Source of the DNA: Sulfuracidifex tepidarius
GTDB taxonomy: Archaea > Thermoproteota > Thermoprotei_A > Sulfolobales > Sulfolobaceae
DNA: 64,000 nucleotides
Assembly: GCF_008326425.1 (NCBI RefSeq)
Contig: NZ_AP018929.1
Span: 1,440,875-1,504,874 of the forward strand
Direction of reading: 5' to 3'
Part shown: positions 1 to 64,000 of the stretch, piece after piece
Position numbering within the stretch: the first letter of the stretch is position 1
Layout of the letters: each line of letters begins with the position of its first letter
Notes under the pieces: generated by a model
The model's database searches: none
What the model saw: the letters and a program-made list of their open reading frames with translations, nothing else
What the model was told of the DNA's origin: nothing
Position numbers and translations under genes: made by a program

Positions 1-1
1 T

Positions 2-2743
2 GGAGGAAGCGGATATAGCGCTGGACCTCTTGGAACTGTAGGATATCCTTCAACATCTCCTTGGGTCCTCAGTATGGGAGGGACTACAACTTACATAGAT
101 TTCGGGAAAGGGATAGTAACCACATCATGGTCTAACTACGGCTTCATTCCCGACGGAATTAACTACGGCGGCAGCACTGGAGGCGTTAGCATAATTGAGC
201 CAAAACCTTGGTACCAAAACGTTAGTACACCTTCCTCATATCCTCAGGGAAGAGAGATCCCGGATCTTTCAGCCAACGCTAACGCGTACCCAGGTGTATA
301 CATAATTTGCCCAGGCAACATCACCGAAATCAGTGGAGGTACAAGCGAAGCTTCCCCTCTCATGGCTGGGATGATAGCGTTACTGTCCCAATATGTAGGA
401 GGAAAGTTAGGAGATTTGAATCCTGTAATATACAAGCTAGCTGAAAACTCCTCAATATACCAAAAAGCATTCGTGCCAATCACATTCGGATATAATATAC
501 CATGGATTGCCAAGTACGGATATAATCTAGTGAATGGCTGGGGTTCCGTAAACTTAGGCTATCTATCACAGTACTTAAAACAAGAACACGCATTGCCTTC
601 TCTTTCCGTGTCAATAAGTGTACTTAATGGAACTCCTAACGTTACTCTACCTAGCGAGGTTTTCCTTGGAGAAAAGTTAGAGGTCACCGCAAACGTCACA
701 TATAACGGCACTCCAGTCATTGGAAACGTCACGCTCCTTGTAAAGGACGTTATGGGGACAGTAGAGGCACTCAAAATGCAAAGGGAAAACGATATGTACG
801 TGACTTCCTTTAAATTACCTTCAAACGACAGCGGAATAACATCGTTGACAGTCGTAGCGAAAGGAGAAGTTAATGGATCTAACTTAACTGGAGTAGGAAT
901 GGTAGAAACTTTCGCTGGTTACTATATCTGCTTCCAGAGTCCTCAGCCTATGACGCCTTACTACACCGAAGACAATGTAACCGTCGTAGCTAACGTTGAG
1001 GGGATTTACGGACAACCTTTCAATGAATCTCAAGTAGAAGTAAACGTGTTCTATTACAACTTCACGTCAAACGAATATGAGCTAGAAGGAAGCCTCAATC
1101 TCACATTCGATAACTCTACCGGTGAATGGGTTGGTTATCTAGCGGGTAATTACAGTCCAGGAGTGATCCTCCTTATGGGCGAAAACGCTTATGGGTTCGT
1201 TTCATTCTACAATGGATTTGACCTTCAATCTATTTTCGTTTTACCTCAGGTAGTCTCAGAGCCAGGAAGCGTTTCTGGTGGACAATATATCATGGTATTT
1301 GGTACTATAACCCCGCCCTCGAATCTACCCAATTCAGTCTATTCAGATTCAGTATCTGGAACTACAATCAATGTTACTTTACTAAGTCCTAACAATACAG
1401 AAATAAGTGAGTCTTCACTGTACTATAATTCATCTACACAGGAATACGAGGGAGATCTATACGTACCCCCTACTGTACACCAAGGACTCTATGACGTGAT
1501 ATTCAACGCTCAATACCAATCATATTCTCTAGATCAGAACATTACAGGCTACTTCTACGGTCAGGTCTACGTGACCCCTCAAGGTTCCATTCCTAGGATA
1601 AACGTTTCAGAATATTCGCTACAGGGAAGCATCATGAAGATTTATGCAAACATAAGCTACCCTAACGGTACGCCAGTGGAATATGGAATGTACTCTGCGA
1701 CCATCTTCCCCTACAAGCTATCAGCTGAATATCCGGAGATAAGCAATGTGCTAGAGATACCCTTGTTCTTTAACTACTCCACTGGGTTATGGGAAGGAAA
1801 TGTGACACTGCCTTCCATATATAATGACGGAAATCTCACTTACCTAGGTTCTGGGATCTCTCAAGGACCTTTCTACATCCTAATCACTGGAGAAAGCTAC
1901 AACGGGGTACCCACCGGAGTAGAACTAAAGTATGCTAAGTCATTCACTATAGAGCCTTACAGCCTTGTCGAGAACCAAAACGTCACACTTCCGTTACCAT
2001 ACACCTTCTTCGTCGGAGATACAATACAAGGCTTCCATGGCACACTGATGAACGATATGTTCCAGAACACTTCTATCGTGGGAGGCAAGCCTACGCTGAT
2101 CCTCTCTTCTGGGTCGGTAAGCGTTTCTGGAACTAACTTGACCATTGCAAACAGTAATATGGAGGAAGTTGAAGCATACGATTCTAATATAACGATACTC
2201 GACTCGCATATTTCAAACCTAGTCTTAGTTAACAGCAGAGTGATTATACTGAACTCTAACGTGACTAACGTTTCACCTACACCAGTGAGGATTGAGGCTC
2301 CTGCGGAGTTGACCGTCAACGGTACATTTACCCTTAATTTCACTGTCCTAGGAGAGTCAGTGAACCATGTGACAGCCTACTTGAACGGAACTGAGGTAGA
2401 GACATACTATAAGAACGGCACTCTCGAATTGACCTTGAACACGTCTCAATTGAAGGAAGGCGCATATCAGTTATTGATTAAGGCAGTTCAAAACGACGGG
2501 GTTAGTGCGTCTCATAAGACAATTATAAACGTTAATACTGAACTCAGTGAAGTTTCGTCCTCATTGAGCAAGGCTGAGAGCAATCTAACCACAATCAAGG
2601 ACAATGTTAGCTCCATTAATTCCTCAGTTTCTATTGAGAAATCTAATGAATTACAAACTAGAATATATTCCGAAATAGCTATTGCAGTCGGTATAATCTC
2701 TTTAATAATAGCCATAATAGCATTAATAAGAAGAAGAAAATGA
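2..2743 (+). CDS. sedolisin-family (S53) acid protease, C-terminal part, membrane-anchored
   Basis: The reading frame is open from base 2, so the gene starts upstream of the window; 913 residues are visible. The first part holds the end of an S53 catalytic domain: a strand leading to SVGG-like LSMGGTTTY, PDLSANA, and the nucleophile motif GGTSEASP (Ser codon at 344-346), followed by GYNLVNGWGS, which matches the Ca-binding end of sedolisins. The catalytic Glu/Asp and oxyanion Asp would lie upstream. About 600 residues of Asn/Thr/Ser-rich beta repeats follow, with many N-glycosylation sequons, then a short predicted coiled coil and a C-terminal membrane helix ending RRRK. An extracellular, membrane-tethered acid protease is inferred. 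The family call is firm; the substrate is unknown. Confidence 0.85.
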   Translation, partial: GGSGYSAGPLGTVGYPSTSPWVLSMGGTTTYIDFGKGIVTTSWSNYGFIPDGINYGGSTGGVSIIEPKPWYQNVSTPSSYPQGREIPDLSANANAYPGVYIICPGNITEISGGTSEASPLMAGMIALLSQYVGGKLGDLNPVIYKLAENSSIYQKAFVPITFGYNIPWIAKYGYNLVNGWGSVNLGYLSQYLKQEHALPSLSVSISVLNGTPNVTLPSEVFLGEKLEVTANVTYNGTPVIGNVTLLVKDVMGTVEALKMQRENDMYVTSFKLPSNDSGITSLTVVAKGEVNGSNLTGVGMVETFAGYYICFQSPQPMTPYYTEDNVTVVANVEGIYGQPFNESQVEVNVFYYNFTSNEYELEGSLNLTFDNSTGEWVGYLAGNYSPGVILLMGENAYGFVSFYNGFDLQSIFVLPQVVSEPGSVSGGQYIMVFGTITPPSNLPNSVYSDSVSGTTINVTLLSPNNTEISESSLYYNSSTQEYEGDLYVPPTVHQGLYDVIFNAQYQSYSLDQNITGYFYGQVYVTPQGSIPRINVSEYSLQGSIMKIYANISYPNGTPVEYGMYSATIFPYKLSAEYPEISNVLEIPLFFNYSTGLWEGNVTLPSIYNDGNLTYLGSGISQGPFYILITGESYNGVPTGVELKYAKSFTIEPYSLVENQNVTLPLPYTFFVGDTIQGFHGTLMNDMFQNTSIVGGKPTLILSSGSVSVSGTNLTIANSNMEEVEAYDSNITILDSHISNLVLVNSRVIILNSNVTNVSPTPVRIEAPAELTVNGTFTLNFTVLGESVNHVTAYLNGTEVETYYKNGTLELTLNTSQLKEGAYQLLIKAVQNDGVSASHKTIINVNTELSEVSSSLSKAESNLTTIKDNVSSINSSVSIEKSNELQTRIYSEIAIAVGIISLIIAIIALIRRRK

Positions 2744-2770
2744 TTTTTTAAATACTAAATAATTATTTTA

Positions 2771-2797
2771 GTCTAGTTAAAACTAGACCTTCTTTTT
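2771..2797 (+). terminator. hairpin plus T-run after the sedolisin gene
   Basis: A perfect 8-bp inverted repeat (GTCTAGTT / AACTAGAC, 2-base loop) is followed directly by a T-rich tract. It lies 28 bases after the stop codon. It could end the sedolisin mRNA; archaeal termination mostly needs only the T-run, so the role of the hairpin is uncertain. Confidence 0.5.
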
Positions 2798-2921
2798 TAA
2801 CCTTAATAACGTTTCAAATAGTATGTCATGTAATGTTTTTCCCTCTTTTTTTACCGATCTTCTATTAAATTTTACTATTTAAATTCTTAAAACGTGTACT
2901 CATGACAATGGTAAGAAGAAC

Positions 2922-3587
2922 TTATGCTTTCATCGTAGCGTAAAGTAGTTCCACACTCAGTGTAGCCTCTTCCATGTTATCCAGTATTTCATCTATAAAG
3001 AGAATTATATCCTTCATTTGAAGGATCGAAATTATATCTAGCTCTTTTTCCATATCGTAAAGCCTCTGAAGCAAGCTGTCCTTTATCTCGTCACCTTGCC
3101 TCTCCATTGCTTGTATCTCTTTCCCTACCTTTATAGCCTCCTCCATGTCTATCTGTATTGCAGAGATTAAGTCCGATGTCCTTCTAGAAGCCTCAACTAC
3201 GAGGGAGAGATATGTAATTAGACCTTCTGAAAGAGAGACGATACACTTCTCATTAGGCGTCCTAGAGCTCATGGCTCTCGATGCGTCCTTAACTGCCTTT
3301 ATTGTACTATATAGAGACTGAGTGAGCATTACAATGGTCTCCTTGAAATCTGGAAGAAAAGCTTCACCATATAGCGTTGATAAAATCTCCTCCCTGAGCA
3401 TAGCTATCCTTTCATGGTATCCCTTTATCTTTATCACATCGGTCGCTATAGGGTCTTTATTGTCTCTTCTTATTGAAGAGAATTCGTCCTGTAAAGCGAC
3501 CACTCCTTCAGTTATCATAGATGACATTTTCATCAAGTTAGAGTAGATCTGGCTCTCTTTATTACTTATAAACCTGAACTTAAGCAT
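2922..3587 (-). CDS. DUF47 / PhoU-like regulatory protein
   Basis: A 221-residue, almost entirely helical protein with the pattern of DUF47 (PhoU-related) proteins: repeated helices with acidic residues in EILSTLYGEAFLPDF and the C-terminal MKDIILFIDEILDNMEEA block. DUF47 proteins usually accompany Pit-type phosphate transporters and are thought to regulate them. No Pit gene is adjacent here. It lies 26 bases downstream of citrate synthase on the same strand, but a TATA-like stretch in that gap, about 27 bases before the ATG, suggests its own leaderless transcript. Confidence 0.75.
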   Translation of the reverse strand: MLKFRFISNKESQIYSNLMKMSSMITEGVVALQDEFSSIRRDNKDPIATDVIKIKGYHERIAMLREEILSTLYGEAFLPDFKETIVMLTQSLYSTIKAVKDASRAMSSRTPNEKCIVSLSEGLITYLSLVVEASRRTSDLISAIQIDMEEAIKVGKEIQAMERQGDEIKDSLLQRLYDMEKELDIISILQMKDIILFIDEILDNMEEATLSVELLYATMKA

Positions 3588-3613
3588 CTGAATATTTATA
3601 AATTTGGTTATAT

Positions 3614-4762
3614 TTAAGATCTATCCTCTATCGGAACATAGGATTTCTCTATGTCGCCCACATAGATAGCTTTAGGCCTTATGAGCCTATTATCGTTCAG
3701 GTATTCCATCACCTGTGCAGTCCAACCTACTACCCTTGACGAGGCGAATACTGTGGGGAAAAACTCTGGTGAGAAACCTAGAGAGTAAAAGACAAGCCCA
3801 GAATAAAAGTCAACGTTAGGATATATCCCCTTCTGCCCGAGAGACCTCACAGCAATTTCCTCTATCTTTCTCGCTATTTCATACAGATTTCTATTCCCTT
3901 TAACAGAGGTTATCTTATCAGCGTAGGAACGTAAGATCAACGCTCTCGGATCGTAAGTCTTGTAAATCCTATGCCCGAATCCCATGAGCCTCTCCTTTCT
4001 AGACAACCTCTTGTAAACGTACTCTTCAACGTTATCAGGAGAGCCTATTTCAAGGAACATCTTCAATGCCTCAGAGTTCGCTGCACCGTGAAGGGGACCT
4101 TTAAGGGCTGAAATACCTCCTATTACTGAAGAATAAATATCGGAGAGAGTGGAAGCTATAACTAGACATGCGAAAGTAGACGCGTTCATTTCATGATCTG
4201 CGTGAAGTATCAGAACTACGTCCATGGTCTTCTCCTCTACCTCAGAAGGCTTCTGACCAGTCAACATGTAGAGGAAGTTAGACGCATGTGTTAAAGAGGA
4301 GTCAGGCTGTACTGGGCTCAGCCCTGCCCTGATTCTATGGAACGATGTGATAATGGTAGGTATCTTTGAAGTCAGCCTTATAGACTTTTCAAAGTTATCT
4401 GAATCACTCCTGTCAGCTGTACCCATCATGCTCACAGTAGTCCTCAATACATCCATGGGATTAGATGAAGGGTCTATCTTAGCCAAATACTCTAATATCT
4501 GGCCTGGGACTTCACGTTGCTCTGCCATCGTTTTCTTGAAGGTCTCTAACTCCCTAATGTTCGGAAGTTTATTCTTCCACAGAAGAAACGAAACTTCCTC
4601 AAAAGAGGACAGCTCTGCCAGGTCAAAGATGGAGTAACCCCTGTAAAATAACCTTCCCATCTTACCATCAATGTACGTTATTGAGGTCTCCTTTACCGCT
4701 ATGTCCTCTAGTCCCTTCCTAAGTACGTCCAATACTCTCACGTAATCTCTTGAAGGCAGCAT
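3614..4762 (-). CDS. gltA: citrate synthase
   Basis: The enzyme condenses acetyl-CoA and oxaloacetate to citrate. The 382 residues match the short archaeal citrate synthase. Visible active-site blocks are HADHEMNAS (about 187-195), LHGAANSEA with catalytic His225, GFGHRIYKTYDPRA with His264, and NVDFYSG with Asp318. The annotated ATG overlaps the end of the upstream DUF763 gene by 44 bases. A TTG ten codons further in would shorten the overlap and would match the usual archaeal N-terminus (KGLEDIAVKET) better, so the start is not settled. The gene forms a leftward cluster with the DUF763 gene and the small acidic gene. Confidence 0.95.
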   Translation of the reverse strand: MLPSRDYVRVLDVLRKGLEDIAVKETSITYIDGKMGRLFYRGYSIFDLAELSSFEEVSFLLWKNKLPNIRELETFKKTMAEQREVPGQILEYLAKIDPSSNPMDVLRTTVSMMGTADRSDSDNFEKSIRLTSKIPTIITSFHRIRAGLSPVQPDSSLTHASNFLYMLTGQKPSEVEEKTMDVVLILHADHEMNASTFACLVIASTLSDIYSSVIGGISALKGPLHGAANSEALKMFLEIGSPDNVEEYVYKRLSRKERLMGFGHRIYKTYDPRALILRSYADKITSVKGNRNLYEIARKIEEIAVRSLGQKGIYPNVDFYSGLVFYSLGFSPEFFPTVFASSRVVGWTAQVMEYLNDNRLIRPKAIYVGDIEKSYVPIEDRS

Positions 4763-5870
4763 TTTTATCTTTTTTATCTAATCTGGCTCTGTCCACCATG
4801 TTCTCTAGGGTTCGAATTACCTCAAGTGCAGCTCTTCTATTAACGGGATAAGGTACTCCATCCTTACCACCTATTGCAAAAGCATACTTGAAAGGATCGT
4901 AAGGGGTATTAACTACGTCCGAATATGATGGAGGTTCGTTGTAGATCAAGTCAGAAACCAGGAAAAGCGCTCTAGCAGTTGAGGGACCTAAACCGCTAAG
5001 CATAGCGTTGTCGAAAGAGTCGGGATTTGATTCGTAAACCCTAGATATTACCTGACCTATTCTCGTCACGTCTATGGGCTTCATGTAGATTAACTTGGCT
5101 TTAGGAGAGATAACGTACTGTGTACCTCCGTTTAACCAGAAAGTTATATCGGTATTCCCCCGCAAGATGGATATCGCTCTCTCGATCTCAGACAAGGTTT
5201 TCCTGGGGTTCTGCCTTAACAAGTCTAGGACTGTCTCTCTAGCGCCTTTAGTCTCTGGAGTAATGACATTAAAGGACAAATTATTGGGCAATCCAGCAAT
5301 TTCATGAGAAGTTAAAGTAGAAACGCGGTCTGACCAGTGATAACGTCGGGCAAATTTCGTTTCGATGTTCATCCCTTGTTGGATTATACCCCATTTCCCT
5401 TCTCTAGATACTATCAAGCTCTGATGGTAAAGTTGATGTCCATCTTGTATGGCGGTAGTATCTACCTTAGACGCTAATTTAGCGTTCCTGACTAATGAAA
5501 CCTTATCCAAGTCGTAGTCTAAACGCTCGATCTCCTCTGGTATCTTGAGAGAGTTCTTCCCCTTTCCTCCCAATATTGCTACTCCTTCCTCGGGAGGAAT
5601 TGCTTCCTTTAGAATACCCAAGGTTACGGTAGTAGATCCTGAGGAATCCCAGTCCATACCTATTAAGTTGTTTAATCCCTGAAACCAGAGAGGGTTTGAT
5701 AACCTTTCTACTACCTTGGCAGGGCCCCATTCGTCTATCATGATCCTGATCACAGCCGCAGACATCCTTTTCATTATAGGAATCAAGTAAGGAGGAACGT
5801 GTCCTTCATGTAATGGAAGGTCTGCTATTCCGTCAATTTCCATGTGGAGAGCCTTGTTGTCTCTTTTCAT
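4719..5870 (-). CDS. DUF763 family protein
   Basis: The N-terminal pattern GIADLPLHEGHVPPYL followed by helical sequence, and the middle block GKGKNSLKIPEEI, are characteristic of the DUF763 family found in archaea and some thermophilic bacteria. The biochemical function is not established. The length of 383 residues is normal for the family. The 3' end overlaps the citrate synthase reading frame by 44 bases, and the small acidic gene at 5884 lies 13 bases upstream, so the three are probably cotranscribed. Confidence 0.8.
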   Translation of the reverse strand: MKRDNKALHMEIDGIADLPLHEGHVPPYLIPIMKRMSAAVIRIMIDEWGPAKVVERLSNPLWFQGLNNLIGMDWDSSGSTTVTLGILKEAIPPEEGVAILGGKGKNSLKIPEEIERLDYDLDKVSLVRNAKLASKVDTTAIQDGHQLYHQSLIVSREGKWGIIQQGMNIETKFARRYHWSDRVSTLTSHEIAGLPNNLSFNVITPETKGARETVLDLLRQNPRKTLSEIERAISILRGNTDITFWLNGGTQYVISPKAKLIYMKPIDVTRIGQVISRVYESNPDSFDNAMLSGLGPSTARALFLVSDLIYNEPPSYSDVVNTPYDPFKYAFAIGGKDGVPYPVNRRAALEVIRTLENMVDRARLDKKDKNAAFKRLRESIGRT

Positions 5871-5883
5871 CCCTTTCTAAGCT

Positions 5884-6192
5884 TTAACCTTCCTTCCTTT
5901 CCCTATCCTTCTCGCTCCTCATTATGATGTCATCTGTCAAATCGTCTATGAGCGAATTTATCTTCTGCACGAAAGAAGGATTTAGTCTTTTCTCTGTAGT
6001 CCTCTTTAATACATTAGAGAGGGTCTGTAGAGCAATGTAACAAGCAATCGTGTCATCGTCGCTTTTCCCCGTATCCTGTATGTATTTGTCCATATATTCA
6101 GTGAAATATCCCATTATCATGTCCATTAATTTGCTATCATCGTTATCTTTACCATCCTCCTTTAGACCCTTACCGTCTGTCCCTTCTGTCAT
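5884..6192 (-). CDS. small acidic helical protein, unknown
   Basis: This 102-residue protein has a disordered, Asp/Glu/Lys-rich N-terminus (about 1-22) and then amphipathic helices (LMDMIMGYFTEYMDKYI and SFVQKINSLIDDLTDDI). No family is recognised. It is the first gene of the leftward cluster with DUF763 and citrate synthase, only 13 bases upstream of the DUF763 start. The tight spacing supports that it is real and functionally linked to DUF763. Confidence 0.6.
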   Translation of the reverse strand: MTEGTDGKGLKEDGKDNDDSKLMDMIMGYFTEYMDKYIQDTGKSDDDTIACYIALQTLSNVLKRTTEKRLNPSFVQKINSLIDDLTDDIIMRSEKDRERKEG

Positions 6193-6960
6193 GTTTCTAA
6201 GATAGAGCTTACTATATTTTAAAAGTAGAGGAAATCAGTGTTATTTCATCAAATTATTTCACATGAAAGATATAATATTCCCTCTTTCAGGAGGAGTGAT
6301 ATAGAGAAAAAGTAATAAGAAGATCTTGAAACGTGGCGTGTTTTAACAGTTTGAGATAAACATATAGAGAACATCTACAAGAGGAAAAAAGGAATCTGAA
6401 TTTTGTCATTAGGTGAAGGAGACATGCGTAGAGTCCCTACACGTCGGTGTCACTATTTTTATGACTCTACTAAAACAAGTCGACTTCTTCTACACCATCT
6501 CTATATTTGGTTCATTCACGTCTCCTTTGCAAATTCAGTTTATTTATTGAATAGAGTGAATTTAATTGAACGCTCTCGTATAGACTGGGTAAGAACTCAC
6601 GCTTGACAATTCTCTTTATTTGATCTATTTTTAGCATAATTACAATTCACAATGGAAATCTGAATCGCCCCTATATTTCCCCCTTCCTTAGAAATTGCAT
6701 CATTTCTAGTAAAATTAGTGAGATATCACTGATTGTCGGAAGCAGAAGTTTGTTTTGACCATTCCTGTTTCTCGTCTTCCTAGTCTTGCTATTCGCTTTC
6801 TATTATTTCGAATGCTTTTGACGTTAATAATTGGATTTATTTAACGTCTTCGCGTGAGACCTTGATACCACGTGATTTATTGAATTTGTCTTAAAGCTGA
6901 GGATTCTTTGCCTTCTCGTTTCAGCTATGAGCTTTTTGACGGAAAAATTTGACATGTTAC
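6193..6960. other. gene-poor scar next to the integrase remnant
   Basis: No convincing gene is visible in this stretch of about 770 bases. It is AT-rich, carries one copy of a dispersed repeat (6500-6676), and ends at the promoter of the int(N) fossil. An SSV-type element integrated in tRNA-Pro would have occupied this side of the tRNA, so the stretch may be what is left after the element was deleted (inference). Confidence 0.5.
6500..6676 (+). repeat. dispersed repeat, copy A
   Basis: About 175 bases align over their whole length with 30154-30328, with only small gaps and roughly three quarters of positions identical by eye. The best blocks are ATTCAGTTTATTTA, ACGCTCTCGTAT-like, ATCTATTTTTA and CATAATTACAATT. 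In one frame both copies give nearly the same peptide (YIW-IH-S-ANSVYL with conservative changes), so the repeat may descend from coding sequence of a mobile element. No terminal inverted repeats are obvious. Confidence 0.7.
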
Positions 6961-6966
6961 CAACTC

Positions 6967-6975
6967 TTATAAACG
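6967..6975 (+). promoter_or_regulatory. TATA box of the int(N) fossil
   Basis: CTTATAAAC-type TATA element centred about 36 bases before the ATG of the integrase fragment. This is compatible with a short leader that contains the upstream GTG. Confidence 0.5.
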
Positions 6976-7006
6976 TTTTTTAGCAATCATAATACTAGGC
7001 GTGAAA

Positions 7007-7276
7007 ATGACGAGAGATAAGACGCGGTATAAATATGGCGACATAATTTTACGTGAGAGAAAAGGTCGGTATTACGTTTACAAGCTAGAGTATGAGGAAG
7101 GTAACGCAAGGGAACATTACGTAGGACCTTTAGCCGACGTGGTGAAATCATACGAAGAATTAAAGAGGAGTGGGGGCGTGGGGGTATCCCCCACAAGCCG
7201 CGGCCGGGATTTGGACCCGGGACCTCTGCCTTACCAGGGCAGCGCTCTAGCCAGGCTGAGCTACCACGGCAAGTAG
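7007..7276 (+). pseudogene. int(N): N-terminal fragment of an SSV-type integrase overlapping tRNA-Pro
   Basis: The sequence [12 protein letters not shown]...[16 protein letters not shown]...YVGPLADVV is nearly identical to the N-terminus of the fusellovirus SSV1 tyrosine recombinase as remembered from the family. After about 55 residues the frame runs into the antisense strand of the tRNA-Pro gene and stops just beyond it. The catalytic C-terminal half (R..HxxR..Y) is absent. SSV-type integrases carry attP inside their own gene, so integration splits them into int(N) and int(C), with int(N) abutting the tRNA. This is therefore a fossil of a past integration event. No int(C) or second partial tRNA-Pro copy is seen in the window. 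Confidence 0.9.
7197..7270 (-). tRNA. tRNA-Pro (anticodon TGG)
   Basis: On the minus strand a full cloverleaf can be drawn: acceptor GCCGTGG/CCGCGGC, D arm GCTC..GAGC, anticodon stem CTGCC/GGCAG with loop CTGGTAA (anticodon TGG), and T arm CCGGG/CCCGG with loop TCCAAAT. The length is 74 bases with no intron and no encoded CCA. Its 3' half is the attachment site used by the element that left the int(N) fragment. Confidence 0.97.
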
Positions 7277-7287
7277 ATTTTAGACTA

Positions 7288-7303
7288 ATTAATATAAAAT
7301 ATT
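7288..7303 (-). promoter_or_regulatory. TATA box of tRNA-Pro
   Basis: An AT-only stretch (TTTTATATTAATT on the minus strand) sits about 20-30 bases upstream of the tRNA 5' end, the usual place for an archaeal TATA box. Confidence 0.5.
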
Positions 7304-7462
7304 AACTCTCCCATGTGACTAACTCTTCAGATTTCTGTTCTCCTAACGAAAGAGAACGTTTAACCTAAACTTGCTGATTAGAACGTGTTGTCATTTTAAA
7401 CAAAAGATTGTAAACCGTCTATGAGTTGAAGTTTAAATTATATCGATTTGATTCATGAATTA

Positions 7463-7678
7463 ATGGTCAAATATTGTCCAATTTGTGGTCATCCAAATTG
7501 CGATTCTAACGAAGTCTGTATGAGTTGCGGTTTCAACTTCAAAGCCTCACCTTTCATAAAGGGGACTCATGAGAAGACACAGAAGGAAAGGCCTGATAAA
7601 TTCACACCGAAGGATTTCATAGCTATCTTAATTGTAATAATATCTATCATATTGTTGTTCCTTTTTTACGATATATGA
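7463..7678 (+). CDS. zinc-ribbon protein with C-terminal membrane helix
   Basis: A 71-residue protein. An N-terminal zinc ribbon (CPICGHPNC...CMSCGF) is followed by a charged linker and a hydrophobic helix at about residues 48-70. It is probably a membrane-tethered zinc-ribbon protein of unknown role. The ATG at 7463 is preferred over an upstream TTG because a TATA-like TTTAAATTATAT lies about 27 bases before it, giving a leaderless mRNA. It is convergent with the HtrA-like gene, and the 3' ends overlap by 13 bases. Confidence 0.7.
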   Translation: MVKYCPICGHPNCDSNEVCMSCGFNFKASPFIKGTHEKTQKERPDKFTPKDFIAILIVIISIILLFLFYDI

Positions 7679-8592
7679 TCAAGCCTTCTTCCCTCTATTT
7701 CCAGTTTCGCAGAATATTTCTTCTTCTCTCTTAGAACTACTAGATTTAGAACTCCTGGAGATACTCTTTCTGACACGTTCCATAAATCGAGAGTACTTCG
7801 AAGAGGCACTCCATTGGCTGAAAGAATAACGTCACCTACAAGAAGTCCTGCTCTCTGTGCTGGACTGTCATTCAAAATGCTCTGTATCATGAGACCATAA
7901 TCAACGTCGAGAGAAAGGTATTTCCCTATGACTCTATTTATTACTCTAATTTTATCTATTCCAGTGAAAGGAGCTAAGTACATTCCGTTTTTATATACGT
8001 TAAACAGAAAGCTCTGAAGCGACCTAGCGGGAACTAGGAAATTGATGTTCTCAGACTTATCGAGATGACTTTGGGCTACCCCTACCACTTGCCCGTTCAT
8101 ATTGACTACCGGACCTCCACTATTCCCTGGGTTTACAGCAGCGTCCGTCTGATAGACGTACATGTTGTAACCAAAGGGAGACCTTATCTCTCTGTTTACC
8201 GAACTTATAATGCCGAACGATACGGTTAGGTCTCCCAAGTCGAAGAGGAAAGGGCTCCCTAGAACTATGACGAAATCTCCTATTCTCACGTTTTCTGAAA
8301 CCTTCAGCGGAGGAATTTCAACATCAGCCTCGATGAGGGCTAAGTCGTTTATTGGGTTCACATGAATCACTCTTCCCTTCTTTGAAATAGTGTCCTTTGT
8401 TAGGATCTGTACTTCTTTCGTGCCTTCCACTACGTGAAGATTAGTTATTATTCGACCCTTCGAAACGCAGAAACCCGATCCTCCCTGAATTACCCTACCC
8501 TGTACATAGTCATTGATGGAGAACGGTCTCGAAATAATGGTAACCACAGACTGCGAAACGGTTTCTATTAAATCGTTGAGGCTTTTCATCAT
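7666..8592 (-). CDS. HtrA/DegP-like serine protease with PDZ domain, no signal peptide
   Basis: A trypsin-like protease domain with an intact triad: His53 (ITNLHVVEG), Asp83 (NDLAL) and Ser158 (PGNSGGP). A PDZ domain covers about residues 215-300 (GLMIQSILNDSPAQRAGLLVGDVIL). HtrA proteins act in protein quality control. Bacterial members are normally exported, but this one begins MMKSLNDLIETVSQSVV with neither signal peptide nor membrane helix, which suggests action in the cytoplasm. It is 308 residues long with a single PDZ. Confidence 0.9.
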   Translation of the reverse strand: MMKSLNDLIETVSQSVVTIISRPFSINDYVQGRVIQGGSGFCVSKGRIITNLHVVEGTKEVQILTKDTISKKGRVIHVNPINDLALIEADVEIPPLKVSENVRIGDFVIVLGSPFLFDLGDLTVSFGIISSVNREIRSPFGYNMYVYQTDAAVNPGNSGGPVVNMNGQVVGVAQSHLDKSENINFLVPARSLQSFLFNVYKNGMYLAPFTGIDKIRVINRVIGKYLSLDVDYGLMIQSILNDSPAQRAGLLVGDVILSANGVPLRSTLDLWNVSERVSPGVLNLVVLREKKKYSAKLEIEGRRLDHIS

Positions 8593-8893
8593 GTGAGTTC
8601 AATTAACTCATTTAAAAATTGTATCTCTATCGAATAACGTTAAGCAAAGAAACTCACCGCTAAGAAGCTCACGAGGTAGAGCTATAATACTTTTCGAAAT
8701 TCAGACAGTCATAATTTTAGAGTTTTTAGAATAATAGAAAAATAGCTTGTTATATTGAATTTATCAACTTGAAGAAATTATTAGCGAATTTCTTATTGAT
8801 TTATCATTTTACAGCAGTAAGAAAAATATATTACTCAGAAAAATAATATTCTATCTAAGAAAATAAAACGGATTACCTCTAGGAGAGAACCTT
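8593..8893. other. AT-rich intergenic region
   Basis: About 300 AT-rich bases between the HtrA start and the end of the solute-binding protein gene. It should hold the HtrA promoter. No gene, repeat or RNA is seen. Confidence 0.5.
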
Positions 8894-10315
8894 TCAGGAA
8901 TAGTAGGATTGCAAGCTTGCTATCCACTCGTTTGCAGCTTCTTGAAGCACACTAGACGGCGAGACAGAAGTTGACGTTAGATAATTGAAAACTTGATCGT
9001 TGAAATCAGGAATGAGAGATGAATACGTAACAGGGATGTTAGGTGGATTTGCGAAGGCATTGCTCGAAGCTTTATAAACCTCCTTCAGCCATTCTAGCTG
9101 TTGCGTGTTTAGAGATGTATTAGACATCAGCTGCATGAAGGCCTCTCTTGAAACGGGGAACTTACCGAACTTTATGAAAGCTTCTTCCTGAACCTTTGGT
9201 GAAACTAAGAACTCCAGGAACTCTAAGGCTATCTTCTGCTCTGATGCGGGCAAGTATTTGTTTATGCCTAAAAAGTCGGTTCCAGTCTCTGCATACCCTC
9301 CTGGGAGAGGAGCAAGGTAAGTTTCTGATGACACGTTAGACGAAATGGAGCTTAGCTGCGTTATGAATAGAAATGCACCAGGAGCTTCACCAGAGGAATA
9401 TATAGTTGGCAGGTTTCCGTATTGAATTTGTTCAGACGATGGAGAGACCTCATATGATACTAAGGTCTTATATGTCTCTAGTGCCTGAACTCCTTCACTA
9501 GAATTAAATGAAGGTAATGGATAGTTCAGCCCTGGAAGAGTATAACCCTCAAACATTATGTTGAAGCCTGGTATTCCTGAGTAATTGCCATGATTTAAGC
9601 TATAGGCATCTCTGTAATAATAACCAAATATTGCAGGATATGCGTCTATTATACCATGATTCTCATGATCATCTATGAGGAAACCGTATTTAGTAATTCC
9701 CTTCGATGTAAGGAAATTGTCTACGTCTTCCACCACTGTCCAATTCTTCCATGTAGTTGGCGAGAAATTCATATGATATTGAGAGGAAAACTCACTAGCT
9801 AGAGTCGAATTATCAAAAATTTTAATGTTATAAGCTGTGAGATATATTGCAGTCTCATAAGCTATCCCAATAGTCTCATAGGAATGAGATGACACGTTAT
9901 AGATTATCCCTCCGAAGTCCTCTTGAGGAGAGATTATATCTGACATGTTGAAGTCTGAGGAATTTAGAGGCAACAGATACTTCGATATATCCTGTGCAGA
10001 GGTCGACGTGTAACCTAAAATTGCGTATTGCGTACTATGTCCCGCTAAAGACGTTTCCTCATCGGAAATGTATTCTGAGAAAGGCTCTTGTATGACATTT
10101 ATTTTCACGCCAGGATGAGATGACACAAATTGATTTGCTGCATACTGAATGAAATCTGCCGATTGTCCGCTGAATGTGATCACGTTAAGTGTAGTCTCTT
10201 TTGAAGATTTGTGAAGGGCAAGATATCCTCCAACAGCTGCTATTATAACTATAATAACTAAAATTAAAATAACTAGATTTCTGCTTAATGCTCTCCACGT
10301 TTTATTTAAATGCAT
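8894..10315 (-). CDS. ABC transporter solute-binding protein (carbohydrate type), membrane-anchored
   Basis: A 473-residue family-1 extracellular binding protein. The N-terminus is positively charged and followed by one long hydrophobic helix (about 14-36), typical of crenarchaeal sugar-binding proteins anchored in the membrane. The mature part starts TTLNVITFSGQSADF and includes the family signature blocks GTDFLGINKYLPASEQKIALEFLEFLVSPKVQ and FGKFPVSREAF. It is transcribed divergently from the ATPase and permease genes across a 190-base promoter region. The substrate is not evident, probably an oligosaccharide. Confidence 0.85.
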   Translation of the reverse strand: MHLNKTWRALSRNLVILILVIIVIIAAVGGYLALHKSSKETTLNVITFSGQSADFIQYAANQFVSSHPGVKINVIQEPFSEYISDEETSLAGHSTQYAILGYTSTSAQDISKYLLPLNSSDFNMSDIISPQEDFGGIIYNVSSHSYETIGIAYETAIYLTAYNIKIFDNSTLASEFSSQYHMNFSPTTWKNWTVVEDVDNFLTSKGITKYGFLIDDHENHGIIDAYPAIFGYYYRDAYSLNHGNYSGIPGFNIMFEGYTLPGLNYPLPSFNSSEGVQALETYKTLVSYEVSPSSEQIQYGNLPTIYSSGEAPGAFLFITQLSSISSNVSSETYLAPLPGGYAETGTDFLGINKYLPASEQKIALEFLEFLVSPKVQEEAFIKFGKFPVSREAFMQLMSNTSLNTQQLEWLKEVYKASSNAFANPPNIPVTYSSLIPDFNDQVFNYLTSTSVSPSSVLQEAANEWIASLQSYYS

Positions 10316-10417
10316 AATAGCTTCTTACGTTAGTGCTTAAAAAAATGTAGGTTGGAATTAATATAGCTCTATTTAGAAATAAGCGTTCTCAAACTTATTT
10401 CCAATACAACTAAACCA

Positions 10418-10452
10418 TTAACATGCTACACTAACATGCGAGTTTTTTAAAC
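10418..10452 (+). promoter_or_regulatory. ABC operon promoter with direct repeat TAACATGC
   Basis: TAACATGC occurs twice (10419-10426 and 10432-10439, 13 bases apart) immediately upstream of a TATA-like TTTTTTAAACC at 10443-10453. The half-site AACATG recalls the ara-box reported upstream of sugar-responsive Sulfolobus promoters. A regulator site is inferred. Confidence 0.4.
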
Positions 10453-10504
10453 CTTCAAATGTAAATGAACCCAATGAGGGAAGACAAGGGCAGAGGTGAC
10501 AAGG

Positions 10505-11455
10505 ATGAGCCTTGAGGTCAGAGAAGTTAATAAGGTTTACAATAGGAAGCTAATTCTTGATCGAATCAATCTTCAAATAGAGAAGGGAGAATTCTTTGTT
10601 GTTCTTGGACCTTCAGGTTCAGGTAAAACAACGTTATTGAGAATAATAGCGGGGCTGGAGAAGCCAGATAACGGGAAAATACTGATAGACAACACTGACG
10701 TAACAAACCTTCCCGCGGGTAAGAGAAACATAGGAATGGTGTTTCAAAACTATGCATTATATCCTAGTAAGAGGATATGGGATAACTTGTTTCTTCCCTT
10801 AGAGTCTTCAGGAATGGGAAAGGAAGAGGCTACAAAGAGAATTGAGTTCATATCTAAAAGGCTCGGTATAGATGGTTTACTTCAAAGGTTCCCTGGGGAA
10901 CTTTCAGGCGGACAGCAGCAGAGAGTTGCATTAGCTAGAGCATTAGTTAAAACCCCTAGGTTGTTCCTCATGGACGAACCCCTTTCTAACCTTGACGCTC
11001 CACAAAGGGTATCTGCAAGGAAGCTAATTAAGGAGATTCAGGAGGAGTACTCTATCACGTCAATCTACGTAACTCATGATCAAACTGAAGCCATGGCCTT
11101 AGGAGATAGAATATGTATAATAGATGAAGGGAAGATACTCCAGATAGGTACCCCAGAGGAAATATATGATGACCCAGCTGATGAAAAAGTGGCAAGTTTC
11201 ATAGGGAATCCTCCGATGAGCTTGCTCGATGGATCTATTATAGGGGAGAAAGGAAATATAGGCGTAAGGGCCGAGGACGTGATACTTGAAGAAGGGGATA
11301 TGAAAGGAAAGGTCATAAATTCAGAGTTCCTTGGGGATAGGTATCTCGTTCACATTAGCTTAGGTTCGGAAGAACTGATGGCGTTCAGCAAAGTTAGGCT
11401 CAGAGAAGGAGTGGAAGTCAGTTTCAGGATATCCAAGTTCAAACAGTTTAGGTGA
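10505..11455 (+). CDS. ABC transporter ATP-binding protein (MalK-like)
   Basis: It energises sugar uptake. Walker A GPSGSGKT (35-42), Q-loop MVFQNYALYP, signature LSGGQQQR (133-140), Walker B LFLMDEP (153-159) and switch His in YVTHDQTEAM are all present. The C-terminal regulatory (TOBE-like) part is short (316 residues against about 370 in MalK). ATG 10505 is chosen because GAGGTGA, a Shine-Dalgarno match, sits just upstream; a GTG three codons earlier overlaps that site. The stop overlaps the GTG start of the permease by 4 bases. Confidence 0.93.
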   Translation: MSLEVREVNKVYNRKLILDRINLQIEKGEFFVVLGPSGSGKTTLLRIIAGLEKPDNGKILIDNTDVTNLPAGKRNIGMVFQNYALYPSKRIWDNLFLPLESSGMGKEEATKRIEFISKRLGIDGLLQRFPGELSGGQQQRVALARALVKTPRLFLMDEPLSNLDAPQRVSARKLIKEIQEEYSITSIYVTHDQTEAMALGDRICIIDEGKILQIGTPEEIYDDPADEKVASFIGNPPMSLLDGSIIGEKGNIGVRAEDVILEEGDMKGKVINSEFLGDRYLVHISLGSEELMAFSKVRLREGVEVSFRISKFKQFR

Positions 11456-13110
11456 ATACCTTGAGGTACTCTATCCCTTATATAATTTATATAGCAATAT
11501 TTGCAATATTTCCTTTTGTTTTTACATTTATTTTTGCTGGATTACATTTTTCTTTGAAGTCCATAGGAATTATACCTATTACAGAAATAGTGAAGAATAC
11601 ATTCATTTTCTCGGTTTTCACGGCAGTCTTTGCTACCGTGGTAGGATACTTCCTAGCAATAGTTGCTGATATGCTAACTAGGAGATGGGCCCGCCTTTTC
11701 TCACTCTTTGTCATACTACCTTTCACTATCCCTTTTACCGCGTCTGCGCTTATATGGTCCATAAGCCTTTATGGAGGAGGATATGGCTGGTTTACATACC
11801 TTCTTCACATAGCATATGACCCTCTGTATTTTCCATCCACAGCTATCTACGGGGTCACTTTAGTAAGCATTTGGACTTCAATTCCTTTCGCTTTCCTAAT
11901 TATTTTCTCAGCTTTCAAATCTATACCTCAAGAGGTAGTTGAAAGTTCCCAGGTAGATGGACTTAAACTATCTGAGTATTATTTCAGTGTGGCTAACCCG
12001 CTTATTGGAAAGGCATTCTGGACTGCATTTATATTGAACTTCGTTCTATCCCTTGGCAACTTTGATTTACCTTATGTGATGACTGGAGGAGGACCTGGTT
12101 ACGCATCTACTACCTTACCCTTGATAGTTTATGAAGAGTTCTTCATTTTAGATAACGTCCCTGCAGGAGCTTTCTTTGCTGCTATCCTTTCTATAATTGC
12201 TACGATTCCATCCATAGGATTACTTTACGCTATAAAGGAAAAACGCAGCCCAATGCCGTCTCTCAGAATCAGATTAAATGACGAGATGTTCAAAATAATT
12301 CTTGGTGCTTTCTCTGCTGTAGTCTTGTTCTTTTTGGACATGCCAATCTACTGGATGATTATAGTTTCTATTAGGTCTCCTATAGAGGATTTCATATCGC
12401 CTCCAGATTTCTTTCCTACTAAAATTGATATGTCCTTCCTAGTGGACGCTGCTAGGGATTCCATACCTTATATGATAAGTAGCATAGTGGTAAGTCTGGC
12501 AGTTGCATTGATAACGATCTTCATATCATCAGCTGCGTCATTTGAAATAACAAAAAGTAAAAGGTTATCATTTTTATTACCTCTATCAATTTATTTCTAT
12601 TCTCTTCCATCAGCATCATATATAATTCCAGTATACCTTATGATAAGTTTTCTAGGACTCTTAAATACATGGTGGGGGCTTATTTTAGCTAGTCCAGTTT
12701 TCACTGCGACGTATAGCGTATGGCTCATGTATAATTTCTTCTCAGTTATGCCAAAATCCTACGAAGAGGCTGCAGACGTCTTTGGAATAAAGAATAAATT
12801 TTTTAGAATAATCCTCCCGCTTAGCAGACCCGTTCTCATATCGTCGTTCCTTTTATCCTTCATCTTTTCATGGCATTTACTCTTCTACCCGTTGGTATTG
12901 ACGTATACTCCTTATTGCATGAACTTCCCACCGCAGGGGTCAGAGACGGTGACTATTTTCGCTCTCAATGCCATTGGGGATTTGACGATAAACTGGGGAG
13001 AGTTGGCGTCATCAGCATTAATCTCATCTATTCCAGTTTTAATTGTAGCTTGGTACGCAATAGACAGGGTTATAAAAGGGGCGTACAAGGGAGGTCTCAA
13101 ATTCGTGTAA
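11452..13110 (+). CDS. fused double permease of the ABC transporter (MalF-MalG in one chain)
   Basis: 552 residues contain two consecutive binding-protein-dependent permease domains. Each has about six membrane helices and its own EAA loop: EVVESSQVDGLKLSEYYF (about 163-180) and EEAADVFGIKNKFFRIILPLSRPV (about 442-465). Sugar transporters normally use two separate proteins. Here the second domain starts after a linker near residue 265-285. The GTG start lies inside the ATPase stop (GTGA), so translation is coupled. A single contiguous frame with good helices throughout argues for a true fusion rather than a sequencing artefact. Confidence 0.9.
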   Translation: MNTLRYSIPYIIYIAIFAIFPFVFTFIFAGLHFSLKSIGIIPITEIVKNTFIFSVFTAVFATVVGYFLAIVADMLTRRWARLFSLFVILPFTIPFTASALIWSISLYGGGYGWFTYLLHIAYDPLYFPSTAIYGVTLVSIWTSIPFAFLIIFSAFKSIPQEVVESSQVDGLKLSEYYFSVANPLIGKAFWTAFILNFVLSLGNFDLPYVMTGGGPGYASTTLPLIVYEEFFILDNVPAGAFFAAILSIIATIPSIGLLYAIKEKRSPMPSLRIRLNDEMFKIILGAFSAVVLFFLDMPIYWMIIVSIRSPIEDFISPPDFFPTKIDMSFLVDAARDSIPYMISSIVVSLAVALITIFISSAASFEITKSKRLSFLLPLSIYFYSLPSASYIIPVYLMISFLGLLNTWWGLILASPVFTATYSVWLMYNFFSVMPKSYEEAADVFGIKNKFFRIILPLSRPVLISSFLLSFIFSWHLLFYPLVLTYTPYCMNFPPQGSETVTIFALNAIGDLTINWGELASSALISSIPVLIVAWYAIDRVIKGAYKGGLKFV

Positions 13111-13150
13111 ATGAGAAGTGTTTTTAATACATTTTCAGATATACTCTCAC

Positions 13151-13735
13151 ATGGTTGAAAGGAAAATCATTGATCTGAGCTTACAGATAGAGGAAGGAAT
13201 GCCCTTCTATCCAGGGGATCCTGAACCTCATGTGAGGAAGTTCATAGATTACAAGGATAAAGGTTACATGGTACATGAACTTAATATAGGTACTCATACT
13301 GGTACTCACGTTGATGTACCTGCTCATTTTATACCCGGAGGAAAGACCTTAGAGAAAATAGGTATTGAGCAATTTATCGGAGAGGGACAGGCTTTCAACT
13401 ACAACGAAGTAGATCCATCAACTGAGATCGTTATAATATATACTGGAACTAATAAACAATGGAAAAAAGGCTGGAAAATGGATAATATAAAAGTCATCGA
13501 TGAAGAACTTGCAATGAAGCTCGTGAGATCCAAAGTGAAACTCGTAGGAATAGATTCGCCAAGTATAGGATCGTCGGAAGTCCACAGAATATTACTTTCA
13601 AATAACACTGTAATTGTAGAGAACTTATCTGATACGACCTCGTTACTAGTGGGGAAGAAGTTCACATTCTACGCCGTCCCGATCCTAGTGTCTGGCGTAG
13701 ATGGGGCTCAAGCAAGAGCTTTCGCAGTCTTATAG
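13151..13735 (+). CDS. cyclase / kynurenine-formamidase-like metal hydrolase
   Basis: A 194-residue protein with DLSLQIEEGMPFYPGDPEP at the N-terminus and the metal-binding motif GTHTGTHVDVPAHF, which define the putative cyclase/KynB family (hydrolysis of N-formylkynurenine or ring amides). Tryptophan-catabolism genes are not adjacent, so the substrate is open. The ATG at 13151 is chosen because TTTTTAATAC lies about 25 bases upstream and the family starts there. It lies 40 bases after the permease. Confidence 0.85.
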   Translation: MVERKIIDLSLQIEEGMPFYPGDPEPHVRKFIDYKDKGYMVHELNIGTHTGTHVDVPAHFIPGGKTLEKIGIEQFIGEGQAFNYNEVDPSTEIVIIYTGTNKQWKKGWKMDNIKVIDEELAMKLVRSKVKLVGIDSPSIGSSEVHRILLSNNTVIVENLSDTTSLLVGKKFTFYAVPILVSGVDGAQARAFAVL

Positions 13736-13859
13736 CCAGGAAAAAGAGCTTATGTATCTACATTTTCCCATTTAGATCCATTAAATCTAATCGAAAATTT
13801 AAAAGTTCTACTAAGAATTAGTTTATTCTAGAAATTTCAGACGTAACTTATATAAAAAC

Positions 13860-13881
13860 GAGTTCTTTTTTTAAAAAAAAC
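13860..13881. terminator. T-run / A-run between convergent genes
   Basis: The sequence CTTTTTTTAAAAAAAAC lies between the cyclase gene (plus) and the Cys-rich mini-gene (minus) and could stop transcription from both sides. Confidence 0.35.
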
Positions 13882-13890
13882 TATTATCTT

Positions 13891-14013
13891 TCAATAACCT
13901 TTATCTAATACACATGCTACAAGGCTACATTTATCGCCTACACATTCATAAAGCCCATATCCGGTTCTGCACGTCATCGTTTTCATTATGGTGAAATACT
14001 TGTTCTTCTTCAT
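13891..14013 (-). CDS. 40-residue Cys-rich mini-protein
   Basis: A short frame in an otherwise empty 480-base interval encodes 40 residues. After a basic start (MKKNKYFTIMKTM) it has four cysteines (15, 24, 29, 34) in the compact block TCRTGYGLYECVGDKCSLVAC. The spacing CX8CX4CX4C suggests a metal site or two disulfides. The start may instead be Met10 or Met13. No family is recognised. Support comes only from its non-random composition and position. Confidence 0.5.
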   Translation of the reverse strand: MKKNKYFTIMKTMTCRTGYGLYECVGDKCSLVACVLDKGY

Positions 14014-14217
14014 GTTCTCATACTATAATGATTTTCTTAGCTAAAAATCTTTATTAAAGAAAACTTTACATTAACTTTTAAAGGCTTATACAAGGGTACC
14101 TGACCTAACATCGTCTGGTGATAGTACTTCTATTCAGTTTAGGATCTAAATGAAAAGTAACATACCAATCATATCTATATAAACAAATTTATAAATAATT
14201 AAATATCTCTATACTGT

Positions 14218-16074
14218 ATGAACAGTGGAGAGACAAGTACAAATTATGACAAACAATTAAAGAAGTCTTTAAGCAGACTTCAAATGTTATATCTTTCCCT
14301 GGGAGGAATCATAGGATCAGGGTGGCTCTTTGGATCTCTATACGCAGATTCGGTAGCTGGTCCCGCCTCCGTCCTTTCATGGATAATTGGGGGGATCCTT
14401 GTCCTCTTTATAGGACTTACCTACGCTGAGATAGCATCTGCAATACCTAGGTCTGGAGGTACTGTTAGATATCCTCACTATTCTCACGGTGGTTTCGTGG
14501 GATTCTTCATGGCTTGGTCTTACTTACTTGCAATATCAGCAGAGCCTGCTATAGAGGCAACCGCAGTAGTAACGTATATGAGCCTTTTTCTTCCTTCACT
14601 AGTCAACCATGGATATCTGACCTTGGAAGGGCTAGGGTTAGCTTATCTTTTGCTTGCAATATTCTTCCTCATCAATTACATGGGCGTTAACGCACTAGGA
14701 AAGGTGAGCCATGGTGCAGGGTGGTGGAAGCTGATAGTACCAGCTATAACTGTGTTATTGATAATTGCGTTCAGCTTCCATCCAAGTAATTTCACTGTTA
14801 CTAATTTCGCCCCTTACGGTGCTTCCTCTGTCCTGATAGCTATTCCAACTACTGGAGTAATCTTTGCATACTTAGGTTTCAGGCAGGCAATAGAGTACGG
14901 AGGAGAAGGAAAGAATCCCCAGAAGGACATACCTTTTGCAGTGGTGGGCTCCATACTTATTTCAGTAGTACTTTACACCTTGCTCCAAGTAGCATTCACA
15001 GGCGGGATAAATTGGTCTACAGTGAAATACGTCAATTCTAAGGGAGTTCCCACTTTCACTTTAGCACCGGGGAATTGGAGCGGGTTAGTACATTCGACTT
15101 TGGTGAGCGGACCTTTCTATCTCGAAATAACCAATTCGCCCGTAGTAGGACTACTCTTAACTTTGTTCACTATATGGTCTGCAATACTAATTATCGATGC
15201 TATAATATCTCCTAGCGGGAGCGCGTGGATTTATGTGGGTAGCGGAGCTAGAACGGTTTATGGTTTCGCAGCTTCAGGGTACTTCCCCCCAATCTTGATG
15301 AGGTTAGGCAAAAACAAGGTACCAGTACTTTCGTTGATAGTATCAATCATCCTGGGAGGTGTCTTCTTACTTCCGTTCCCTGCATGGCAGATCCTAGTGA
15401 GCATAATATCTTCAGCTTCAGTCTTCACATACATCATGGGAGGTATTGCTTTAGAGTCGTTAAGGAGGAACGCTCCTTGTTTAGATAGACCTTTCAGACT
15501 CAAGAACTCCAGAATATTAGCACCATTAGCTACAATCTCAGCAGGTCTGATAATATACTGGGCTGGGTTCAGTACTCTTTTCTATGTCTTCACTGCAGCG
15601 ATGTTAGGCCTACCGATTTTTTACGTTTACTATGCTCACAAGTCGCTGAAACTTAGGAAGAGCACGTCGATGTTACTGTCATTGCTCGATATAGTTGGAA
15701 TACCTGCACTATCATGGTATTTATTCGTGTCTACTAATTCCTTAACAACCCCTAATAATCTTGCATTTGTAACATATATCCTAGGAATAGCGTTACTCCT
15801 TTTAGTAAATGTTACACTATCAGTAAAGCATTCTAAGAATTCATACAGAAGGAGGGAGATGCTAGCAGGAGTCTGGTTACCAGCTTATCTGGTATCGATG
15901 TATATACTATCCTATTTTGGAAGCTTCGGTCTCTTCAAGGTAATAACTTTCCCTACAGACGTGATAGCAGCTGCATTGTTAACTTTGGGAGCTCACTACG
16001 CAGCTGTAACGTCGTCAATGAGAACCAGAGCAATAGACGAAATAATAGAGGCGTCCAATGTAGAAGACGCATAA
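14218..16074 (+). CDS. APC-family amino acid permease
   Basis: A 618-residue membrane protein with about 14 predicted helices. The N-terminal block LSLGGIIGSGWLFGSLY is the glycine-rich first-helix motif of amino acid/polyamine/organocation transporters, and the conserved loop YGGEGKNPQKDIPFAVVGS follows. It probably takes up amino acids. TATA-like sequence (TTATAAATAATTAAATA) precedes the ATG closely. It is a single-gene unit. Confidence 0.88.
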   Translation: MNSGETSTNYDKQLKKSLSRLQMLYLSLGGIIGSGWLFGSLYADSVAGPASVLSWIIGGILVLFIGLTYAEIASAIPRSGGTVRYPHYSHGGFVGFFMAWSYLLAISAEPAIEATAVVTYMSLFLPSLVNHGYLTLEGLGLAYLLLAIFFLINYMGVNALGKVSHGAGWWKLIVPAITVLLIIAFSFHPSNFTVTNFAPYGASSVLIAIPTTGVIFAYLGFRQAIEYGGEGKNPQKDIPFAVVGSILISVVLYTLLQVAFTGGINWSTVKYVNSKGVPTFTLAPGNWSGLVHSTLVSGPFYLEITNSPVVGLLLTLFTIWSAILIIDAIISPSGSAWIYVGSGARTVYGFAASGYFPPILMRLGKNKVPVLSLIVSIILGGVFLLPFPAWQILVSIISSASVFTYIMGGIALESLRRNAPCLDRPFRLKNSRILAPLATISAGLIIYWAGFSTLFYVFTAAMLGLPIFYVYYAHKSLKLRKSTSMLLSLLDIVGIPALSWYLFVSTNSLTTPNNLAFVTYILGIALLLLVNVTLSVKHSKNSYRRREMLAGVWLPAYLVSMYILSYFGSFGLFKVITFPTDVIAAALLTLGAHYAAVTSSMRTRAIDEIIEASNVEDA

Positions 16075-16277
16075 GAATTTTTTATAAATAAAAACTTTTT
16101 CATTAAATTTTTAACTCTATTCAGGTATTGAGATATTGGATTATCATCTCAAAGAAGAGATCTTATCTCTCTCAGGCTGCTAAGTTGAATAAATTTCTGA
16201 TATGACGTCCCTGTAAAGCTAGGCGTAATTGATAGATTTAAAGACACTTTTAAACATACGGTTCAAAGAGACTGATA

Positions 16278-18305
16278 ATGAAGAGGTCTGATGTTTTACC
16301 ACTTTTAAAAGGAAAAGGAGGCTACTTGGACGACATACCGTTCTCTGGGTATTATGCTACGTTCGTAAGGAGTCCTTACGCGCATGCGAAGATTAAGCGA
16401 ATTGACTACAGTGAAGTAAACAGAAGGGGAGGCCTGATAATCACGGGAAAGGACGTTATGAACGTGGTTAACACTTCGGGAGAAGAGGGTAGTTCGACTT
16501 CTACTCCTCCCATCGCAACTGATAAGACAAGGTTCTACGGTGAGCCCGTTGCTTTAGTACTGGGCAAAGACCCTTACGATGCAGAAGATTTAGCTGAGCT
16601 CGTGAACGTTGACTATGAGCCTCTAGAGCCAGTGATGAGTGTAGAACAAGCTCTTAAAGACGAAGTTCTAGTTTTTGAAGAGAAGGGAACTAATTGCGTG
16701 TTTAGCAGAGAAATTAAGTACGGTGAAATCCCTTCTGATGAGGAAATAGAACTGGAACTTTACTGGAGCAGATCTTCAGGGAACCCTATAGAGACATTTG
16801 CCACAATTGTTCTCCCCGGAGATCCATTAACGATCTTCACCAACATGCAGGCTGCAGCTGTGCAGTCATCTTTCCTCTCACCCCTTGGAAGAATAAAGAT
16901 AAACCCTGTAAGGCAGGGAGGAAGTTTCGGATCCAAGTTCGCAGTCCTTAAATACGTAATGGCTCTAGGGGTCGCTTCGAAAAAGTTTAACGTCCCTGTA
17001 AAGTGGATTGAGACAAGAAGTGAGCATCTTGCAGGCTCTAACTCGTCTGGACCAGAGAGAACTTTCAAGGTTAAGGCGTACTTCAAGAGGGACGGAAAGG
17101 TAACCGGACTTCACTTCAAAGTATGGGAAGATATAGGAGCTTCACTATACAACGGACAAGCATTTAAACCTCAGGGAATACTCGCTGGGCCTTACAAAGT
17201 GAAGAATATAATTTATGACGTATCGTTAATAGCGACCAACAAGAACCCTGCAGGTTATTTCCGTGGGGCAGGAACTCCACCTCATACTTGGACGTTGGAA
17301 AGAGTGATGGACTCAATAGCAGACGAACTTAACATGGACAGGAAAGAGATCAGGAAAATTAACTTGATTGACTCTTTCCCTTACGAGGCACCTTACTCTA
17401 CTTATGACTCAGGAAATCCTTTACAACTCTTGAAGCTCGCAATGAGTAGAGAGGAATGGAAGCTCAGGGAAAAGGGATACGGTGTTGGTTTGGCGTGTTC
17501 GACAGACCCAAGTACACCTAACGGAAGCGAAGAAGTATCTATAAGGACTGGGAAAGGGAAGGTTGTGGTATCGATAGGATATGGACCTGAGGGCCAGGGC
17601 AATGAACATGCGGCTAGACTTCTCGTATCATCTCTACTTCATGTGAACCCAGACGAAGTAGAAGTCGAAGTTGATGGTTCTCTGAACAGCTTCGGACCTG
17701 GGGGAAGTAGAATGGCCGTCTTCTTATCAGGAGCAATAAAAGGCGCTGTTGAAAATCTTATCTCTATTATAGAAAATAAAACAGGAGGTAAATTAGTAGA
17801 TGGGAAAGTGAATACGAAAGAAGGGAAAATAGGTTTGAGCTCGGTGGAAGCGGAAGCTAGATACACTTTTTCCCTCCAAAGCAAGAATAGATATAACGCA
17901 TATCCTTTCGCGTGCGACGTTGCTGTAGTGAAGGTAGTCGATGAAAAGGTAATCCCTGTCAAGATGATAGTCTTTATTGACCCTGGGACTCCTCTAGATG
18001 AGGATCTTGTAAAGGAACAAATTATGGGAGGGACAGCTATAGGTATTTCTGTGTCATTATACGAGAGGTACGTTTACTCAAGGGACGGACAGCTCCTGAC
18101 TGGGACTATAGGTGAATACGGTATGCCTTCATCTCCCGATATTCCTCCGATAGAGGTCAATGTTATACCTTCTCCGTCTCCGTTTACCCCTATAGGTGCA
18201 AAGGGAATAGGTGAGATCCCGGTAGGTGTCGCTGCGGCTGCTATGACGAGCGCAGTAGAGGACGCTCTGAAGAGAAAGATTACCAGAGTTCCATGGAACT
18301 CTTGA
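16278..18305 (+). CDS. molybdenum hydroxylase large subunit (xanthine dehydrogenase / CoxL / aldehyde oxidoreductase family), orphan
   Basis: It carries the molybdopterin-binding blocks of the family: GGYLDDI and VRSPYAHAKI at the N-terminus, GGSFGSKF (about 215), GYFRGAGTPP (about 327), GPEGQGNEHA (about 436) and the catalytic GAKGIGE near the C-terminus. Its 675 residues are shorter than the usual 750-800. The FAD and 2Fe-2S subunits that normally accompany it (as in Sulfolobus glyceraldehyde oxidoreductase) are not adjacent. It may borrow them from elsewhere. The substrate cannot be read from the sequence. Confidence 0.85.
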   Translation: MKRSDVLPLLKGKGGYLDDIPFSGYYATFVRSPYAHAKIKRIDYSEVNRRGGLIITGKDVMNVVNTSGEEGSSTSTPPIATDKTRFYGEPVALVLGKDPYDAEDLAELVNVDYEPLEPVMSVEQALKDEVLVFEEKGTNCVFSREIKYGEIPSDEEIELELYWSRSSGNPIETFATIVLPGDPLTIFTNMQAAAVQSSFLSPLGRIKINPVRQGGSFGSKFAVLKYVMALGVASKKFNVPVKWIETRSEHLAGSNSSGPERTFKVKAYFKRDGKVTGLHFKVWEDIGASLYNGQAFKPQGILAGPYKVKNIIYDVSLIATNKNPAGYFRGAGTPPHTWTLERVMDSIADELNMDRKEIRKINLIDSFPYEAPYSTYDSGNPLQLLKLAMSREEWKLREKGYGVGLACSTDPSTPNGSEEVSIRTGKGKVVVSIGYGPEGQGNEHAARLLVSSLLHVNPDEVEVEVDGSLNSFGPGGSRMAVFLSGAIKGAVENLISIIENKTGGKLVDGKVNTKEGKIGLSSVEAEARYTFSLQSKNRYNAYPFACDVAVVKVVDEKVIPVKMIVFIDPGTPLDEDLVKEQIMGGTAIGISVSLYERYVYSRDGQLLTGTIGEYGMPSSPDIPPIEVNVIPSPSPFTPIGAKGIGEIPVGVAAAAMTSAVEDALKRKITRVPWNS

Positions 18306-18400
18306 TTTTTCTTAGCATAGATATAAAAAGCCAAAGTAACTGACTTTTATTCTAACATAAAAGGCTTTACTTAGGCTCTTATATAATTTAAAATTGAAGT

Positions 18401-19678
18401 TCATAAGAAATAGAAGATTACCCAGAGGGATAGGAGGGTCAATATCAAAACTATCGGCGTTGTAATCAAACCTAAATACATGTAAGTCTTTAGCGATATT
18501 TTCACTCCATGTCTTCTTTCGAGAGAATATAGCCACAGAAGAGTAGCTAAAGATCCTATGGGAGTGAACTTCGGTCCTATATCGTTACTTACCACGTTTA
18601 TCAAGGCTGGCAGTAGATAAGATGAGAATGTGTAATGTATTGCGAGTGAGTTAAGCATAACTGATGGTAAGTTATTCATTATAGCTGCAGTTCCGGCGAA
18701 AAGGAGTCCTTCAGCTATCACGTTTAATGGTGAAGGTAAAGAGAAAATGCTGTTATCCACGCTAGCCAAGAATTGAGTAACGCCTTGCTTTCCCATACCG
18801 AAGACAACTATATACATCCCTAAGGAGAAAAGGACAATTTGCCAAGGAGCTTCCCTTAATATCTTCCCTATATCTATGTCCCTAAGCTCGGCTAAATATC
18901 CTAGAATAGAGGCAGCTGGGATAGCTATTAACGCTACTGGTACGTTCATAAAAGATGTGAGGAAATAAGCTAAGACTACAATAGCCATAAAAGGAATTGC
19001 CAGATTCACTAGAAGTCTGTCTTTAACCTGAGGGACGAATTTAGGTATCGTTTGTTCTCCATTCACTTTCCTTAATAGAAGGAAATAATACAATAATAAA
19101 GAAACCAAAACTGAAATTAAATACGGAAATATCATGTATTCTACGTAATCGAGGAAAGAGATTCCGAAGTAAGTCGCATCAATTATATTTACCAAATTAC
19201 TTATAATAAATGGGAGGCTAGCAGTATCTGCCATGAAACCTATTCCCATCATAAATATTACCTTTGCATGGTCCTCTAGCTTTACCCTTGACATCAGAGA
19301 GATGGCTATAGGTGTCATGACCAGTGCTGCACCGTCATTGGCGAAAAATGCCGACACTATAGCGTCCAAGAGTAAAATGGCCACGAAGGCTTTGAGAACG
19401 TTATTCCCTATTTTATCTATGATGCGAAACGCAATATAGTCAAAGAAACCCGCTTCATCAAAAATCAATGTAATTATAATTATTGCAATAAAGGTAAGTG
19501 TCGCGTTCCATACTATATCAAAAACTTGGATCACGTCACTTACGGTGGAAATGCCCAGTATCAAAGTAAGAGTACCACCAAGCAATGCAGAATAACCTAT
19601 CGGAATTCCCCTAGGCTTCAAATTTACAAGTAAAAGAGTAATAATGAAGATCAGAATCGAGAGTACTAGCTTGAGCAC
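18401..19678 (-). CDS. arsB: ArsB/NhaD-superfamily membrane transporter, probably arsenite efflux
   Basis: A 425-residue protein with about 11-12 membrane helices. The blocks VWNATLTFIAIIIITLIFDEAGFFD and SAFFANDGAALVMTPI are close to bacterial ArsB, which extrudes arsenite, although the superfamily also contains anion and Na+/H+ transporters. There is no ArsR or ArsA/ArsM gene beside it. It starts with GTG at 19678. It is convergent with the molybdenum hydroxylase gene. Confidence 0.78.
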   Translation of the reverse strand: MLKLVLSILIFIITLLLVNLKPRGIPIGYSALLGGTLTLILGISTVSDVIQVFDIVWNATLTFIAIIIITLIFDEAGFFDYIAFRIIDKIGNNVLKAFVAILLLDAIVSAFFANDGAALVMTPIAISLMSRVKLEDHAKVIFMMGIGFMADTASLPFIISNLVNIIDATYFGISFLDYVEYMIFPYLISVLVSLLLYYFLLLRKVNGEQTIPKFVPQVKDRLLVNLAIPFMAIVVLAYFLTSFMNVPVALIAIPAASILGYLAELRDIDIGKILREAPWQIVLFSLGMYIVVFGMGKQGVTQFLASVDNSIFSLPSPLNVIAEGLLFAGTAAIMNNLPSVMLNSLAIHYTFSSYLLPALINVVSNDIGPKFTPIGSLATLLWLYSLERRHGVKISLKTYMYLGLITTPIVLILTLLSLWVIFYFL

Positions 19679-19817
19679 TGGAGATCGATCTCTGGAAAGC
19701 TTATAACTCTATCTAGAATATATCTTCAAATATCTATATACATCAATGCTTACATCTATCAAGGATAATTGATTGAAGATATTACGTCTTACTTATGGAC
19801 AATAATTGCCCTCAATT

Positions 19818-20148
19818 TTATCCTAAGGGGGTTCAAAGGGGGCGGAAGACCCCATCCGCAATGGTGGGGATGGATAGACCCATTTATAGTATAAGGATAA
19901 ATACTACAAGTATCACTTATATTTCAATGATAGTCACAGACGGGGCAAGCGTCACCAGACGCCTTGGTTAAAGCGAGGGTCTGTGTGATACGTCTCTGTT
20001 CCAATCAGTAGTACTCTGGACACGTGAGATGTTCGCAAGATCAGGGTAGGAACGACCCGCAGGGCCTGTGGAGTTCCGCCCTCTACCCTTCGTGGGCAAG
20101 GTGGGGGCGTGAATCAGGAAGCCCCGCCGTAAGGACGGGGTAGTTCAC
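19818..20148 (+). mobile_element. IS200/IS605-type MITE, copy 1 (tnpB-tail / reRNA-like right end)
   Basis: About 330 bases align with the reverse complement of 59156-59492. The left part forms a hairpin (CCCCATCC / GGTGGGG). The right part carries a stem-loop (CCCCGCC / GACGGGG) and ends TAGTTCAC, as IS605-family right ends do. Just before that, a frame reading DVRKIRVGTTRRACG..VNQEAPP resembles the tail of TnpB proteins. No full transposase is present. It is similar in size and style to the small non-autonomous elements known in Sulfolobus. Confidence 0.75.
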
Positions 20149-20320
20149 ATTTCTTGCTCTAAACTTGCTATAACATTAGATTAGAAGCAAACCAAATACT
20201 AAAATAAATACGAATTCAAACTAACTAACTAATGATAGGAATACTCCATCTTAGAAGAACATAAGACCAGGAATATTATAATAAAATTGTCTATTAAATG
20301 ATAAATCAATGCGATAGTAG
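20149..20320. other. AT-rich intergenic spacer
   Basis: Short spacer between the MITE and the DMT transporter. Nothing recognisable. Confidence 0.4.
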
Positions 20321-21160
20321 CTAACTTTTACCAGTTCTGCTCTCGCTTAAGGTTATGTAAACGCCTACCAGTGTGATTACAGATCCTATCACTTCTAATT
20401 CTGTAGGCAAGTCCCCTAGCACTATAAACGACATGAAGTATGATGTTATAGGAACTAATAGAGAAGCCGAAGATGCTCTTATTCCTCCCATTTCCTTCAC
20501 CATACTGAACCATGTAATGTAACCCGCTACCTGCGCTAGAACCGAAAGCGAAATTAATAATGAAATTGATAAAGGATTTACAATAAAATAGAAATCTAAC
20601 GAAAGAAATGGAATTAATATAGGAATCGAAATCAGAGACATGAAGGCGTTCAGTTCTAAAATATTGGAGTTTCTTATTCTTCTGGAGAAAATAACTGTTC
20701 CTAGGGCCCAAGTTAAGCCTCCAAGCAAAGACACCATAATACCTAAGCTGAAGCTTGAGGAGGATACTGAAACTATTATTCCAGTGAAACCTATTATAAC
20801 ACCTATTATTGACCTTAAGCTCAAATTTGTGCCTAATATTTTTTCTATTACAATAACAAATATAGGCTGAGTATAAATCATGACCGCTGCTATTCCTGGA
20901 TTAGGAGATAATGCGGTCCCAAAGTTCAGCAACAACATAAATAGTGCAACGTTAAATATGCCTACTATTAGCTCATCCTTTCCTTTCGCAATCCTACCCT
21001 TAGTCAAGGCCAAAAAGAAGAAAGAGGAAACCACTACACGAAATATTGATATCACTACAGGGGACGCATAACCGGAGGTTATCTTTATGAGCGGATAAGA
21101 TAAACCCCAAACTAACGCTAGAAGTATAGCTAACCTCAATCCTCTTGATGATACTGCCAT
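20321..21160 (-). CDS. EamA/DMT-family transporter
   Basis: 279 residues, ten predicted membrane helices arranged as two five-helix EamA repeats. The first starts LAILLALVWGLSYPLIK; the second includes MVSLLGGLTWALGTVIF. These transporters move metabolites such as amino acids or nucleotide sugars. It is transcribed divergently from the cobalamin operon, 85 bases away, but there is no direct evidence that it serves that pathway. Confidence 0.85.
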   Translation of the reverse strand: MAVSSRGLRLAILLALVWGLSYPLIKITSGYASPVVISIFRVVVSSFFFLALTKGRIAKGKDELIVGIFNVALFMLLLNFGTALSPNPGIAAVMIYTQPIFVIVIEKILGTNLSLRSIIGVIIGFTGIIVSVSSSSFSLGIMVSLLGGLTWALGTVIFSRRIRNSNILELNAFMSLISIPILIPFLSLDFYFIVNPLSISLLISLSVLAQVAGYITWFSMVKEMGGIRASSASLLVPITSYFMSFIVLGDLPTELEVIGSVITLVGVYITLSESRTGKS

Positions 21161-21217
21161 TGGTGAATCGTTTCATGATAGCTAAAATCGTTGCCTACAA
21201 ATTTCCATTCATGAACC

Positions 21218-21227
21218 CTTTTTAACC
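21218..21227 (+). promoter_or_regulatory. TATA box of the cobalamin operon
   Basis: CTTTTTAACC is centred about 24-27 bases before the ATG of cbiXC, which predicts a leaderless operon mRNA. Confidence 0.55.
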
Positions 21228-21245
21228 CCGTTAATCATTAACCAT

Positions 21246-22259
21246 ATGGATAGCTTATCCATCAGTAACACAGCCGTTATATTAATTGGCCATGGTTCTA
21301 GAAGAAACACCTATAACCAGGATATAGAAAGGATAGTTAAGTCTCTAGGATATGAGTTAAAGATACCGGTTTACCTCTCTTATAATGAGTTCAATTCCCC
21401 CAACTGGAGGGATTTGCTTCCAAAGCTCATAGAGAAAGGAGTTGAGAACTTCGTGTTCGGTCTGGTTTTTCTAGGAAGGGGAAATCACGTTTACCATGAT
21501 ATAATGGGAGAGATCGGTGCATCAAGAATAGGAGAATGGGAAAAAGTGAAATATAATGGGAAAGAAATAGGAGTATTTTTCACGGAGACCTTAGGTAGAT
21601 CTCCGCTAGTTAAAATGGCTCTCAAATATCGCTTGAGCAGAGCAATGAACTTTCTACCGGGAATAGAAGACATATTGATGGACCCTGAGGGTATCGAGGA
21701 CGGCTCTATGAAAAAAATACTAGAACAAATAGATGCTAAGAACGAGATGGAGAAAAGGGTAATAGCCAAGGCCGTATTTGCTGCTGGAAACTTAGAAGTG
21801 GCCAAGTACATGCACGTTAGCGAAGATGCGATAGACTCCGGAATAGAGGCACTTTCTTCAGGGGTACCGATACTGACTGACGTCAAGATGGTAAGTGCCG
21901 GAATAAGGTGGAAAGACGTTAGGTGCTTCATAGATCATCCTGAAGTAGTTGAGTTAGCCAAGAAAAAAGGAAAGACTAGGGCTTCAGAGGCAATGAGGTT
22001 CGGATTCAGGGAGACGAGCGTGGTAGTTGTAGGTAACGCTCCCACAGCGTTAGCAGAGGTGCTACAAATGGCCAGAGAGGGGTTTGACATACCTCTAGTT
22101 GTGGCAACACCTCCGGGGTTCACAAACGCGGTGGAAGTAAAAGAGAAGCTTGTTAGATCAGGTATACCTTCAATTGTCCTGAGGGGGACTATGGGAGGAA
22201 GCGGGATTGCAGCATCGATAATTAACGAAGTTGTGAGGTTGACAAGGAATGGCCAATAA
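21246..22259 (+). CDS. CbiX-CbiC fusion: sirohydrochlorin cobaltochelatase plus precorrin-8X methylmutase
   Basis: The N-terminal 125 residues are a small CbiX chelatase (GHGSRR with His16; GRGNHVYHDI with His81/His84) that inserts cobalt. Residues about 150-337 are CbiC/CobH, which moves a methyl group to form cobyrinate (DVKMVSAGI, VVVGNAPTALAEVLQ, RGTMGGSGIAAS). The alignment to CobH (RMVHACG against KAVFAAG) puts Phe178 where the catalytic histidine of CobH/CbiC normally stands. The gene begins the operon and its end overlaps cbiH by 11 bases. Confidence 0.9.
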   Translation: MDSLSISNTAVILIGHGSRRNTYNQDIERIVKSLGYELKIPVYLSYNEFNSPNWRDLLPKLIEKGVENFVFGLVFLGRGNHVYHDIMGEIGASRIGEWEKVKYNGKEIGVFFTETLGRSPLVKMALKYRLSRAMNFLPGIEDILMDPEGIEDGSMKKILEQIDAKNEMEKRVIAKAVFAAGNLEVAKYMHVSEDAIDSGIEALSSGVPILTDVKMVSAGIRWKDVRCFIDHPEVVELAKKKGKTRASEAMRFGFRETSVVVVGNAPTALAEVLQMAREGFDIPLVVATPPGFTNAVEVKEKLVRSGIPSIVLRGTMGGSGIAASIINEVVRLTRNGQ

Positions 22260-22998
22260 TGGTGCAATCTTCGTGGTCGGGCTCGGACCAGGGAGCAAGG
22301 AGTACAGGACTATCAGGGCACAACAAGTTCTTGAAGAGGCAGATATCATAGTAGGTTATAACACTTATCTTAAAATGATAAAGGACGTAACTGATGGAAA
22401 AGAAGTAATTGGAGCTAAGATGAAAGAGGAAGTGTTTAGGGCAAAGGTGACAATCGAGAAGGCATTGGAGGGCAAGAAGGTGGCGCTTGTATCAAGCGGT
22501 GATCCTCAAGTTTACGGCATGGCGAGCCTCCTCCTCGACATGATGATCAGACATGGTTACGATATACCCGTGGAGGTCGTGCCTGGAGTTACTGCAGCTT
22601 TAGCAGTGTCCTCGAGGTTAGGTAGTCCTCTTTCCTTGGACTATGCTTCTATAAGCTTAAGCGACCTCTTGATACCAAGGGAAGAAATACTTCTCAGAGT
22701 GAGGAAGGCAGCTGAGGGGGACTTCACTATTGTACTTTACAATCCCATAAGCAAACCTTTGCTTGAGGCTTCAATGGAGATCATAAGGGAAGTGAAAAAG
22801 GTTCCAATACCTGTTGGGATAGTAGATCACGCTTTCAGGGACAACGAGAAGGTTATAATTACCGATCTCGACAGCTGGAAGAAGTACGAACAGTTAATAG
22901 GGATGGTAACTACGTTAGTCATCGGGAATTCAAAGACTTACGTAGCTGGAAATAAGATGATAACTCCTAGAGGATATGAAAGGAAATACAGCTACTAG
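22249..22998 (+). CDS. cbiH: cobalt-precorrin-3B C17-methyltransferase
   Basis: A SAM-dependent tetrapyrrole methylase of 249 residues. It has VVGLGPGS near the N-terminus, VALVSSGDPQVYGMA, VVPGVTAALAVSSRLGSPL and the CbiH-specific ISLSDLLIPREEI. It performs ring contraction and C17 methylation in the anaerobic corrin pathway. It overlaps cbiXC by 11 bases, and cbiD follows without a gap. Confidence 0.92.
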   Translation: MANNGAIFVVGLGPGSKEYRTIRAQQVLEEADIIVGYNTYLKMIKDVTDGKEVIGAKMKEEVFRAKVTIEKALEGKKVALVSSGDPQVYGMASLLLDMMIRHGYDIPVEVVPGVTAALAVSSRLGSPLSLDYASISLSDLLIPREEILLRVRKAAEGDFTIVLYNPISKPLLEASMEIIREVKKVPIPVGIVDHAFRDNEKVIITDLDSWKKYEQLIGMVTTLVIGNSKTYVAGNKMITPRGYERKYSY

Positions 22999-24054
22999 GT
23001 GATGATCCTGATTGATACCTTGAAGAGGTTCGGAATTACAACAGGAGGCGCAGCTTCAGCCGCGTCTAAAGCTGCAGTACTCTTCTCGAAGGGAATAGAA
23101 GTGGATAGGGTTGTCATACCAACTCCCATAGGGCTTAGGATAGAAATCCCTATTGCACGCCTAGAGAGAAGAGGAGAAGAGTTCTGTGCTTCAGTTCAGA
23201 AATTTTCAGGGGACAACCCTGATATATTAAATGGAATTGAAATAATATCCTGCGTATCATCTTCTGATTCTTTTTCAGTCGAGGGCGGAGACGGAATAGG
23301 TATAGTTACGAAGCCAGGACTTCGGGTCAACGTGGGAGAAAGGGCTATAAACCCTATGTCAAGAAGTATGATAGAACAAGCCATAAAGGAAGTAGAGCCT
23401 GACATGAAGGTTAAGGTTCGAGTGATAGTTCCTAGGGGAGAGGAACTCGCAGAAGAAACTATGAACCGAGTGGTAGGAATAAAAGGAGGGATCTCCATCC
23501 TTGGAACTACCGGAATAGAATACCCGGTTAGCGATGAGGATTACATAGAACATATAAAATGTGAGTTAGGAGCTGTGAAGATATCTCATGAATCTGTATC
23601 GCTGGCGCTGGGAAATACAGCAGTCAGCTTCGCCAAAAAGAGCGGTGACCCAGTAGTCAAAATAGGAGATAGAGTTGGAGACTCCGTAGAGCTTGCAGCG
23701 GAAATGGGTTTCCGTTTGATATCTCTGTACGGGATGCCGGCCAAGCTGATGAAAGTGGCCTCCGGGATCATGAACACTCATAATAAATTTGGAGACGCGA
23801 GAGTTGAGACCATGGTATTTCTCTCAGTCTTAGCTGGTATTGACGGGGAGATTCTCAGGAAGATAACTCTCTCTACTTCGGTAGAAGAGGGGTTTCATTA
23901 CATGGGCGAGTTGAAATATAAGGTGTCCGAGTTGTTAGCAAATAGAGTAATTTTAAGAATTAAATCTTTAAAAAAGGTAAAAATTAATAAACCCAACCTC
24001 AAGGTAGTGGTGGTAGGTTATGAAGGAGAGAAGCTCGCAGAAGTGGGAATTTAG
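22999..24054 (+). CDS. cbiD: cobalt-precorrin-5B C1-methyltransferase
   Basis: 351 residues with RFGITTGGAASAASKAAVLF near the N-terminus, the CbiD signature region (usually TTGTCAAAA, here without the Cys), GGDGIGIVTKPGL, INPMSRSMI and the central block KIGDRVGDSVELAAEMGF. It methylates C1 of the corrin ring. The start is GTG 22999 or the ATG directly after it. The 3' end overlaps cbiT by 35 bases. Confidence 0.92.
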   Translation: MMILIDTLKRFGITTGGAASAASKAAVLFSKGIEVDRVVIPTPIGLRIEIPIARLERRGEEFCASVQKFSGDNPDILNGIEIISCVSSSDSFSVEGGDGIGIVTKPGLRVNVGERAINPMSRSMIEQAIKEVEPDMKVKVRVIVPRGEELAEETMNRVVGIKGGISILGTTGIEYPVSDEDYIEHIKCELGAVKISHESVSLALGNTAVSFAKKSGDPVVKIGDRVGDSVELAAEMGFRLISLYGMPAKLMKVASGIMNTHNKFGDARVETMVFLSVLAGIDGEILRKITLSTSVEEGFHYMGELKYKVSELLANRVILRIKSLKKVKINKPNLKVVVVGYEGEKLAEVGI

Positions 24055-24619
24055 AACGCCGGGAATTCCCGATTCTCTATTTTTGAGAGATGAGGAGATC
24101 CCTATGACAAAGGAGGAAATAAGGTCTCTCGTGATGTCCAAGCTTAGGCTAAGGGAAGACCATGAAGCTCTCGACATAGGCTGCGGTACTGGAAGCGTAA
24201 CTGTTGAAATGGCATTGATAGCTAAGAGAGTAGTAGGAATAGACAACAACCCTAAAGCGGTTGAGCTCACCAAGGCAAACGTAAGTAAGTTCGGGGTCAA
24301 CGTAGACGTGATACAAGGGCATGCGCCTGAAGCACTTAAGGACTTAGGTAAATTTGACAGAATCTTCATAGGAGGAGGTTCTGATATCTTGGAGGAGATA
24401 GTCATGGAAGCATTGAACCACCTAAAGAGCGGTGGGAGAATAGTGATAGACGCCATCCTGCTCGAGACTGCCACTAGGGCTGTCTCATTGTTATCCGAAA
24501 GGGCTGAGGTTGAGGTTACACAGGTGACTATAAGCAAAGGAATGAAAACTAAGAACGGCACTGCAATGATAGCGAGAAACCCTGTCTTCATTATTTCAGG
24601 TGAGGTAAATGAGGCTTAG
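24020..24619 (+). CDS. cbiT: cobalt-precorrin-6B C15-methyltransferase (decarboxylating)
   Basis: A class I SAM methyltransferase of 199 residues. It has the CbiT N-terminal pattern GIPDSLFLRDEEIPMTKEEIR, the SAM motif LDIGCGTGSVTVEMA (about 52-66), and IFIGGGSDILEEI. It methylates C15 and decarboxylates the ring C acetate. CbiE is a separate protein here. Overlaps of 35 and 11 bases with its neighbours show translational coupling. Confidence 0.93.
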   Translation: MKERSSQKWEFRTPGIPDSLFLRDEEIPMTKEEIRSLVMSKLRLREDHEALDIGCGTGSVTVEMALIAKRVVGIDNNPKAVELTKANVSKFGVNVDVIQGHAPEALKDLGKFDRIFIGGGSDILEEIVMEALNHLKSGGRIVIDAILLETATRAVSLLSERAEVEVTQVTISKGMKTKNGTAMIARNPVFIISGEVNEA

Positions 24620-25253
24620 TGTAGTAGGACTGGGACCAGGAGACCCGGAACTTCTCACATTGAAAGCGATAAAGAGAATGGATGAATCTAAGGTTATCTT
24701 CGTCCCTTACTCTAGCGGAACCGGCAGAAGTCTGGCTATGGAGGTGATAAAAGACCACGCCAAGGGGAGGATAGTCCAGCTCGGTTTCCCTATGGGAGAT
24801 CACGTCGATGACGAGGACTTGAAGAGAATAGGCGAAAAGATGTGTCTGGAAGCAGAGGACCCATCATCTTTCGTGACTCTGGGTGACCCCGTACTTTACA
24901 GCACATATTTCAGGGTCAAGGATTTCCTACCTTGTTTCGATCAAATAGAACTCATACCTGGCGTCTCGTCAGTCACTGCGTGTGCGTGTAAGGCTTTCCT
25001 CAATTTGGGAAGTGAAAAAGAAGCGATCGCAATAATCCCGTCACTGAGGAGAGATCTTCTTGAGTTAGCTAAGGGGAAGTTTGAAACGATCATAGTTTTG
25101 AAGGGAAGTAAAGGGCTTGAGGAAGCTTCTGAAATATTAAACGGGTATCAACTCATATATGCTAGAAGATGCTTTATGGATGGAGAACTGATTTCTAAAT
25201 GGAGCGGAAAAAGCGACCACGATTATTTCTCTATGTTAATAGCCAGGAGGTGA
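24609..25253 (+). CDS. cbiL: precorrin-2 C20-methyltransferase
   Basis: 214 residues of the tetrapyrrole methylase fold. VVGLGPGDPELLTLKAIK, then VIFVPYSSGTGRSLAMEVI, and FVTLGDPVLYSTYFRV are the CbiL-type blocks. It adds the C20 methyl group. The start overlaps cbiT by 11 bases, and cbiF begins 5 bases after its stop. Confidence 0.92.
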   Translation: MRLSVVGLGPGDPELLTLKAIKRMDESKVIFVPYSSGTGRSLAMEVIKDHAKGRIVQLGFPMGDHVDDEDLKRIGEKMCLEAEDPSSFVTLGDPVLYSTYFRVKDFLPCFDQIELIPGVSSVTACACKAFLNLGSEKEAIAIIPSLRRDLLELAKGKFETIIVLKGSKGLEEASEILNGYQLIYARRCFMDGELISKWSGKSDHDYFSMLIARR

Positions 25254-25258
25254 GCTAG

Positions 25259-26059
25259 GTGGACGGGAAAGAGAAAGGAAAAGTTTACTTCATAGGCTCA
25301 GGCCCAGGAGATCCTGACTTAATAACAGTGAAAGCGATGAAAGTAATACAGAGAGCTGACGTTATACTCTATGCAGGGTCTTTAGTTAACCCCCTCATTC
25401 TTGAGAGATACGCCAGAAAAGACGCCGAAGTCCACGACACTTCTCCAATGACACTCTCACAGATAGTCGAAACTATGGTTAAGTCTGCAGAGGAAGGAAA
25501 GACTGTAGCTAGAATGAAAAGCGGGGATTCAGGCATTTACGGGGCTCTCATGGAGGAGATGTGGGGTCTGGAAGTAGCAGGGATTCCTTTTGAGGTGATC
25601 CCAGGGATAACTGCTGCAATAGCTGCTGCCTCGGTAATACCAATTGAGTTAACCGTCCCGAAACTGGGTCAGACCGTGATAATCTCTCGTGCGTCACTGA
25701 GGGTTCCCATGAAGGGGTCGCTGAAAAACCTAGCACGTCATGTAACCGACGGCGCAACCTTAGTCATATACACAGGAATTCACGTAATAGAGAGAGTAGT
25801 ACAAGACCTAAAGGAAGGTGGAGTCCCAGACGACATGCCCGTCATCGTTGTACATAGAGCGACATGGCCTAATCAAAAGGTGATAAAAGGAACTTTGAGA
25901 GACATCGCGTCTAAAGTACACGAAGCTAAAATTTACAGGGACTCGGTCATAATAGTTGGTCCTGCAGCTAAAGAGGAAGAGGTCAGGCAATACGTGAGGT
26001 CAAGTGTTTACGACCCGTCTTTCAACCATTCCTACAGACCTTGGAAAGTTGAGGAGTAA
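25259..26059 (+). CDS. cbiF: cobalt-precorrin-4 C11-methyltransferase
   Basis: 266 residues with VYFIGSGPGDPDLITVKA, VILYAGSLVNPLIL, the CbiF-specific DTSPMTLSQIV, RMKSGDSGIYGALMEE and VIPGITAAIAAASVI. It methylates C11. It begins with GTG 25259. The cbiG ATG follows its stop directly. Confidence 0.94.
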   Translation: MDGKEKGKVYFIGSGPGDPDLITVKAMKVIQRADVILYAGSLVNPLILERYARKDAEVHDTSPMTLSQIVETMVKSAEEGKTVARMKSGDSGIYGALMEEMWGLEVAGIPFEVIPGITAAIAAASVIPIELTVPKLGQTVIISRASLRVPMKGSLKNLARHVTDGATLVIYTGIHVIERVVQDLKEGGVPDDMPVIVVHRATWPNQKVIKGTLRDIASKVHEAKIYRDSVIIVGPAAKEEEVRQYVRSSVYDPSFNHSYRPWKVEE

Positions 26060-27028
26060 ATGATAGAGAACCTCTGGCGTGGCGTTGCAATAGTTTACAC
26101 CTCAACAGGTGAAGGAACAGCGAAGAAAATAGGGGAATGGATCAGAAGAGAGAAGGAAATACCCGCAGTAGAAATGCCTTACTCTCAGTCCCACCTTTCC
26201 TCGATCTGGAACTGCTACGACTCCATTCTCTTCGTTATGGCATTGGAGGGAGTAGTCAGAACGTCATGCAAGCTAGCTAAGTCCAAGGACACTGACCCGC
26301 CGGTTGTTGCTGTCGACGATCTGGGGAGGTACGTGATCCCAGTTTTAGGAGGACATTGGGGCGCAAACGAGATAACTCAAGAGATCTCTTCGTTCCTAAA
26401 CGCTATCCCCGTCATAACCACCGCATCAGAACTCTTTAACAAGATAAGTGTCGAAACGATAGCTAGAAAGTTGATTGCGAAGGTCGAGAACCCTGAAGCT
26501 ATAGTCAAAATAAATTCCGCTATCCTTAAGGGACAGGAAGTCTGTGTTGACGGATTTAAATTCGATGGATTAAATGAAGGGGACAGTTGCCATTTCATAA
26601 TTACTACTACAGAAAAAGACTACCCCGGAAAAGTAGTAGTTAGACTGTCACCTTCACCCCTTCACATAGGTATCGGATCAAAGAAGGAAGTTGACGTGGA
26701 CTTGATAGAAAGGGGCGTAAGGGAAGTCTTATCGAAGCTTAGCATACCCCTAGACAGGGTATCGAGTATCTCGTCAATCAGAGAAGAAGTGAGCGAGGTA
26801 GCAAGAAGGCTTAACAAGCGATTCATGTTGTACAGCAAAGATGAAGTGAACTCGTTCTCTAACCCTTGTCTGACACCTCAAAGCGAAAAGTTAAAGGAAG
26901 TAGGAATAAAAGGCGTAGCGGAAATATGTGCACTCATGTCAGCTAGGGAAAACCCACGTTTAGTTCTAAGAAAATTAAAGATCGGAAACTCGGCTACTTT
27001 AGCTATTGCTACAGGTGGCAATACATGA
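26060..27028 (+). CDS. cbiG: cobalt-precorrin-5A hydrolase
   Basis: 322 residues. The N-terminal half has DDLGRYVIPVLGGHWGANEIT, the CbiG central signature; the C-terminal half (about 208-320) has HIGIGSKKEVDVDLIERGV and SISSIREEVSEVARRL. It opens the delta-lactone and releases the two-carbon fragment. The stop overlaps cbiE by 4 bases (ATGA). Confidence 0.92.
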   Translation: MIENLWRGVAIVYTSTGEGTAKKIGEWIRREKEIPAVEMPYSQSHLSSIWNCYDSILFVMALEGVVRTSCKLAKSKDTDPPVVAVDDLGRYVIPVLGGHWGANEITQEISSFLNAIPVITTASELFNKISVETIARKLIAKVENPEAIVKINSAILKGQEVCVDGFKFDGLNEGDSCHFIITTTEKDYPGKVVVRLSPSPLHIGIGSKKEVDVDLIERGVREVLSKLSIPLDRVSSISSIREEVSEVARRLNKRFMLYSKDEVNSFSNPCLTPQSEKLKEVGIKGVAEICALMSARENPRLVLRKLKIGNSATLAIATGGNT

Positions 27029-27672
27029 AGCTCGTAGGGGTTGGCCCAGGAGACCCAGAACTGATCACCGTAAAAGGAAGAATGGCAATAGAGGAATGTC
27101 AGGTAATTGTGGGATGGGGTTCAGTAGTAGAGAGGTTCTCAGCTTTAACGCAGGGAAAAGAGATTATCGTCTTGACATATAAGAAAGAACATGAAGGGCT
27201 ATCATTGGCTTCTAAGAGGGAAGATGAAGGAAAGAGTGTATGCCTACTTGATCACGGAGACCCGGGAGTGTCTGACTGGCAATTCGTAGAGAAAGCGAAG
27301 TCTTTCTTTAAGAATGTAGAAGTTGTGCCAGGGGTTTCAGTTGTTAACGCTGCTCTAGACCGAATTGGTGAAGACCTTGGGAAGAACTGCTTCGTAACCC
27401 TCCACGTTAGAGGAGACATTACACCTTTCATGAATGACATACTAACTTGCCTGAAGATGGGGAGAGGCGTCCTTGTCAACCCAGAGCCTTACGACGACGG
27501 TCCTCAGAGAGTTGCCAGATTCTTGATGGAGAAAGGTATAGAGGGCAAAATTGTAGTTATGGAGAAGCTTACCTATCCAGACTCATCGGTTCATGAGTTT
27601 AACGTTGATGAACTATCCGCATCACATAGAAAATTTAGTGACTTGACCATAATTCACATAAGGTCAACATGA
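27025..27672 (+). CDS. cbiE: cobalt-precorrin-7 C5-methyltransferase
   Basis: 215 residues, tetrapyrrole methylase fold: KLVGVGPGDPELITVKGRMAI, VIVGWGSVVERFS, LLDHGDPGVSDWQFV and VVPGVSVVNAALDRIG. It methylates C5 of the corrin ring (older literature: precorrin-6Y methylase). ATGA overlaps of 4 bases occur at both ends, with cbiG and with the transglutaminase-like gene. Confidence 0.9.
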   Translation: MKLVGVGPGDPELITVKGRMAIEECQVIVGWGSVVERFSALTQGKEIIVLTYKKEHEGLSLASKREDEGKSVCLLDHGDPGVSDWQFVEKAKSFFKNVEVVPGVSVVNAALDRIGEDLGKNCFVTLHVRGDITPFMNDILTCLKMGRGVLVNPEPYDDGPQRVARFLMEKGIEGKIVVMEKLTYPDSSVHEFNVDELSASHRKFSDLTIIHIRST

Positions 27673-28367
27673 AAATTGAGGTTAACTCTACTTTTTACCT
27701 AAGTGGAGTTGAAAGAGGGAAGTTACTTGCTCTTCCACACTCCTCGCAGTCTACGGAAGAGTTGAACATTGAACATCCAAGGTTTATTTCCTCTTCGAAA
27801 AGGGCTGACAGAATGGGGAACACCTTTCTAGACTTCTCGATCAAGGACAGAAGAGAGGCATGCATCTCAGTCTCTTACATTACTGAAAGATCTTCTGTTC
27901 CAGATGTCAGGGGACTTTCGTTCTTACAGGAGTCTAAGTACGTTAAGTTCAAAAACATGCCTGCTCTAGAGGGAGAAGATAAGCTCAGAGAAGCTCTAGT
28001 TTTAGTTAAAACCAGGATGAGGTATGACGCTAACCAGTCAGTTAAGAGCGCATCAGCTTCAATTGAGAAAGGTTACGGAGTCTGTGTCAACTTCGCTCAC
28101 GTGTTCATAGGAGTCATGAGAAGGAACGGTATTCCAGCCAGAGTCGCTGTCGGTGTTCCATACGGTAACCATGAGGCAGCACATGCATGGTGTCAGATCA
28201 AATACGAGGGAAAATGGATAGAGGTTGATCCTACTGCAGGGATTTTCGGGGACATTCTACCTTACGCTCTATGGGGCATAGGAGAAGATGAATCTGACGT
28301 AAGGTCTAAAGTGATAGGAATCAACCCGAAAATTAAGGAAATTCACCATGTCAGGCTGCTAAAGTAG
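27669..28367 (+). CDS. transglutaminase-like (papain-fold) protein in the cobalamin operon
   Basis: 232 residues. The C-terminal half carries the transglutaminase-like core with its triad: Cys139 in GYGVCVNFAHVF, His172 in EAAHAWCQI and Asp187 in EVDPTAG. The N-terminal 100 residues are beta-rich and unassigned. No signal peptide or membrane segment is visible, so it is probably cytoplasmic. It overlaps cbiE by 4 bases (ATGA), so it is made with the corrin enzymes. Such folds hydrolyse or form amide bonds. No role in corrin synthesis is known to me; it occupies a place where one might expect the missing reductase cbiJ. Confidence 0.8.
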   Translation: MKIEVNSTFYLSGVERGKLLALPHSSQSTEELNIEHPRFISSSKRADRMGNTFLDFSIKDRREACISVSYITERSSVPDVRGLSFLQESKYVKFKNMPALEGEDKLREALVLVKTRMRYDANQSVKSASASIEKGYGVCVNFAHVFIGVMRRNGIPARVAVGVPYGNHEAAHAWCQIKYEGKWIEVDPTAGIFGDILPYALWGIGEDESDVRSKVIGINPKIKEIHHVRLLK

Positions 28368-28470
28368 ACCCTTCCCTCAACTATAGTTAAGTATATACTG
28401 CTATATTTTTATCTATACAACTATTTTAGATATATATTATACTATAAAATATATTACATAAATAGAGAAA

Positions 28471-28500
28471 ATTTTTATAACAATGGATGATTGTACATTG
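28471..28500 (+). promoter_or_regulatory. promoter of the MFS gene with small inverted repeat
   Basis: TATA-like ATTTTTATAA (28471-28480) is followed by CAATG (28481-28485) and CATTG (28496-28500), an inverted repeat placed over the expected transcription start. It could be an operator. The repeat is short, so support is weak. Confidence 0.35.
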
Positions 28501-28507
28501 AGAAAAG

Positions 28508-29908
28508 ATGAATCTAAAAGACATTTTCAAGCCATTAGATGATTCAAATTTCAATGCGTATCACGCTAGAAGCCTTTTGATAACTACGCTTGGAATGTTC
28601 ACTATAAGTTATAACACGACTTTCGTATCGGTAGCCTTGCCCGAACTCAAGAAAGCTTTTGGGCTAGTAGCAGGGTCTCCCCTTTATGTCCTGCTGGGGA
28701 TATCTTCCTTTATTACAGCAATAATAGGCGCTCTCCTCTTCGGTTTTGTGTCTAACTTCAAGGGGAGGAAAGCAGTATACGGTTATGAAGCCCTATTGTT
28801 ATCTATTGGCTCTCTGCTTGGGGCTTTCACACAGAATGCCTACGAATTAATAGCTACTCAGATGATTTTCGGAATAGGAATAGGTGGAGACTTCGTCATG
28901 TCTCCAATTGTCCTAGGAGAGTTTGCTAATAAAAAAGACAGGGGTAAGTTGTTAGCGTTTGCTGTAGGAGTTACTGGACCTCTGGGGAGCATCACCAGCG
29001 CGACCACCTTGTTGATACTCCCCATGATAGGGGTCCATGGAGATTTAGTTTGGAGACTGGTCTTAGCTCTAGGTGCGATAATCCCCGGATCCATAGTCTA
29101 CTTGAGGAGAAAGGTGCCAGAGTCACCTAGGTACTTGGTGAGGATTAAGGGTGACATTAAACAGTTCGAACAAGAGGTCAAAGAGGTAGCCAAACAGACG
29201 TCACAACAAGCTCCAGCCGACGTTAAGACTGTAGACAAGGTACCAGTATTATTTTACATGAGGAAATACGCCAAGTTCATTGCTATAGCGGGTGTATTGT
29301 GGTTTCTAGATCACATGGTAAACCCAGGTGGCGTTTTCGAACCTGCGTTGGTGGGGAAATCAATAGGAGTATCTAACACTGCAATATTCAGCCTAGTCCT
29401 GACTCTTGCAGCTTCAATACCTGGTGGGGCTTTGTCCTTACTACTGATCGATAGATGGGGTAGGAAACCTCTTGAGGCTATGGGATTCACTGGGATGGCG
29501 ATCTCCCTAGTCCTCTTTGCGGTATTCAAACCTTCCCTTGCGCTCTCCAATCCTCTTACTCCTATCCTTGGAATGCTCTTTCTTGGAGGGTACCACTTCT
29601 GGCATAACGTAGGCCCAGCTAACGTTAGTGCAGCTGGGATCTTCAACGTTGAACTCACTCCAACCAAGATAAGAGGAATAGCGTCAGGAATAGTTGTTAC
29701 AATAGATAGAATAGGGGCGTTAGCTAACTCTGCGATCTTTCCTTTTCTTTTCTTTAACTTCGGACTTCCGGTAGCAGTGGGAGTGGGAGGGGCTCTAGGT
29801 ATAATAGCTGCGATAGTAACGCTGATCATACTGCCGGAAACCAAGATGAAGAGCCTCGAGGAGAGTTCTAACGAGGATATATGGTTCAATGTCGAGAACC
29901 CTCAATGA
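28508..29908 (+). CDS. MFS transporter
   Basis: 466 residues, 12 predicted helices. The loop 2-3 motif appears as GFVSNFKGRKAVYGYEALLL and the second-half equivalent as LLIDRWGRKPLEAMGF; PESPRYLVRI after helix 6 is typical of the sugar/organic-acid/phosphate subgroup. A solute:proton symporter is likely; the substrate is unknown. It stands alone with its own promoter. Confidence 0.85.
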   Translation: MNLKDIFKPLDDSNFNAYHARSLLITTLGMFTISYNTTFVSVALPELKKAFGLVAGSPLYVLLGISSFITAIIGALLFGFVSNFKGRKAVYGYEALLLSIGSLLGAFTQNAYELIATQMIFGIGIGGDFVMSPIVLGEFANKKDRGKLLAFAVGVTGPLGSITSATTLLILPMIGVHGDLVWRLVLALGAIIPGSIVYLRRKVPESPRYLVRIKGDIKQFEQEVKEVAKQTSQQAPADVKTVDKVPVLFYMRKYAKFIAIAGVLWFLDHMVNPGGVFEPALVGKSIGVSNTAIFSLVLTLAASIPGGALSLLLIDRWGRKPLEAMGFTGMAISLVLFAVFKPSLALSNPLTPILGMLFLGGYHFWHNVGPANVSAAGIFNVELTPTKIRGIASGIVVTIDRIGALANSAIFPFLFFNFGLPVAVGVGGALGIIAAIVTLIILPETKMKSLEESSNEDIWFNVENPQ

Positions 29909-30153
29909 TGTCACATGAAAAGTTTTACTCTGACAATTTATTATAATGATGCCTAAACTTTCATTCTATTAGCAATTTACGAGGATTACTACTGTCTAAA
30001 TGTTTTCATCAATTAGAGCCATTAAATAAATTTTATCTATTTTAGGTGAGGATCTTCGAACCTATAGCTAATTATTTAATCTCTATCCTTTCGTTATTAG
30101 ATTATTTTTAAGTTCACGTAACTCTACATGGGTTTTCCGATAAGAGCTATAAG
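29909..30153. other. intergenic region before repeat copy B
   Basis: AT-rich, no gene seen. It should contain the end of the MFS transcript. Confidence 0.4.
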
Positions 30154-30328
30154 ATATATATGGGTAATTCACGCCTCCCTTGCTAATTCAGTTTATTTAT
30201 CTATATTAAATAAATTTAATTAAACGTTCTCATATGAACTATATAAGGGTTCACGCTAAACATTTTCCTTTATTCAATCTATTTTTACCATAATTACAAT
30301 TTGCAATGATGATCTGGATCGCTCTATA
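30154..30328 (+). repeat. dispersed repeat, copy B
   Basis: Same orientation and nearly the same length as 6500-6676. Best conserved blocks: CTAATTCAGTTTATTTA, AATTTAATTAAACGTTCTCATAT, GTTCACGCT and ATCTATTTTTACCATAATTACAATT. It lies between the MFS gene and the UppP gene without a neighbouring tRNA or transposase. Confidence 0.7.
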
Positions 30329-30424
30329 TAGATACAATAATAATATATAGGTAACCATACTATTATATTATTTATATAGACTTTATTTGAAAAATTTTAA
30401 AAATTAGACTGACGTAGAGACCGT

Positions 30425-31264
30425 ATGAACTTCATTGTTCTTGGGATAGTTCTGGGACTGGTTCAAGGGATAAGTGAATGGATACCAATCAGCAGTAAGA
30501 CACAGATACTTCTGGTCTCTTCATTTCTTTTAGGTCTAGGTTTTTCGTCTGGATACGCTTTCGGGCTCTTCATGGAAATAGGAACAATCATAGCGGCTAT
30601 AATCTACTTCAGAAAAGAGTTTATGGAAGTTATTCTAGCTATACTCGGAAAGGGTACTAAAAATGACATTATAATGCTGAAATATCTTCTGACAGCAACT
30701 GTAGTTACAGGATTGATGGGCGTTCCCATTTACTTGTTTGTAGTGAGCTTGGTCAAGGGACCAGTTATAGGAGTTCCTATGATGATCTTAGGTACGGTGT
30801 TGATAATAGACGGGATAACTATTTTCTTTACCAGGAGGAGTTACGTTCCTAAGAAAGGTATTTCCGAGCTGACCTGGAAAGACTTCGTGATAGTTGGATT
30901 CGCTCAAGGACTAGCCGCTCTACCTGGCGTGAGCAGGTCTGGAATGACTACTTCAGCTCTCATACTGTTAGGGGTGAAGCCTGAAGAGGCATTCAGACTA
31001 TCGTTCATAGCACTGATACCTGCATCACTAGGAGCGATAGGAGTTACGGTTCTCTTTTCAAGACATATCATAGCCAATACTTTAGGGCTCATAAGTTATG
31101 ACGCCTTGGGAATAGCAATACTAGTTGCAACTGTCATCAGCCTGATATTGATAAACGCGTTGCTAAGGTTTGCGAGAAGTAATAAAATCTTGTTGTTAGT
31201 CTTTTCACTGGGAGCTTTAGCGTTAGCAAGCGGAATCCTCAGCTCCTTGACTGGCTTCGGTTGA
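30425..31264 (+). CDS. uppP: UppP/BacA-type polyprenyl-diphosphatase
   Basis: 279 residues, about eight membrane helices, with both family motifs: SEWIPISSKTQ (about 17-27) and LPGVSRSGMTTSA (about 166-178). Bacterial enzymes recycle undecaprenyl diphosphate. In archaea it presumably acts on dolichyl-type diphosphates used in N-glycosylation and S-layer glycans. It is followed closely by convergent genes. Confidence 0.9.
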   Translation: MNFIVLGIVLGLVQGISEWIPISSKTQILLVSSFLLGLGFSSGYAFGLFMEIGTIIAAIIYFRKEFMEVILAILGKGTKNDIIMLKYLLTATVVTGLMGVPIYLFVVSLVKGPVIGVPMMILGTVLIIDGITIFFTRRSYVPKKGISELTWKDFVIVGFAQGLAALPGVSRSGMTTSALILLGVKPEEAFRLSFIALIPASLGAIGVTVLFSRHIIANTLGLISYDALGIAILVATVISLILINALLRFARSNKILLLVFSLGALALASGILSSLTGFG

Positions 31265-31279
31265 AAAATATTATTAACC

Positions 31280-31834
31280 TCACCAATAATACGAAATTCT
31301 ACTACTTTTTTGCCCTTCTTTAAACGCAACGTAGGATATGACGAAACCTATACCCAAAGCAGCTGCTATGATCACTATTACATCGAGAATGGAGAAATCG
31401 CTTGAGTCTATAGCTCTCCTAATGTCCTTCCAGGACGACATGAAGTCCGATATGTAAGTCCAGGCGTCGAATATCGTAGCGAAAGCGTCGTACCCTGCAA
31501 AGATCCCCGCAAGCCAACTATGCGAACCTCGAAACGCCATAATTGAGGTAATTGTAGCGATTACGCCCCATATAATGAACGATAGACCGAAAAACAGGAA
31601 ATCAAATGAATAAAGGAATACGAAGGTTGAGAGGGATATGTAACCTAGATATCCAAGCACAAAGGACACAATTACAGACACTACATACCCCATTGGAAGG
31701 AACCCTCCGAAAAAGTAAAGAAGAGCCCCTAGAGACCTTCTAGCTGGAAATATCTGCCCTGCGTTGTAACTGTTCCACATAGAAAATACAAAGTCAAGCG
31801 CTATAAAGATAAAGAAAATAATCTCTCCTAACAT
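31280..31834 (-). CDS. membrane protein, unknown
   Basis: 184 residues with five or six hydrophobic segments and a short charged loop (WKDIRRAIDSSD) before the last helix. No family is recognised. The stop lies 15 bases from that of UppP, facing it. The HTH gene at 31891 lies 56 bases upstream on the same strand, so the two may be cotranscribed, with the regulator controlling the membrane protein (inference). Confidence 0.65.
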   Translation of the reverse strand: MLGEIIFFIFIALDFVFSMWNSYNAGQIFPARRSLGALLYFFGGFLPMGYVVSVIVSFVLGYLGYISLSTFVFLYSFDFLFFGLSFIIWGVIATITSIMAFRGSHSWLAGIFAGYDAFATIFDAWTYISDFMSSWKDIRRAIDSSDFSILDVIVIIAAALGIGFVISYVAFKEGQKSSRISYYW

Positions 31835-31890
31835 AAGAGGGATTGAGTTTTAAAGAGTAAAAAAATCATCTAACCTTTCTCGTTTAACAA

Positions 31891-32238
31891 CTATATAGAG
31901 GACACTATCCCCTGTAAGTCCTGACAAACCTCTAGAGCTTTTCTCGATAACTTAGACCTGAGTTCCTGCTTATTGACAGAATACATGAACTTAGGTCTGC
32001 CTCCCTTATTTACTGGGCTTTTCTGTTTTTCAATGAGCCCAGCGTCAGACAACTTCTTCAGTATCAGGCTTGCCCTGCTCTTACTTATACCTAAATCGCT
32101 AGATATCGAATCTACGTCCTTACCCTCAGCACTGTTAACTATCCTCAGGAAGGCATCAACGTCTGCCTCTGACAAGGCGTAAGCTACTATCAAGAATCTC
32201 TTCAATAAAAAACTTTTTTCGTTAATTTCATAATTCAC
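31891..32238 (-). CDS. winged-helix transcriptional regulator (MarR/TrmB-like)
   Basis: 115 residues. A winged-helix domain covers about 25-95: DVDAFLRIVNSAEGKDVDSI, recognition helix ISKSRASLILKKLSDAGLI and a wing with NKGGRPKFMYSV. It ends with a short helix that could dimerise. There is no ligand domain. It probably represses its own promoter and the membrane-protein gene downstream. A poly-T/TATA-rich stretch lies upstream. Confidence 0.75.
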   Translation of the reverse strand: MNYEINEKSFLLKRFLIVAYALSEADVDAFLRIVNSAEGKDVDSISSDLGISKSRASLILKKLSDAGLIEKQKSPVNKGGRPKFMYSVNKQELRSKLSRKALEVCQDLQGIVSSI

Positions 32239-32334
32239 TAAACTTTCACCTATGTTAATTAAGTTTTTTTTAAGTTTTTAAATTTTCCGCTAAAAACTCC
32301 TTAAACTTATAAACTGTACTATGGATTTTAAAAT

Positions 32335-32547
32335 ATGACAAGGGAAGATCTGGAACAGAGGATTCATGACATGGTGAACAAAAAAGGGATGACGTCTGAT
32401 GAGATAATAAGGGAATTACTGGTAGAGGAAGGAACCAACGCTGAGGAAATAAGACAAGCCATAGCAGATATGGTTAGAAAAGGAGAGATCATTAAGAAAC
32501 CAGATTATGATAAGAAGAAATTCATTTTTTATCTGAAAGAGACTTGA
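32335..32547 (+). CDS. small winged-helix-like protein
   Basis: 70 residues, predicted three helices plus a beta hairpin: DMVNKKGMTSDEIIRELLVEEG, AEEIRQAIADMVRKGEIIKK and KKFIFYL. This pattern fits a minimal winged helix of the kind found in archaeal DNA-binding or ribosome-associated small proteins. TATA-like sequence lies about 27 bases before the ATG. Its 3' end overlaps the convergent Mrp gene by 26 bases. Confidence 0.6.
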   Translation: MTREDLEQRIHDMVNKKGMTSDEIIRELLVEEGTNAEEIRQAIADMVRKGEIIKKPDYDKKKFIFYLKET

Positions 32548-33412
32548 CAACCGAATCAGCTATCTTCAGGAACTCCTTTGAGGCTTGACTATCGGGATGT
32601 GAAAGGAAGAAAGGTTCTCCAGCATCGTTTGCCTGAGCGATTGCGGGCTCAAGTGGGACTTGGCCCAGAAGAGGAACTCCCATTTCATCAGCCATTTTCT
32701 TTCCTTTACCTTCTCCAAATATGTAGTAAGGCTTGCCGTCAGAGGGACATAGAAAGTAGCTCATGTTTTCAACTACACCTAGTATTCTGGTCTTGACAGC
32801 CTTGGTAAAATTTATAGACTTCTTAACAGCAAGAGTAGAGACCTCTGAAGGAATTGTGACTATGACGAAACCGTCTAGGGTAGGCAAGAGTTGGGAAATC
32901 GAAAGAGCTTCGTCCCCTGTACCTGGAGGCATATCTATAAGGAGAAAGTCTAAATCTCCCCATATCACGTCTCCAAGAAATTGCTTTATCGCAGTATGTT
33001 TTATTGCACCTCTCCAAACGACTGGAGTATCATCACGAGGCAGAAGGAAATCTATTGAAACTACCTTTATGCCGAAAGGACCAATGACGGGATTTATTCC
33101 GTTATCGTCTGCAGTAAGGAATTGCCCCCTCACACCTAACATTTTAGGAACCGAAGGACCGTGGAAATCTATGTCCACTATACCTACCTTGTTGCCTGAT
33201 GCCGCTATCGCCATAGCTAAGTTAGACGATACAAAGGACTTACCAACTCCACCTTTACCGCTCAATATGGCTATCTTATGCTTTATTTGTTTCATCCTTG
33301 ACTCTATTTTAGGATCCGATTGTTCCACTCCAGGCGGGGATTTCCTCAAATCTCTTGGTTGCCTAGCTGGCTTCGGAGAAGTTAACCTAAAAGGATTGTT
33401 TCCTTCACTCAT
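32522..33412 (-). CDS. Mrp/NBP35-type P-loop ATPase (Fe-S cluster carrier)
   Basis: 296 residues. A disordered N-terminus of about 40 residues precedes the deviant Walker A GKGGVGKS (52-59), followed by FHGPSVPKMLG, LDFLLIDMPPGTGDEALS and the C-terminal NMSYFLCPSDGKPYYIFGEG, whose region carries the Mrp-type CxxC position as a single Cys. ApbC/Nbp35 proteins assemble and deliver iron-sulfur clusters. It starts 5 bases after the AK6 gene. Confidence 0.9.
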   Translation of the reverse strand: MSEGNNPFRLTSPKPARQPRDLRKSPPGVEQSDPKIESRMKQIKHKIAILSGKGGVGKSFVSSNLAMAIAASGNKVGIVDIDFHGPSVPKMLGVRGQFLTADDNGINPVIGPFGIKVVSIDFLLPRDDTPVVWRGAIKHTAIKQFLGDVIWGDLDFLLIDMPPGTGDEALSISQLLPTLDGFVIVTIPSEVSTLAVKKSINFTKAVKTRILGVVENMSYFLCPSDGKPYYIFGEGKGKKMADEMGVPLLGQVPLEPAIAQANDAGEPFFLSHPDSQASKEFLKIADSVVKSLSDKK

Positions 33413-33417
33413 AACAA

Positions 33418-33972
33418 TTAATGTTCGACGTTTCTGGTAATAACATTATCTAAAAAAGTTAGAAACTCCTCAATACCCTTTTCTGTGAGCCAATCTACTT
33501 TCCGACTCTCTTCGCAGTTCATGGAAATTCTCTTTGTCTCCTCGACGGATCTATTGGTAACGTCTATTTCACAAACGTTTTTGAAAGTTTCCCATGCTTC
33601 AGAAGCTACGTAACCTATAGCCTCAGCCATAGCGTTCTCAGCGGACTTAAGCTCACTCCACCCTCTTTTCATCAATTCTTGATAAAGAACTCTAGGGTCC
33701 TTTCTCAACAGTATTACTTTATCAGGGTTTTCTACAACTGAAGGGTAAATTGTCTCAACCACAGCTCCGTCCCTCACCTCTTCTTTCAATACCTTAACTA
33801 GTCTCTCTTCATCCATGACATAACTTTTCCTCAACTGATCATAGTCAAAATATAATTTTCTTTCTATTACTAAACTGGAAACAGAGACTAGCTTAAGCGA
33901 CAATTCCTTGCTTATCTCCATAGCCAAAGTTGACTTTCCCGTACCGGGAGTTCCAGTTACGAGTATAATCAC
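33418..33972 (-). CDS. AK6/Fap7-type adenylate kinase (ribosome biogenesis)
   Basis: 184 residues. P-loop GTPGTGKST (7-15) and a short lid region, with DYDQLRKSYVMDEERLVKVL matching the AK6/hCINAP family. In eukaryotes and archaea this ATPase helps late small-subunit maturation. It starts with GTG at 33972 and is followed 5 bases later by the Mrp gene; 52 bases separate it from the small membrane gene upstream. Confidence 0.85.
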   Translation of the reverse strand: MIILVTGTPGTGKSTLAMEISKELSLKLVSVSSLVIERKLYFDYDQLRKSYVMDEERLVKVLKEEVRDGAVVETIYPSVVENPDKVILLRKDPRVLYQELMKRGWSELKSAENAMAEAIGYVASEAWETFKNVCEIDVTNRSVEETKRISMNCEESRKVDWLTEKGIEEFLTFLDNVITRNVEH

Positions 33973-34024
33973 GTGAAAAGAAATGAGTTCAAGTTCAAAA
34001 AAGTGTTCCTTCTTCAGTATTATC

Positions 34025-34186
34025 TCATCTCATACTCAATAAAGCCTCTATCACGAAGAGGGTTGCAGAGGTAGATATGATGCCAACCTTCATCTTAGTA
34101 GATCCCTCCCCTTTCATAATTTCATAAATACCATAGGGAAACATCAATATACCTATCACCAGAAGGATTTCCTCTAACGTGAACAT
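34025..34186 (-). CDS. two-helix small membrane protein
   Basis: 53 residues from the ATG at 34186, with two hydrophobic helices (EEILLVIGILMFPYGIYEIM and MKVGIISTSATLFVIEALL) joined by a short charged loop. A longer frame would overlap the rhomboid gene, so the ATG that overlaps its end by only a few bases (stop at 34191) is preferred. Unknown function; it may be a partner of the intramembrane proteases encoded just upstream. Confidence 0.6.
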   Translation of the reverse strand: MFTLEEILLVIGILMFPYGIYEIMKGEGSTKMKVGIISTSATLFVIEALLSMR

Positions 34187-34190
34187 GTAA

Positions 34191-34739
34191 TTATACTTTT
34201 CCTGAATCTTTTTTAAGCGAAACAGCACCGCCTAAGGTAATTCCGCTTACTATCCCGCCTATATGTGCTATCATATCTACATTAGGAAAAACGAAGTCGC
34301 TTATCATGAATATTACAAAGAGATAAAAAAGCCCGTATATTCCCATTTCTTTTTCTTTGAGGAAGTCGTGAAAAATGTAATAAGATAGCACTGCAAATAT
34401 TCCTCCCGAGGCTCCTGCAGACAATGTGAGTGGAGGATAATAGAACAAGGAAAATACATTCCCCACGATTCCACCAACTAGAAAAACCACTATTTCCAGC
34501 CATCCCGCTCTAGACCTGAAGAGTAGATAAATGACATACATCGAAACCACATTAAACGCAGCGTCAAAGAAACTATTAGTCACAAATATTGAAGTTAGAA
34601 TCTCATAGTAGTAACCATGAGTAACTAAATAGTTGAATTGCTCAGAGTAAAGTAGCAAAAACGGATTTAATAATTCTTCTACTTCACCAATTATAAACCC
34701 GAAAATTATTAAAAATATTATTAAAAAGGATATCTTCAT
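34191..34739 (-). CDS. rhomboid-family intramembrane serine protease
   Basis: 182 residues, six membrane helices. Ser111 in GASGGIFA and His159 in MIAHIGGIVSG form the rhomboid dyad. The oxyanion HxxxN pair is represented by D59AAFN63, so the usual His is not at its place. A TTG four codons earlier would overlap the site-2 protease stop; ATG 34739, one base after that stop, is preferred. It cleaves transmembrane substrates within the lipid bilayer. Confidence 0.85.
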   Translation of the reverse strand: MKISFLIIFLIIFGFIIGEVEELLNPFLLLYSEQFNYLVTHGYYYEILTSIFVTNSFFDAAFNVVSMYVIYLLFRSRAGWLEIVVFLVGGIVGNVFSLFYYPPLTLSAGASGGIFAVLSYYIFHDFLKEKEMGIYGLFYLFVIFMISDFVFPNVDMIAHIGGIVSGITLGGAVSLKKDSGKV

Positions 34740-34740
34740 G

Positions 34741-35445
34741 CTAATACCCAAAAGGAGCTACGAAAGTCAATATCAAGGAAGGTATTAGAAGAGCTATCCA
34801 GACCTTTATGTCCCACCTTATTATCTTTAAACCGTCTAAGACCCAAAACGGAATGAGATTAAAGAAAGCAACATATGCATTAAAGTTAGAGAGTTCCAAG
34901 AAGAATTGCTCTACGAAGAAGAAACCAATATTAGTACGTATTAAATTATGAGGCTCTATGAATATAAGCAGATAGAATATGACAATTGAAACTACAGAAA
35001 TCGCGATATTAGTAGCAGGACCTGCTGCTGCAGTCTTCCCCTGTATCTTGGTATCGAAGTTTCCTCCGAAGTAGCAGTTAATTCCAGTGTAACCAGAAAA
35101 GAACACCAAAAAACCTGTAATGAAATGAAATAGATTTATGAGTAAAGTGATTAAGAACCCTCTAAAGCTAAGAATAAAACGCGAACCGCATCCGAAACGT
35201 CTGGCCATCTGTCTATGGGCTAGCTCATGAGGGACTATGGTTAATACTCCTACTACTATAGGAATTAGGATAAGAATGATAGAATATAATGGATTTTTCA
35301 CTACAGAGAACACAGAAGGTGCCTCTACTATGTATGCAACAGCTAACGAAAGGGATGCCAAGAGAAAAGCTAACGCTTCGTTTATATTAGCGTAATGATA
35401 CTCTAATTCCTTTAACTTTATCATTAACTCGTCGAAAAAGCTCAA
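34741..35445 (-). CDS. site-2-protease-like M50 intramembrane metalloprotease
   Basis: 234 residues, six or seven membrane helices. The zinc motif is H73ELAH77 and the third ligand lies in VLDGLKI (Asp204). The family AGPATN block is at about 141-146. There is no PDZ or CBS domain. M50 proteases cut membrane-spanning segments of regulatory proteins. It starts with TTG 35445 inside the stop codon of the upstream unknown gene (4-base overlap) and is followed directly by a rhomboid protease. Confidence 0.85.
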   Translation of the reverse strand: MSFFDELMIKLKELEYHYANINEALAFLLASLSLAVAYIVEAPSVFSVVKNPLYSIILILIPIVVGVLTIVPHELAHRQMARRFGCGSRFILSFRGFLITLLINLFHFITGFLVFFSGYTGINCYFGGNFDTKIQGKTAAAGPATNIAISVVSIVIFYLLIFIEPHNLIRTNIGFFFVEQFFLELSNFNAYVAFFNLIPFWVLDGLKIIRWDIKVWIALLIPSLILTFVAPFGY

Positions 35446-36071
35446 TAGTAGTCGCCTTTTATCAGACTTCTCATTTTCTCAGGTATTAATTCGTTACTTA
35501 TATAGTCCACCTTCGTGGTGTCTACTTTCCATATCAAGGATCTCATCTCAGTCTTAGAGAACATGTAACTTGAGCCTTCCATATTCACTATACCTTCTAC
35601 TACATTGCTGTATACCTTTTTGAATGCATTGAAGGTATCGAATATAACAAACATATATGGAAAATTCATTACTATCTTGTTACACTCATATTTCATGTTG
35701 TTAGACAAAATGGACTTCGCAAGTTCTGCAAAGAACTGAGGGTATACAAACCTAACTTCCCCGGAGTCCCCGTTAATAGAGAGAGTCATAATCACATGGG
35801 TTGACGTTAATGCATTAGTCATCCATAAATCTATCACATTGGTAATTATACACGATGACGTATTCCCCTTTAATGGAACAACGTAGCTCGAAGAGATCTT
35901 TGACTTACTCTGAAAGAAATCGACTATTATTTCACTGAGCATGGTAGGAGATAGACCGCTTTTTTGACATTCCTTCTCAAGTTCACTAGATAGCGTCACT
36001 AAATGTCCTTCGTTCGTAATGAAACGCCTCCCAAATGGCTGTATGACGTCTAAGGAGGCTTCAAACCTCAT
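35442..36071 (-). CDS. unknown soluble protein, first gene of the intramembrane-protease operon
   Basis: 209 residues, mixed alpha/beta, no membrane segment or known motif. It contains a repeated pattern of short strands and ends with helices EMRSLIWKVDTTKVDYI and IPEKMRSLIKGD. It is translationally coupled to the site-2 protease (4-base TTGA overlap), which suggests a regulator or adaptor of proteolysis. No family is recognised. Confidence 0.65.
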   Translation of the reverse strand: MRFEASLDVIQPFGRRFITNEGHLVTLSSELEKECQKSGLSPTMLSEIIVDFFQSKSKISSSYVVPLKGNTSSCIITNVIDLWMTNALTSTHVIMTLSINGDSGEVRFVYPQFFAELAKSILSNNMKYECNKIVMNFPYMFVIFDTFNAFKKVYSNVVEGIVNMEGSSYMFSKTEMRSLIWKVDTTKVDYISNELIPEKMRSLIKGDYY

Positions 36072-36134
36072 AAATTAAAGATCATGAATTAACTATTTAA
36101 AAACTTTTTGTAAAATCTTCAATCTACAGATGTT

Positions 36135-36698
36135 TCATACAATCATAACTAGCCCTTCATAAAGGATGAAAAGTCCAAACAAAACTATTACAACGAAAGA
36201 CGATATTTTTATATATTTAGAATATTTATATCCTAGATAATTAATTAATCTAGGAAATGTAATTATCCAGATCAGTATACCCAAGAAGAAACCTGGTGCT
36301 ATGAAAAGCGAAAACTGAGTCAACATGAAAATCCCTACTGTAAGCCACCACAATATCTGATAAGGGTTAGTTAACCCTAAACTTAAGCCTACAAGATAGT
36401 TCCCCTTCCTAGAAGTCGGTATAAATTTAGAACTCATAACGCTGAACGCTATGAATAACATGTAAATACCTCCTATAAGGTAAAGAATTTCTAAAACAAA
36501 CTTAGGTATAACGTTCTTTATCAAGAAGGTTATTACAAAAAATATGAGGTCGGCAGACATAGCTCCTGCACCAACGCTCGTACCATGAATTGGAGACTTG
36601 AGAGAGGAATTTGCGATCAATGCGTTCATAGGACCAGGAGGTGCAGCAATGGATAGCCCTAGAGCAATCCCTATAGGAAGGTAAACTATGTCATTCAT
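36135..36698 (-). CDS. LysE/RhtB-family exporter
   Basis: About 187 residues with six membrane helices. IGIALGLSIAAPPGPMNALI at the N-terminus is the LysE signature (GPNxxL-like), and GLTNPYQILWW matches the second conserved block. It probably exports amino acids or their analogues. ATG 36698 is used; an in-frame GTG at 36713 is possible. It lies 63 bases from the start of the protease operon on the same strand. Confidence 0.83.
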   Translation of the reverse strand: MNDIVYLPIGIALGLSIAAPPGPMNALIANSSLKSPIHGTSVGAGAMSADLIFFVITFLIKNVIPKFVLEILYLIGGIYMLFIAFSVMSSKFIPTSRKGNYLVGLSLGLTNPYQILWWLTVGIFMLTQFSLFIAPGFFLGILIWIITFPRLINYLGYKYSKYIKISSFVVIVLFGLFILYEGLVMIV

Positions 36699-36826
36699 GT
36701 TTAGAGAAATCACTTGTCTCTTCCTTATTTTCTTTACTTCTCGTCATTTAACACCGTTAAGTTTACTTGAGAAAGTCTTCGGAAATAAGCTAATATGATA
36801 CTAGGTGTTAAAAAGATTTGGGAAAA

Positions 36827-36837
36827 GTTTTAAAACC
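36827..36837 (+). promoter_or_regulatory. TATA box of the triple-HTH gene
   Basis: GTTTTAAAACC is centred 27 bases before ATG 36859, an ideal distance for a leaderless transcript. It is also palindromic. Confidence 0.55.
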
Positions 36838-36858
36838 ATACGAAACTACATTATTCTT

Positions 36859-37308
36859 ATGACTGAAGGGGAGTTGAAAGAAAAGATAAAGAAAATGTAC
36901 GATGATGGTAAAAGTATAAGGCAAATAGCGGCAGAGATGGGTATGACTTACTCTAAAGTAAGAAGGATGCTAATTGAGCAAAACGTGAAGTTCAGGGGAA
37001 GAATAGCTGATGAGATGGTAAAGGAGATCATAGAAAGAGGGAAGAAAGGGGAGAGCGCAAACAAAATCAGTAAGGAAATGAATATGAACTTCAATACAGT
37101 CCTGAGGATACTCAGGAAGTATAACTTGGTGAAAAGAAAGAGAAAGTTAAGCCCAAACGAAACAATGAAAATAAAGACAGATTTCGAGCAAGGCAAATCA
37201 ATCTATCAGATTGCCAAGGAGATGAAAATTTCTACCAATCTAGTAGTTTATTATCTAAAGAAATACGGTGTCTATAGACCATCTACTCATGAACTTTCTC
37301 CCACATAG
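36859..37308 (+). CDS. protein made of three tandem helix-turn-helix repeats
   Basis: 149 residues divide into three similar units of about 45 residues: KKMYDDGKSIRQIAAEMGM, IERGKKGESANKISKEMNM and TDFEQGKSIYQIAKEMKI, each followed by a recognition-helix pattern (YSKVRRML, FNTVLRIL, TNLVVYYL). There is nothing else in the protein. The units look like the HTH of resolvases/transposases or sigma-like homeodomain-like folds. A DNA-binding role on an extended site is inferred. The 3' end overlaps trpS by 26 bases. Confidence 0.75.
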   Translation: MTEGELKEKIKKMYDDGKSIRQIAAEMGMTYSKVRRMLIEQNVKFRGRIADEMVKEIIERGKKGESANKISKEMNMNFNTVLRILRKYNLVKRKRKLSPNETMKIKTDFEQGKSIYQIAKEMKISTNLVVYYLKKYGVYRPSTHELSPT

Positions 37309-38422
37309 CCTTTGCTAGTTTGCCCTCATACTTGAAGTCCTTAACTAACTCCTTTGCTCGTTCCCTGTTTTCGCGATGTCTTTCCAGAAAAGAGTTTAGC
37401 TTATCTACTAGAATTTGTTTTAGTTCTCCGGTTAGTAACTTGCCAGAGGAATACTCTTCCTTGATCTCCTCTATCCTCTTATCATCTTCTTCAAAGAAAT
37501 AGTACAGCCACTGGAAAGGAACGTCTATCTCAGTGTTCCCACCTAATTTCCTGTGAAGCTCAACTGTAGGCTGTCCTCCAGAGAACGCATATTTCATTAC
37601 TTTTCTTCTAACTGTCTCCTTGTCGTCAACTAGATAAATCGCGGAATCTGGAGAGGAGGAGCTCATCTTTCCCTCTATCCCCGTAAGCGGAGGAAGGAAT
37701 TTACTATGTATTTGTGAGGCTTTAAAGTAACCAAGAGATTCAGCTATGTCTCTTTGTAACCTCCAATATGGATCTTGGTCTATCCCTGCCGGAATCAGGC
37801 ATCTTTTCTTTTCAAACATAGTAGGAACTATTTGAAGAGCTGGGTAAAATATAATTCCTATATTAGAAGAAAAGTCAAGACCAAAGGTAGCTTTAACTTC
37901 GGAGAAAGTCATCTTCTTAGCTACTTTGGTAGCTAGAGGGTACATGTTCCTAATGTACTCAGTATCCTGAAATATGAATGTCCTATCAGGATCAAACCCG
38001 ACCGCTATGATATCCAGAATGTTATCATAAGCCCACTTCCTGGTGTCTTCAAGGGAATAATCTGGGTTCCTCATGAACTTCTCGTCATCGGTTATCTCGA
38101 TGTAAAGGTTAACCTTGAATCTCTCCTGTAACCACTTAGTAAAGATAAATGGAATTAAATGACCTATATGCATACCTAGAGAAGGGGCCCTACCAGTATA
38201 GAGAAAGAAACCTTTTCCTTCCTCGTAGTCCTTCAGGACGGATTCAAGGTCTCTATGGGAGAAGAAAACTTTCCTCCTCAACATTACGTGAAGTTCACCG
38301 GCATCCTTCCTTATTCTCTCTCGAAGTTCATCGGTGATTGGCTGGGTTCCGAACTGTTGTATGAGCTTGTCGTAGTCCACTTTACCCTTTACTTCCCAAG
38401 GATTGACAGTGAAGTCCTGCAT
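37283..38422 (-). CDS. trpS: tryptophanyl-tRNA synthetase
   Basis: 379 residues of the archaeal/eukaryotic type: class I motifs MHIGH (84-88, preceded by YTGRAPSLG) and KMSSS (252-256), and the substrate region VGFDPDRTFIFQDTEYI. It charges tRNA-Trp. ATG 38422 gives the normal length. It is convergent with the triple-HTH gene. Confidence 0.95.
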   Translation of the reverse strand: MQDFTVNPWEVKGKVDYDKLIQQFGTQPITDELRERIRKDAGELHVMLRRKVFFSHRDLESVLKDYEEGKGFFLYTGRAPSLGMHIGHLIPFIFTKWLQERFKVNLYIEITDDEKFMRNPDYSLEDTRKWAYDNILDIIAVGFDPDRTFIFQDTEYIRNMYPLATKVAKKMTFSEVKATFGLDFSSNIGIIFYPALQIVPTMFEKKRCLIPAGIDQDPYWRLQRDIAESLGYFKASQIHSKFLPPLTGIEGKMSSSSPDSAIYLVDDKETVRRKVMKYAFSGGQPTVELHRKLGGNTEIDVPFQWLYYFFEEDDKRIEEIKEEYSSGKLLTGELKQILVDKLNSFLERHRENRERAKELVKDFKYEGKLAKAMWEKVHE

Positions 38423-38493
38423 TAAGAAACAAGTTAAGAAACAAGCTAAAAAGATAGAGGGTTAGAGGAAAAGGAGAAAAGAAAGAAGTGAGT

Positions 38494-39135
38494 TCAAGCC
38501 TTCTGCCTTGCGGTAAGAGGAAGGCTCGAAGATGGGAGATCTGGGAACTGCTCCTTCATCTTCTGCTCTGCTACTGCAGTTGCTTCCTCCAGGATCTTTC
38601 TCGCTTCTGGCGATTCTGCTGCAGTATATGATGAACCACCCATGAATTCTCCAGATTCCATAACTACCTCTTGTAGACCGTCTCCTAGCTCTGACAGCTC
38701 AAGAGAGATCTCTGGCATGACTCCTTTCAAAGTGGTCTTTAATTGATTCACAACTCCTACAACTGGTATGAGATTAACGAACACATCACCTATTTCACTT
38801 ATAGTCTCCATTCTGAGTTTAACTTGTTCTAAAGCTACTTGTGTTATCATAAGTTGCTTCGTTGCCTTCCTTATTTCAGCTACCTCGTTTGCGTACATTG
38901 CAGCTCTAGCTGTATCCTTGCTCATCTGCGCTTCTATTACTCTCTCAAAGAGGGTTCTATCTCTTTCCTGCATTCTAGATATGTGGGCGTCAAGTCTACT
39001 TATCATTGAGCTGAGTTTATACTGGGAGTGGACTAAAGCGTACTTCAAGGGCTCCTTGGGCTTATAACTTTTCCCGAATAAGCTTGATCCTGATTCTGAA
39101 TCTCCCCAAATCTTTTGGAAATCCTTTCCAAACAT
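38494..39135 (-). CDS. ESCRT-III-like protein, CdvB1/CdvB2 type
   Basis: 213 residues with the basic helical core of ESCRT-III: long helices [23 protein letters not shown] and [32 protein letters not shown], then an acidic C-terminal region. It lacks the C-terminal winged helix of CdvB that binds CdvA, so it is a CdvB1/CdvB2-like paralogue. These form contractile or constricting filaments during cytokinesis and vesicle release. It shares a 116-base promoter region with a divergent Hsp20-like gene. Confidence 0.88.
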
Positions 39136-39251
39136 CTTATACTATAACTTCTCACAGTTCTTTTTTAAAGGAAAAGGGATCTAAGGCGGTATTTTCTAAT
39201 GAGAAACTAGAAGTACATGCTTTAATACCACTGTTACTTAAAAGTAATATT

Positions 39252-39536
39252 ATGACATCACCCTTTGAGATAAGTGATGACCCTGAGGTAGACTTTTTAC
39301 AAAGAGGAAATGAAGTAGAGATCCTTCTAGACCTCAGGTTCAGGGACGTGAATCTAAGTAACGTAGAAGTACGTTCTGATTCTAAGACGTTATACGTTTA
39401 TGACAGATCTTCAAATAACGTGATAAAGATAGTCACGTTGCCTTTCAGGATATCGTCTATCTCAGTAAATAGCAGGAACGGAATTCTCGTAATAAAAGGC
39501 ATGCTAGAAGAAATTAATAGTATAAAGCCAAAGTAA
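39252..39536 (+). CDS. Hsp20 / alpha-crystallin-like small protein
   Basis: 94 residues from ATG 39252. The pattern of alternating strands (VEILLDLRFRDV, LSNVEVRSDSKTLYVY, IVTLPFRIS, VNSRNGILVIKGML) follows the beta-sandwich order of the Hsp20/CS fold: the strand with the V-x-x-x-LYV pattern and a final NGILVIKG resembling the family GVL motif. The flexible tails of true small heat-shock proteins are short here. It is divergent from cdvB. The upstream part of the open frame is judged non-coding because it runs into the cdvB gene. Confidence 0.55.
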   Translation: MTSPFEISDDPEVDFLQRGNEVEILLDLRFRDVNLSNVEVRSDSKTLYVYDRSSNNVIKIVTLPFRISSISVNSRNGILVIKGMLEEINSIKPK

Positions 39537-39589
39537 AAACAATTTTTCTTCTTTAGAGTCTTCCTACTACATTTACTCTCATATTCTCT

Positions 39590-39645
39590 TTTTCAGCACT
39601 CAAGACCTTCCTCACTGTTCAGTCTTTTCGAGATCATCACTTAAG
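39590..39645 (-). ncRNA. C/D box sRNA (2'-O-methylation guide)
   Basis: On the minus strand the order is complete: C box GTGATGA (39634-39640), 11-base guide TCTCGAAAAGA, D' box CTGA (39619-39622), a 3-base spacer, C' box GTGAGGA (39609-39615), 12-base guide AGGTCTTGAGTG and D box CTGA (39593-39596). Spacings are those of archaeal C/D sRNAs. A TATA-like TTTTTAAC lies about 25-30 bases upstream. Targets were not identified. Confidence 0.8.
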
Positions 39646-39721
39646 GGGGAAAAAGCTCACGAGTTAAAAATCTTTTGTAAAAAATAGATCCAGATTGGTA
39701 AGGAAAATAAAAAGGAAAAAC

Positions 39722-39749
39722 AAAAATTGAATTTTTTTAAAAAAAATAT
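39722..39749 (-). terminator. T-tract after the oxidase gene
   Basis: Right after the oxidase stop, the minus strand reads an AT-only stretch with eight consecutive T residues. It is a likely archaeal terminator for the oxidase operon. Confidence 0.45.
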
Positions 39750-41390
39750 TTATTTATCGTTTTTCTTACTATGTATTATGTGAGTCCCTAGACCTTTAAT
39801 TAAGTTTAGTGGGAATGTGACAATTTGACGGGTCTCTATTTTGTCTGGGGCCTTCATAGACATGGCTACAGTGTTTATTACCTGGGGTAACTCTTGTCCT
39901 TCTAAGTTAGCAGGCTTTCCTCTTACAATAGTCAACACCAGATTTATCAACCATCCAATCGTGGCAACATCAGCTATCACAGCTCCAACTGTTGAAAGTA
40001 CTTCTCCGAATATATACGTTGGTGTTAGAGGGAATATCAGTTCTTTTCTCACTAAGCCAGCAATACCTACTACGCTGAATCCTACAATAATCATCGTAGT
40101 CCCTAGCATGTATCCCGCGTAGTGTATCCAAGCTGTCTTACTGGAATACCACATCTTTCCTGACATCATCGGTATTAAATAGTAGAGCACTGCAAATCCA
40201 GCAGGAACTATAGCCCAGTAGATCATCTGGTGGAAGTGGCTTACTATGAACTCAGTTTCATGTTCCACGGAATCATTAGCAAGTATTGCGTTGAAAATGC
40301 CTAGTACACCTCCGGCTATGGAACCAGCCCATGCTGTTGCAGTCCACAGAGCTATTATGTTAAGTTTTATTGATGCGCCCTTGACGGTAGCCCACAAGTT
40401 AAAGAACGTCATCATCGTAGGTATGACTACGCCTAGAGTGATAGCTTCAACTACAAGCTTCAGCGCTAGCGGAAGGTCAGCCATGTAGATATGATGTATT
40501 CCTATTCCTCCTGCTGAGAACACTAAGTAAAGTAGAGCTGAAATCCTTCCGGCTTTCTCACTGTATAATGGCTTACCAGATAGTGTAGGTATCAGCAAGT
40601 ATAGAGACGCGACGGCAGGGAACCAAGTTATGTATACTATTGCATGCCAGAGGTCACCGAAAGCGACTTGGTTTGCTATGACGTCCATCCCTGTCAAGCC
40701 ATAGAATGTTGTTAAATCCCACACATTAGCAACTACCTCTCCAGCGTAACCTATCTGTATCAATAACATTATCATGAGACCGAATGTGAGGAAAACTGGA
40801 AGCTTTTCCTTCATAGTCTTTGTAGCTTGATAGAAGTGGTATATCAGATATCCACTTGTCATATAGGTTCCTATATCCATCAGCATCCATCCCCAGTACC
40901 ATGTCGAGCTAGCTACGTACAGCGAATATCCTGGCAGTCCTAGAGGTGCTAGGTAGTACCATCCGGTAGCTCCGAAGTAGTTATCGAACCCAGGCTGGTT
41001 AGTCAGTATTATAGGGCCCTCAAATAGCATGAAGGCGATGTTAAACAAAATGAAACCGATGTTAAAGAACCACTTAGCCCTGGGCTGTACGTTCAGCATC
41101 TTGAAGGTGAAATAGAAGAATATTGCAAATATCAGCTGTTGTGCGAACCCGAATAGGTCACGTATTCCGTGTAGAGTTATGCTTCCTTCGTACTCCTGGG
41201 GGCTTAGAGGAAGGTACTGAAACAGAGCCCATGATGCCTCCTCTATTCTTACCATAAGGGCGTCTATGATCCCCAATATTCCCCACACTAGAGATAGCAC
41301 TATCATAGCCATGGTTACACGAGTGACCCAGTCCTTGTCTAATAGGAATATCGATGATACCAGCTTAACAAGAGGATTACTTTTTTCCAT
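39750..41390 (-). CDS. heme-copper oxidase subunit I, Fox-type
   Basis: 546 residues, about 12-14 membrane helices. All six expected metal-ligand histidines can be placed: His74 (ITLHGIRDLF), His249 with Tyr253 (LWHAIVY, the counterpart of HPEVY), His299-His300, His385 and His387 (VSHFHQM). The overall sequence is divergent from ordinary SoxB/SoxM and fits the FoxA group linked to ferrous-iron or sulfur oxidation in Metallosphaera and relatives. It reduces O2 to water at the membrane. It follows the polyferredoxin gene by 102 bases; no subunit II gene is visible next to it. Confidence 0.85.
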   Translation of the reverse strand: MEKSNPLVKLVSSIFLLDKDWVTRVTMAMIVLSLVWGILGIIDALMVRIEEASWALFQYLPLSPQEYEGSITLHGIRDLFGFAQQLIFAIFFYFTFKMLNVQPRAKWFFNIGFILFNIAFMLFEGPIILTNQPGFDNYFGATGWYYLAPLGLPGYSLYVASSTWYWGWMLMDIGTYMTSGYLIYHFYQATKTMKEKLPVFLTFGLMIMLLIQIGYAGEVVANVWDLTTFYGLTGMDVIANQVAFGDLWHAIVYITWFPAVASLYLLIPTLSGKPLYSEKAGRISALLYLVFSAGGIGIHHIYMADLPLALKLVVEAITLGVVIPTMMTFFNLWATVKGASIKLNIIALWTATAWAGSIAGGVLGIFNAILANDSVEHETEFIVSHFHQMIYWAIVPAGFAVLYYLIPMMSGKMWYSSKTAWIHYAGYMLGTTMIIVGFSVVGIAGLVRKELIFPLTPTYIFGEVLSTVGAVIADVATIGWLINLVLTIVRGKPANLEGQELPQVINTVAMSMKAPDKIETRQIVTFPLNLIKGLGTHIIHSKKNDK

Positions 41391-41492
41391 GGGTGTTTAA
41401 TTTTACGGTCAAGGAGTTAAGGTTGTGTTAGAAAGCGATTAATGACTTTATATAACAAAAACTTAAATAGTATAAAGTTTAAATTACAATTT

Positions 41493-43454
41493 TTAACCAA
41501 CTTTACTTTGTTTCTCTTTTTTCCTAATTTTATCTCTCAACCAGTGGCGTACGTCATAGAACAATATATTATCATGAGGGCAAGCTTCAACGCAGTCACC
41601 AACTCCTATACACTTGAAGGATTTAAATTCTCCTTTCTTCATAAAGGACGCCCTCATGTCAGTGAGACCCACTGGACACGCTTTTGCACAATCCACTGTC
41701 TTACAGTTCAGACAGACAGAAGGATCCCTTGCTTTCAATCTCCAGAAACCTATAGACGACACTGCTTGGTTGAAAGAGCCCCAACTGCACCATCCTTGAG
41801 TCGCGCAAGCGTATGTCCCCATGAACGGAATTGAAATGAACACAACATACCATAGGAAATTAAAGAAGAACGAGTAAAGGAACACAGTTGCGTCATTACC
41901 GAAAATGCTGAAGGAGATTAGATTTAGTGAGTTAAGGTAAGAGAGGACAGCTGAAGCCAGATATGTAGCCCATACTCCCAGTATAATGAACTTGAACCAT
42001 GGCTTGAGCTTAGAGGTCAAGGTCTTTCTCCCTAGGGATGATTTCCTGTTAAAGGCCTTTGTAGAGTCATAAAATGTCCCTTGATACATTAAAGGAGCTG
42101 AACACGTGACCGAACATATCTGTCTTGAACCGAACATGAAGGAGAGAATCGCAGATACAGCGTAAGTGCCTATTATTCCAGAGAGAAGAACAGAGGAAGT
42201 TACTGGACCGTTAGTACCCAGTCCCATGCTCCACATGTAGGGGATGTACTGTATTTCGTTGCTTATGGGGGAGAAAGAAGGGAGATAGACAGTGTAAATT
42301 GCGAAAGCTCCTATCATGAGAAGGAATCTAATTTTATTCTCTTTGTTCTTCAACTCCTTGATCCTGAACGCTGCTAGAAGTCCCATCTCAGTACCCATCA
42401 TGACTAGGAACCAAGCTGATCCGGTGACTGTACCGAAGATTGACAGGAAGTCGAAGAGAGAGCCTAATCCAAAATAGGAAAGGGGAGATACGAAACCAAG
42501 AGAAAGCGATGATATAAATCCGCTTACTCCAGGAGAAAGCACACCTTCTTCAAAGTCGAGGACTCCACCCATGAACCACTCCATTACGAACGTCAATGCA
42601 ATAATGGAGAAGGCAAGCTTCTGGTCTTTGATGTAGCTCCCTTTTATTGAAGATGGGCCTTGGATGCCTCTGTAGATGAACCAAAACATTCCACTTAGCA
42701 TGGCAAAGTCATACACATACCAAGACCCAGTGAGATAGTAGACGAACTCTCCGCTCATCATCAACGCATAAACTATCATGAGCTCAATTGCAGTAAAGGT
42801 GTAGCTGGATGCCCTCAGTCTTTCCTTATACAGTATCTCGTAAATGGCCACAGTTGCTATTATCATGAAAGAAGCGGAAATCCAGACAGCGGTGAAAACA
42901 TATGATTTGACGTCTATTATCGCAGGAGATACAGCCATGACAGGAAGGGTAAATAAGAGCAAGCTACGTAACCCACGATCAAGTTTAGTGAACCCATAAG
43001 CTAAAGTAAAGAGCATTTCAGCTACCATTGTAGCTTGATACCAATAATTTTGAACGCCTAAAAGTAGATTGCCAAAACTGTGATAAATAATAGAATAGAA
43101 CGCTTGTCCCATTGACGCTTCGCTTATTGCCATGATAGCTGTAAAAATACCTATCGCAAACCATTTATCTCTAAGTTTTGGTTTCGAATTCTTAGTTATG
43201 AGATAGACTATAGGTATAAGGCCTAAGATCATATATCCGCTACTTGAAGCTAGTACTGTAGCTAAGTTGGTTATCGTCGGAGCTGAGAAGTAATAAGATA
43301 AAGGAAGAAACATCGATATCATACTTCCTGCCAGATATATGACGATAATTAAGGGAATTCCATCTATTCCCTTCTTGACCAAGTAAAGTAGGTAAATAGA
43401 AAAGAGAGCCATCAAAGAAGCTACTCCCCACAATTCCATATCAAGATAATTCAT
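41493..43454 (-). CDS. polytopic membrane protein with C-terminal ferredoxin domain (FoxG-like)
   Basis: About 653 residues: some 14 membrane helices, then a cytoplasmic-type domain with Fe-S cysteine motifs CLNCKTVDCAKACP and, 27 residues later, CIGVGDCVEACP. The second motif has one Cys fewer than a standard 4Fe-4S motif. Additional cysteines occur in CSVTCSAPL and CATQGWC. It resembles FoxG of iron-oxidising Sulfolobales and is upstream of the FoxA-like oxidase on the same strand, so electron transfer between the two is inferred. ATG 43454 is preferred over a TTG three codons earlier. Confidence 0.78.
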   Translation of the reverse strand: MNYLDMELWGVASLMALFSIYLLYLVKKGIDGIPLIIVIYLAGSMISMFLPLSYYFSAPTITNLATVLASSSGYMILGLIPIVYLITKNSKPKLRDKWFAIGIFTAIMAISEASMGQAFYSIIYHSFGNLLLGVQNYWYQATMVAEMLFTLAYGFTKLDRGLRSLLLFTLPVMAVSPAIIDVKSYVFTAVWISASFMIIATVAIYEILYKERLRASSYTFTAIELMIVYALMMSGEFVYYLTGSWYVYDFAMLSGMFWFIYRGIQGPSSIKGSYIKDQKLAFSIIALTFVMEWFMGGVLDFEEGVLSPGVSGFISSLSLGFVSPLSYFGLGSLFDFLSIFGTVTGSAWFLVMMGTEMGLLAAFRIKELKNKENKIRFLLMIGAFAIYTVYLPSFSPISNEIQYIPYMWSMGLGTNGPVTSSVLLSGIIGTYAVSAILSFMFGSRQICSVTCSAPLMYQGTFYDSTKAFNRKSSLGRKTLTSKLKPWFKFIILGVWATYLASAVLSYLNSLNLISFSIFGNDATVFLYSFFFNFLWYVVFISIPFMGTYACATQGWCSWGSFNQAVSSIGFWRLKARDPSVCLNCKTVDCAKACPVGLTDMRASFMKKGEFKSFKCIGVGDCVEACPHDNILFYDVRHWLRDKIRKKEKQSKVG

Positions 43455-43463
43455 AATTACCAA

Positions 43464-43758
43464 TTAGACCATATCGTCTAGGTAAGATAAAAACTTAACT
43501 TAAATTTTTTTAATAAAATTTATTATTCAGATGCCTTAATTTGTGGCGTCGAGACCAGTCAAACATAAAACTTTCATAATTATTAAAACTGATACAAAAC
43601 ATTAGTTAAAAATTATATTAATTTTTCTTTAATATAAATAATGAAAACAGTGCTAAGTGTGCTAGCAGACTACTCAAGTAAATTATAAGACATAATAAAA
43701 TATATGATTTTACAGTAAAATGAAAAAAGTAATTACCACGAATTAGCCTATTTTCAAC
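43464..43758. other. AT-rich promoter region between fox-like genes and glcD
   Basis: About 295 bases of very AT-rich sequence with several TATA-like motifs for the two divergent genes. A 15-codon frame at 43641 was seen but is not supported. No RNA gene is recognised. Confidence 0.4.
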
Positions 43759-45084
43759 ATGGACATTCAGAGCGAACTTAAAAAAATAGGGTTGGAACTG
43801 AAAGATGTAGAGGGATACACTGAGGACATGGGATATTTCAAAGGGGAAGCTGATGCTGTGGTTTTAGCGAGGAGCACTGAAGACGTCGTTAAAGTAATGA
43901 GATTTGCTAACGAGAAAGGAATCCCCGTTATACCTTGGGGAAGAGGAACTAGTGTTACAGGCGCAGTGACGGCAATTAAGGGGGGAATTATAATTGACAT
44001 GTCCCCAATGAATAGAATAATTGACTTCAGTGATGAAGATTGGATAATTCATGTTGAGGCAGGTGTAGTACTAGATGAGATAAACGCTTTCTTGAGACCC
44101 AGAGGGTTCTTCTTTCCACCAGATCCTGCGAGTAGTTTCATGTGTTCTATCGGTGGTGCTACATCTGAAGGTTCTGGTGGAATGCATTGCGTCAAATATG
44201 GGACTATGAAAGATTGGGTTTTAGCGACCAGAATGGTACTACCAGATGGTACCACAGTTAAGGTAGGAGAACCACTTCATAAGAATCGTGTAGGCTACGA
44301 TCTAACTCATCTTGTGATAGGAAGCGAAGGTACTCTAGGAGTCATTACTGAGGTGTGGCTCAAAGTAGTTCCCATTCCTAGCTATAAAATTAAGAGAGTC
44401 CTCGCCTTCTTCGATAGTGAAGAAGATATAGGGAGAACTATTATAAATCTAAGGAAGAACAGGGTTCAGCCCGAGATAGCAGAATACATGGATCTAAAAG
44501 TCCTAGAGGCGGTTAAGAGATCATTTAATATTGAAACGCACGGTGTAGGTGCACTCCTCATAGATGTTCCTGAGTTCGAGACGGAGAAGCTAAGTATGTC
44601 CCTCTCTAACCCGTCTTACGTGAAGGTTGCAGAGTCGGAAGAGGAAAAGGAAGAGCTCTACAAGGCAAGGTCTTACGCTTATCTAGCTGTAAAATCGATA
44701 TCGAAATACGCTATGTCAGAAGACATTGTTGTACCAATCAGCAAGCTTCCTAATGTCTTCAAAAAGATAAGAGAGCTTGAGGAGAACTACGGCATGGAAT
44801 GTCCTATTGTAGGACACATAGGGGACGGAAACCTCCATCCTATCATCCTCTACGACGATAGCAATAAAGACAAGGCTGAAGCTTTCTTTAGAGACCTATG
44901 TAAATATGTTATAGACGAGGGAGGTTCTATAACGGGTGAACACGGAGTTGGAATACAGAAGAGAGAATTGGCAATCAGACAAATTGAAGTGCATAATGGA
45001 CGAACTCTCCTTGAATTGATGAAGGGGATAAAATCGGTTTTTGATAAAAAAGGAATAATGAATCCCTATAAACAGGTAGTCTGA
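43759..45084 (+). CDS. FAD-linked oxidase, GlcD / D-lactate dehydrogenase family
   Basis: 441 residues. FAD-binding domain with VVKVMRFANEKGIPVIPWGRGTSVTGAV (about 35-75), PDPASSFMCSIGG and GSEGTLGVITEVWLKVVP; the C-terminal FAD-oxidase domain has GHIGDGNLHPI and GSITGEHGVGIQKREL. It oxidises glycolate, D-lactate or another 2-hydroxy acid and probably passes electrons to the quinone pool. It lacks the GlcE/GlcF partners nearby. The small membrane gene starts 1 base after its stop. Confidence 0.92.
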   Translation: MDIQSELKKIGLELKDVEGYTEDMGYFKGEADAVVLARSTEDVVKVMRFANEKGIPVIPWGRGTSVTGAVTAIKGGIIIDMSPMNRIIDFSDEDWIIHVEAGVVLDEINAFLRPRGFFFPPDPASSFMCSIGGATSEGSGGMHCVKYGTMKDWVLATRMVLPDGTTVKVGEPLHKNRVGYDLTHLVIGSEGTLGVITEVWLKVVPIPSYKIKRVLAFFDSEEDIGRTIINLRKNRVQPEIAEYMDLKVLEAVKRSFNIETHGVGALLIDVPEFETEKLSMSLSNPSYVKVAESEEEKEELYKARSYAYLAVKSISKYAMSEDIVVPISKLPNVFKKIRELEENYGMECPIVGHIGDGNLHPIILYDDSNKDKAEAFFRDLCKYVIDEGGSITGEHGVGIQKRELAIRQIEVHNGRTLLELMKGIKSVFDKKGIMNPYKQVV

Positions 45085-45085
45085 G

Positions 45086-45304
45086 ATGGGATACATATGT
45101 AAAACAGCGAAACTACTTATAATATTTGGGATAATATTAATAATTGTCGCAGCGTTTTCTTCCCCTAAGATAGGTAATTATGCATATTTCTCTTTGCTTG
45201 GAGGGACTATTCTAATGATCATCTCAACTAAGTATGATATTGAAAGAAGAAAGAAGGACACAAAAAAGAGGAAAAAGAAGGTCAAGAGGCACGCTTCGAG
45301 ATAG
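45086..45304 (+). CDS. small two-helix membrane protein with basic tail
   Basis: 72 residues: two hydrophobic helices (about 9-24 and 32-47) and a strongly basic C-terminal tail rich in Lys/Arg. It starts 1 base after glcD, so the two are cotranscribed; it could anchor the dehydrogenase to the membrane (inference). The last 23 bases overlap the convergent gene at 45282. Confidence 0.6.
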   Translation: MGYICKTAKLLIIFGIILIIVAAFSSPKIGNYAYFSLLGGTILMIISTKYDIERRKKDTKKRKKKVKRHASR

Positions 45305-45680
45305 GAGGGACTCCCTTGCTAGTTCCAAAAGCCTCTAGTTCCCGTATCTGTTCCTTATGAAAGCCAAGAAACACTCCTTTTCCCTTTCCTCCGACATAAA
45401 GATTGCCTTGCATTTTCAAAATTTTGCTAAGGGTTTCGCTCTCTAAGGCTAAGAGATGTCCTTTCACTGGAATCTCCACCCTTGGACCCCAAATAACCAA
45501 AGGATAATCGCTATGCCTAGGAGGTATTACTTTCTTTAGAGAGGGGTCTTCAACGTCTATATGAGTAACCCTAGCCCTACTATACCCCTTGATGTGGACG
45601 TATACCTTAGCTTCGGATAGTAAAGACCCATCAAGGTAAACCTTTGCGTCCTCTACAGGAATTTTACCGACTCCAACCAT
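45282..45680 (-). CDS. conserved-looking small protein, unknown
   Basis: 132 residues, beta-rich, with a Pro-rich central turn (KKVIPPRHSDYPLVIWGPRVEIPVKG) and Gly-rich GGKGKGVFLGF. No family is recognised. It is divergent from leuS (28 bases between start codons), so the promoters overlap. ATG 45680 with a TATA-like AT stretch nearby supports the start. Confidence 0.6.
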   Translation of the reverse strand: MVGVGKIPVEDAKVYLDGSLLSEAKVYVHIKGYSRARVTHIDVEDPSLKKVIPPRHSDYPLVIWGPRVEIPVKGHLLALESETLSKILKMQGNLYVGGKGKGVFLGFHKEQIRELEAFGTSKGVPPISKRAS

Positions 45681-45708
45681 ATATAAATCTCCTCTACATC
45701 AAAAACAT

Positions 45709-48546
45709 ATGGAGCCTGAGTTTTTTAATTCGATCGCAGAGAAGTGGCAGAAGATATGGGAAGAGAAAGGAGTTTTCCGAGCTGATCCGTCGAACGATAG
45801 ATCAAATAAAAAGTTCATTACAGTCCCTTTTCCATATACCAACAGTCCAATGCACATAGGTCATGGTAGAACATACATTTCTGCAGACGTCTACGCTAGG
45901 TATCTCAGAATGAAAGGATATAACGTACTTTTCCCGTTCGCTTTTCAATTTACTGGAACTCCCATCTTATCTGTCGCTGACGCTATTAGAAAGGGAGATA
46001 CTGAGCTGATCGAGTCTTTCTCCACTATTTACAACATTCCTAAAGAGAAAATACAAGAGATGAAGGACCCATTCAAGCTAGCTGAATACTTCAAGAGCGA
46101 GATGGAGAAGACCGCCAAGAAGCTCGGACTAAGTATAGACTGGAGAAGAACTTTTGATACAACTGACGAAAACTTTCAACGCTTCATTCAGTGGCAATTT
46201 GAGAAGCTAAGAAAGGGAGGTTATCTCGTGTCTGGTTCTGACGTTGTAGGCTTCTGTCCTGTGGACAACTTCCCAGTAGGGATGCATGACACCAAGGGAG
46301 ATGTTGAGCCCGAGATAGAGGACATGGATGTCATCTTCTTTGACGGAGAAAGCTTCCTCTTCCCTGTAGCTACGTCCAGACCGGAAACTGTGTTCGGAGC
46401 AGTAGGAATTGCAATAGCTGATGAGGAGTATGTAGTAGTAGAGGAAACCGAAAACTCCAAACATAAAAGCTACGTAGTGTCAAGAAAAGTATTCGGGAAG
46501 CTCTCCTATCAGAAATCACTAAAAGAAGTGAGATCAATATCTCCTGAAGAGCTTGTCAAGCTCAAAGCCAGGAACCCTTTAACGGGAAGAGACGTAAAAA
46601 TAGTGAAGGGAAGGATGGTGAACCCATCCTTTGGTACTGGTTTGGTTATGCTTGTACCAGCACATGACCCCTCCCACATGCTAATGGCTAGGGAAGGAGG
46701 AATAGACGAGGCTATACCTGTTATTTCCACACCAGACCTGCCTGAGATCCCAGGGATGGGAATCGACACGGAAGACCCTGCAGAACTCAGGGACTACATT
46801 GACTCCATATACAGAGCTGAGTACTATAAAGGTACAATGAGAGACAATATAATCCAAATGGTGCCTGAATTTATGAGACAAAAAGTAAAAGACTATATTG
46901 CAGGAAGGAGGGTCATAGATGCCAGAAAGGACGTTAGAGATCTGCTCAGAGTTATGGATAGATATGATAGAATATATGAAATCAGCAATGGTCCAATATA
47001 TTGCAGATGTGGTGCAGAAATTGTAGTTAAAAAGATAGAGGACCAATGGTTCTTAGCTTACGACGACCCGAAATGGAAAAATCAAACCTTGCACTCATTG
47101 AACCTCATAAAGTTCGTTCCACCTGAGGTCAGAAAGGATTTCGAAAAGGCAATCTTCAATATGAAGAGAAGGGCTGTAGGAAGATCCAGAGGAATAGGCG
47201 TGAAGCTACCTTGGAATGGTTCTCAAATCATAGATAGCCTTAGCGATTCCACAATCTACACAGCGTTCTATACTTTCTCTCATATTGCGAAGGGGAAGAA
47301 GCTCACGGATGAAGCCCTAGATTACATCCTTCTAGGAATGGGCAGTCCAGAAGAGATAGAGAAGACAAACGAGATCGACGTGAAAGACGTTATTAAGATG
47401 AGAAATGAGTTCGAATATTGGTATCCAGTAGACTCTAGACATAGCGGAAGAGATCTGGTTCAGAACCACTTGCCTTTCTTCATATACAATCATCTAGCTA
47501 TATTCGGGGAGGAGATGCTTCCCAAGCAAATAGTTCTAAACGGTTTCATAAGGGTTGGAGGAAAGAAGATGAGCAAGAGTTTAAGGAACATCTACCCCTT
47601 AGAGAAAGCAATAAGGGAGTTCGGCGTAGACCCGATCAGGGTAGCCCTGAGCAGTTCTGCCCTGATTATACAAGATACTGACTTCGACCCTAGAAACGTA
47701 GAAGCCACAGGCGAACAGCTCAAGAAAGTCTTTGGGCTTATAAACAGAATCCTCGAGTTACAAGGGAATGATATAGACAAAAATGAGGAAAATAGTTTAG
47801 CTGACAAATGGCTTTCCACATTGATGAGAAGGAGAATCGCCGAGGCTAACAAGAAATACAGTCAAATGGAATTCAAGGACGTTTTCGATCTAGTTATTTA
47901 CAAACTTTACGAAGATCTTAAAGATTACACCGAATTAGGAGAGAGCCTGAACCCAAGACTGCTCAGGAAAGTGGCATCAGCTTGGATAAGAATGATATGC
48001 CCTGCAGTACCTCACATGGCAGAAGAATTATGGTCTAAGAGCTTTGATGGGTTAGCTTCTGTCCAGCCTTTCCCCACTGAAGATGAGTTCAAAGAATACG
48101 AGGAAGCCGAATTTGAGGTGAGCTATCTCAACGAATTAATTGAGAACATAAGAAACTTAGAGAGCGTAATATCAAAGGAAGCTGAGAAGATCATCATTTA
48201 TGTCAATGACGACAAGAGTCTAAAAGACGCTGTTAGGGAAGCGATAGATTCCATAGAGCAGGGAAAAGGGCTAAAGGACTTTCTCTTCGAAGTGAAAGGA
48301 GATGAGAAAGAGCTGGAAATGCTATTCAGGAGAATTGAACAATACGACAAGAAGTTAAGAGGTCTTTTAGCAAAATATGCAAACGCTAGTGAAATGGAGA
48401 TTTTAACTAAAAACGTTAACTACCTCATGAGAAAACTAAACGTATCTGAAATTTCGATCTTTGATTCAAATGACCCCATGTCTCCAGACATAAAGGGAAA
48501 GAAGAGATCTGCACTACCTTTCTCTCCTGCCATTGTAATAATCTAA
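45709..48546 (+). CDS. leuS: leucyl-tRNA synthetase paralogue
   Basis: 945 residues, archaeal type. HIGH at 49-52, zinc-like CRCG, editing-domain TSRPETVFG and KMSKS at 620-624 are present. Two positions differ from well-known archaeal LeuRS: the universal editing Asp in the PAH-x-P-x-D pattern is His323 here, and the AWHITG motif reads AFQFTG. Sulfolobales carry two LeuRS paralogues, one with altered residues. This copy has features of the altered type, but without the second copy for comparison the assignment is tentative. Confidence 0.9.
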   Translation: MEPEFFNSIAEKWQKIWEEKGVFRADPSNDRSNKKFITVPFPYTNSPMHIGHGRTYISADVYARYLRMKGYNVLFPFAFQFTGTPILSVADAIRKGDTELIESFSTIYNIPKEKIQEMKDPFKLAEYFKSEMEKTAKKLGLSIDWRRTFDTTDENFQRFIQWQFEKLRKGGYLVSGSDVVGFCPVDNFPVGMHDTKGDVEPEIEDMDVIFFDGESFLFPVATSRPETVFGAVGIAIADEEYVVVEETENSKHKSYVVSRKVFGKLSYQKSLKEVRSISPEELVKLKARNPLTGRDVKIVKGRMVNPSFGTGLVMLVPAHDPSHMLMAREGGIDEAIPVISTPDLPEIPGMGIDTEDPAELRDYIDSIYRAEYYKGTMRDNIIQMVPEFMRQKVKDYIAGRRVIDARKDVRDLLRVMDRYDRIYEISNGPIYCRCGAEIVVKKIEDQWFLAYDDPKWKNQTLHSLNLIKFVPPEVRKDFEKAIFNMKRRAVGRSRGIGVKLPWNGSQIIDSLSDSTIYTAFYTFSHIAKGKKLTDEALDYILLGMGSPEEIEKTNEIDVKDVIKMRNEFEYWYPVDSRHSGRDLVQNHLPFFIYNHLAIFGEEMLPKQIVLNGFIRVGGKKMSKSLRNIYPLEKAIREFGVDPIRVALSSSALIIQDTDFDPRNVEATGEQLKKVFGLINRILELQGNDIDKNEENSLADKWLSTLMRRRIAEANKKYSQMEFKDVFDLVIYKLYEDLKDYTELGESLNPRLLRKVASAWIRMICPAVPHMAEELWSKSFDGLASVQPFPTEDEFKEYEEAEFEVSYLNELIENIRNLESVISKEAEKIIIYVNDDKSLKDAVREAIDSIEQGKGLKDFLFEVKGDEKELEMLFRRIEQYDKKLRGLLAKYANASEMEILTKNVNYLMRKLNVSEISIFDSNDPMSPDIKGKKRSALPFSPAIVII

Positions 48547-48556
48547 TTCTTTTTTA

Positions 48557-48745
48557 TTAAGCTTCATTTTCTCTAACTATTTTTATTATAGTTGGAAGTG
48601 GGACTCCGCAATTGGAACAGAATTTTGCTGTAACCTTGTTCAAGTTGCCGCATCTCTCGCACTTTATGTAGCGAGAGGGATATCCACACTGAGGACAGAA
48701 ATTAAAGTCCCTAGAGTCCTCATAACTGCAGTTATAACATTTCAT
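48557..48745 (-). CDS. double zinc-ribbon protein
   Basis: 62 residues from ATG 48745 with two zinc ribbons: CYNC...CPQCG and CERCG...CSNCG, ending in a short tail. The TATA-like ATTTTTAAATAT is about 27 bases upstream, which favours this ATG over a longer frame. Such double ribbons occur in nucleic-acid-associated and regulatory proteins. It is convergent with leuS, 10 bases away. Confidence 0.7.
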   Translation of the reverse strand: MKCYNCSYEDSRDFNFCPQCGYPSRYIKCERCGNLNKVTAKFCSNCGVPLPTIIKIVRENEA

Positions 48746-48832
48746 ATTTTTACAGTTAAAGCCCCAAATTTTTAAATATAACTGAGAAGAGTATGAGATC
48801 GGTTTTATTTTTCCAGATTTAAAAGAAGACAT

Positions 48833-49759
48833 GTGAGAAGTTTCATTATAGATTGTGATACCGCAGAGGACGATGTAGCAAGCATATTCCTCTTAGCTAA
48901 GAACAACATGAAAATAGTTGGAGTTACTGTTGTAGAGGGAAACATAGACTTCGATCAAGAAATAATAAACGCTCTATGGGCGTTAGAGAAAGCCAACGTA
49001 GACGCACCTGTTTTCCCTGGATCTAGAAGACCCATTGTGAAGGACTTCACAACAGTTGAGGAAGTTCACGGTAAATACGGTTTAGGGGAGATACACGCTA
49101 CCACATCAAGGAAGCCCTCACCTAAGCATGCTGCTCAAGCTATAATAGACGCATCTAAAGAACTCGAAGGAAAACTAGAGATACTTGCGATATCTCCCCT
49201 CACAAATCTGGCTATGGCTTACCTTTTAGATCCGTCCCTCCCTAAAAGGGTAAAAAAGGTATGGGTGATGGGAGGAACTGCATTCGCTCACGGAAACATA
49301 ACACCGGTAGCTGAGTACAACTTCTGGGTCGACCCAGACGCCGCGAGAATAGTTTTCAAGGCTGGCTTCAACATAACAATGGTTCCCTGGGACGTAGTTA
49401 CAGAGTATACGATAAATGACCAAGAGTGGAATGAAATCTTAAACATGAAGACTCCTCTATCTGAAATCTATGTGAAGATGTTTTCCCATTACAGAAAATA
49501 CGATAAGGATGTCCAGAAGTTAGATGGACATCCGCACCCTGACCTGATTACTACAGCTGTGGCGATAAACCAAGATATAGTAGAGAAAAGCAAACACGAA
49601 TTTGTGATTATAGACAATTCGGACTCATTAACTAGAGGAATGACCTTAATAGACCATCTAGACTCCGACAAGCCTTGGTCGTCATCCCCAAATACAGAGA
49701 TAATTTATAGAATAAAAAAGAATATTTTACTTGAAATGATCAAGAAAATGCTTTCCTGA
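48833..49759 (+). CDS. nucleoside hydrolase
   Basis: 308 residues of the inosine/uridine-preferring family. Calcium and ribose ligands: DCDTAEDD (7-14), VTVVEGN, ISPLTNLAMA and EYNFWVDPDAA. It hydrolyses ribonucleosides to base and ribose for salvage. It starts with GTG 48833, leaving a short spacer to the divergent zinc-ribbon gene. Confidence 0.92.
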   Translation: MRSFIIDCDTAEDDVASIFLLAKNNMKIVGVTVVEGNIDFDQEIINALWALEKANVDAPVFPGSRRPIVKDFTTVEEVHGKYGLGEIHATTSRKPSPKHAAQAIIDASKELEGKLEILAISPLTNLAMAYLLDPSLPKRVKKVWVMGGTAFAHGNITPVAEYNFWVDPDAARIVFKAGFNITMVPWDVVTEYTINDQEWNEILNMKTPLSEIYVKMFSHYRKYDKDVQKLDGHPHPDLITTAVAINQDIVEKSKHEFVIIDNSDSLTRGMTLIDHLDSDKPWSSSPNTEIIYRIKKNILLEMIKKMLS

Positions 49760-49918
49760 TCACACGTTTCTCAGAGGGACTATCTTCACTGCACCGTCTT
49801 TATCATCAAATATTACCTTTACTAAGTCCCCTTCTTTTACCTGAAACTTTTGCCTAATTTTTGCGGGTATGGTAACCTGATAGTTTCTTGATACTTTCAC
49901 TACTTCTTCTGCTGACAT
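49760..49918 (-). CDS. AbrB/MazE-type swapped-hairpin DNA-binding protein
   Basis: A 52-residue protein starting MSAEEVVKVSRNYQVTIPAK, with IRQKFQVKEGDLVKVIFDD and VKIVPL. This is the SpoVT/AbrB fold used by antitoxins and small regulators. The stop codon lies directly against the nucleoside hydrolase stop. No VapC or other toxin gene is adjacent, so it is an orphan antitoxin or a stand-alone regulator. Confidence 0.85.
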   Translation of the reverse strand: MSAEEVVKVSRNYQVTIPAKIRQKFQVKEGDLVKVIFDDKDGAVKIVPLRNV

Positions 49919-49997
49919 TTTTATCAGGAAATAATATAGACATGTAGTTTATATGTTTTTCATAAAAGGAGCATTGTGAATAAGAAAATGCGATTTC

Positions 49998-51986
49998 TTA
50001 TTTCAATATTAATCTTGTGTCTACTGCAAAAGCACCTCTCTCGTTCACAATTAACGGATTTATATCGAGTTCCTTTATGTCTAGATCTACCATCATCCTA
50101 GACACGGCAACAACAGTTCGTATTACACTGCCCACATCGTAACCCCTCTTTCTTGCGTTCAATATATCGTAAACCTTGCTCTCCTTTAGCATATTCAGTA
50201 CTTCGTCCTCATCAACGGGGCATATACCGTAGCTCACGTTTTTCATGACTTCGACGTAGATTCCTCCGCTTCCTACAACAACAGTATGACCGAAGACTGG
50301 GTCCTTGATGCCTCCCACAAACAGTTCCAGACCGTTAAGCTGTTCCTGTAACATGACTCTCTTCGTTATTTTAGTCAATGCTTGGAAAACTTGTTTTACC
50401 TGATCTTTCTCCACATTCATGTAAACTCCCTTCATCTCCGTCTTGTGGACCGGAGTATCTGCAGAAATCTTCATGACTAGAGGATACCCTATCCTATTCG
50501 CTTCCTTTTCGGCTGAGTCTTCATCCTCTACTACGCTCCATTTCGGAGTTCTTATTCCATAGATTTCCATTATCTTCATCGATTCATAGTCCTTCAAGAA
50601 ATCCTTTCCTTTGACTATTTCCAATGCCGATTCCATGGGTTGAGAAATCCTTATTTTCTTCCTAGGTGGTTCCCTAGAGGTAAGATACTTTATGGCTTTT
50701 ATTGCGTCTTCAGGGAAGCTAAAGCAAGGTATGTCAGCTGAGTCCATAATTCTAGCGGAATAGTCCTCGTCTCCTCCCATGAAGACTCCGACTATTCCCT
50801 TCCCCTTGAATGGAAGTACTGCCTTAGCTACCTCTACAGTACTAAGGAAAGGTAAAGACTCAGCTATCACAACCTTAGTGCAATCTAGGTCGCTTACCAA
50901 CTTGAGGGCTTCGGAGTATCTATCTTTCCCAGCATCCCCCGTCAAGTCGAGGGGATTCCTTATTGAACTCGTTGGGGGAAGTATCTTTCTTAGATCGTCC
51001 TCTATTCTGGGCGGTAAGGATATCATTCTGAGCCCGCTTCTCTCAATCGCGTCTGATGTTAAAACGCCGTGACCACCGGAGTTAGTGATTACTAAAACAT
51101 CAGATTTCAGCGGTTCTGAGGACTCTACCAGTTTAGTTAAGTTGAGGAAATCCCTGAAGTCCTCAATTAATATACCTCCTGTGGACTTCACGGCTGCCTT
51201 AAAAACCTCGAATGATCCAGCCAAGCTTCCAGTGTGAGACATTGCGGCCTTAGCTCCTCTGTCAGTTATTCCACCTTTGATGAAAATTATAGGCTTCTTG
51301 CTGGCAGACTCTGGCATCGTATCTAAAAACTTTTCACCGTCCGATATCCCTTCGACATAGGCGAAGATTGCCCTAGTCTCTGGGTCTTCTGATAGGTACT
51401 GGATAACTTCGTACTCTTTCACATCAGCCTGATTTCCCATAGTGACGAGATAACTGATCCCGGTACCGCTCTTATGGGCCCAGTCAAGCATGTATGCCCC
51501 TATCCCTCCGCTTTGCACTACTAGAGCTATGTTTCCTCTCCTCATGTCAGCGAACGCAAAAGTACCGTTATAACTAGGCGATACTAGCCCCATGGTATTT
51601 GGGCCCAGGAATCTTATGGAGTATTTCGATGCGACTCGCTTGAGCTCTTCCTCTAGCTTTACTCCGTCGCCTCCAACTTCTCTGAATCCTGCAGTTATAA
51701 CTATGGAGGCCTTCACCCCTTTCTCTCCGGCCTCCTCCATGACTTCTATTGATGCTTCTCTGGGCACTGATACTATAGCCAGATCAACGTCATCTTTTAT
51801 GTCCTTAATTGACTTGTATGCTGTTAAACCTTCTACTGACTCTGCCTTATTGTTCACTGGGAATATTTTCCCCCTAAACGTTGAAATCAGATTTCTAGTG
51901 ATCACGTTACCTACTTTCTCCTTGTTCCTAGATGCACCTATTACCGCTATGTTTTTCGGTTTGAAAAGTGAGTCTAATTCTTGCAT
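49998..51986 (-). CDS. ADP-forming acyl-CoA synthetase (fused alpha-beta)
   Basis: 662 residues. The order is CoA-binding Rossmann domain (about 1-130: KNIAVIGASRNKEKVGNVI), succinyl-CoA-ligase-like domains with the phospho-His loop MSHTGSLAGS, then an ATP-grasp domain (about 450-662: GIRTPKWSVV, YPLVMKISADTPVHKTEMKGVY, ELDINPLIV). It makes ATP from acyl-CoA or the reverse. Archaeal relatives use acetate, aryl acids or 4-hydroxybutyrate; the substrate cannot be read here. Confidence 0.92.
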   Translation of the reverse strand: MQELDSLFKPKNIAVIGASRNKEKVGNVITRNLISTFRGKIFPVNNKAESVEGLTAYKSIKDIKDDVDLAIVSVPREASIEVMEEAGEKGVKASIVITAGFREVGGDGVKLEEELKRVASKYSIRFLGPNTMGLVSPSYNGTFAFADMRRGNIALVVQSGGIGAYMLDWAHKSGTGISYLVTMGNQADVKEYEVIQYLSEDPETRAIFAYVEGISDGEKFLDTMPESASKKPIIFIKGGITDRGAKAAMSHTGSLAGSFEVFKAAVKSTGGILIEDFRDFLNLTKLVESSEPLKSDVLVITNSGGHGVLTSDAIERSGLRMISLPPRIEDDLRKILPPTSSIRNPLDLTGDAGKDRYSEALKLVSDLDCTKVVIAESLPFLSTVEVAKAVLPFKGKGIVGVFMGGDEDYSARIMDSADIPCFSFPEDAIKAIKYLTSREPPRKKIRISQPMESALEIVKGKDFLKDYESMKIMEIYGIRTPKWSVVEDEDSAEKEANRIGYPLVMKISADTPVHKTEMKGVYMNVEKDQVKQVFQALTKITKRVMLQEQLNGLELFVGGIKDPVFGHTVVVGSGGIYVEVMKNVSYGICPVDEDEVLNMLKESKVYDILNARKRGYDVGSVIRTVVAVSRMMVDLDIKELDINPLIVNERGAFAVDTRLILK

Positions 51987-52123
51987 ATATATTGAAGGTA
52001 GCAGTCTGATTTAAACGTTCTTATTTAAATATGTTAATTGACTTTATTTATAAAAATAAGAGAAATCTTATTACCTATTAATTGATTTATATTCTAATAT
52101 ATGCACGCTTGTTTTAAATTTTA

Positions 52124-53089
52124 CTATTTATTTTTAAATTCAATATATTTTTCATAAAATTCTACTGCCTTCCTCAAGTTGTCTACCTCGTTTTCCGTTT
52201 TTGAAAGTTCTCTGTAACCTCTAGCAAGGAAGAGCCAGTCCCCTTGTTTTTCTGCTATCCTTATAGCTTCCTTCAGAAGCGAAGATATTTTAGTTCTTTT
52301 ATACATATCATATAGTATTTCCTTTTTATCGCTCTCTCCTAGCTTTTCGACCACAGAAAGGGCTTCGGGTAATCTATCCTGTTGGAAGCTGGAAAGCAAA
52401 TATAAAGCCCTCGCTTCTCCCCTTACGTCACCCGTCTCTCTAAATATTGACAGAGCTTTTTCCAGAGATCGGAGGTCACCTTTTACCAGAAGGGCTTCAG
52501 CTAAGAGCTTCTTATCTCCATTTTCCTCGGCTAGCTGAAGCGCTTTTTCTATTAACTTTTTATCATGATCCTTAGCGAGAAGAATGTAAGATAGGATTAA
52601 TTCCTCTACTGGCTGATCCAGACTCTCAAGGAGAGGAACTGCCTCCATCACGTAACTTAAATCTCTTTTAGAAAGTGAAAGGCATACCCTTCCGAAAAGC
52701 CGTATGAAATGAGGATCCTTCTTCTGTTTCAGTAGAGACTTAATCACAATGTATGCCTCCGACGGTCTATTGCAATTCAAGAGAGCCAATGAATAATTGA
52801 AATCAAGCATGTACTCGTCCTCGTTTTTACATACTTCCCTTGCTGAATTGAATACTTCCATCGAGTCTTCACAATTACCTAAATACATGTAACAAAGGCC
52901 TAAGTTATTGAGGACTACACAGTCCTTTTTGATAACTTGTGAGTAAAATGAAATTGACTTCCGTATTAGTTCATCCTTACGTTCCTTTAGGTAAAGTTGC
53001 AAGTAGTAATATCCAAGCTCACGGAGAGCGACATCCCTTTCCTTGGCTTTAAGCTTGGGAATCCTTGCCTCGAGCTCGCTTGGGTTCAT
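52124..53089 (-). CDS. tetratricopeptide-repeat-like protein
   Basis: About 321 residues, all helical. Units such as CVVLNNLGLCYMYLGNCEDS, DKKLLAEALLVKGDLRSLEKAL, and DWLFLARGYRELSKTENEVDN follow the TPR/SEL1 spacing. It is probably a protein-interaction scaffold with an unknown partner. ATG 53089 is preferred over the preceding GTG. It stands alone; the ~135 bases downstream are AT-rich. Confidence 0.7.
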   Translation of the reverse strand: MNPSELEARIPKLKAKERDVALRELGYYYLQLYLKERKDELIRKSISFYSQVIKKDCVVLNNLGLCYMYLGNCEDSMEVFNSAREVCKNEDEYMLDFNYSLALLNCNRPSEAYIVIKSLLKQKKDPHFIRLFGRVCLSLSKRDLSYVMEAVPLLESLDQPVEELILSYILLAKDHDKKLIEKALQLAEENGDKKLLAEALLVKGDLRSLEKALSIFRETGDVRGEARALYLLSSFQQDRLPEALSVVEKLGESDKKEILYDMYKRTKISSLLKEAIRIAEKQGDWLFLARGYRELSKTENEVDNLRKAVEFYEKYIEFKNK

Positions 53090-53164
53090 CACTTTTAAAT
53101 GGCAACGTTAAGTTATAACTTAAGCTCATGAAAGGTAATTAATCATAATGTTGTTATTTCTATT

Positions 53165-53482
53165 ATGCTAAAATACGCGGAATACACACGACATTCCCTT
53201 ACCGAGCCAATCCTTAATGTAATAGTTTACAAGAAAGTAGAAGATGGGAAAATAATTGGTGCTTTTAGATTTCTTTACTATAAAAATAATATAATAATTC
53301 TTTACGAAGATGACTCCTATAAGGGGGCAGATTTGATAGAGGTAAGTGATGCATCGTTAAACAAATTAATAGAAAGTATCAGGAGATTTTACGACGAAGA
53401 GAACGACGACATGTCTTTAATAGGCGAGAAGGCTCTGCTTGATGAAGTGGTCAGGAAGATTTATCCTGATGAGGAAGAGTAG
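53165..53482 (+). CDS. small soluble protein, unknown
   Basis: 105 residues, with a beta-rich first half (ILNVIVYKKVEDGKIIGAFRFLYYKNNIIILYED) and an acidic helical second half. No family is recognised. It begins a rightward group of three small unknown genes. Confidence 0.6.
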   Translation: MLKYAEYTRHSLTEPILNVIVYKKVEDGKIIGAFRFLYYKNNIIILYEDDSYKGADLIEVSDASLNKLIESIRRFYDEENDDMSLIGEKALLDEVVRKIYPDEEE

Positions 53483-53522
53483 GAAAAATAAATATTAGTA
53501 TGAACTACTTACCTTTTCTTCA

Positions 53523-53882
53523 ATGAAAAGAGATAAAATTATCAAGTTAGTAAACTCATTGTTACTCATAGTAATTCTTATCTCCCTTTTCCTATATTAC
53601 GGAGGCATCAGCGGAATATCTCAATCAATAAAGCAAGGAGAGAACGACGTCCAGTCTGAGGTACCCTCTTTCTCGCTTTACGAAAATCAAAGCGGAGCTT
53701 ATTTGAATGTGACCAACAATTTTGATGAACCTATCACGGTAAGCGTAGATAACAGTACTGCTAACATTGAACCGCATAACTTCGCTACTTTAAAACTTAA
53801 CAAAGACATACTTGAATCTAAAGTGCTACCTTTGCAAGTTAGATATCTAAATGCTACTCTATGCTTTAATGTAACTTTGTGA
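53523..53882 (+). CDS. secreted or membrane-anchored small protein, unknown
   Basis: 119 residues: basic start, one N-terminal hydrophobic helix (about 10-27), then a beta-rich domain with four or five N-glycosylation sequons (NQSG, NVTN, NSTA, NATL, NVTL) and little charge. An extracellular domain of immunoglobulin-like size is inferred. The next gene starts 6 bases later. Confidence 0.65.
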   Translation: MKRDKIIKLVNSLLLIVILISLFLYYGGISGISQSIKQGENDVQSEVPSFSLYENQSGAYLNVTNNFDEPITVSVDNSTANIEPHNFATLKLNKDILESKVLPLQVRYLNATLCFNVTL

Positions 53883-53888
53883 TTAAAA

Positions 53889-54476
53889 ATGGATAAAAAA
53901 CAGATCTTAATTATAATCTCTTCTATTATGACATTAGTAGTAGTCTCAATGCCGTTCCAATGGTGGTATACTTCTATTGGAGGTATGATCCAGATACAAG
54001 ATTCCCCTTTCTTTGTCTGCATGGACGTAGCTCAGGCTAATTTAAATTATACTTTAATGCTGCCCGCGAATATTATCTTGATATCCTTCAGGATAACTGA
54101 AATTTTTACCTCTATGATCTACTTATTTTATGCCTTATTTCCGTCTGGTTCTAATAATGTAAGAAAGGTCTCCATGTTCCCATTTTACGCCTCTATTTTC
54201 TACCTTATTGACATAGTACTCTTTATGATAATAGTTTACGCAACGTCAGGTAACGTTGTAATGCCCTTGGGCTCTTTCGACGAAAGGATATCAAGCGGAT
54301 CTCCAATAATTAGCTCAGTTTTATCTATGCTAGGTTTATCTAGTCCTGAATTTAGCGCCAATTTCGTCGTGCGAAACTATCCTCTGTCGATGTTCTATGT
54401 GGCTCTTGCGACAGGAATATTTAGCCTGATTACTAGAATAGTTTCTAGTGATGAGAAGAAAAACAATGATAGGTGA
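53889..54476 (+). CDS. four-helix membrane protein, unknown
   Basis: 195 residues with about four membrane helices (near 5-25, 55-78, 90-115, 160-182) and two extracytoplasmic loops containing Asn-rich sequons. No family is recognised. It is cotranscribed with the preceding secreted protein (6-base gap), so the two may form a surface complex (inference). Confidence 0.65.
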   Translation: MDKKQILIIISSIMTLVVVSMPFQWWYTSIGGMIQIQDSPFFVCMDVAQANLNYTLMLPANIILISFRITEIFTSMIYLFYALFPSGSNNVRKVSMFPFYASIFYLIDIVLFMIIVYATSGNVVMPLGSFDERISSGSPIISSVLSMLGLSSPEFSANFVVRNYPLSMFYVALATGIFSLITRIVSSDEKKNNDR

Positions 54477-54496
54477 GTTTTCCATTCATGCACTGA

Positions 54497-54697
54497 TTAG
54501 AACAGAACTTTACCAAACTTATGCCTCCAAAATACTCCAGCCACTCCAAATATTATAGCAAAGGCAAGCGCTATGGGAGCTATCGGCCTATATGTTGGGT
54601 TAGCATACAAAACTGAAACTACCCATATAGTGAGAGCAAAGAAAGCGACTATAGGACCTAAAAGTAGTATCCAAGTTGATATACTATACTTTTCCAT
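54497..54697 (-). CDS. small two-helix membrane protein
   Basis: 66 residues from ATG 54697 (MEKYSISTW): two hydrophobic helices separated by a short loop (YANPTYRPIAP), with a basic end. Unknown. The topology resembles small oxidase accessory subunits, but there is no oxidase nearby and the similarity is only general. Confidence 0.55.
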   Translation of the reverse strand: MEKYSISTWILLLGPIVAFFALTIWVVSVLYANPTYRPIAPIALAFAIIFGVAGVFWRHKFGKVLF

Positions 54698-54778
54698 ATG
54701 ACTCTTCTCGTTTAACGAAGTTAAAATATTATCTCTAAGAAAAAGTAATGAAGTGTACATTTGTTCATATTTTCGTTA

Positions 54779-55225
54779 CTATGTATTGTTTATGACTTTA
54801 TTTATCTCGTCATACATTTCTTTATCTATTTCCTGAATTTTTTTAAGAGACCACGGAAAAAAGCCTTTCTCCTTTACTCCCCTTAAGACAGACCTCACCC
54901 AAGCATCATAAAGCTTACCTGACCCTTTTTTGTAATAAAAATCTTCGATGAGCCTAAGGGCTTCATCCTCATCTACCTTCTTCACGTTCATCAGATAACG
55001 AGATACAACAAACAGAATAAACCTCTTCCTACAATCTCTTAAACCTCTTGACATGACTTGGTCTATCCAAGAGTAATCCCTCATCTTTGGAGGAAACCTT
55101 CCTTTAACCTCAAAGAGGAGCTCTCCCTCCTCGTCATATACCTTGGATGTCTTACCGTCATAATCTACGTAGCCACCCTCACTTCCGTCTGGATAGTAGA
55201 TCTTTTCTTTCATCGTCTCGCCCAT
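54779..55225 (-). CDS. unknown protein coupled to the tRNA thiolase gene
   Basis: 148 residues. The first 50 look like two short beta hairpins (YYPDGSEGGYVDYDGKT, VYDEEGELLFEV). The remaining 95 are helical, with CRKRFILFVVSRYLMNVKKVDEDEALRLIEDFY and WVRSVLRGVKEKGFFPWSLKKI. The helical part recalls small primase-associated domains (PriX-like), but this is a weak impression. ATG 55225 overlaps the stop of the thiolase gene by one base (TGATG), so translation is coupled. Confidence 0.6.
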   Translation of the reverse strand: MGETMKEKIYYPDGSEGGYVDYDGKTSKVYDEEGELLFEVKGRFPPKMRDYSWIDQVMSRGLRDCRKRFILFVVSRYLMNVKKVDEDEALRLIEDFYYKKGSGKLYDAWVRSVLRGVKEKGFFPWSLKKIQEIDKEMYDEINKVINNT

Positions 55226-56175
55226 CAAGTGAGGCTCTTAACTTTCTTCATCTTTATCCTAACCGCACAGAAGGAGCAGATGTCTCTGTCTTTAGAAGTA
55301 GGCATGCCGCAGATCTTGCATTTTCCGACTTCCTCCTTTTTCAAGTACTTCTCCTCCAAGGCAGGCCTTATTTTCCTTTCAAAGCTCTCAACTAAGTTAA
55401 GCATGTATCCAGGGACCTTGTCCTCCATTTCTTCAAGATTTCTCCTGATGGAATCTTGAGTCCTACCTCCTACCCTAAATGTATTCGGACAAGAGTCCAG
55501 TATGAAAGGGATCTTCTTTAGCAAAGCATAAGTTAGGGTTTCCTTCTCATATGTCAGAAAGAGTGGCTTAATCTTCTTTATTAGGCCGTTTTCTGAAGGA
55601 GCTACACTCCTCAACCTTGACAAGTTGCTCACGTCGCCGGTGAGATACCCCATCATTATGAACTGAGCATTGTCGTTAACGTTATGACCCGTTGCTACTG
55701 TGTCCAGTCCTTCCTCTAACGCTACCCAGTTAGTGATATACCTCTTAGAAAGTCCGCAAGTGCTGCAAACGGGTCTGTGTATTCCCCTCTTCGCTTCATC
55801 TATGGAAAAACCGTATTCACGCTCTAGGTTTACTATGCGGTACTTGATACCAAGCATTTCAAAGTTCTTCAGAGCCATCTCAGTGCTCTTGGACGAATAC
55901 AGCTTACCCTGGTCTATTCCGAGGTCTACGTTTATTCCTAATATTTCAATCCCCTTCTTATCGGCTATTTTCTTCATCACATGGAGAAGCGTAGTGCTGT
56001 CCTTTCCTCCAGAAACCGCAATTCCCAACCTTTTAGTTCCCTCTAACATCTTGTATTTCTCTACTGTTCTTTCAACTCTTTCTTCTAACCACTCGATGAA
56101 ATGAACTGAGCAAAGACTAAGATTTGCATGAGCTATCCTGATTACTGCTTCACCGTTACATTTAGAACAATTCAA
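55225..56175 (-). CDS. tRNA 2-thiolation enzyme, NcsA/TtuA family
   Basis: 316 residues. N-terminal zinc site (C3, C6, C22, H25), PP-loop SGGKDS (55-60), central CxxC (Cys137, Cys140 in [13 protein letters not shown]) that with a third Cys binds the 4Fe-4S cluster, and C-terminal zinc ribbon [18 protein letters not shown]. It activates tRNA uridine by adenylation and inserts sulfur (U34 or U54 depending on the subgroup), which supports heat-stable translation. Confidence 0.92.
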
Positions 56176-56235
56176 GGTTAATGGATCATTCTCTTAGCTC
56201 ATAAAAAATATTACCCTCAACAAGGAGTAACCCTG

Positions 56236-56934
56236 ATGAAAATTTTAGCTGAGATACATCCAAAAAAGAAGCTTGAGAAATTAAAAGCTCAGTTGGAGGA
56301 CATACTCAACTCATTCGACGGAATAGATATACCAGACTCGCCCATGGGAGAGCCTTCCATGATGCCAGTCTCGATTGGGAGTATCGCTAGAATAGTAAGT
56401 AAAGAGGAGAAGGATATCATAATTAACCAGAGGCTGGCTGACGTGAATGAGTTATTCGTTAGGTCACTGTCAATCACCGCTCGCACATTCAACTTAGCTA
56501 TAGCTTTCACCCACGGAGATCCTCCTAGGTTCGGAAGGGAAACTGGATACTTGGCCTCAGAGGAAGCCATTAAGATATCCAAGGAGTACGGAGTTTCCTC
56601 TGGCTTAATGCTAAGCTTTAACAAGGATATAGATGAAATGAAGAAAAGAGCTTTGAAGGCTAAAGAAGCTAATTTCTTCTTTTTACTCAGGGCGACAACT
56701 GAGAACGTGACGAAAATAGGAAACGAAGTTATCAGAAAAGCCATACCTTATGTCATAGTGAAAACTGAGGCAAATTCCGCTTTTATCAAAGAGATATCTC
56801 AGCCTTTCGTTGAAGAGAGAAACCTGCTAGAAGAAATAGAGACATACAGGAGGATCGGAGTTAACGTTGTGTTGATCTCAACTCTTGGAAATAATGAGTC
56901 CATGAAGGAGGTTTCTAATAAGTTGTTCCATTAA
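56236..56934 (+). CDS. methylenetetrahydrofolate-reductase-like TIM-barrel protein
   Basis: 232 residues. It contains DGIDIPDSPMGEPSMMPVSIG near the N-terminus and RRIGVNVVLISTLG near the end, as in short archaeal MTHFR-like proteins. The characteristic FAD contacts cannot all be placed, so it may use another pterin or flavin or no cofactor. It is divergent from the thiolase gene with 60 bases between start codons. Confidence 0.55.
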   Translation: MKILAEIHPKKKLEKLKAQLEDILNSFDGIDIPDSPMGEPSMMPVSIGSIARIVSKEEKDIIINQRLADVNELFVRSLSITARTFNLAIAFTHGDPPRFGRETGYLASEEAIKISKEYGVSSGLMLSFNKDIDEMKKRALKAKEANFFFLLRATTENVTKIGNEVIRKAIPYVIVKTEANSAFIKEISQPFVEERNLLEEIETYRRIGVNVVLISTLGNNESMKEVSNKLFH

Positions 56935-57199
56935 CTAAAAGTGATAAAAATGAAAGGCCTTACTCTTTCTAGCGTCTTCTCACGATAGCTCGTTTTTTAT
57001 GTGTCTAAGACGCTTATGAAAATACTATTCTTAGTTTATTTTGAATAAGAGCACTCTTCTTTATCATTCTACAATAGTACTGCTTTCTAAAAATTATTGT
57101 TACATTTCTTTAGTTAATTTAATATAATTATAATTTATATTATCTTAATATAAAATAAGGAAAAACAGATTATATTAAAGTAATAAAAATTCTGAATTA
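56935..57199. other. intergenic with long-loop inverted repeat
   Basis: 265 AT-rich bases. A perfect 8-bp inverted repeat AGCGTCTT / AAGACGCT (56971-56978 and 57007-57014) encloses 28 bases. No gene seen. Confidence 0.45.
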
Positions 57200-58921
57200 C
57201 TAAATATTGACAACCGTATAACCTAACAGATTTCCATAGTACGCATTTATCTCGAACTGCTGAACTGGAAAATCTTCATTTTCCAGATAAGGCGTAATTT
57301 TGACAATTTCCCATTCTCCCTTAGTAAGGGAGGTAGAGTTAGATTTCCACAATAGACCATTTAATGAAAACATACCATTGTAAGGGAAGATCCTGAATAG
57401 CGGTTTTATTTCCTTCAACCCGTCTGGGTCGTTCACAAAGGATACATTTGCTAAAATGCACTTGACTACCCCCTCTTCTTCCCTAACGTGAATGACTTTC
57501 ACATGAATAGCATTGTCATATGATAGAAAGCTGTAATGAAACAAAACTGCGAAGGAAATTAGAAGCAAGAAAACTGTACTAACCACTTTGGTCACCCTTA
57601 CCATGTTAGCTCTTCCACCTTTGACGTTCAGGCCGAAGAAGAGGAAAGGCCAATACACGAGGTAGTTCCAAAGAGATCTATAGTTAAATAAAAAGATAAA
57701 GAAGGGAAACCCTACCCAACTGTCCTTAAAGAAATCATATTCTTTTACAAATAAATAAAACTCACTTATGAATATTATAACCATAGCTACATCGAAGAAC
57801 GGCTTAAAAAGAAAGAAAAGATTTCCAGCTGAAATCTGTGATATACCATCACTTATGAGCAGGAGATTCTTGGTTTCAGGGGATATGATATCGCTAAAGT
57901 AATAGAGGGGAGATTTTACTATAAAGTAAAGGTTGAATACAAAAAAGGTAATCAGAGAATAAACAAGGAACTCAATTACATTATGTCTCTCCTTCTTCAA
58001 GTGATAAAGATAAAAAGGCAATAAAACTAGCGGAATCTGTTTTAACGACAAAGCTAAACCGTAAAATACTCCTTTCCAACTATCGTGACTCGACTGAAGC
58101 GAGAGAAAAGTAAAGAAAGTCCAGATTATGTCCGTAACTCCCCCCTCTGAGAAGTAGAGGTAATTCGTGTTAATTAGAATCGGTAACGCTAAGAAGGGAA
58201 ATAGATCTTTAACTCCTCTCTTATTCAAAGAAATGTATAATGCAATGATAAAGGCAAAATAGAAGAATGTATTTACATAATTCGGGTTGAAATGAAATAA
58301 ATTAGATGGAATCTGTATGAGAAATGCGAGGGCTGGGTATCCCAGACTAGTAACTACTCCTCTAGTAGTTAAGGGGGTACCATAAAGTACTGGGCTAAAG
58401 AAAGGGAAGTGGGAATATACCGACGCTGTAGTAGATGTAACATAAGGGTTCATGCCTTCAAGGAAAACATGTGCTGAGTAATAGTCTATCATCTCTTCAT
58501 CAGTACCTAAACGTGCAAACGAAGAGAAGAGTAAAGAGACTACTATCAAATATATCAAAGTGAACTCTGGAACCCTATCATAGATCCTTGAGAGCAGGAA
58601 AATAGAGACAAAGAGTATTATGAACAATAATAAAGTAATTAAGAAAAATTCTTGATAGTAAAGTGGATTAATAATCTTGCTAATTATAACGCTATACCTA
58701 AAATAGAAAATCTCAAATAGAGAAAAGAAAAATTCTATATCAATTAGCAACCATGAGTTAGGCATGTTAAGTCTTGTAAATAGAAAAAATCCTGCAATTA
58801 TTAAGATAATTAGATTACCTGCTATAATGAAAACATTAAGATAAGAATTATTATAAATCAACATTGATATGCTCATGAGGATCATAGAAACATTGACAGC
58901 GTTTGCTTTGCCGTAGTCCAC
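57200..58921 (-). CDS. polytopic membrane protein, probable GT-C-type glycosyltransferase
   Basis: 573 residues, about 13 membrane helices, then a C-terminal extracytoplasmic beta-rich tail of about 100 residues. The first large loop has the acidic pattern GTDEEMIDYYSAHVFLEGMNPYV, where GT-C (polyprenyl-phosphate-dependent mannosyl/glucosyl) transferases keep their catalytic acidic residue. LKQIPLVLLPFYLYHLKKER is also typical. It may add sugars to S-layer proteins or lipids at the outer face. Confidence 0.65.
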   Translation of the reverse strand: MDYGKANAVNVSMILMSISMLIYNNSYLNVFIIAGNLIILIIAGFFLFTRLNMPNSWLLIDIEFFFSLFEIFYFRYSVIISKIINPLYYQEFFLITLLLFIILFVSIFLLSRIYDRVPEFTLIYLIVVSLLFSSFARLGTDEEMIDYYSAHVFLEGMNPYVTSTTASVYSHFPFFSPVLYGTPLTTRGVVTSLGYPALAFLIQIPSNLFHFNPNYVNTFFYFAFIIALYISLNKRGVKDLFPFLALPILINTNYLYFSEGGVTDIIWTFFTFLSLQSSHDSWKGVFYGLALSLKQIPLVLLPFYLYHLKKERHNVIEFLVYSLITFFVFNLYFIVKSPLYYFSDIISPETKNLLLISDGISQISAGNLFFLFKPFFDVAMVIIFISEFYLFVKEYDFFKDSWVGFPFFIFLFNYRSLWNYLVYWPFLFFGLNVKGGRANMVRVTKVVSTVFLLLISFAVLFHYSFLSYDNAIHVKVIHVREEEGVVKCILANVSFVNDPDGLKEIKPLFRIFPYNGMFSLNGLLWKSNSTSLTKGEWEIVKITPYLENEDFPVQQFEINAYYGNLLGYTVVNI

Positions 58922-59155
58922 GCCAATCTTGTTACATGAAAATTTATAGATCTATCCAAAATCCGATTGAACTAATTCGAGAGTAATCGTAATACGAGAT
59001 AGCTAAGTCCATTTTTTCTATAGCCTTCTCAATATGCTTATTTTTGCTCATTATCAAGTTTGTTTACGTCAACCTTTACTTTGATAGGACAGAGTATTAT
59101 TAAATGGCGAAAGTGTTGCAAAAATATCCTTCTTCGTTGTAAATACCTTATCTTT
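58922..59155. other. AT-rich intergenic region
   Basis: Upstream of the GT-C-like gene; nothing beyond its likely promoter is seen. Confidence 0.4.
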
Positions 59156-59492
59156 GTGAACTCACCCCGCCCTCACGGACAAGGCTTCCTGCTTCCCAGC
59201 TCCACCTTGCCAGTACCGAAGTACCGGTAGAGGGCGGAGCTCCACAGGCCCTAAGGGTCGTTCCAACCCCGATCTTGCGAACATCTCACGTGCCCGGAGT
59301 ACTAATGATTGGAGCAGAAGCGTACCACATCGACCCTCGCTTTAACCAAGGCGTCTCGGTGACGCTTACTCCGTCGATCACTGTCATTAATATAGACGCG
59401 AATTTTTTCATATTTAAACTTTATAAAGGGGCTATCCATCCCCTCCCTGACGGAAGGGGTCTTCCGCCCCCTTTGAACCCCCATTAAGATAA
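59156..59492 (-). mobile_element. IS200/IS605-type MITE, copy 2
   Basis: The reverse complement aligns with 19818-20148. The end toward the tRNA has the hairpin CCCCTTCC / GGGAGGGG, in which one base pair is exchanged (A-U in copy 1, U-A here) so that pairing is kept. The opposite end finishes GAGTTCAC like copy 1. The 190 bases nearest that end are more conserved than the rest. It lies 38 bases from tRNA-Glu. Confidence 0.75.
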
Positions 59493-59530
59493 AAAAATGT
59501 AACTTTCTTTCAATTCAAGCGAAAAATGGT

Positions 59531-59627
59531 GCCGCGGCCGGGATTTGAACCCGGGTCATGGGCTCGAGAGGCCCGCATACTCTCGGTGCATGCCACGACA
59601 TGCTTGACCGGACTATACTACCGCGGC
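59531..59627 (-). tRNA. tRNA-Glu (anticodon CTC) with a non-canonical intron
   Basis: Acceptor GCCGCGG/CCGCGGC, T arm CCGGG/CCCGG with loop TTCAAAT, and anticodon stem-loop GGGC-CTCTCGA-GCCC (anticodon CTC). The gene is 97 bases long. The excess is a 23-base insertion (about 59576-59598) at the end of the D arm, before the anticodon stem. Without it a normal 74-base tRNA-Glu remains. The intron ends are ambiguous by a few bases because ATG repeats at both junctions. Confidence 0.93.
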
Positions 59628-59651
59628 TCTAATAGGTGTTTAATTTGACAA

Positions 59652-59661
59652 GTATAAAAAG
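59652..59661 (-). promoter_or_regulatory. TATA box of tRNA-Glu
   Basis: CTTTTTATAC on the minus strand, about 29 bases upstream of the tRNA 5' end. Confidence 0.55.
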
Positions 59662-59671
59662 TCGTTTTTTC

Positions 59672-59917
59672 CTATTTCAGACAAAGTCTAACTACTTCGA
59701 CTAACCTTAGTACCTCGTTAACATCTATGTTACCCACGAACACCTCCCAGCTCTCATTGAGAGATGGGAATCTTTTTATCATCTTCACTATATCTTCACA
59801 TACTTTCTCATTAGTATTTATCGAAGATTCGTTATTTATTACAAAGTCCTTTAAGAAATTCATTGCAGAGAACATCCTTCCTGCTTTAGCTAGCCTTACT
59901 ACATCGTCAAGTTCCAT
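59672..59917 (-). CDS. small helical protein, unknown
   Basis: 81 residues, fully helical (LDDVVRLAKAGRMFSAMNFLKDFVI and IDVNEVLRLVEVVRLCLK). No family is recognised. It lies between tRNA-Glu and the divergent 421-residue unknown gene, with a shared 47-base promoter gap. Confidence 0.5.
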   Translation of the reverse strand: MELDDVVRLAKAGRMFSAMNFLKDFVINNESSINTNEKVCEDIVKMIKRFPSLNESWEVFVGNIDVNEVLRLVEVVRLCLK

Positions 59918-59964
59918 GGTGTTACATCGGATACAATTAAATACGCTTAAGCCAAATAAGTGAA

Positions 59965-61230
59965 GTGGTTCAAGATCCCTTTACTCTCTTGTCATACTTG
60001 ATCGAACATGCCAATGAGAGTTCTATGGTGCCTCTGAAAACTTCCAAGGAAATAATGATCCTTGTAAAGGACAGCAAGTATTCATTTAGCATTTATCTCC
60101 TTGAGGGAGAAAACGTAGCTAGGATAAGGAAAGATTTCCTTCCTACTACTTTACATAAGGTAATATATGAGGTAATAGACGACTTGAAGGAGAGATTGTC
60201 TAGTGACCTCTCTGATCTAGAAATAGCAAGAGATCTAGACACAGCTAAAATGATGGAGATGTTGAACCCAAGAAGGAGGGAAAGGAAAGAGGAGAGGAAG
60301 GAGAAAGCTAAACAAAAGGAGAGAAGATCTTCCAGCGCGCTGGAGAAATTAAAGGTAAACAACAACGTGCACATTTTCCCTCTCCTAAAGGTAGGAGGGT
60401 CTTTCTTTTCCATAGTTTTAGAGACCGTATCTGGGGGAATTTTCAATATACCTGAATCCAGACCGTTCTTAATAAAGGGAGAGGAAAGGGAGCCCTACAA
60501 TGTCCATAACCTGAAATCTATCTACTTGCTCTTATCACAAGTTAAGATTGATACTTTCAGAGAGGGAAATCCAATTACTGACGTGGAAATAGAAGGCGGT
60601 AAGCTGACCTTCTTTTCAGCTCTGTTCTTAAACGAAACTGAGAAGGACGAGGGAATGAAGGAATTCACGTTTATGGGAAGGAAAGCGAAAGGCCTGGAGA
60701 GGGACTACCTTTTCTTTAGACTTTCCCGTTCTGGTTCGGTTAGGGCATACACAAGGAAAGCTATTTCGGTAGCCCCAGACTTAGATGTAGGTATAGGATT
60801 CTTCTTTTGGGACGGAAAAACACTAGTTAGAACAGGGGGAATAGACATAGTTAAGTCCCATGAGGATAACATGCTTACCCTGAACGAGTATATCTTGTCC
60901 GCTTCGTTGATGATTTCGAGCTCACTATCTACTTATAGTAGGGCAATGACGGGGGTCATGAACATGGGAATTTCTAAGAGGATTCCTTCTCACTTGGTTA
61001 AAGACATAATGGAAATAGATACAAATCCTATGAGCATTAGCCCTCTTGTGGAGAGCGTTTCGAAGGATGAGATATCGTATTACGACCCAGTGGAATACTG
61101 GTACGCCGTAGAAGTCCTTGGAAAGGATGAACCTTGTCATTGTAATGAAGTATCTAACTACGTTAACCTCAGGAGAACTGCATTAAGTGAGTTGATAGCC
61201 TCAGGGTGGTTTAAAGATTTCCTAATATAA
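59965..61230 (+). CDS. large unknown protein with charged linker
   Basis: 421 residues from GTG 59965. An N-terminal domain (about 1-85) is followed by a very basic/acidic linker (about 92-120, RRRERKEERKEKAKQKERR) and a larger beta-rich domain. The C-terminus has PCHCNEVSNYVNLRRTALSELIASGW, which looks like a degenerate helix-turn-helix or zinc site. No family is recognised. It is well predicted as coding because of its length and codon regularity. Confidence 0.7.
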   Translation: MVQDPFTLLSYLIEHANESSMVPLKTSKEIMILVKDSKYSFSIYLLEGENVARIRKDFLPTTLHKVIYEVIDDLKERLSSDLSDLEIARDLDTAKMMEMLNPRRRERKEERKEKAKQKERRSSSALEKLKVNNNVHIFPLLKVGGSFFSIVLETVSGGIFNIPESRPFLIKGEEREPYNVHNLKSIYLLLSQVKIDTFREGNPITDVEIEGGKLTFFSALFLNETEKDEGMKEFTFMGRKAKGLERDYLFFRLSRSGSVRAYTRKAISVAPDLDVGIGFFFWDGKTLVRTGGIDIVKSHEDNMLTLNEYILSASLMISSSLSTYSRAMTGVMNMGISKRIPSHLVKDIMEIDTNPMSISPLVESVSKDEISYYDPVEYWYAVEVLGKDEPCHCNEVSNYVNLRRTALSELIASGWFKDFLI

Positions 61231-61343
61231 GAATTCATCGTCGGAAGGTAGAAATTTTCCCTTCTCCTCTCTTTTAAAAAGGATAAATTTGGGATCTACT
61301 TTTCGTAATAAATTACTAATAAGACTAGATTATTTTCTCACCT

Positions 61344-61697
61344 TCAAGTACTTCCCTTCTTTGATAGCTCCTCAGAGATCTCTATCAATTTGAGCACGTC
61401 TTTGGATAGCTCTTGGGTGAGCGCTGGAGTACCGTCGCAGTTAAGGATAACCATAGCTGAGTTCCAATATCTTCTCACATGTATCCCCCTCTCTTCGGCC
61501 TCTAGAATTACTTTAAACAAATCTTGAACCTCCCAAGTTCCCTTTTCCTTAATATCGTCCAATATGGAAGCGCCTATTCTCTCGCCTATGACCTTTACTG
61601 CCTCTACTGCTGATCTAAAGAAGATCTCGCAGGAGTCCTCCATTATCCCCTCGTTAAGAAGGTCATTGGCCAGGTTGAACAGATCTCTAGCCTTCAT
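61344..61697 (-). CDS. PaREP1/HEPN-like helical protein
   Basis: 117 residues from ATG 61697. The helices KARDLFNLANDLLNEGIMEDSCEIFFRSAVEAVKVIGERIG follow the PaREP1/HEPN layout (a first helix with A-x-x-L and a second with A-E/A-A-x-x-A-V-K). The RNase motif RxxxxH of toxic HEPN proteins is not evident. It starts 11 bases after rmlC, so it is part of that operon. A longer frame would overlap rmlC. Confidence 0.6.
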   Translation of the reverse strand: MKARDLFNLANDLLNEGIMEDSCEIFFRSAVEAVKVIGERIGASILDDIKEKGTWEVQDLFKVILEAEERGIHVRRYWNSAMVILNCDGTPALTQELSKDVLKLIEISEELSKKGST

Positions 61698-61708
61698 GAA
61701 ATCACTGT

Positions 61709-62254
61709 TCAGATGAAGTTGATTTCGGCAGAGGATAGCTTTGGACAAAGAGCATCTTTATCGCTTAATATCCAGTTCTTCAGTGGCCAATCTATACCTA
61801 TTTCCTCATCGTTCCAGTTTATGCACCTTTCATGTTGAGGAGAGTATGTAGAATGTGTAATGAAGTAAATCACAACAGAGTCCTCCATAGCTTGAAAACC
61901 GTGAGCGAAACCCGGGGGTATCCATAACATTCTCCCAGGGGTAAGCTCAGCTTTGACGAACTTACCGAAAGTGGGGGAGCTTCTCCTTATGTCTACGGCT
62001 ACGTCCAAAATTCTCCCATTAGCTACTGTGACCAGCTTCCCCTGAGGAAACGGATTGATCTGATAGTGCAACCCTCTTATTACACCTGCTACTGAAAAGC
62101 TCATGTTACCCTGAACGAAATTAGGTATACCTTTCATCTGATTCTCCTTAAATAGCTCCACGAAAAATCCCCTCCTGTCATCGAACTTTCTTGTTTCTAC
62201 TAACAACACTCCTTCTATCTCGGTTTTCTTGAACTCAAACGGCATCCTAGACAC
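61709..62254 (-). CDS. rmlC: dTDP-4-dehydrorhamnose 3,5-epimerase
   Basis: 181 residues: MPFEFKKTEIEGVLLVETRKFDDRRGFF, catalytic RGLHYQ with its His, and LWIPPGFAHGFQ. The enzyme epimerises the rhamnose precursor. It overlaps rmlD by 8 bases; rmlA and rmlB are not in the window. The product feeds cell-surface glycans. Confidence 0.93.
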   Translation of the reverse strand: MSRMPFEFKKTEIEGVLLVETRKFDDRRGFFVELFKENQMKGIPNFVQGNMSFSVAGVIRGLHYQINPFPQGKLVTVANGRILDVAVDIRRSSPTFGKFVKAELTPGRMLWIPPGFAHGFQAMEDSVVIYFITHSTYSPQHERCINWNDEEIGIDWPLKNWILSDKDALCPKLSSAEINFI

Positions 62255-63071
62255 CCATCATAAGGTTCTTCTCTGTGTCATAAAAATCGAAAGAAATGAT
62301 CGACTTTGCCCTGCTTATATCTAAAGATGAGTCTCTGGGCCTTCTTGCCTTCCATTTCATTTCACTGTCTGGAACTACCGAAATCAAATTTTCCGCACCT
62401 AACTTCCTAGCTATCATCAAGGCTAAATCTTCTCTTGATATTCTTTCTCCTGCTATGTTCAATATCCCTGTTCTCCTCTGTGGGAGTATCTCTACTATTG
62501 CCTTAGCTAACATCTTTGCGTGAATAGGGGAATAAATCGACCTGACCACTTTTACAGGATTGCCCCTCTTTAAGTTCTCCATTACGAATGTTGGAAAGTT
62601 AGATTTGCTACCAAATACTCCAGATGTCCTAATCACTAAAGATAAATCGTAAGAGAGAACGTATGTTTCGCCTAAGAGTTTCGTTAACCCATAATAGTTC
62701 ACTGGATTTGGTAAGTCGTCTTCCTTATACATCCCCTTCTCACCATCAAAGACGTAATCCGTAGATATATGAACTAGATAAGCCCCAACCACAGATGCAG
62801 ACCTAGTTATGAATTTTGCAGAGACTGCATTGACTTTATACGCTAGCTCCCTGTCTTCTTCACATTTATCCACGTTAGTTATGGCTGATGTGTTTATTAT
62901 GACGTCCGGCCTGTTCTTTAAAATGAAGTCACTCACTTGAAGTTCATTGGATACATCTAGCTTCACCCCAGAGGGTATTGGAGTAGAATTGTAAGTCAAT
63001 AAAGAACCTGGAACTAAAGATGCGATTTCCCTTCCTAGCTGTCCTGAGGCCCCGATTATAATTACCTTCAC
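62247..63071 (-). CDS. rmlD: dTDP-4-dehydrorhamnose reductase
   Basis: 274 residues of the SDR superfamily: Rossmann GASGQLGREI, VHISTDYVFDGEKG and catalytic YYGLTK. It makes dTDP-rhamnose with RmlC. The GTG at 63071 is chosen because a TATA box (63095-63108) lies about 29 bases upstream. The next gene, rmlC, overlaps its end by 8 bases. Confidence 0.92.
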   Translation of the reverse strand: MKVIIIGASGQLGREIASLVPGSLLTYNSTPIPSGVKLDVSNELQVSDFILKNRPDVIINTSAITNVDKCEEDRELAYKVNAVSAKFITRSASVVGAYLVHISTDYVFDGEKGMYKEDDLPNPVNYYGLTKLLGETYVLSYDLSLVIRTSGVFGSKSNFPTFVMENLKRGNPVKVVRSIYSPIHAKMLAKAIVEILPQRRTGILNIAGERISREDLALMIARKLGAENLISVVPDSEMKWKARRPRDSSLDISRAKSIISFDFYDTEKNLMMGV

Positions 63072-63094
63072 TGCAAATAATGATACGAGCAATC

Positions 63095-63108
63095 CATATA
63101 TAAAAACA
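63095..63108 (-). promoter_or_regulatory. TATA box of the rmlDC operon
   Basis: TGTTTTTATATATG on the minus strand, centred about 29 bases before GTG 63071; it supports a leaderless start there. Confidence 0.5.
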
Positions 63109-63217
63109 TCTACTTTTACATTAATTGTATAGAGACTTCAAATTAAACCCGGAAAACCCAGATTGGGATCACCAATTGAAAATAAGGATAAGAATCCTCA
63201 GAGGGAAGAAATGAGCA

Positions 63218-63796
63218 ATGATACTATATGCTACCATTAAAACACCTTTCATTTTCAGTTTTGACAGTAACATGAAGGGAGATTTCATCATACTAGATGT
63301 TAAATCAAACGACAGGATATGCAGAATATTACTTGAAGTCAGAAGTGATCAAGCTGTAGTTGAGAAGGTATGCAACACTTTCTCCAAGGTAGGAAAGGAG
63401 ACTTTCCTGTGCACTATGACCACAGACTCACCTATAGCAAAAATTGTGTCTTCATACTCTATCCTAACAGGATCCATGCTAGCTGATTCCGTTGTATGGA
63501 CTTTCATCCTTGAAGGGTATTCTGAACTCAAACATGTCCTCAAGGATTTACTCAGCGTAACTAAGGGAGTAAAGGTCATAAAAGTAAAGAAGATCCTTAA
63601 CAACGAACCGTTAACTGCGAAACAGGAACAAATACTCAGGATAGCTCTCGACTCCGGTTTCTACGATTTCCCAAGGAAGGTAACAGAGAGGGAACTAGCC
63701 AAGAGGCTCAACATAAGCCAATCGTCGCTTAGTGAAGTGCTAAGACGAGCTGAGAAAAACGTTATAATAGATTACTTTAGGAAGAGAGGTTTATGA
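63218..63796 (+). CDS. HTH_10-type transcriptional regulator coupled to a CobD-like gene
   Basis: 192 residues. The last 60 contain the bacterio-opsin-activator-type helix-turn-helix: LTAKQEQILRIALDSGFYDFPRKVT, then ELAKRLNISQSSLSEVLRRAEK. The first 130 residues are an unassigned alpha/beta domain that may bind a ligand. The stop overlaps the ATG of the CobD-like gene (ATGA), so the regulator and a corrin-side-chain enzyme are made together. Confidence 0.83.
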   Translation: MILYATIKTPFIFSFDSNMKGDFIILDVKSNDRICRILLEVRSDQAVVEKVCNTFSKVGKETFLCTMTTDSPIAKIVSSYSILTGSMLADSVVWTFILEGYSELKHVLKDLLSVTKGVKVIKVKKILNNEPLTAKQEQILRIALDSGFYDFPRKVTERELAKRLNISQSSLSEVLRRAEKNVIIDYFRKRGL

Positions 63797-64000
63797 CTCA
63801 CGGCGGTTTTCCGTGGCGCAACGGGAAACCTTCTGAAATAGTGGACCTAAGCGTTAACCTCAACCCGTTAGGAGTTCCAGAAGCTGTGAAGGAACTTGTG
63901 GAGGAAGCTGTCAAGAAAGAAGTCTACAGATATTATCCTCAAATTGATTATTTATGCCTCAAAGAGAACATAGCTGAAATACTCGACGTAAATCCTTCCC
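63793..64000 (+). CDS. CobD-like L-threonine-phosphate decarboxylase (aminotransferase fold), partial
   Basis: The frame is cut by the window edge after 69 codons. The start MTHGGFPWRNG and DLSVNLNPLGVPEAV is the N-terminal signature of CobD/HisC-type class I/II aminotransferases, in which HGG and D-x-S-x-N-x-N-P are typical for CobD (aminopropanol phosphate for the cobalamin side chain). HisC proteins share this layout, so some doubt remains. It overlaps the upstream regulator by 4 bases. Confidence 0.7.
   Translation, partial: MTHGGFPWRNGKPSEIVDLSVNLNPLGVPEAVKELVEEAVKKEVYRYYPQIDYLCLKENIAEILDVNPS

Follow-up and report, generated by a model that had tools for sequence, protein, structure and literature searches.

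How does an open reading frame come to run straight into a tRNA gene on the opposite strand, and is what remains there a gene or a relic? The question arises in a 64,000-nucleotide stretch of the Sulfuracidifex tepidarius chromosome (hereafter the window), where an open frame on the forward strand, starting at 7001 or 7007, ends at 7276. Very probably the frame contains int(N), the N-terminal relic of an SSV-type insertion at tRNA-Thr(GGT) whose remainder has been lost, and is one of a set of such stumps that are refreshed and otherwise decay.

The first 63 or so codons of the 7007-7276 frame match PF07935 (E 1.2e-29; 102.8 bits, against a cut-off of 22), and residues 1-62 are 74% identical to SSV1 D-335. 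The preliminary description had recognised an SSV1-like integrase N-terminus here, and these figures bear it out: similarity to fusellovirus integrases is present when the 7007-7196 region is aligned with them, and viral homologues do exist. As judged by sequence comparison, homology to the SSV integrases is far above chance and the fragment at 7007-7195 (forward strand, with intact ATG and frame) is the int(N) part of an SSV-type integrase. Beyond this the frame passes through the antisense tRNA (7196-7276, forward strand) until it is closed by a TAG at 7274-7276. When employed as a query, the read-through tail matches tRNA-Thr genes in unrelated bacteria and is therefore not integrase sequence. 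Because the last 25 residues of the full 89-residue frame are antisense tRNA, and drew those same bacterial genes, the contig search with the full frame was mostly useless, only its Sulfolobaceae matches being informative. In the linker that joins int(N) to the tRNA there is a near-palindrome, GTGGGGGTATCCCCCAC, at 7178-7194; near-palindromes of this kind, with runs of G and C, are seen at the same place in most chromosomal stumps and in SSV1 and pSSVi.

The tRNA itself, named Pro(TGG) in the preliminary description, was misidentified. ARAGORN places tRNA-Thr(GGT) at 7196-7270 on the reverse strand and rules out tRNA-Pro(TGG), the anticodon loop being CTGGTAA with GGT as its middle three bases. 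The direct fusion of the integrase fragment to an antisense tRNA, claimed at the same time, is confirmed: int(N) stops where tRNA-Thr(GGT), encoded on the reverse strand, has its 3' end, and the attachment site is the 3' half of this tRNA, as for an integrase gene interrupted at its tRNA att site. Displaced copies of tRNA-Thr positions 31-74 are present in genomes G152 and G125 and, together with a copy in G146, suggest that the att core comprises tRNA positions 29/31-74.

Upstream, similarity to the mobile elements extends well beyond the coding sequence. A DNA match of 76% to both SSV1 and the plasmid pSSVi covers 6898-7226, beginning some 109 bp before the ATG and reaching into the tRNA. 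Since the module is common to a virus and a plasmid, the donor could be either. The upstream part of the module (6898-7006, forward strand) includes a TATA-like box, CTTATAAACG, at 6966-6975, lying within a degenerate inverted repeat which, in an alignment of relatives, reads GTTGCCAA..TTGGCAAC. The 110 bp or so before int(N) would be a virus-type promoter region, and int(N) has indeed been kept with its TATA-like box and intact ATG, as first described. A scan of the window for promoters and terminators used a bacterial consensus and, the host being an archaeon, was uninformative. Some 100 bp ahead of the int start (6892-6910, approximately, in the window) lies a short motif resembling CTGAGGAWTC, which recurs upstream of several stumps and is found even between diverged integrase types.

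What, then, became of the rest of the element? The preliminary description had int(C) and the second att copy missing from the window. No second att copy is present there, and the absence extends to the whole genome (2,560,765 bp in one contig), in which no SSV1-type int(C) was found at E 1e-6 and no partial copy of tRNA-Thr at E 1e-10. With neither an SSV1-type int(C) nor a second tRNA-Thr half anywhere in the 2.56 Mb, the element is gone and, since there is no matching int(C) with its catalytic domain, the fragment is a remnant and not an integrase. For int(C) sequences more divergent than the SSV1 type, the genome was searched with one profile, which revealed a single int(C)-like part next to a tRNA half, a divergent one at 801.4-802.3 kb (Ala-CGC). 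What the tRNA-Thr locus was like before the loss is, to judge from its layout, shown by G146, where the same tRNA and int(N) are followed about 13 kb further on by int(C) and then by a 46-nt copy of tRNA positions 29-74. The tRNA-Thr(GGT) locus of G152 (G152:C1:174500-194000) has int(N), att and int(C) adjacent, but with a frameshift in the run of Gs that precedes att; positions 1-46 of tRNA-Thr are present once more about 4.5 kb from the complete tRNA. This arrangement bears what look like signs of repeated insertion at one site.

On the element side of the module, around 700 bp of 34% G+C (6193-6897) separate it from a host gene ending at 6192. DNA comparison found no residual viral or plasmid sequence in this interval, and there is no viral match beyond the int module of the kind expected from a fusellovirus provirus, with viral genes between two att copies. 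The interval had been described as a 770-base gene-poor scar; gene-poor it is, but the description is incomplete, for part of it is a 162-bp MITE-like repeat (6509-6670) with ends GGTTCATTCA and TGAATCGCCC. The repeat is short, has terminal inverted repeats and no transposase, is flanked by an 8-bp target duplication, CTATATTT, at 6501-6508 and 6671-6678, and occurs in about 27 copies in the genome, 22 of which were aligned. A second copy of this MITE-like family, whose members are about 160 bp long with ends near GGGCGATTCA and TGAATCGCCC and an 8-bp duplication, lies in the window at 30155-30329 (forward strand).

The host genes to either side allow the same locus to be recognised in G066, a genome of the same genus. 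On one side these are a 102-residue protein gene (5884-6192, reverse strand; 57% identity to G066), followed by genes whose translations read as MmgE/PrpD-like and citrate synthase (4719-5870 and 3614-4762), an order kept in G066. On the other they are a zinc-ribbon ORF (7448-7678, forward strand) and a trypsin/PDZ protease (7666-8592, reverse strand), both beside the tRNA in G066 too. A comparison of the tRNA locus with a related genome, proposed at the outset, is thus available: G066 keeps an identical tRNA and both flanking gene blocks, without int(N). It does not, however, provide a clean empty site, since 2.9 kb of other DNA, with an unrelated 554-residue oxidoreductase-like ORF, lie between the same flanks, and the locus is therefore a variable insertion site. 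This counts against our explanation to a degree, as does the intact state of frame, start and TATA-like box, which could mean selection.

From the fusion, its homology and its orientation, all read directly in the DNA, we infer an insertion, a loss and the possible routes of that loss. An SSV-type virus or plasmid would have used its own integrase to enter tRNA-Thr(GGT) in the 3' half of the gene. Since att lies inside the integrase gene, insertion splits that gene; int(N) and its promoter would have stayed fused to the restored tRNA, while int(C) came to lie at the other end of the element. The whole remainder, with int(C) and the displaced half of the tRNA, would later have disappeared, leaving int(N) and about 110 bp, either by deletion or because the int(N) modules of an older and a newer insertion underwent homologous recombination. 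Thereafter, stumps at tRNA genes may be renewed by new insertions or exchanges, and would otherwise decay without detectable constraint. Loss by internal deletion was the original proposal; the int(N) relic and the loss hold, but deletion becomes one of two routes, since no trace of the element can be recognised past the upstream module of about 110 bp, the MITE in the scar came later, and comparisons at other tRNAs indicate that int(N) has been exchanged at the module edge.

Among stumps of its kind the one in the window is ordinary. A genome-wide search at the curated cut-off yields 17 PF07935 stretches at separate places, 14 of which adjoin a complete tRNA (Thr; Val GAC, TAC and CAC; Ser; His; Gly; Arg; Phe; Ala GGC, CGC and TGC; Gln; Asn). 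The other three, at 801, 868 and 1272 kb, adjoin only a tRNA 3' half of some 45 nt. The half at 1272.9 kb matches the 3' part of the tRNA-Glu at 59527-59599 in the window and that at 868.2 kb matches tRNA-His, each hundreds of kb away from the tRNA gene that it resembles. By reading, about 10 of the 17 stumps are open with a start codon, the rest being frameshifted, stopped or without a start. Other Sulfolobaceae have from 0 to 17 PF07935 matches each (E 0.01) and 116 int(N) stretches were read in 14 genomes of the family. For 101 of these the endpoint falls from -40 to +120 nt of where a tRNA on the other strand has its 3' end; the remaining 15 probably adjoin tRNA halves or intron-containing tRNAs missed by the finder. 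In S. islandicus, solitary intN fragments have been reported at Ala-GGC, Pro-GGG and Glu-TTC (PMC3718332), as has a degenerate SSV-like remnant at tRNA-Thr(GGT) (PMC3718332, Table 5), so that this kind of relic is already known.

What looks new is that stumps appear to turn over at their tRNA loci. At Val-GAC, comparison of G078 with G125 in 25-nt windows gives identities of 92-100% as far as the promoter, 36-84% within int(N) and again 92-100% in the tRNA, the left edge of the replaced tract falling inside the promoter inverted repeat. At Pro-TGG, G114 and G125 are 96% identical in the far flank and 82% in int(N). At two orthologous tRNA loci of sister species, flank identities are 95-98% against 74-82% for int(N). 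The turnover could reflect the loss of a new insertion when two int(N) modules recombined, or the conversion of one stump by another, both of which fit the data. Best-hit enrichment within genomes is clear among the stumps of genera g5 and g6 and absent in g4; it was not taken as proof of exchange, because shared virus lineages may explain it.

The stump in the window also has a mosaic character. At sites variable among eight modules, its agreement with the Val-GAC stump rises from 34% in the first half to 85% in the second (maximum chi-square p 0.0005, four comparisons), and falls from 64% to 49% with the Gly stump and from 59% to 38% with SSV1. Run-length tests for mosaicism, with few permutations and many pairs, are supportive only. 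Such a mosaic could already have formed in a virus that had yet to insert.

These comparisons bear on a rival explanation in which orphan int(N) modules serve as recombination handles: a newcomer that inserts at a stump-bearing tRNA comes to lie between two int(N) modules, loops out through homologous recombination of the two and leaves its own int(N) on the old flank, so that stumps yield new stumps without random internal deletion. The steps in identity at Val-GAC with their edge in the promoter repeat, the contrast between far flank and int(N) at Pro-TGG, the mosaic in the window and the near or complete absence, in stumps, of element DNA outside the module all favour it. Against this, ectopic gene conversion looks alike (over 168 nt, the Val-GAC stump of G078 shares 99% identity with that genome's own Gly-CCC stump, in different flanks), viral integrases may recombine prior to insertion, and the exchanges were seen at other tRNA loci and not at that in the window. 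We hold this rival tentatively, as possible but somewhat improbable.

A different role for stumps would be the restoration of reversibility: an old, intact int(N), its att and a newly arrived int(C) would together make up an entire chimeric integrase gene, promoter included, rendering the newcomer excisable. The required order, int(N)-att-int(C), is encountered at least six times (in G136; in G152 at tRNA-Thr; in G042 at Gln-TTG; in G150; in G090; and at 801.2-802.3 kb, Ala-CGC, in the S. tepidarius genome), and G032 has an older Gln-TTG stump without the newer insertion. All six junctions, however, are out of frame or decayed, and the 24 SSV-type int(C) in 31 genomes include no full-length gene that is intact. 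Complete chimeric integrases rebuilt next to stumps were rejected as a candidate, the geometry having been met with six times and an intact frame never. Decay at every junction would fit a survivor effect, in-frame junctions having let their elements leave, with numbers too small for this to be claimed. We consider a role in reversibility improbable.

Constraint was assessed in stumps that are likely to be inherited, namely those at the same tRNA in sister species in which the sequence 150-390 bp upstream is conserved, orthology thus being judged on short flanks. Five such pairs, at other tRNAs, gave a pooled pS of 0.189 and pN of 0.142 (Fisher p 0.15, a low-power test), and four of the five contain frameshift gaps and/or stops. 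Within the power of this test, inherited stumps seem close to neutral decay, with no significant constraint, and orthologous pairs lend no support to selection having preserved int(N) as a functional gene. Nor do such sequence comparisons support a working role for the 63-residue peptide, and the open frame in the window more likely reflects recent arrival or refresh than function. It is very unlikely that int(N) is a domesticated host gene whose small protein is made and useful, for example by interfering with incoming integrases through its multimerisation domain: ATG, TATA-like box and frame are intact, as are the frames of about 10 of the 17 stumps, Int(N) of SSV integrases does mediate multimerisation (PMC8371274) and S. 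solfataricus P2 does transcribe the int(N) of pXQ1 and XQ2 (PMC8371274), but inherited stumps decay, their pooled pN/pS is not significantly below 1, G066 has no stump at the same tRNA, and insertion alone produces the tRNA fusion.

Returning to the stump as a relic that is refreshed or decays, a broader proposal is that the int(N)-att modules standing without an element at dozens of tRNA genes in archaea might constitute a recombining reservoir, exchanged among tRNA loci or with incoming viruses, acting as homology handles through which new insertions are lost and supplying N-termini and att sites with which suicidal integrases change target; this is conceivable, though we think it doubtful. 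The persistence and target change of gene-breaking suicidal integrases have been discussed as a paradox (PMC8371274). If stumps are exchanged in place, as the two sister-species comparisons suggest, they would be a permanent stock of int(N) and att sequence available for recombination and would also record past insertions for each tRNA.

The locus in the window shares much with SSV1, pSSVi and pXQ1/XQ2, whose integrases are of class I, 'suicidal' (PMC8371274): a PF07935 N-terminus, an att lying both in the gene and in a tRNA 3' half, an antisense int(N)-tRNA fusion and the same upstream module. It differs from them in having no int(C), displaced tRNA half or element genes. The intN fragments and Thr remnant of S. 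islandicus (PMC3718332), reported in several strains, are relics of the same kind, and their target includes the same tRNA, but that Thr remnant retains a few virus-like genes whereas the window has int(N) alone, and the 17 stumps found here exceed the intN fragments tabulated for S. islandicus. A precedent for exchange is the pT26-2/TKV model, in which chimeric suicidal integrases arise through homologous recombination between integrated elements (PMC8371274); that model involves two resident elements in inverted orientation, whereas here it is element-free stumps that appear to have been exchanged.
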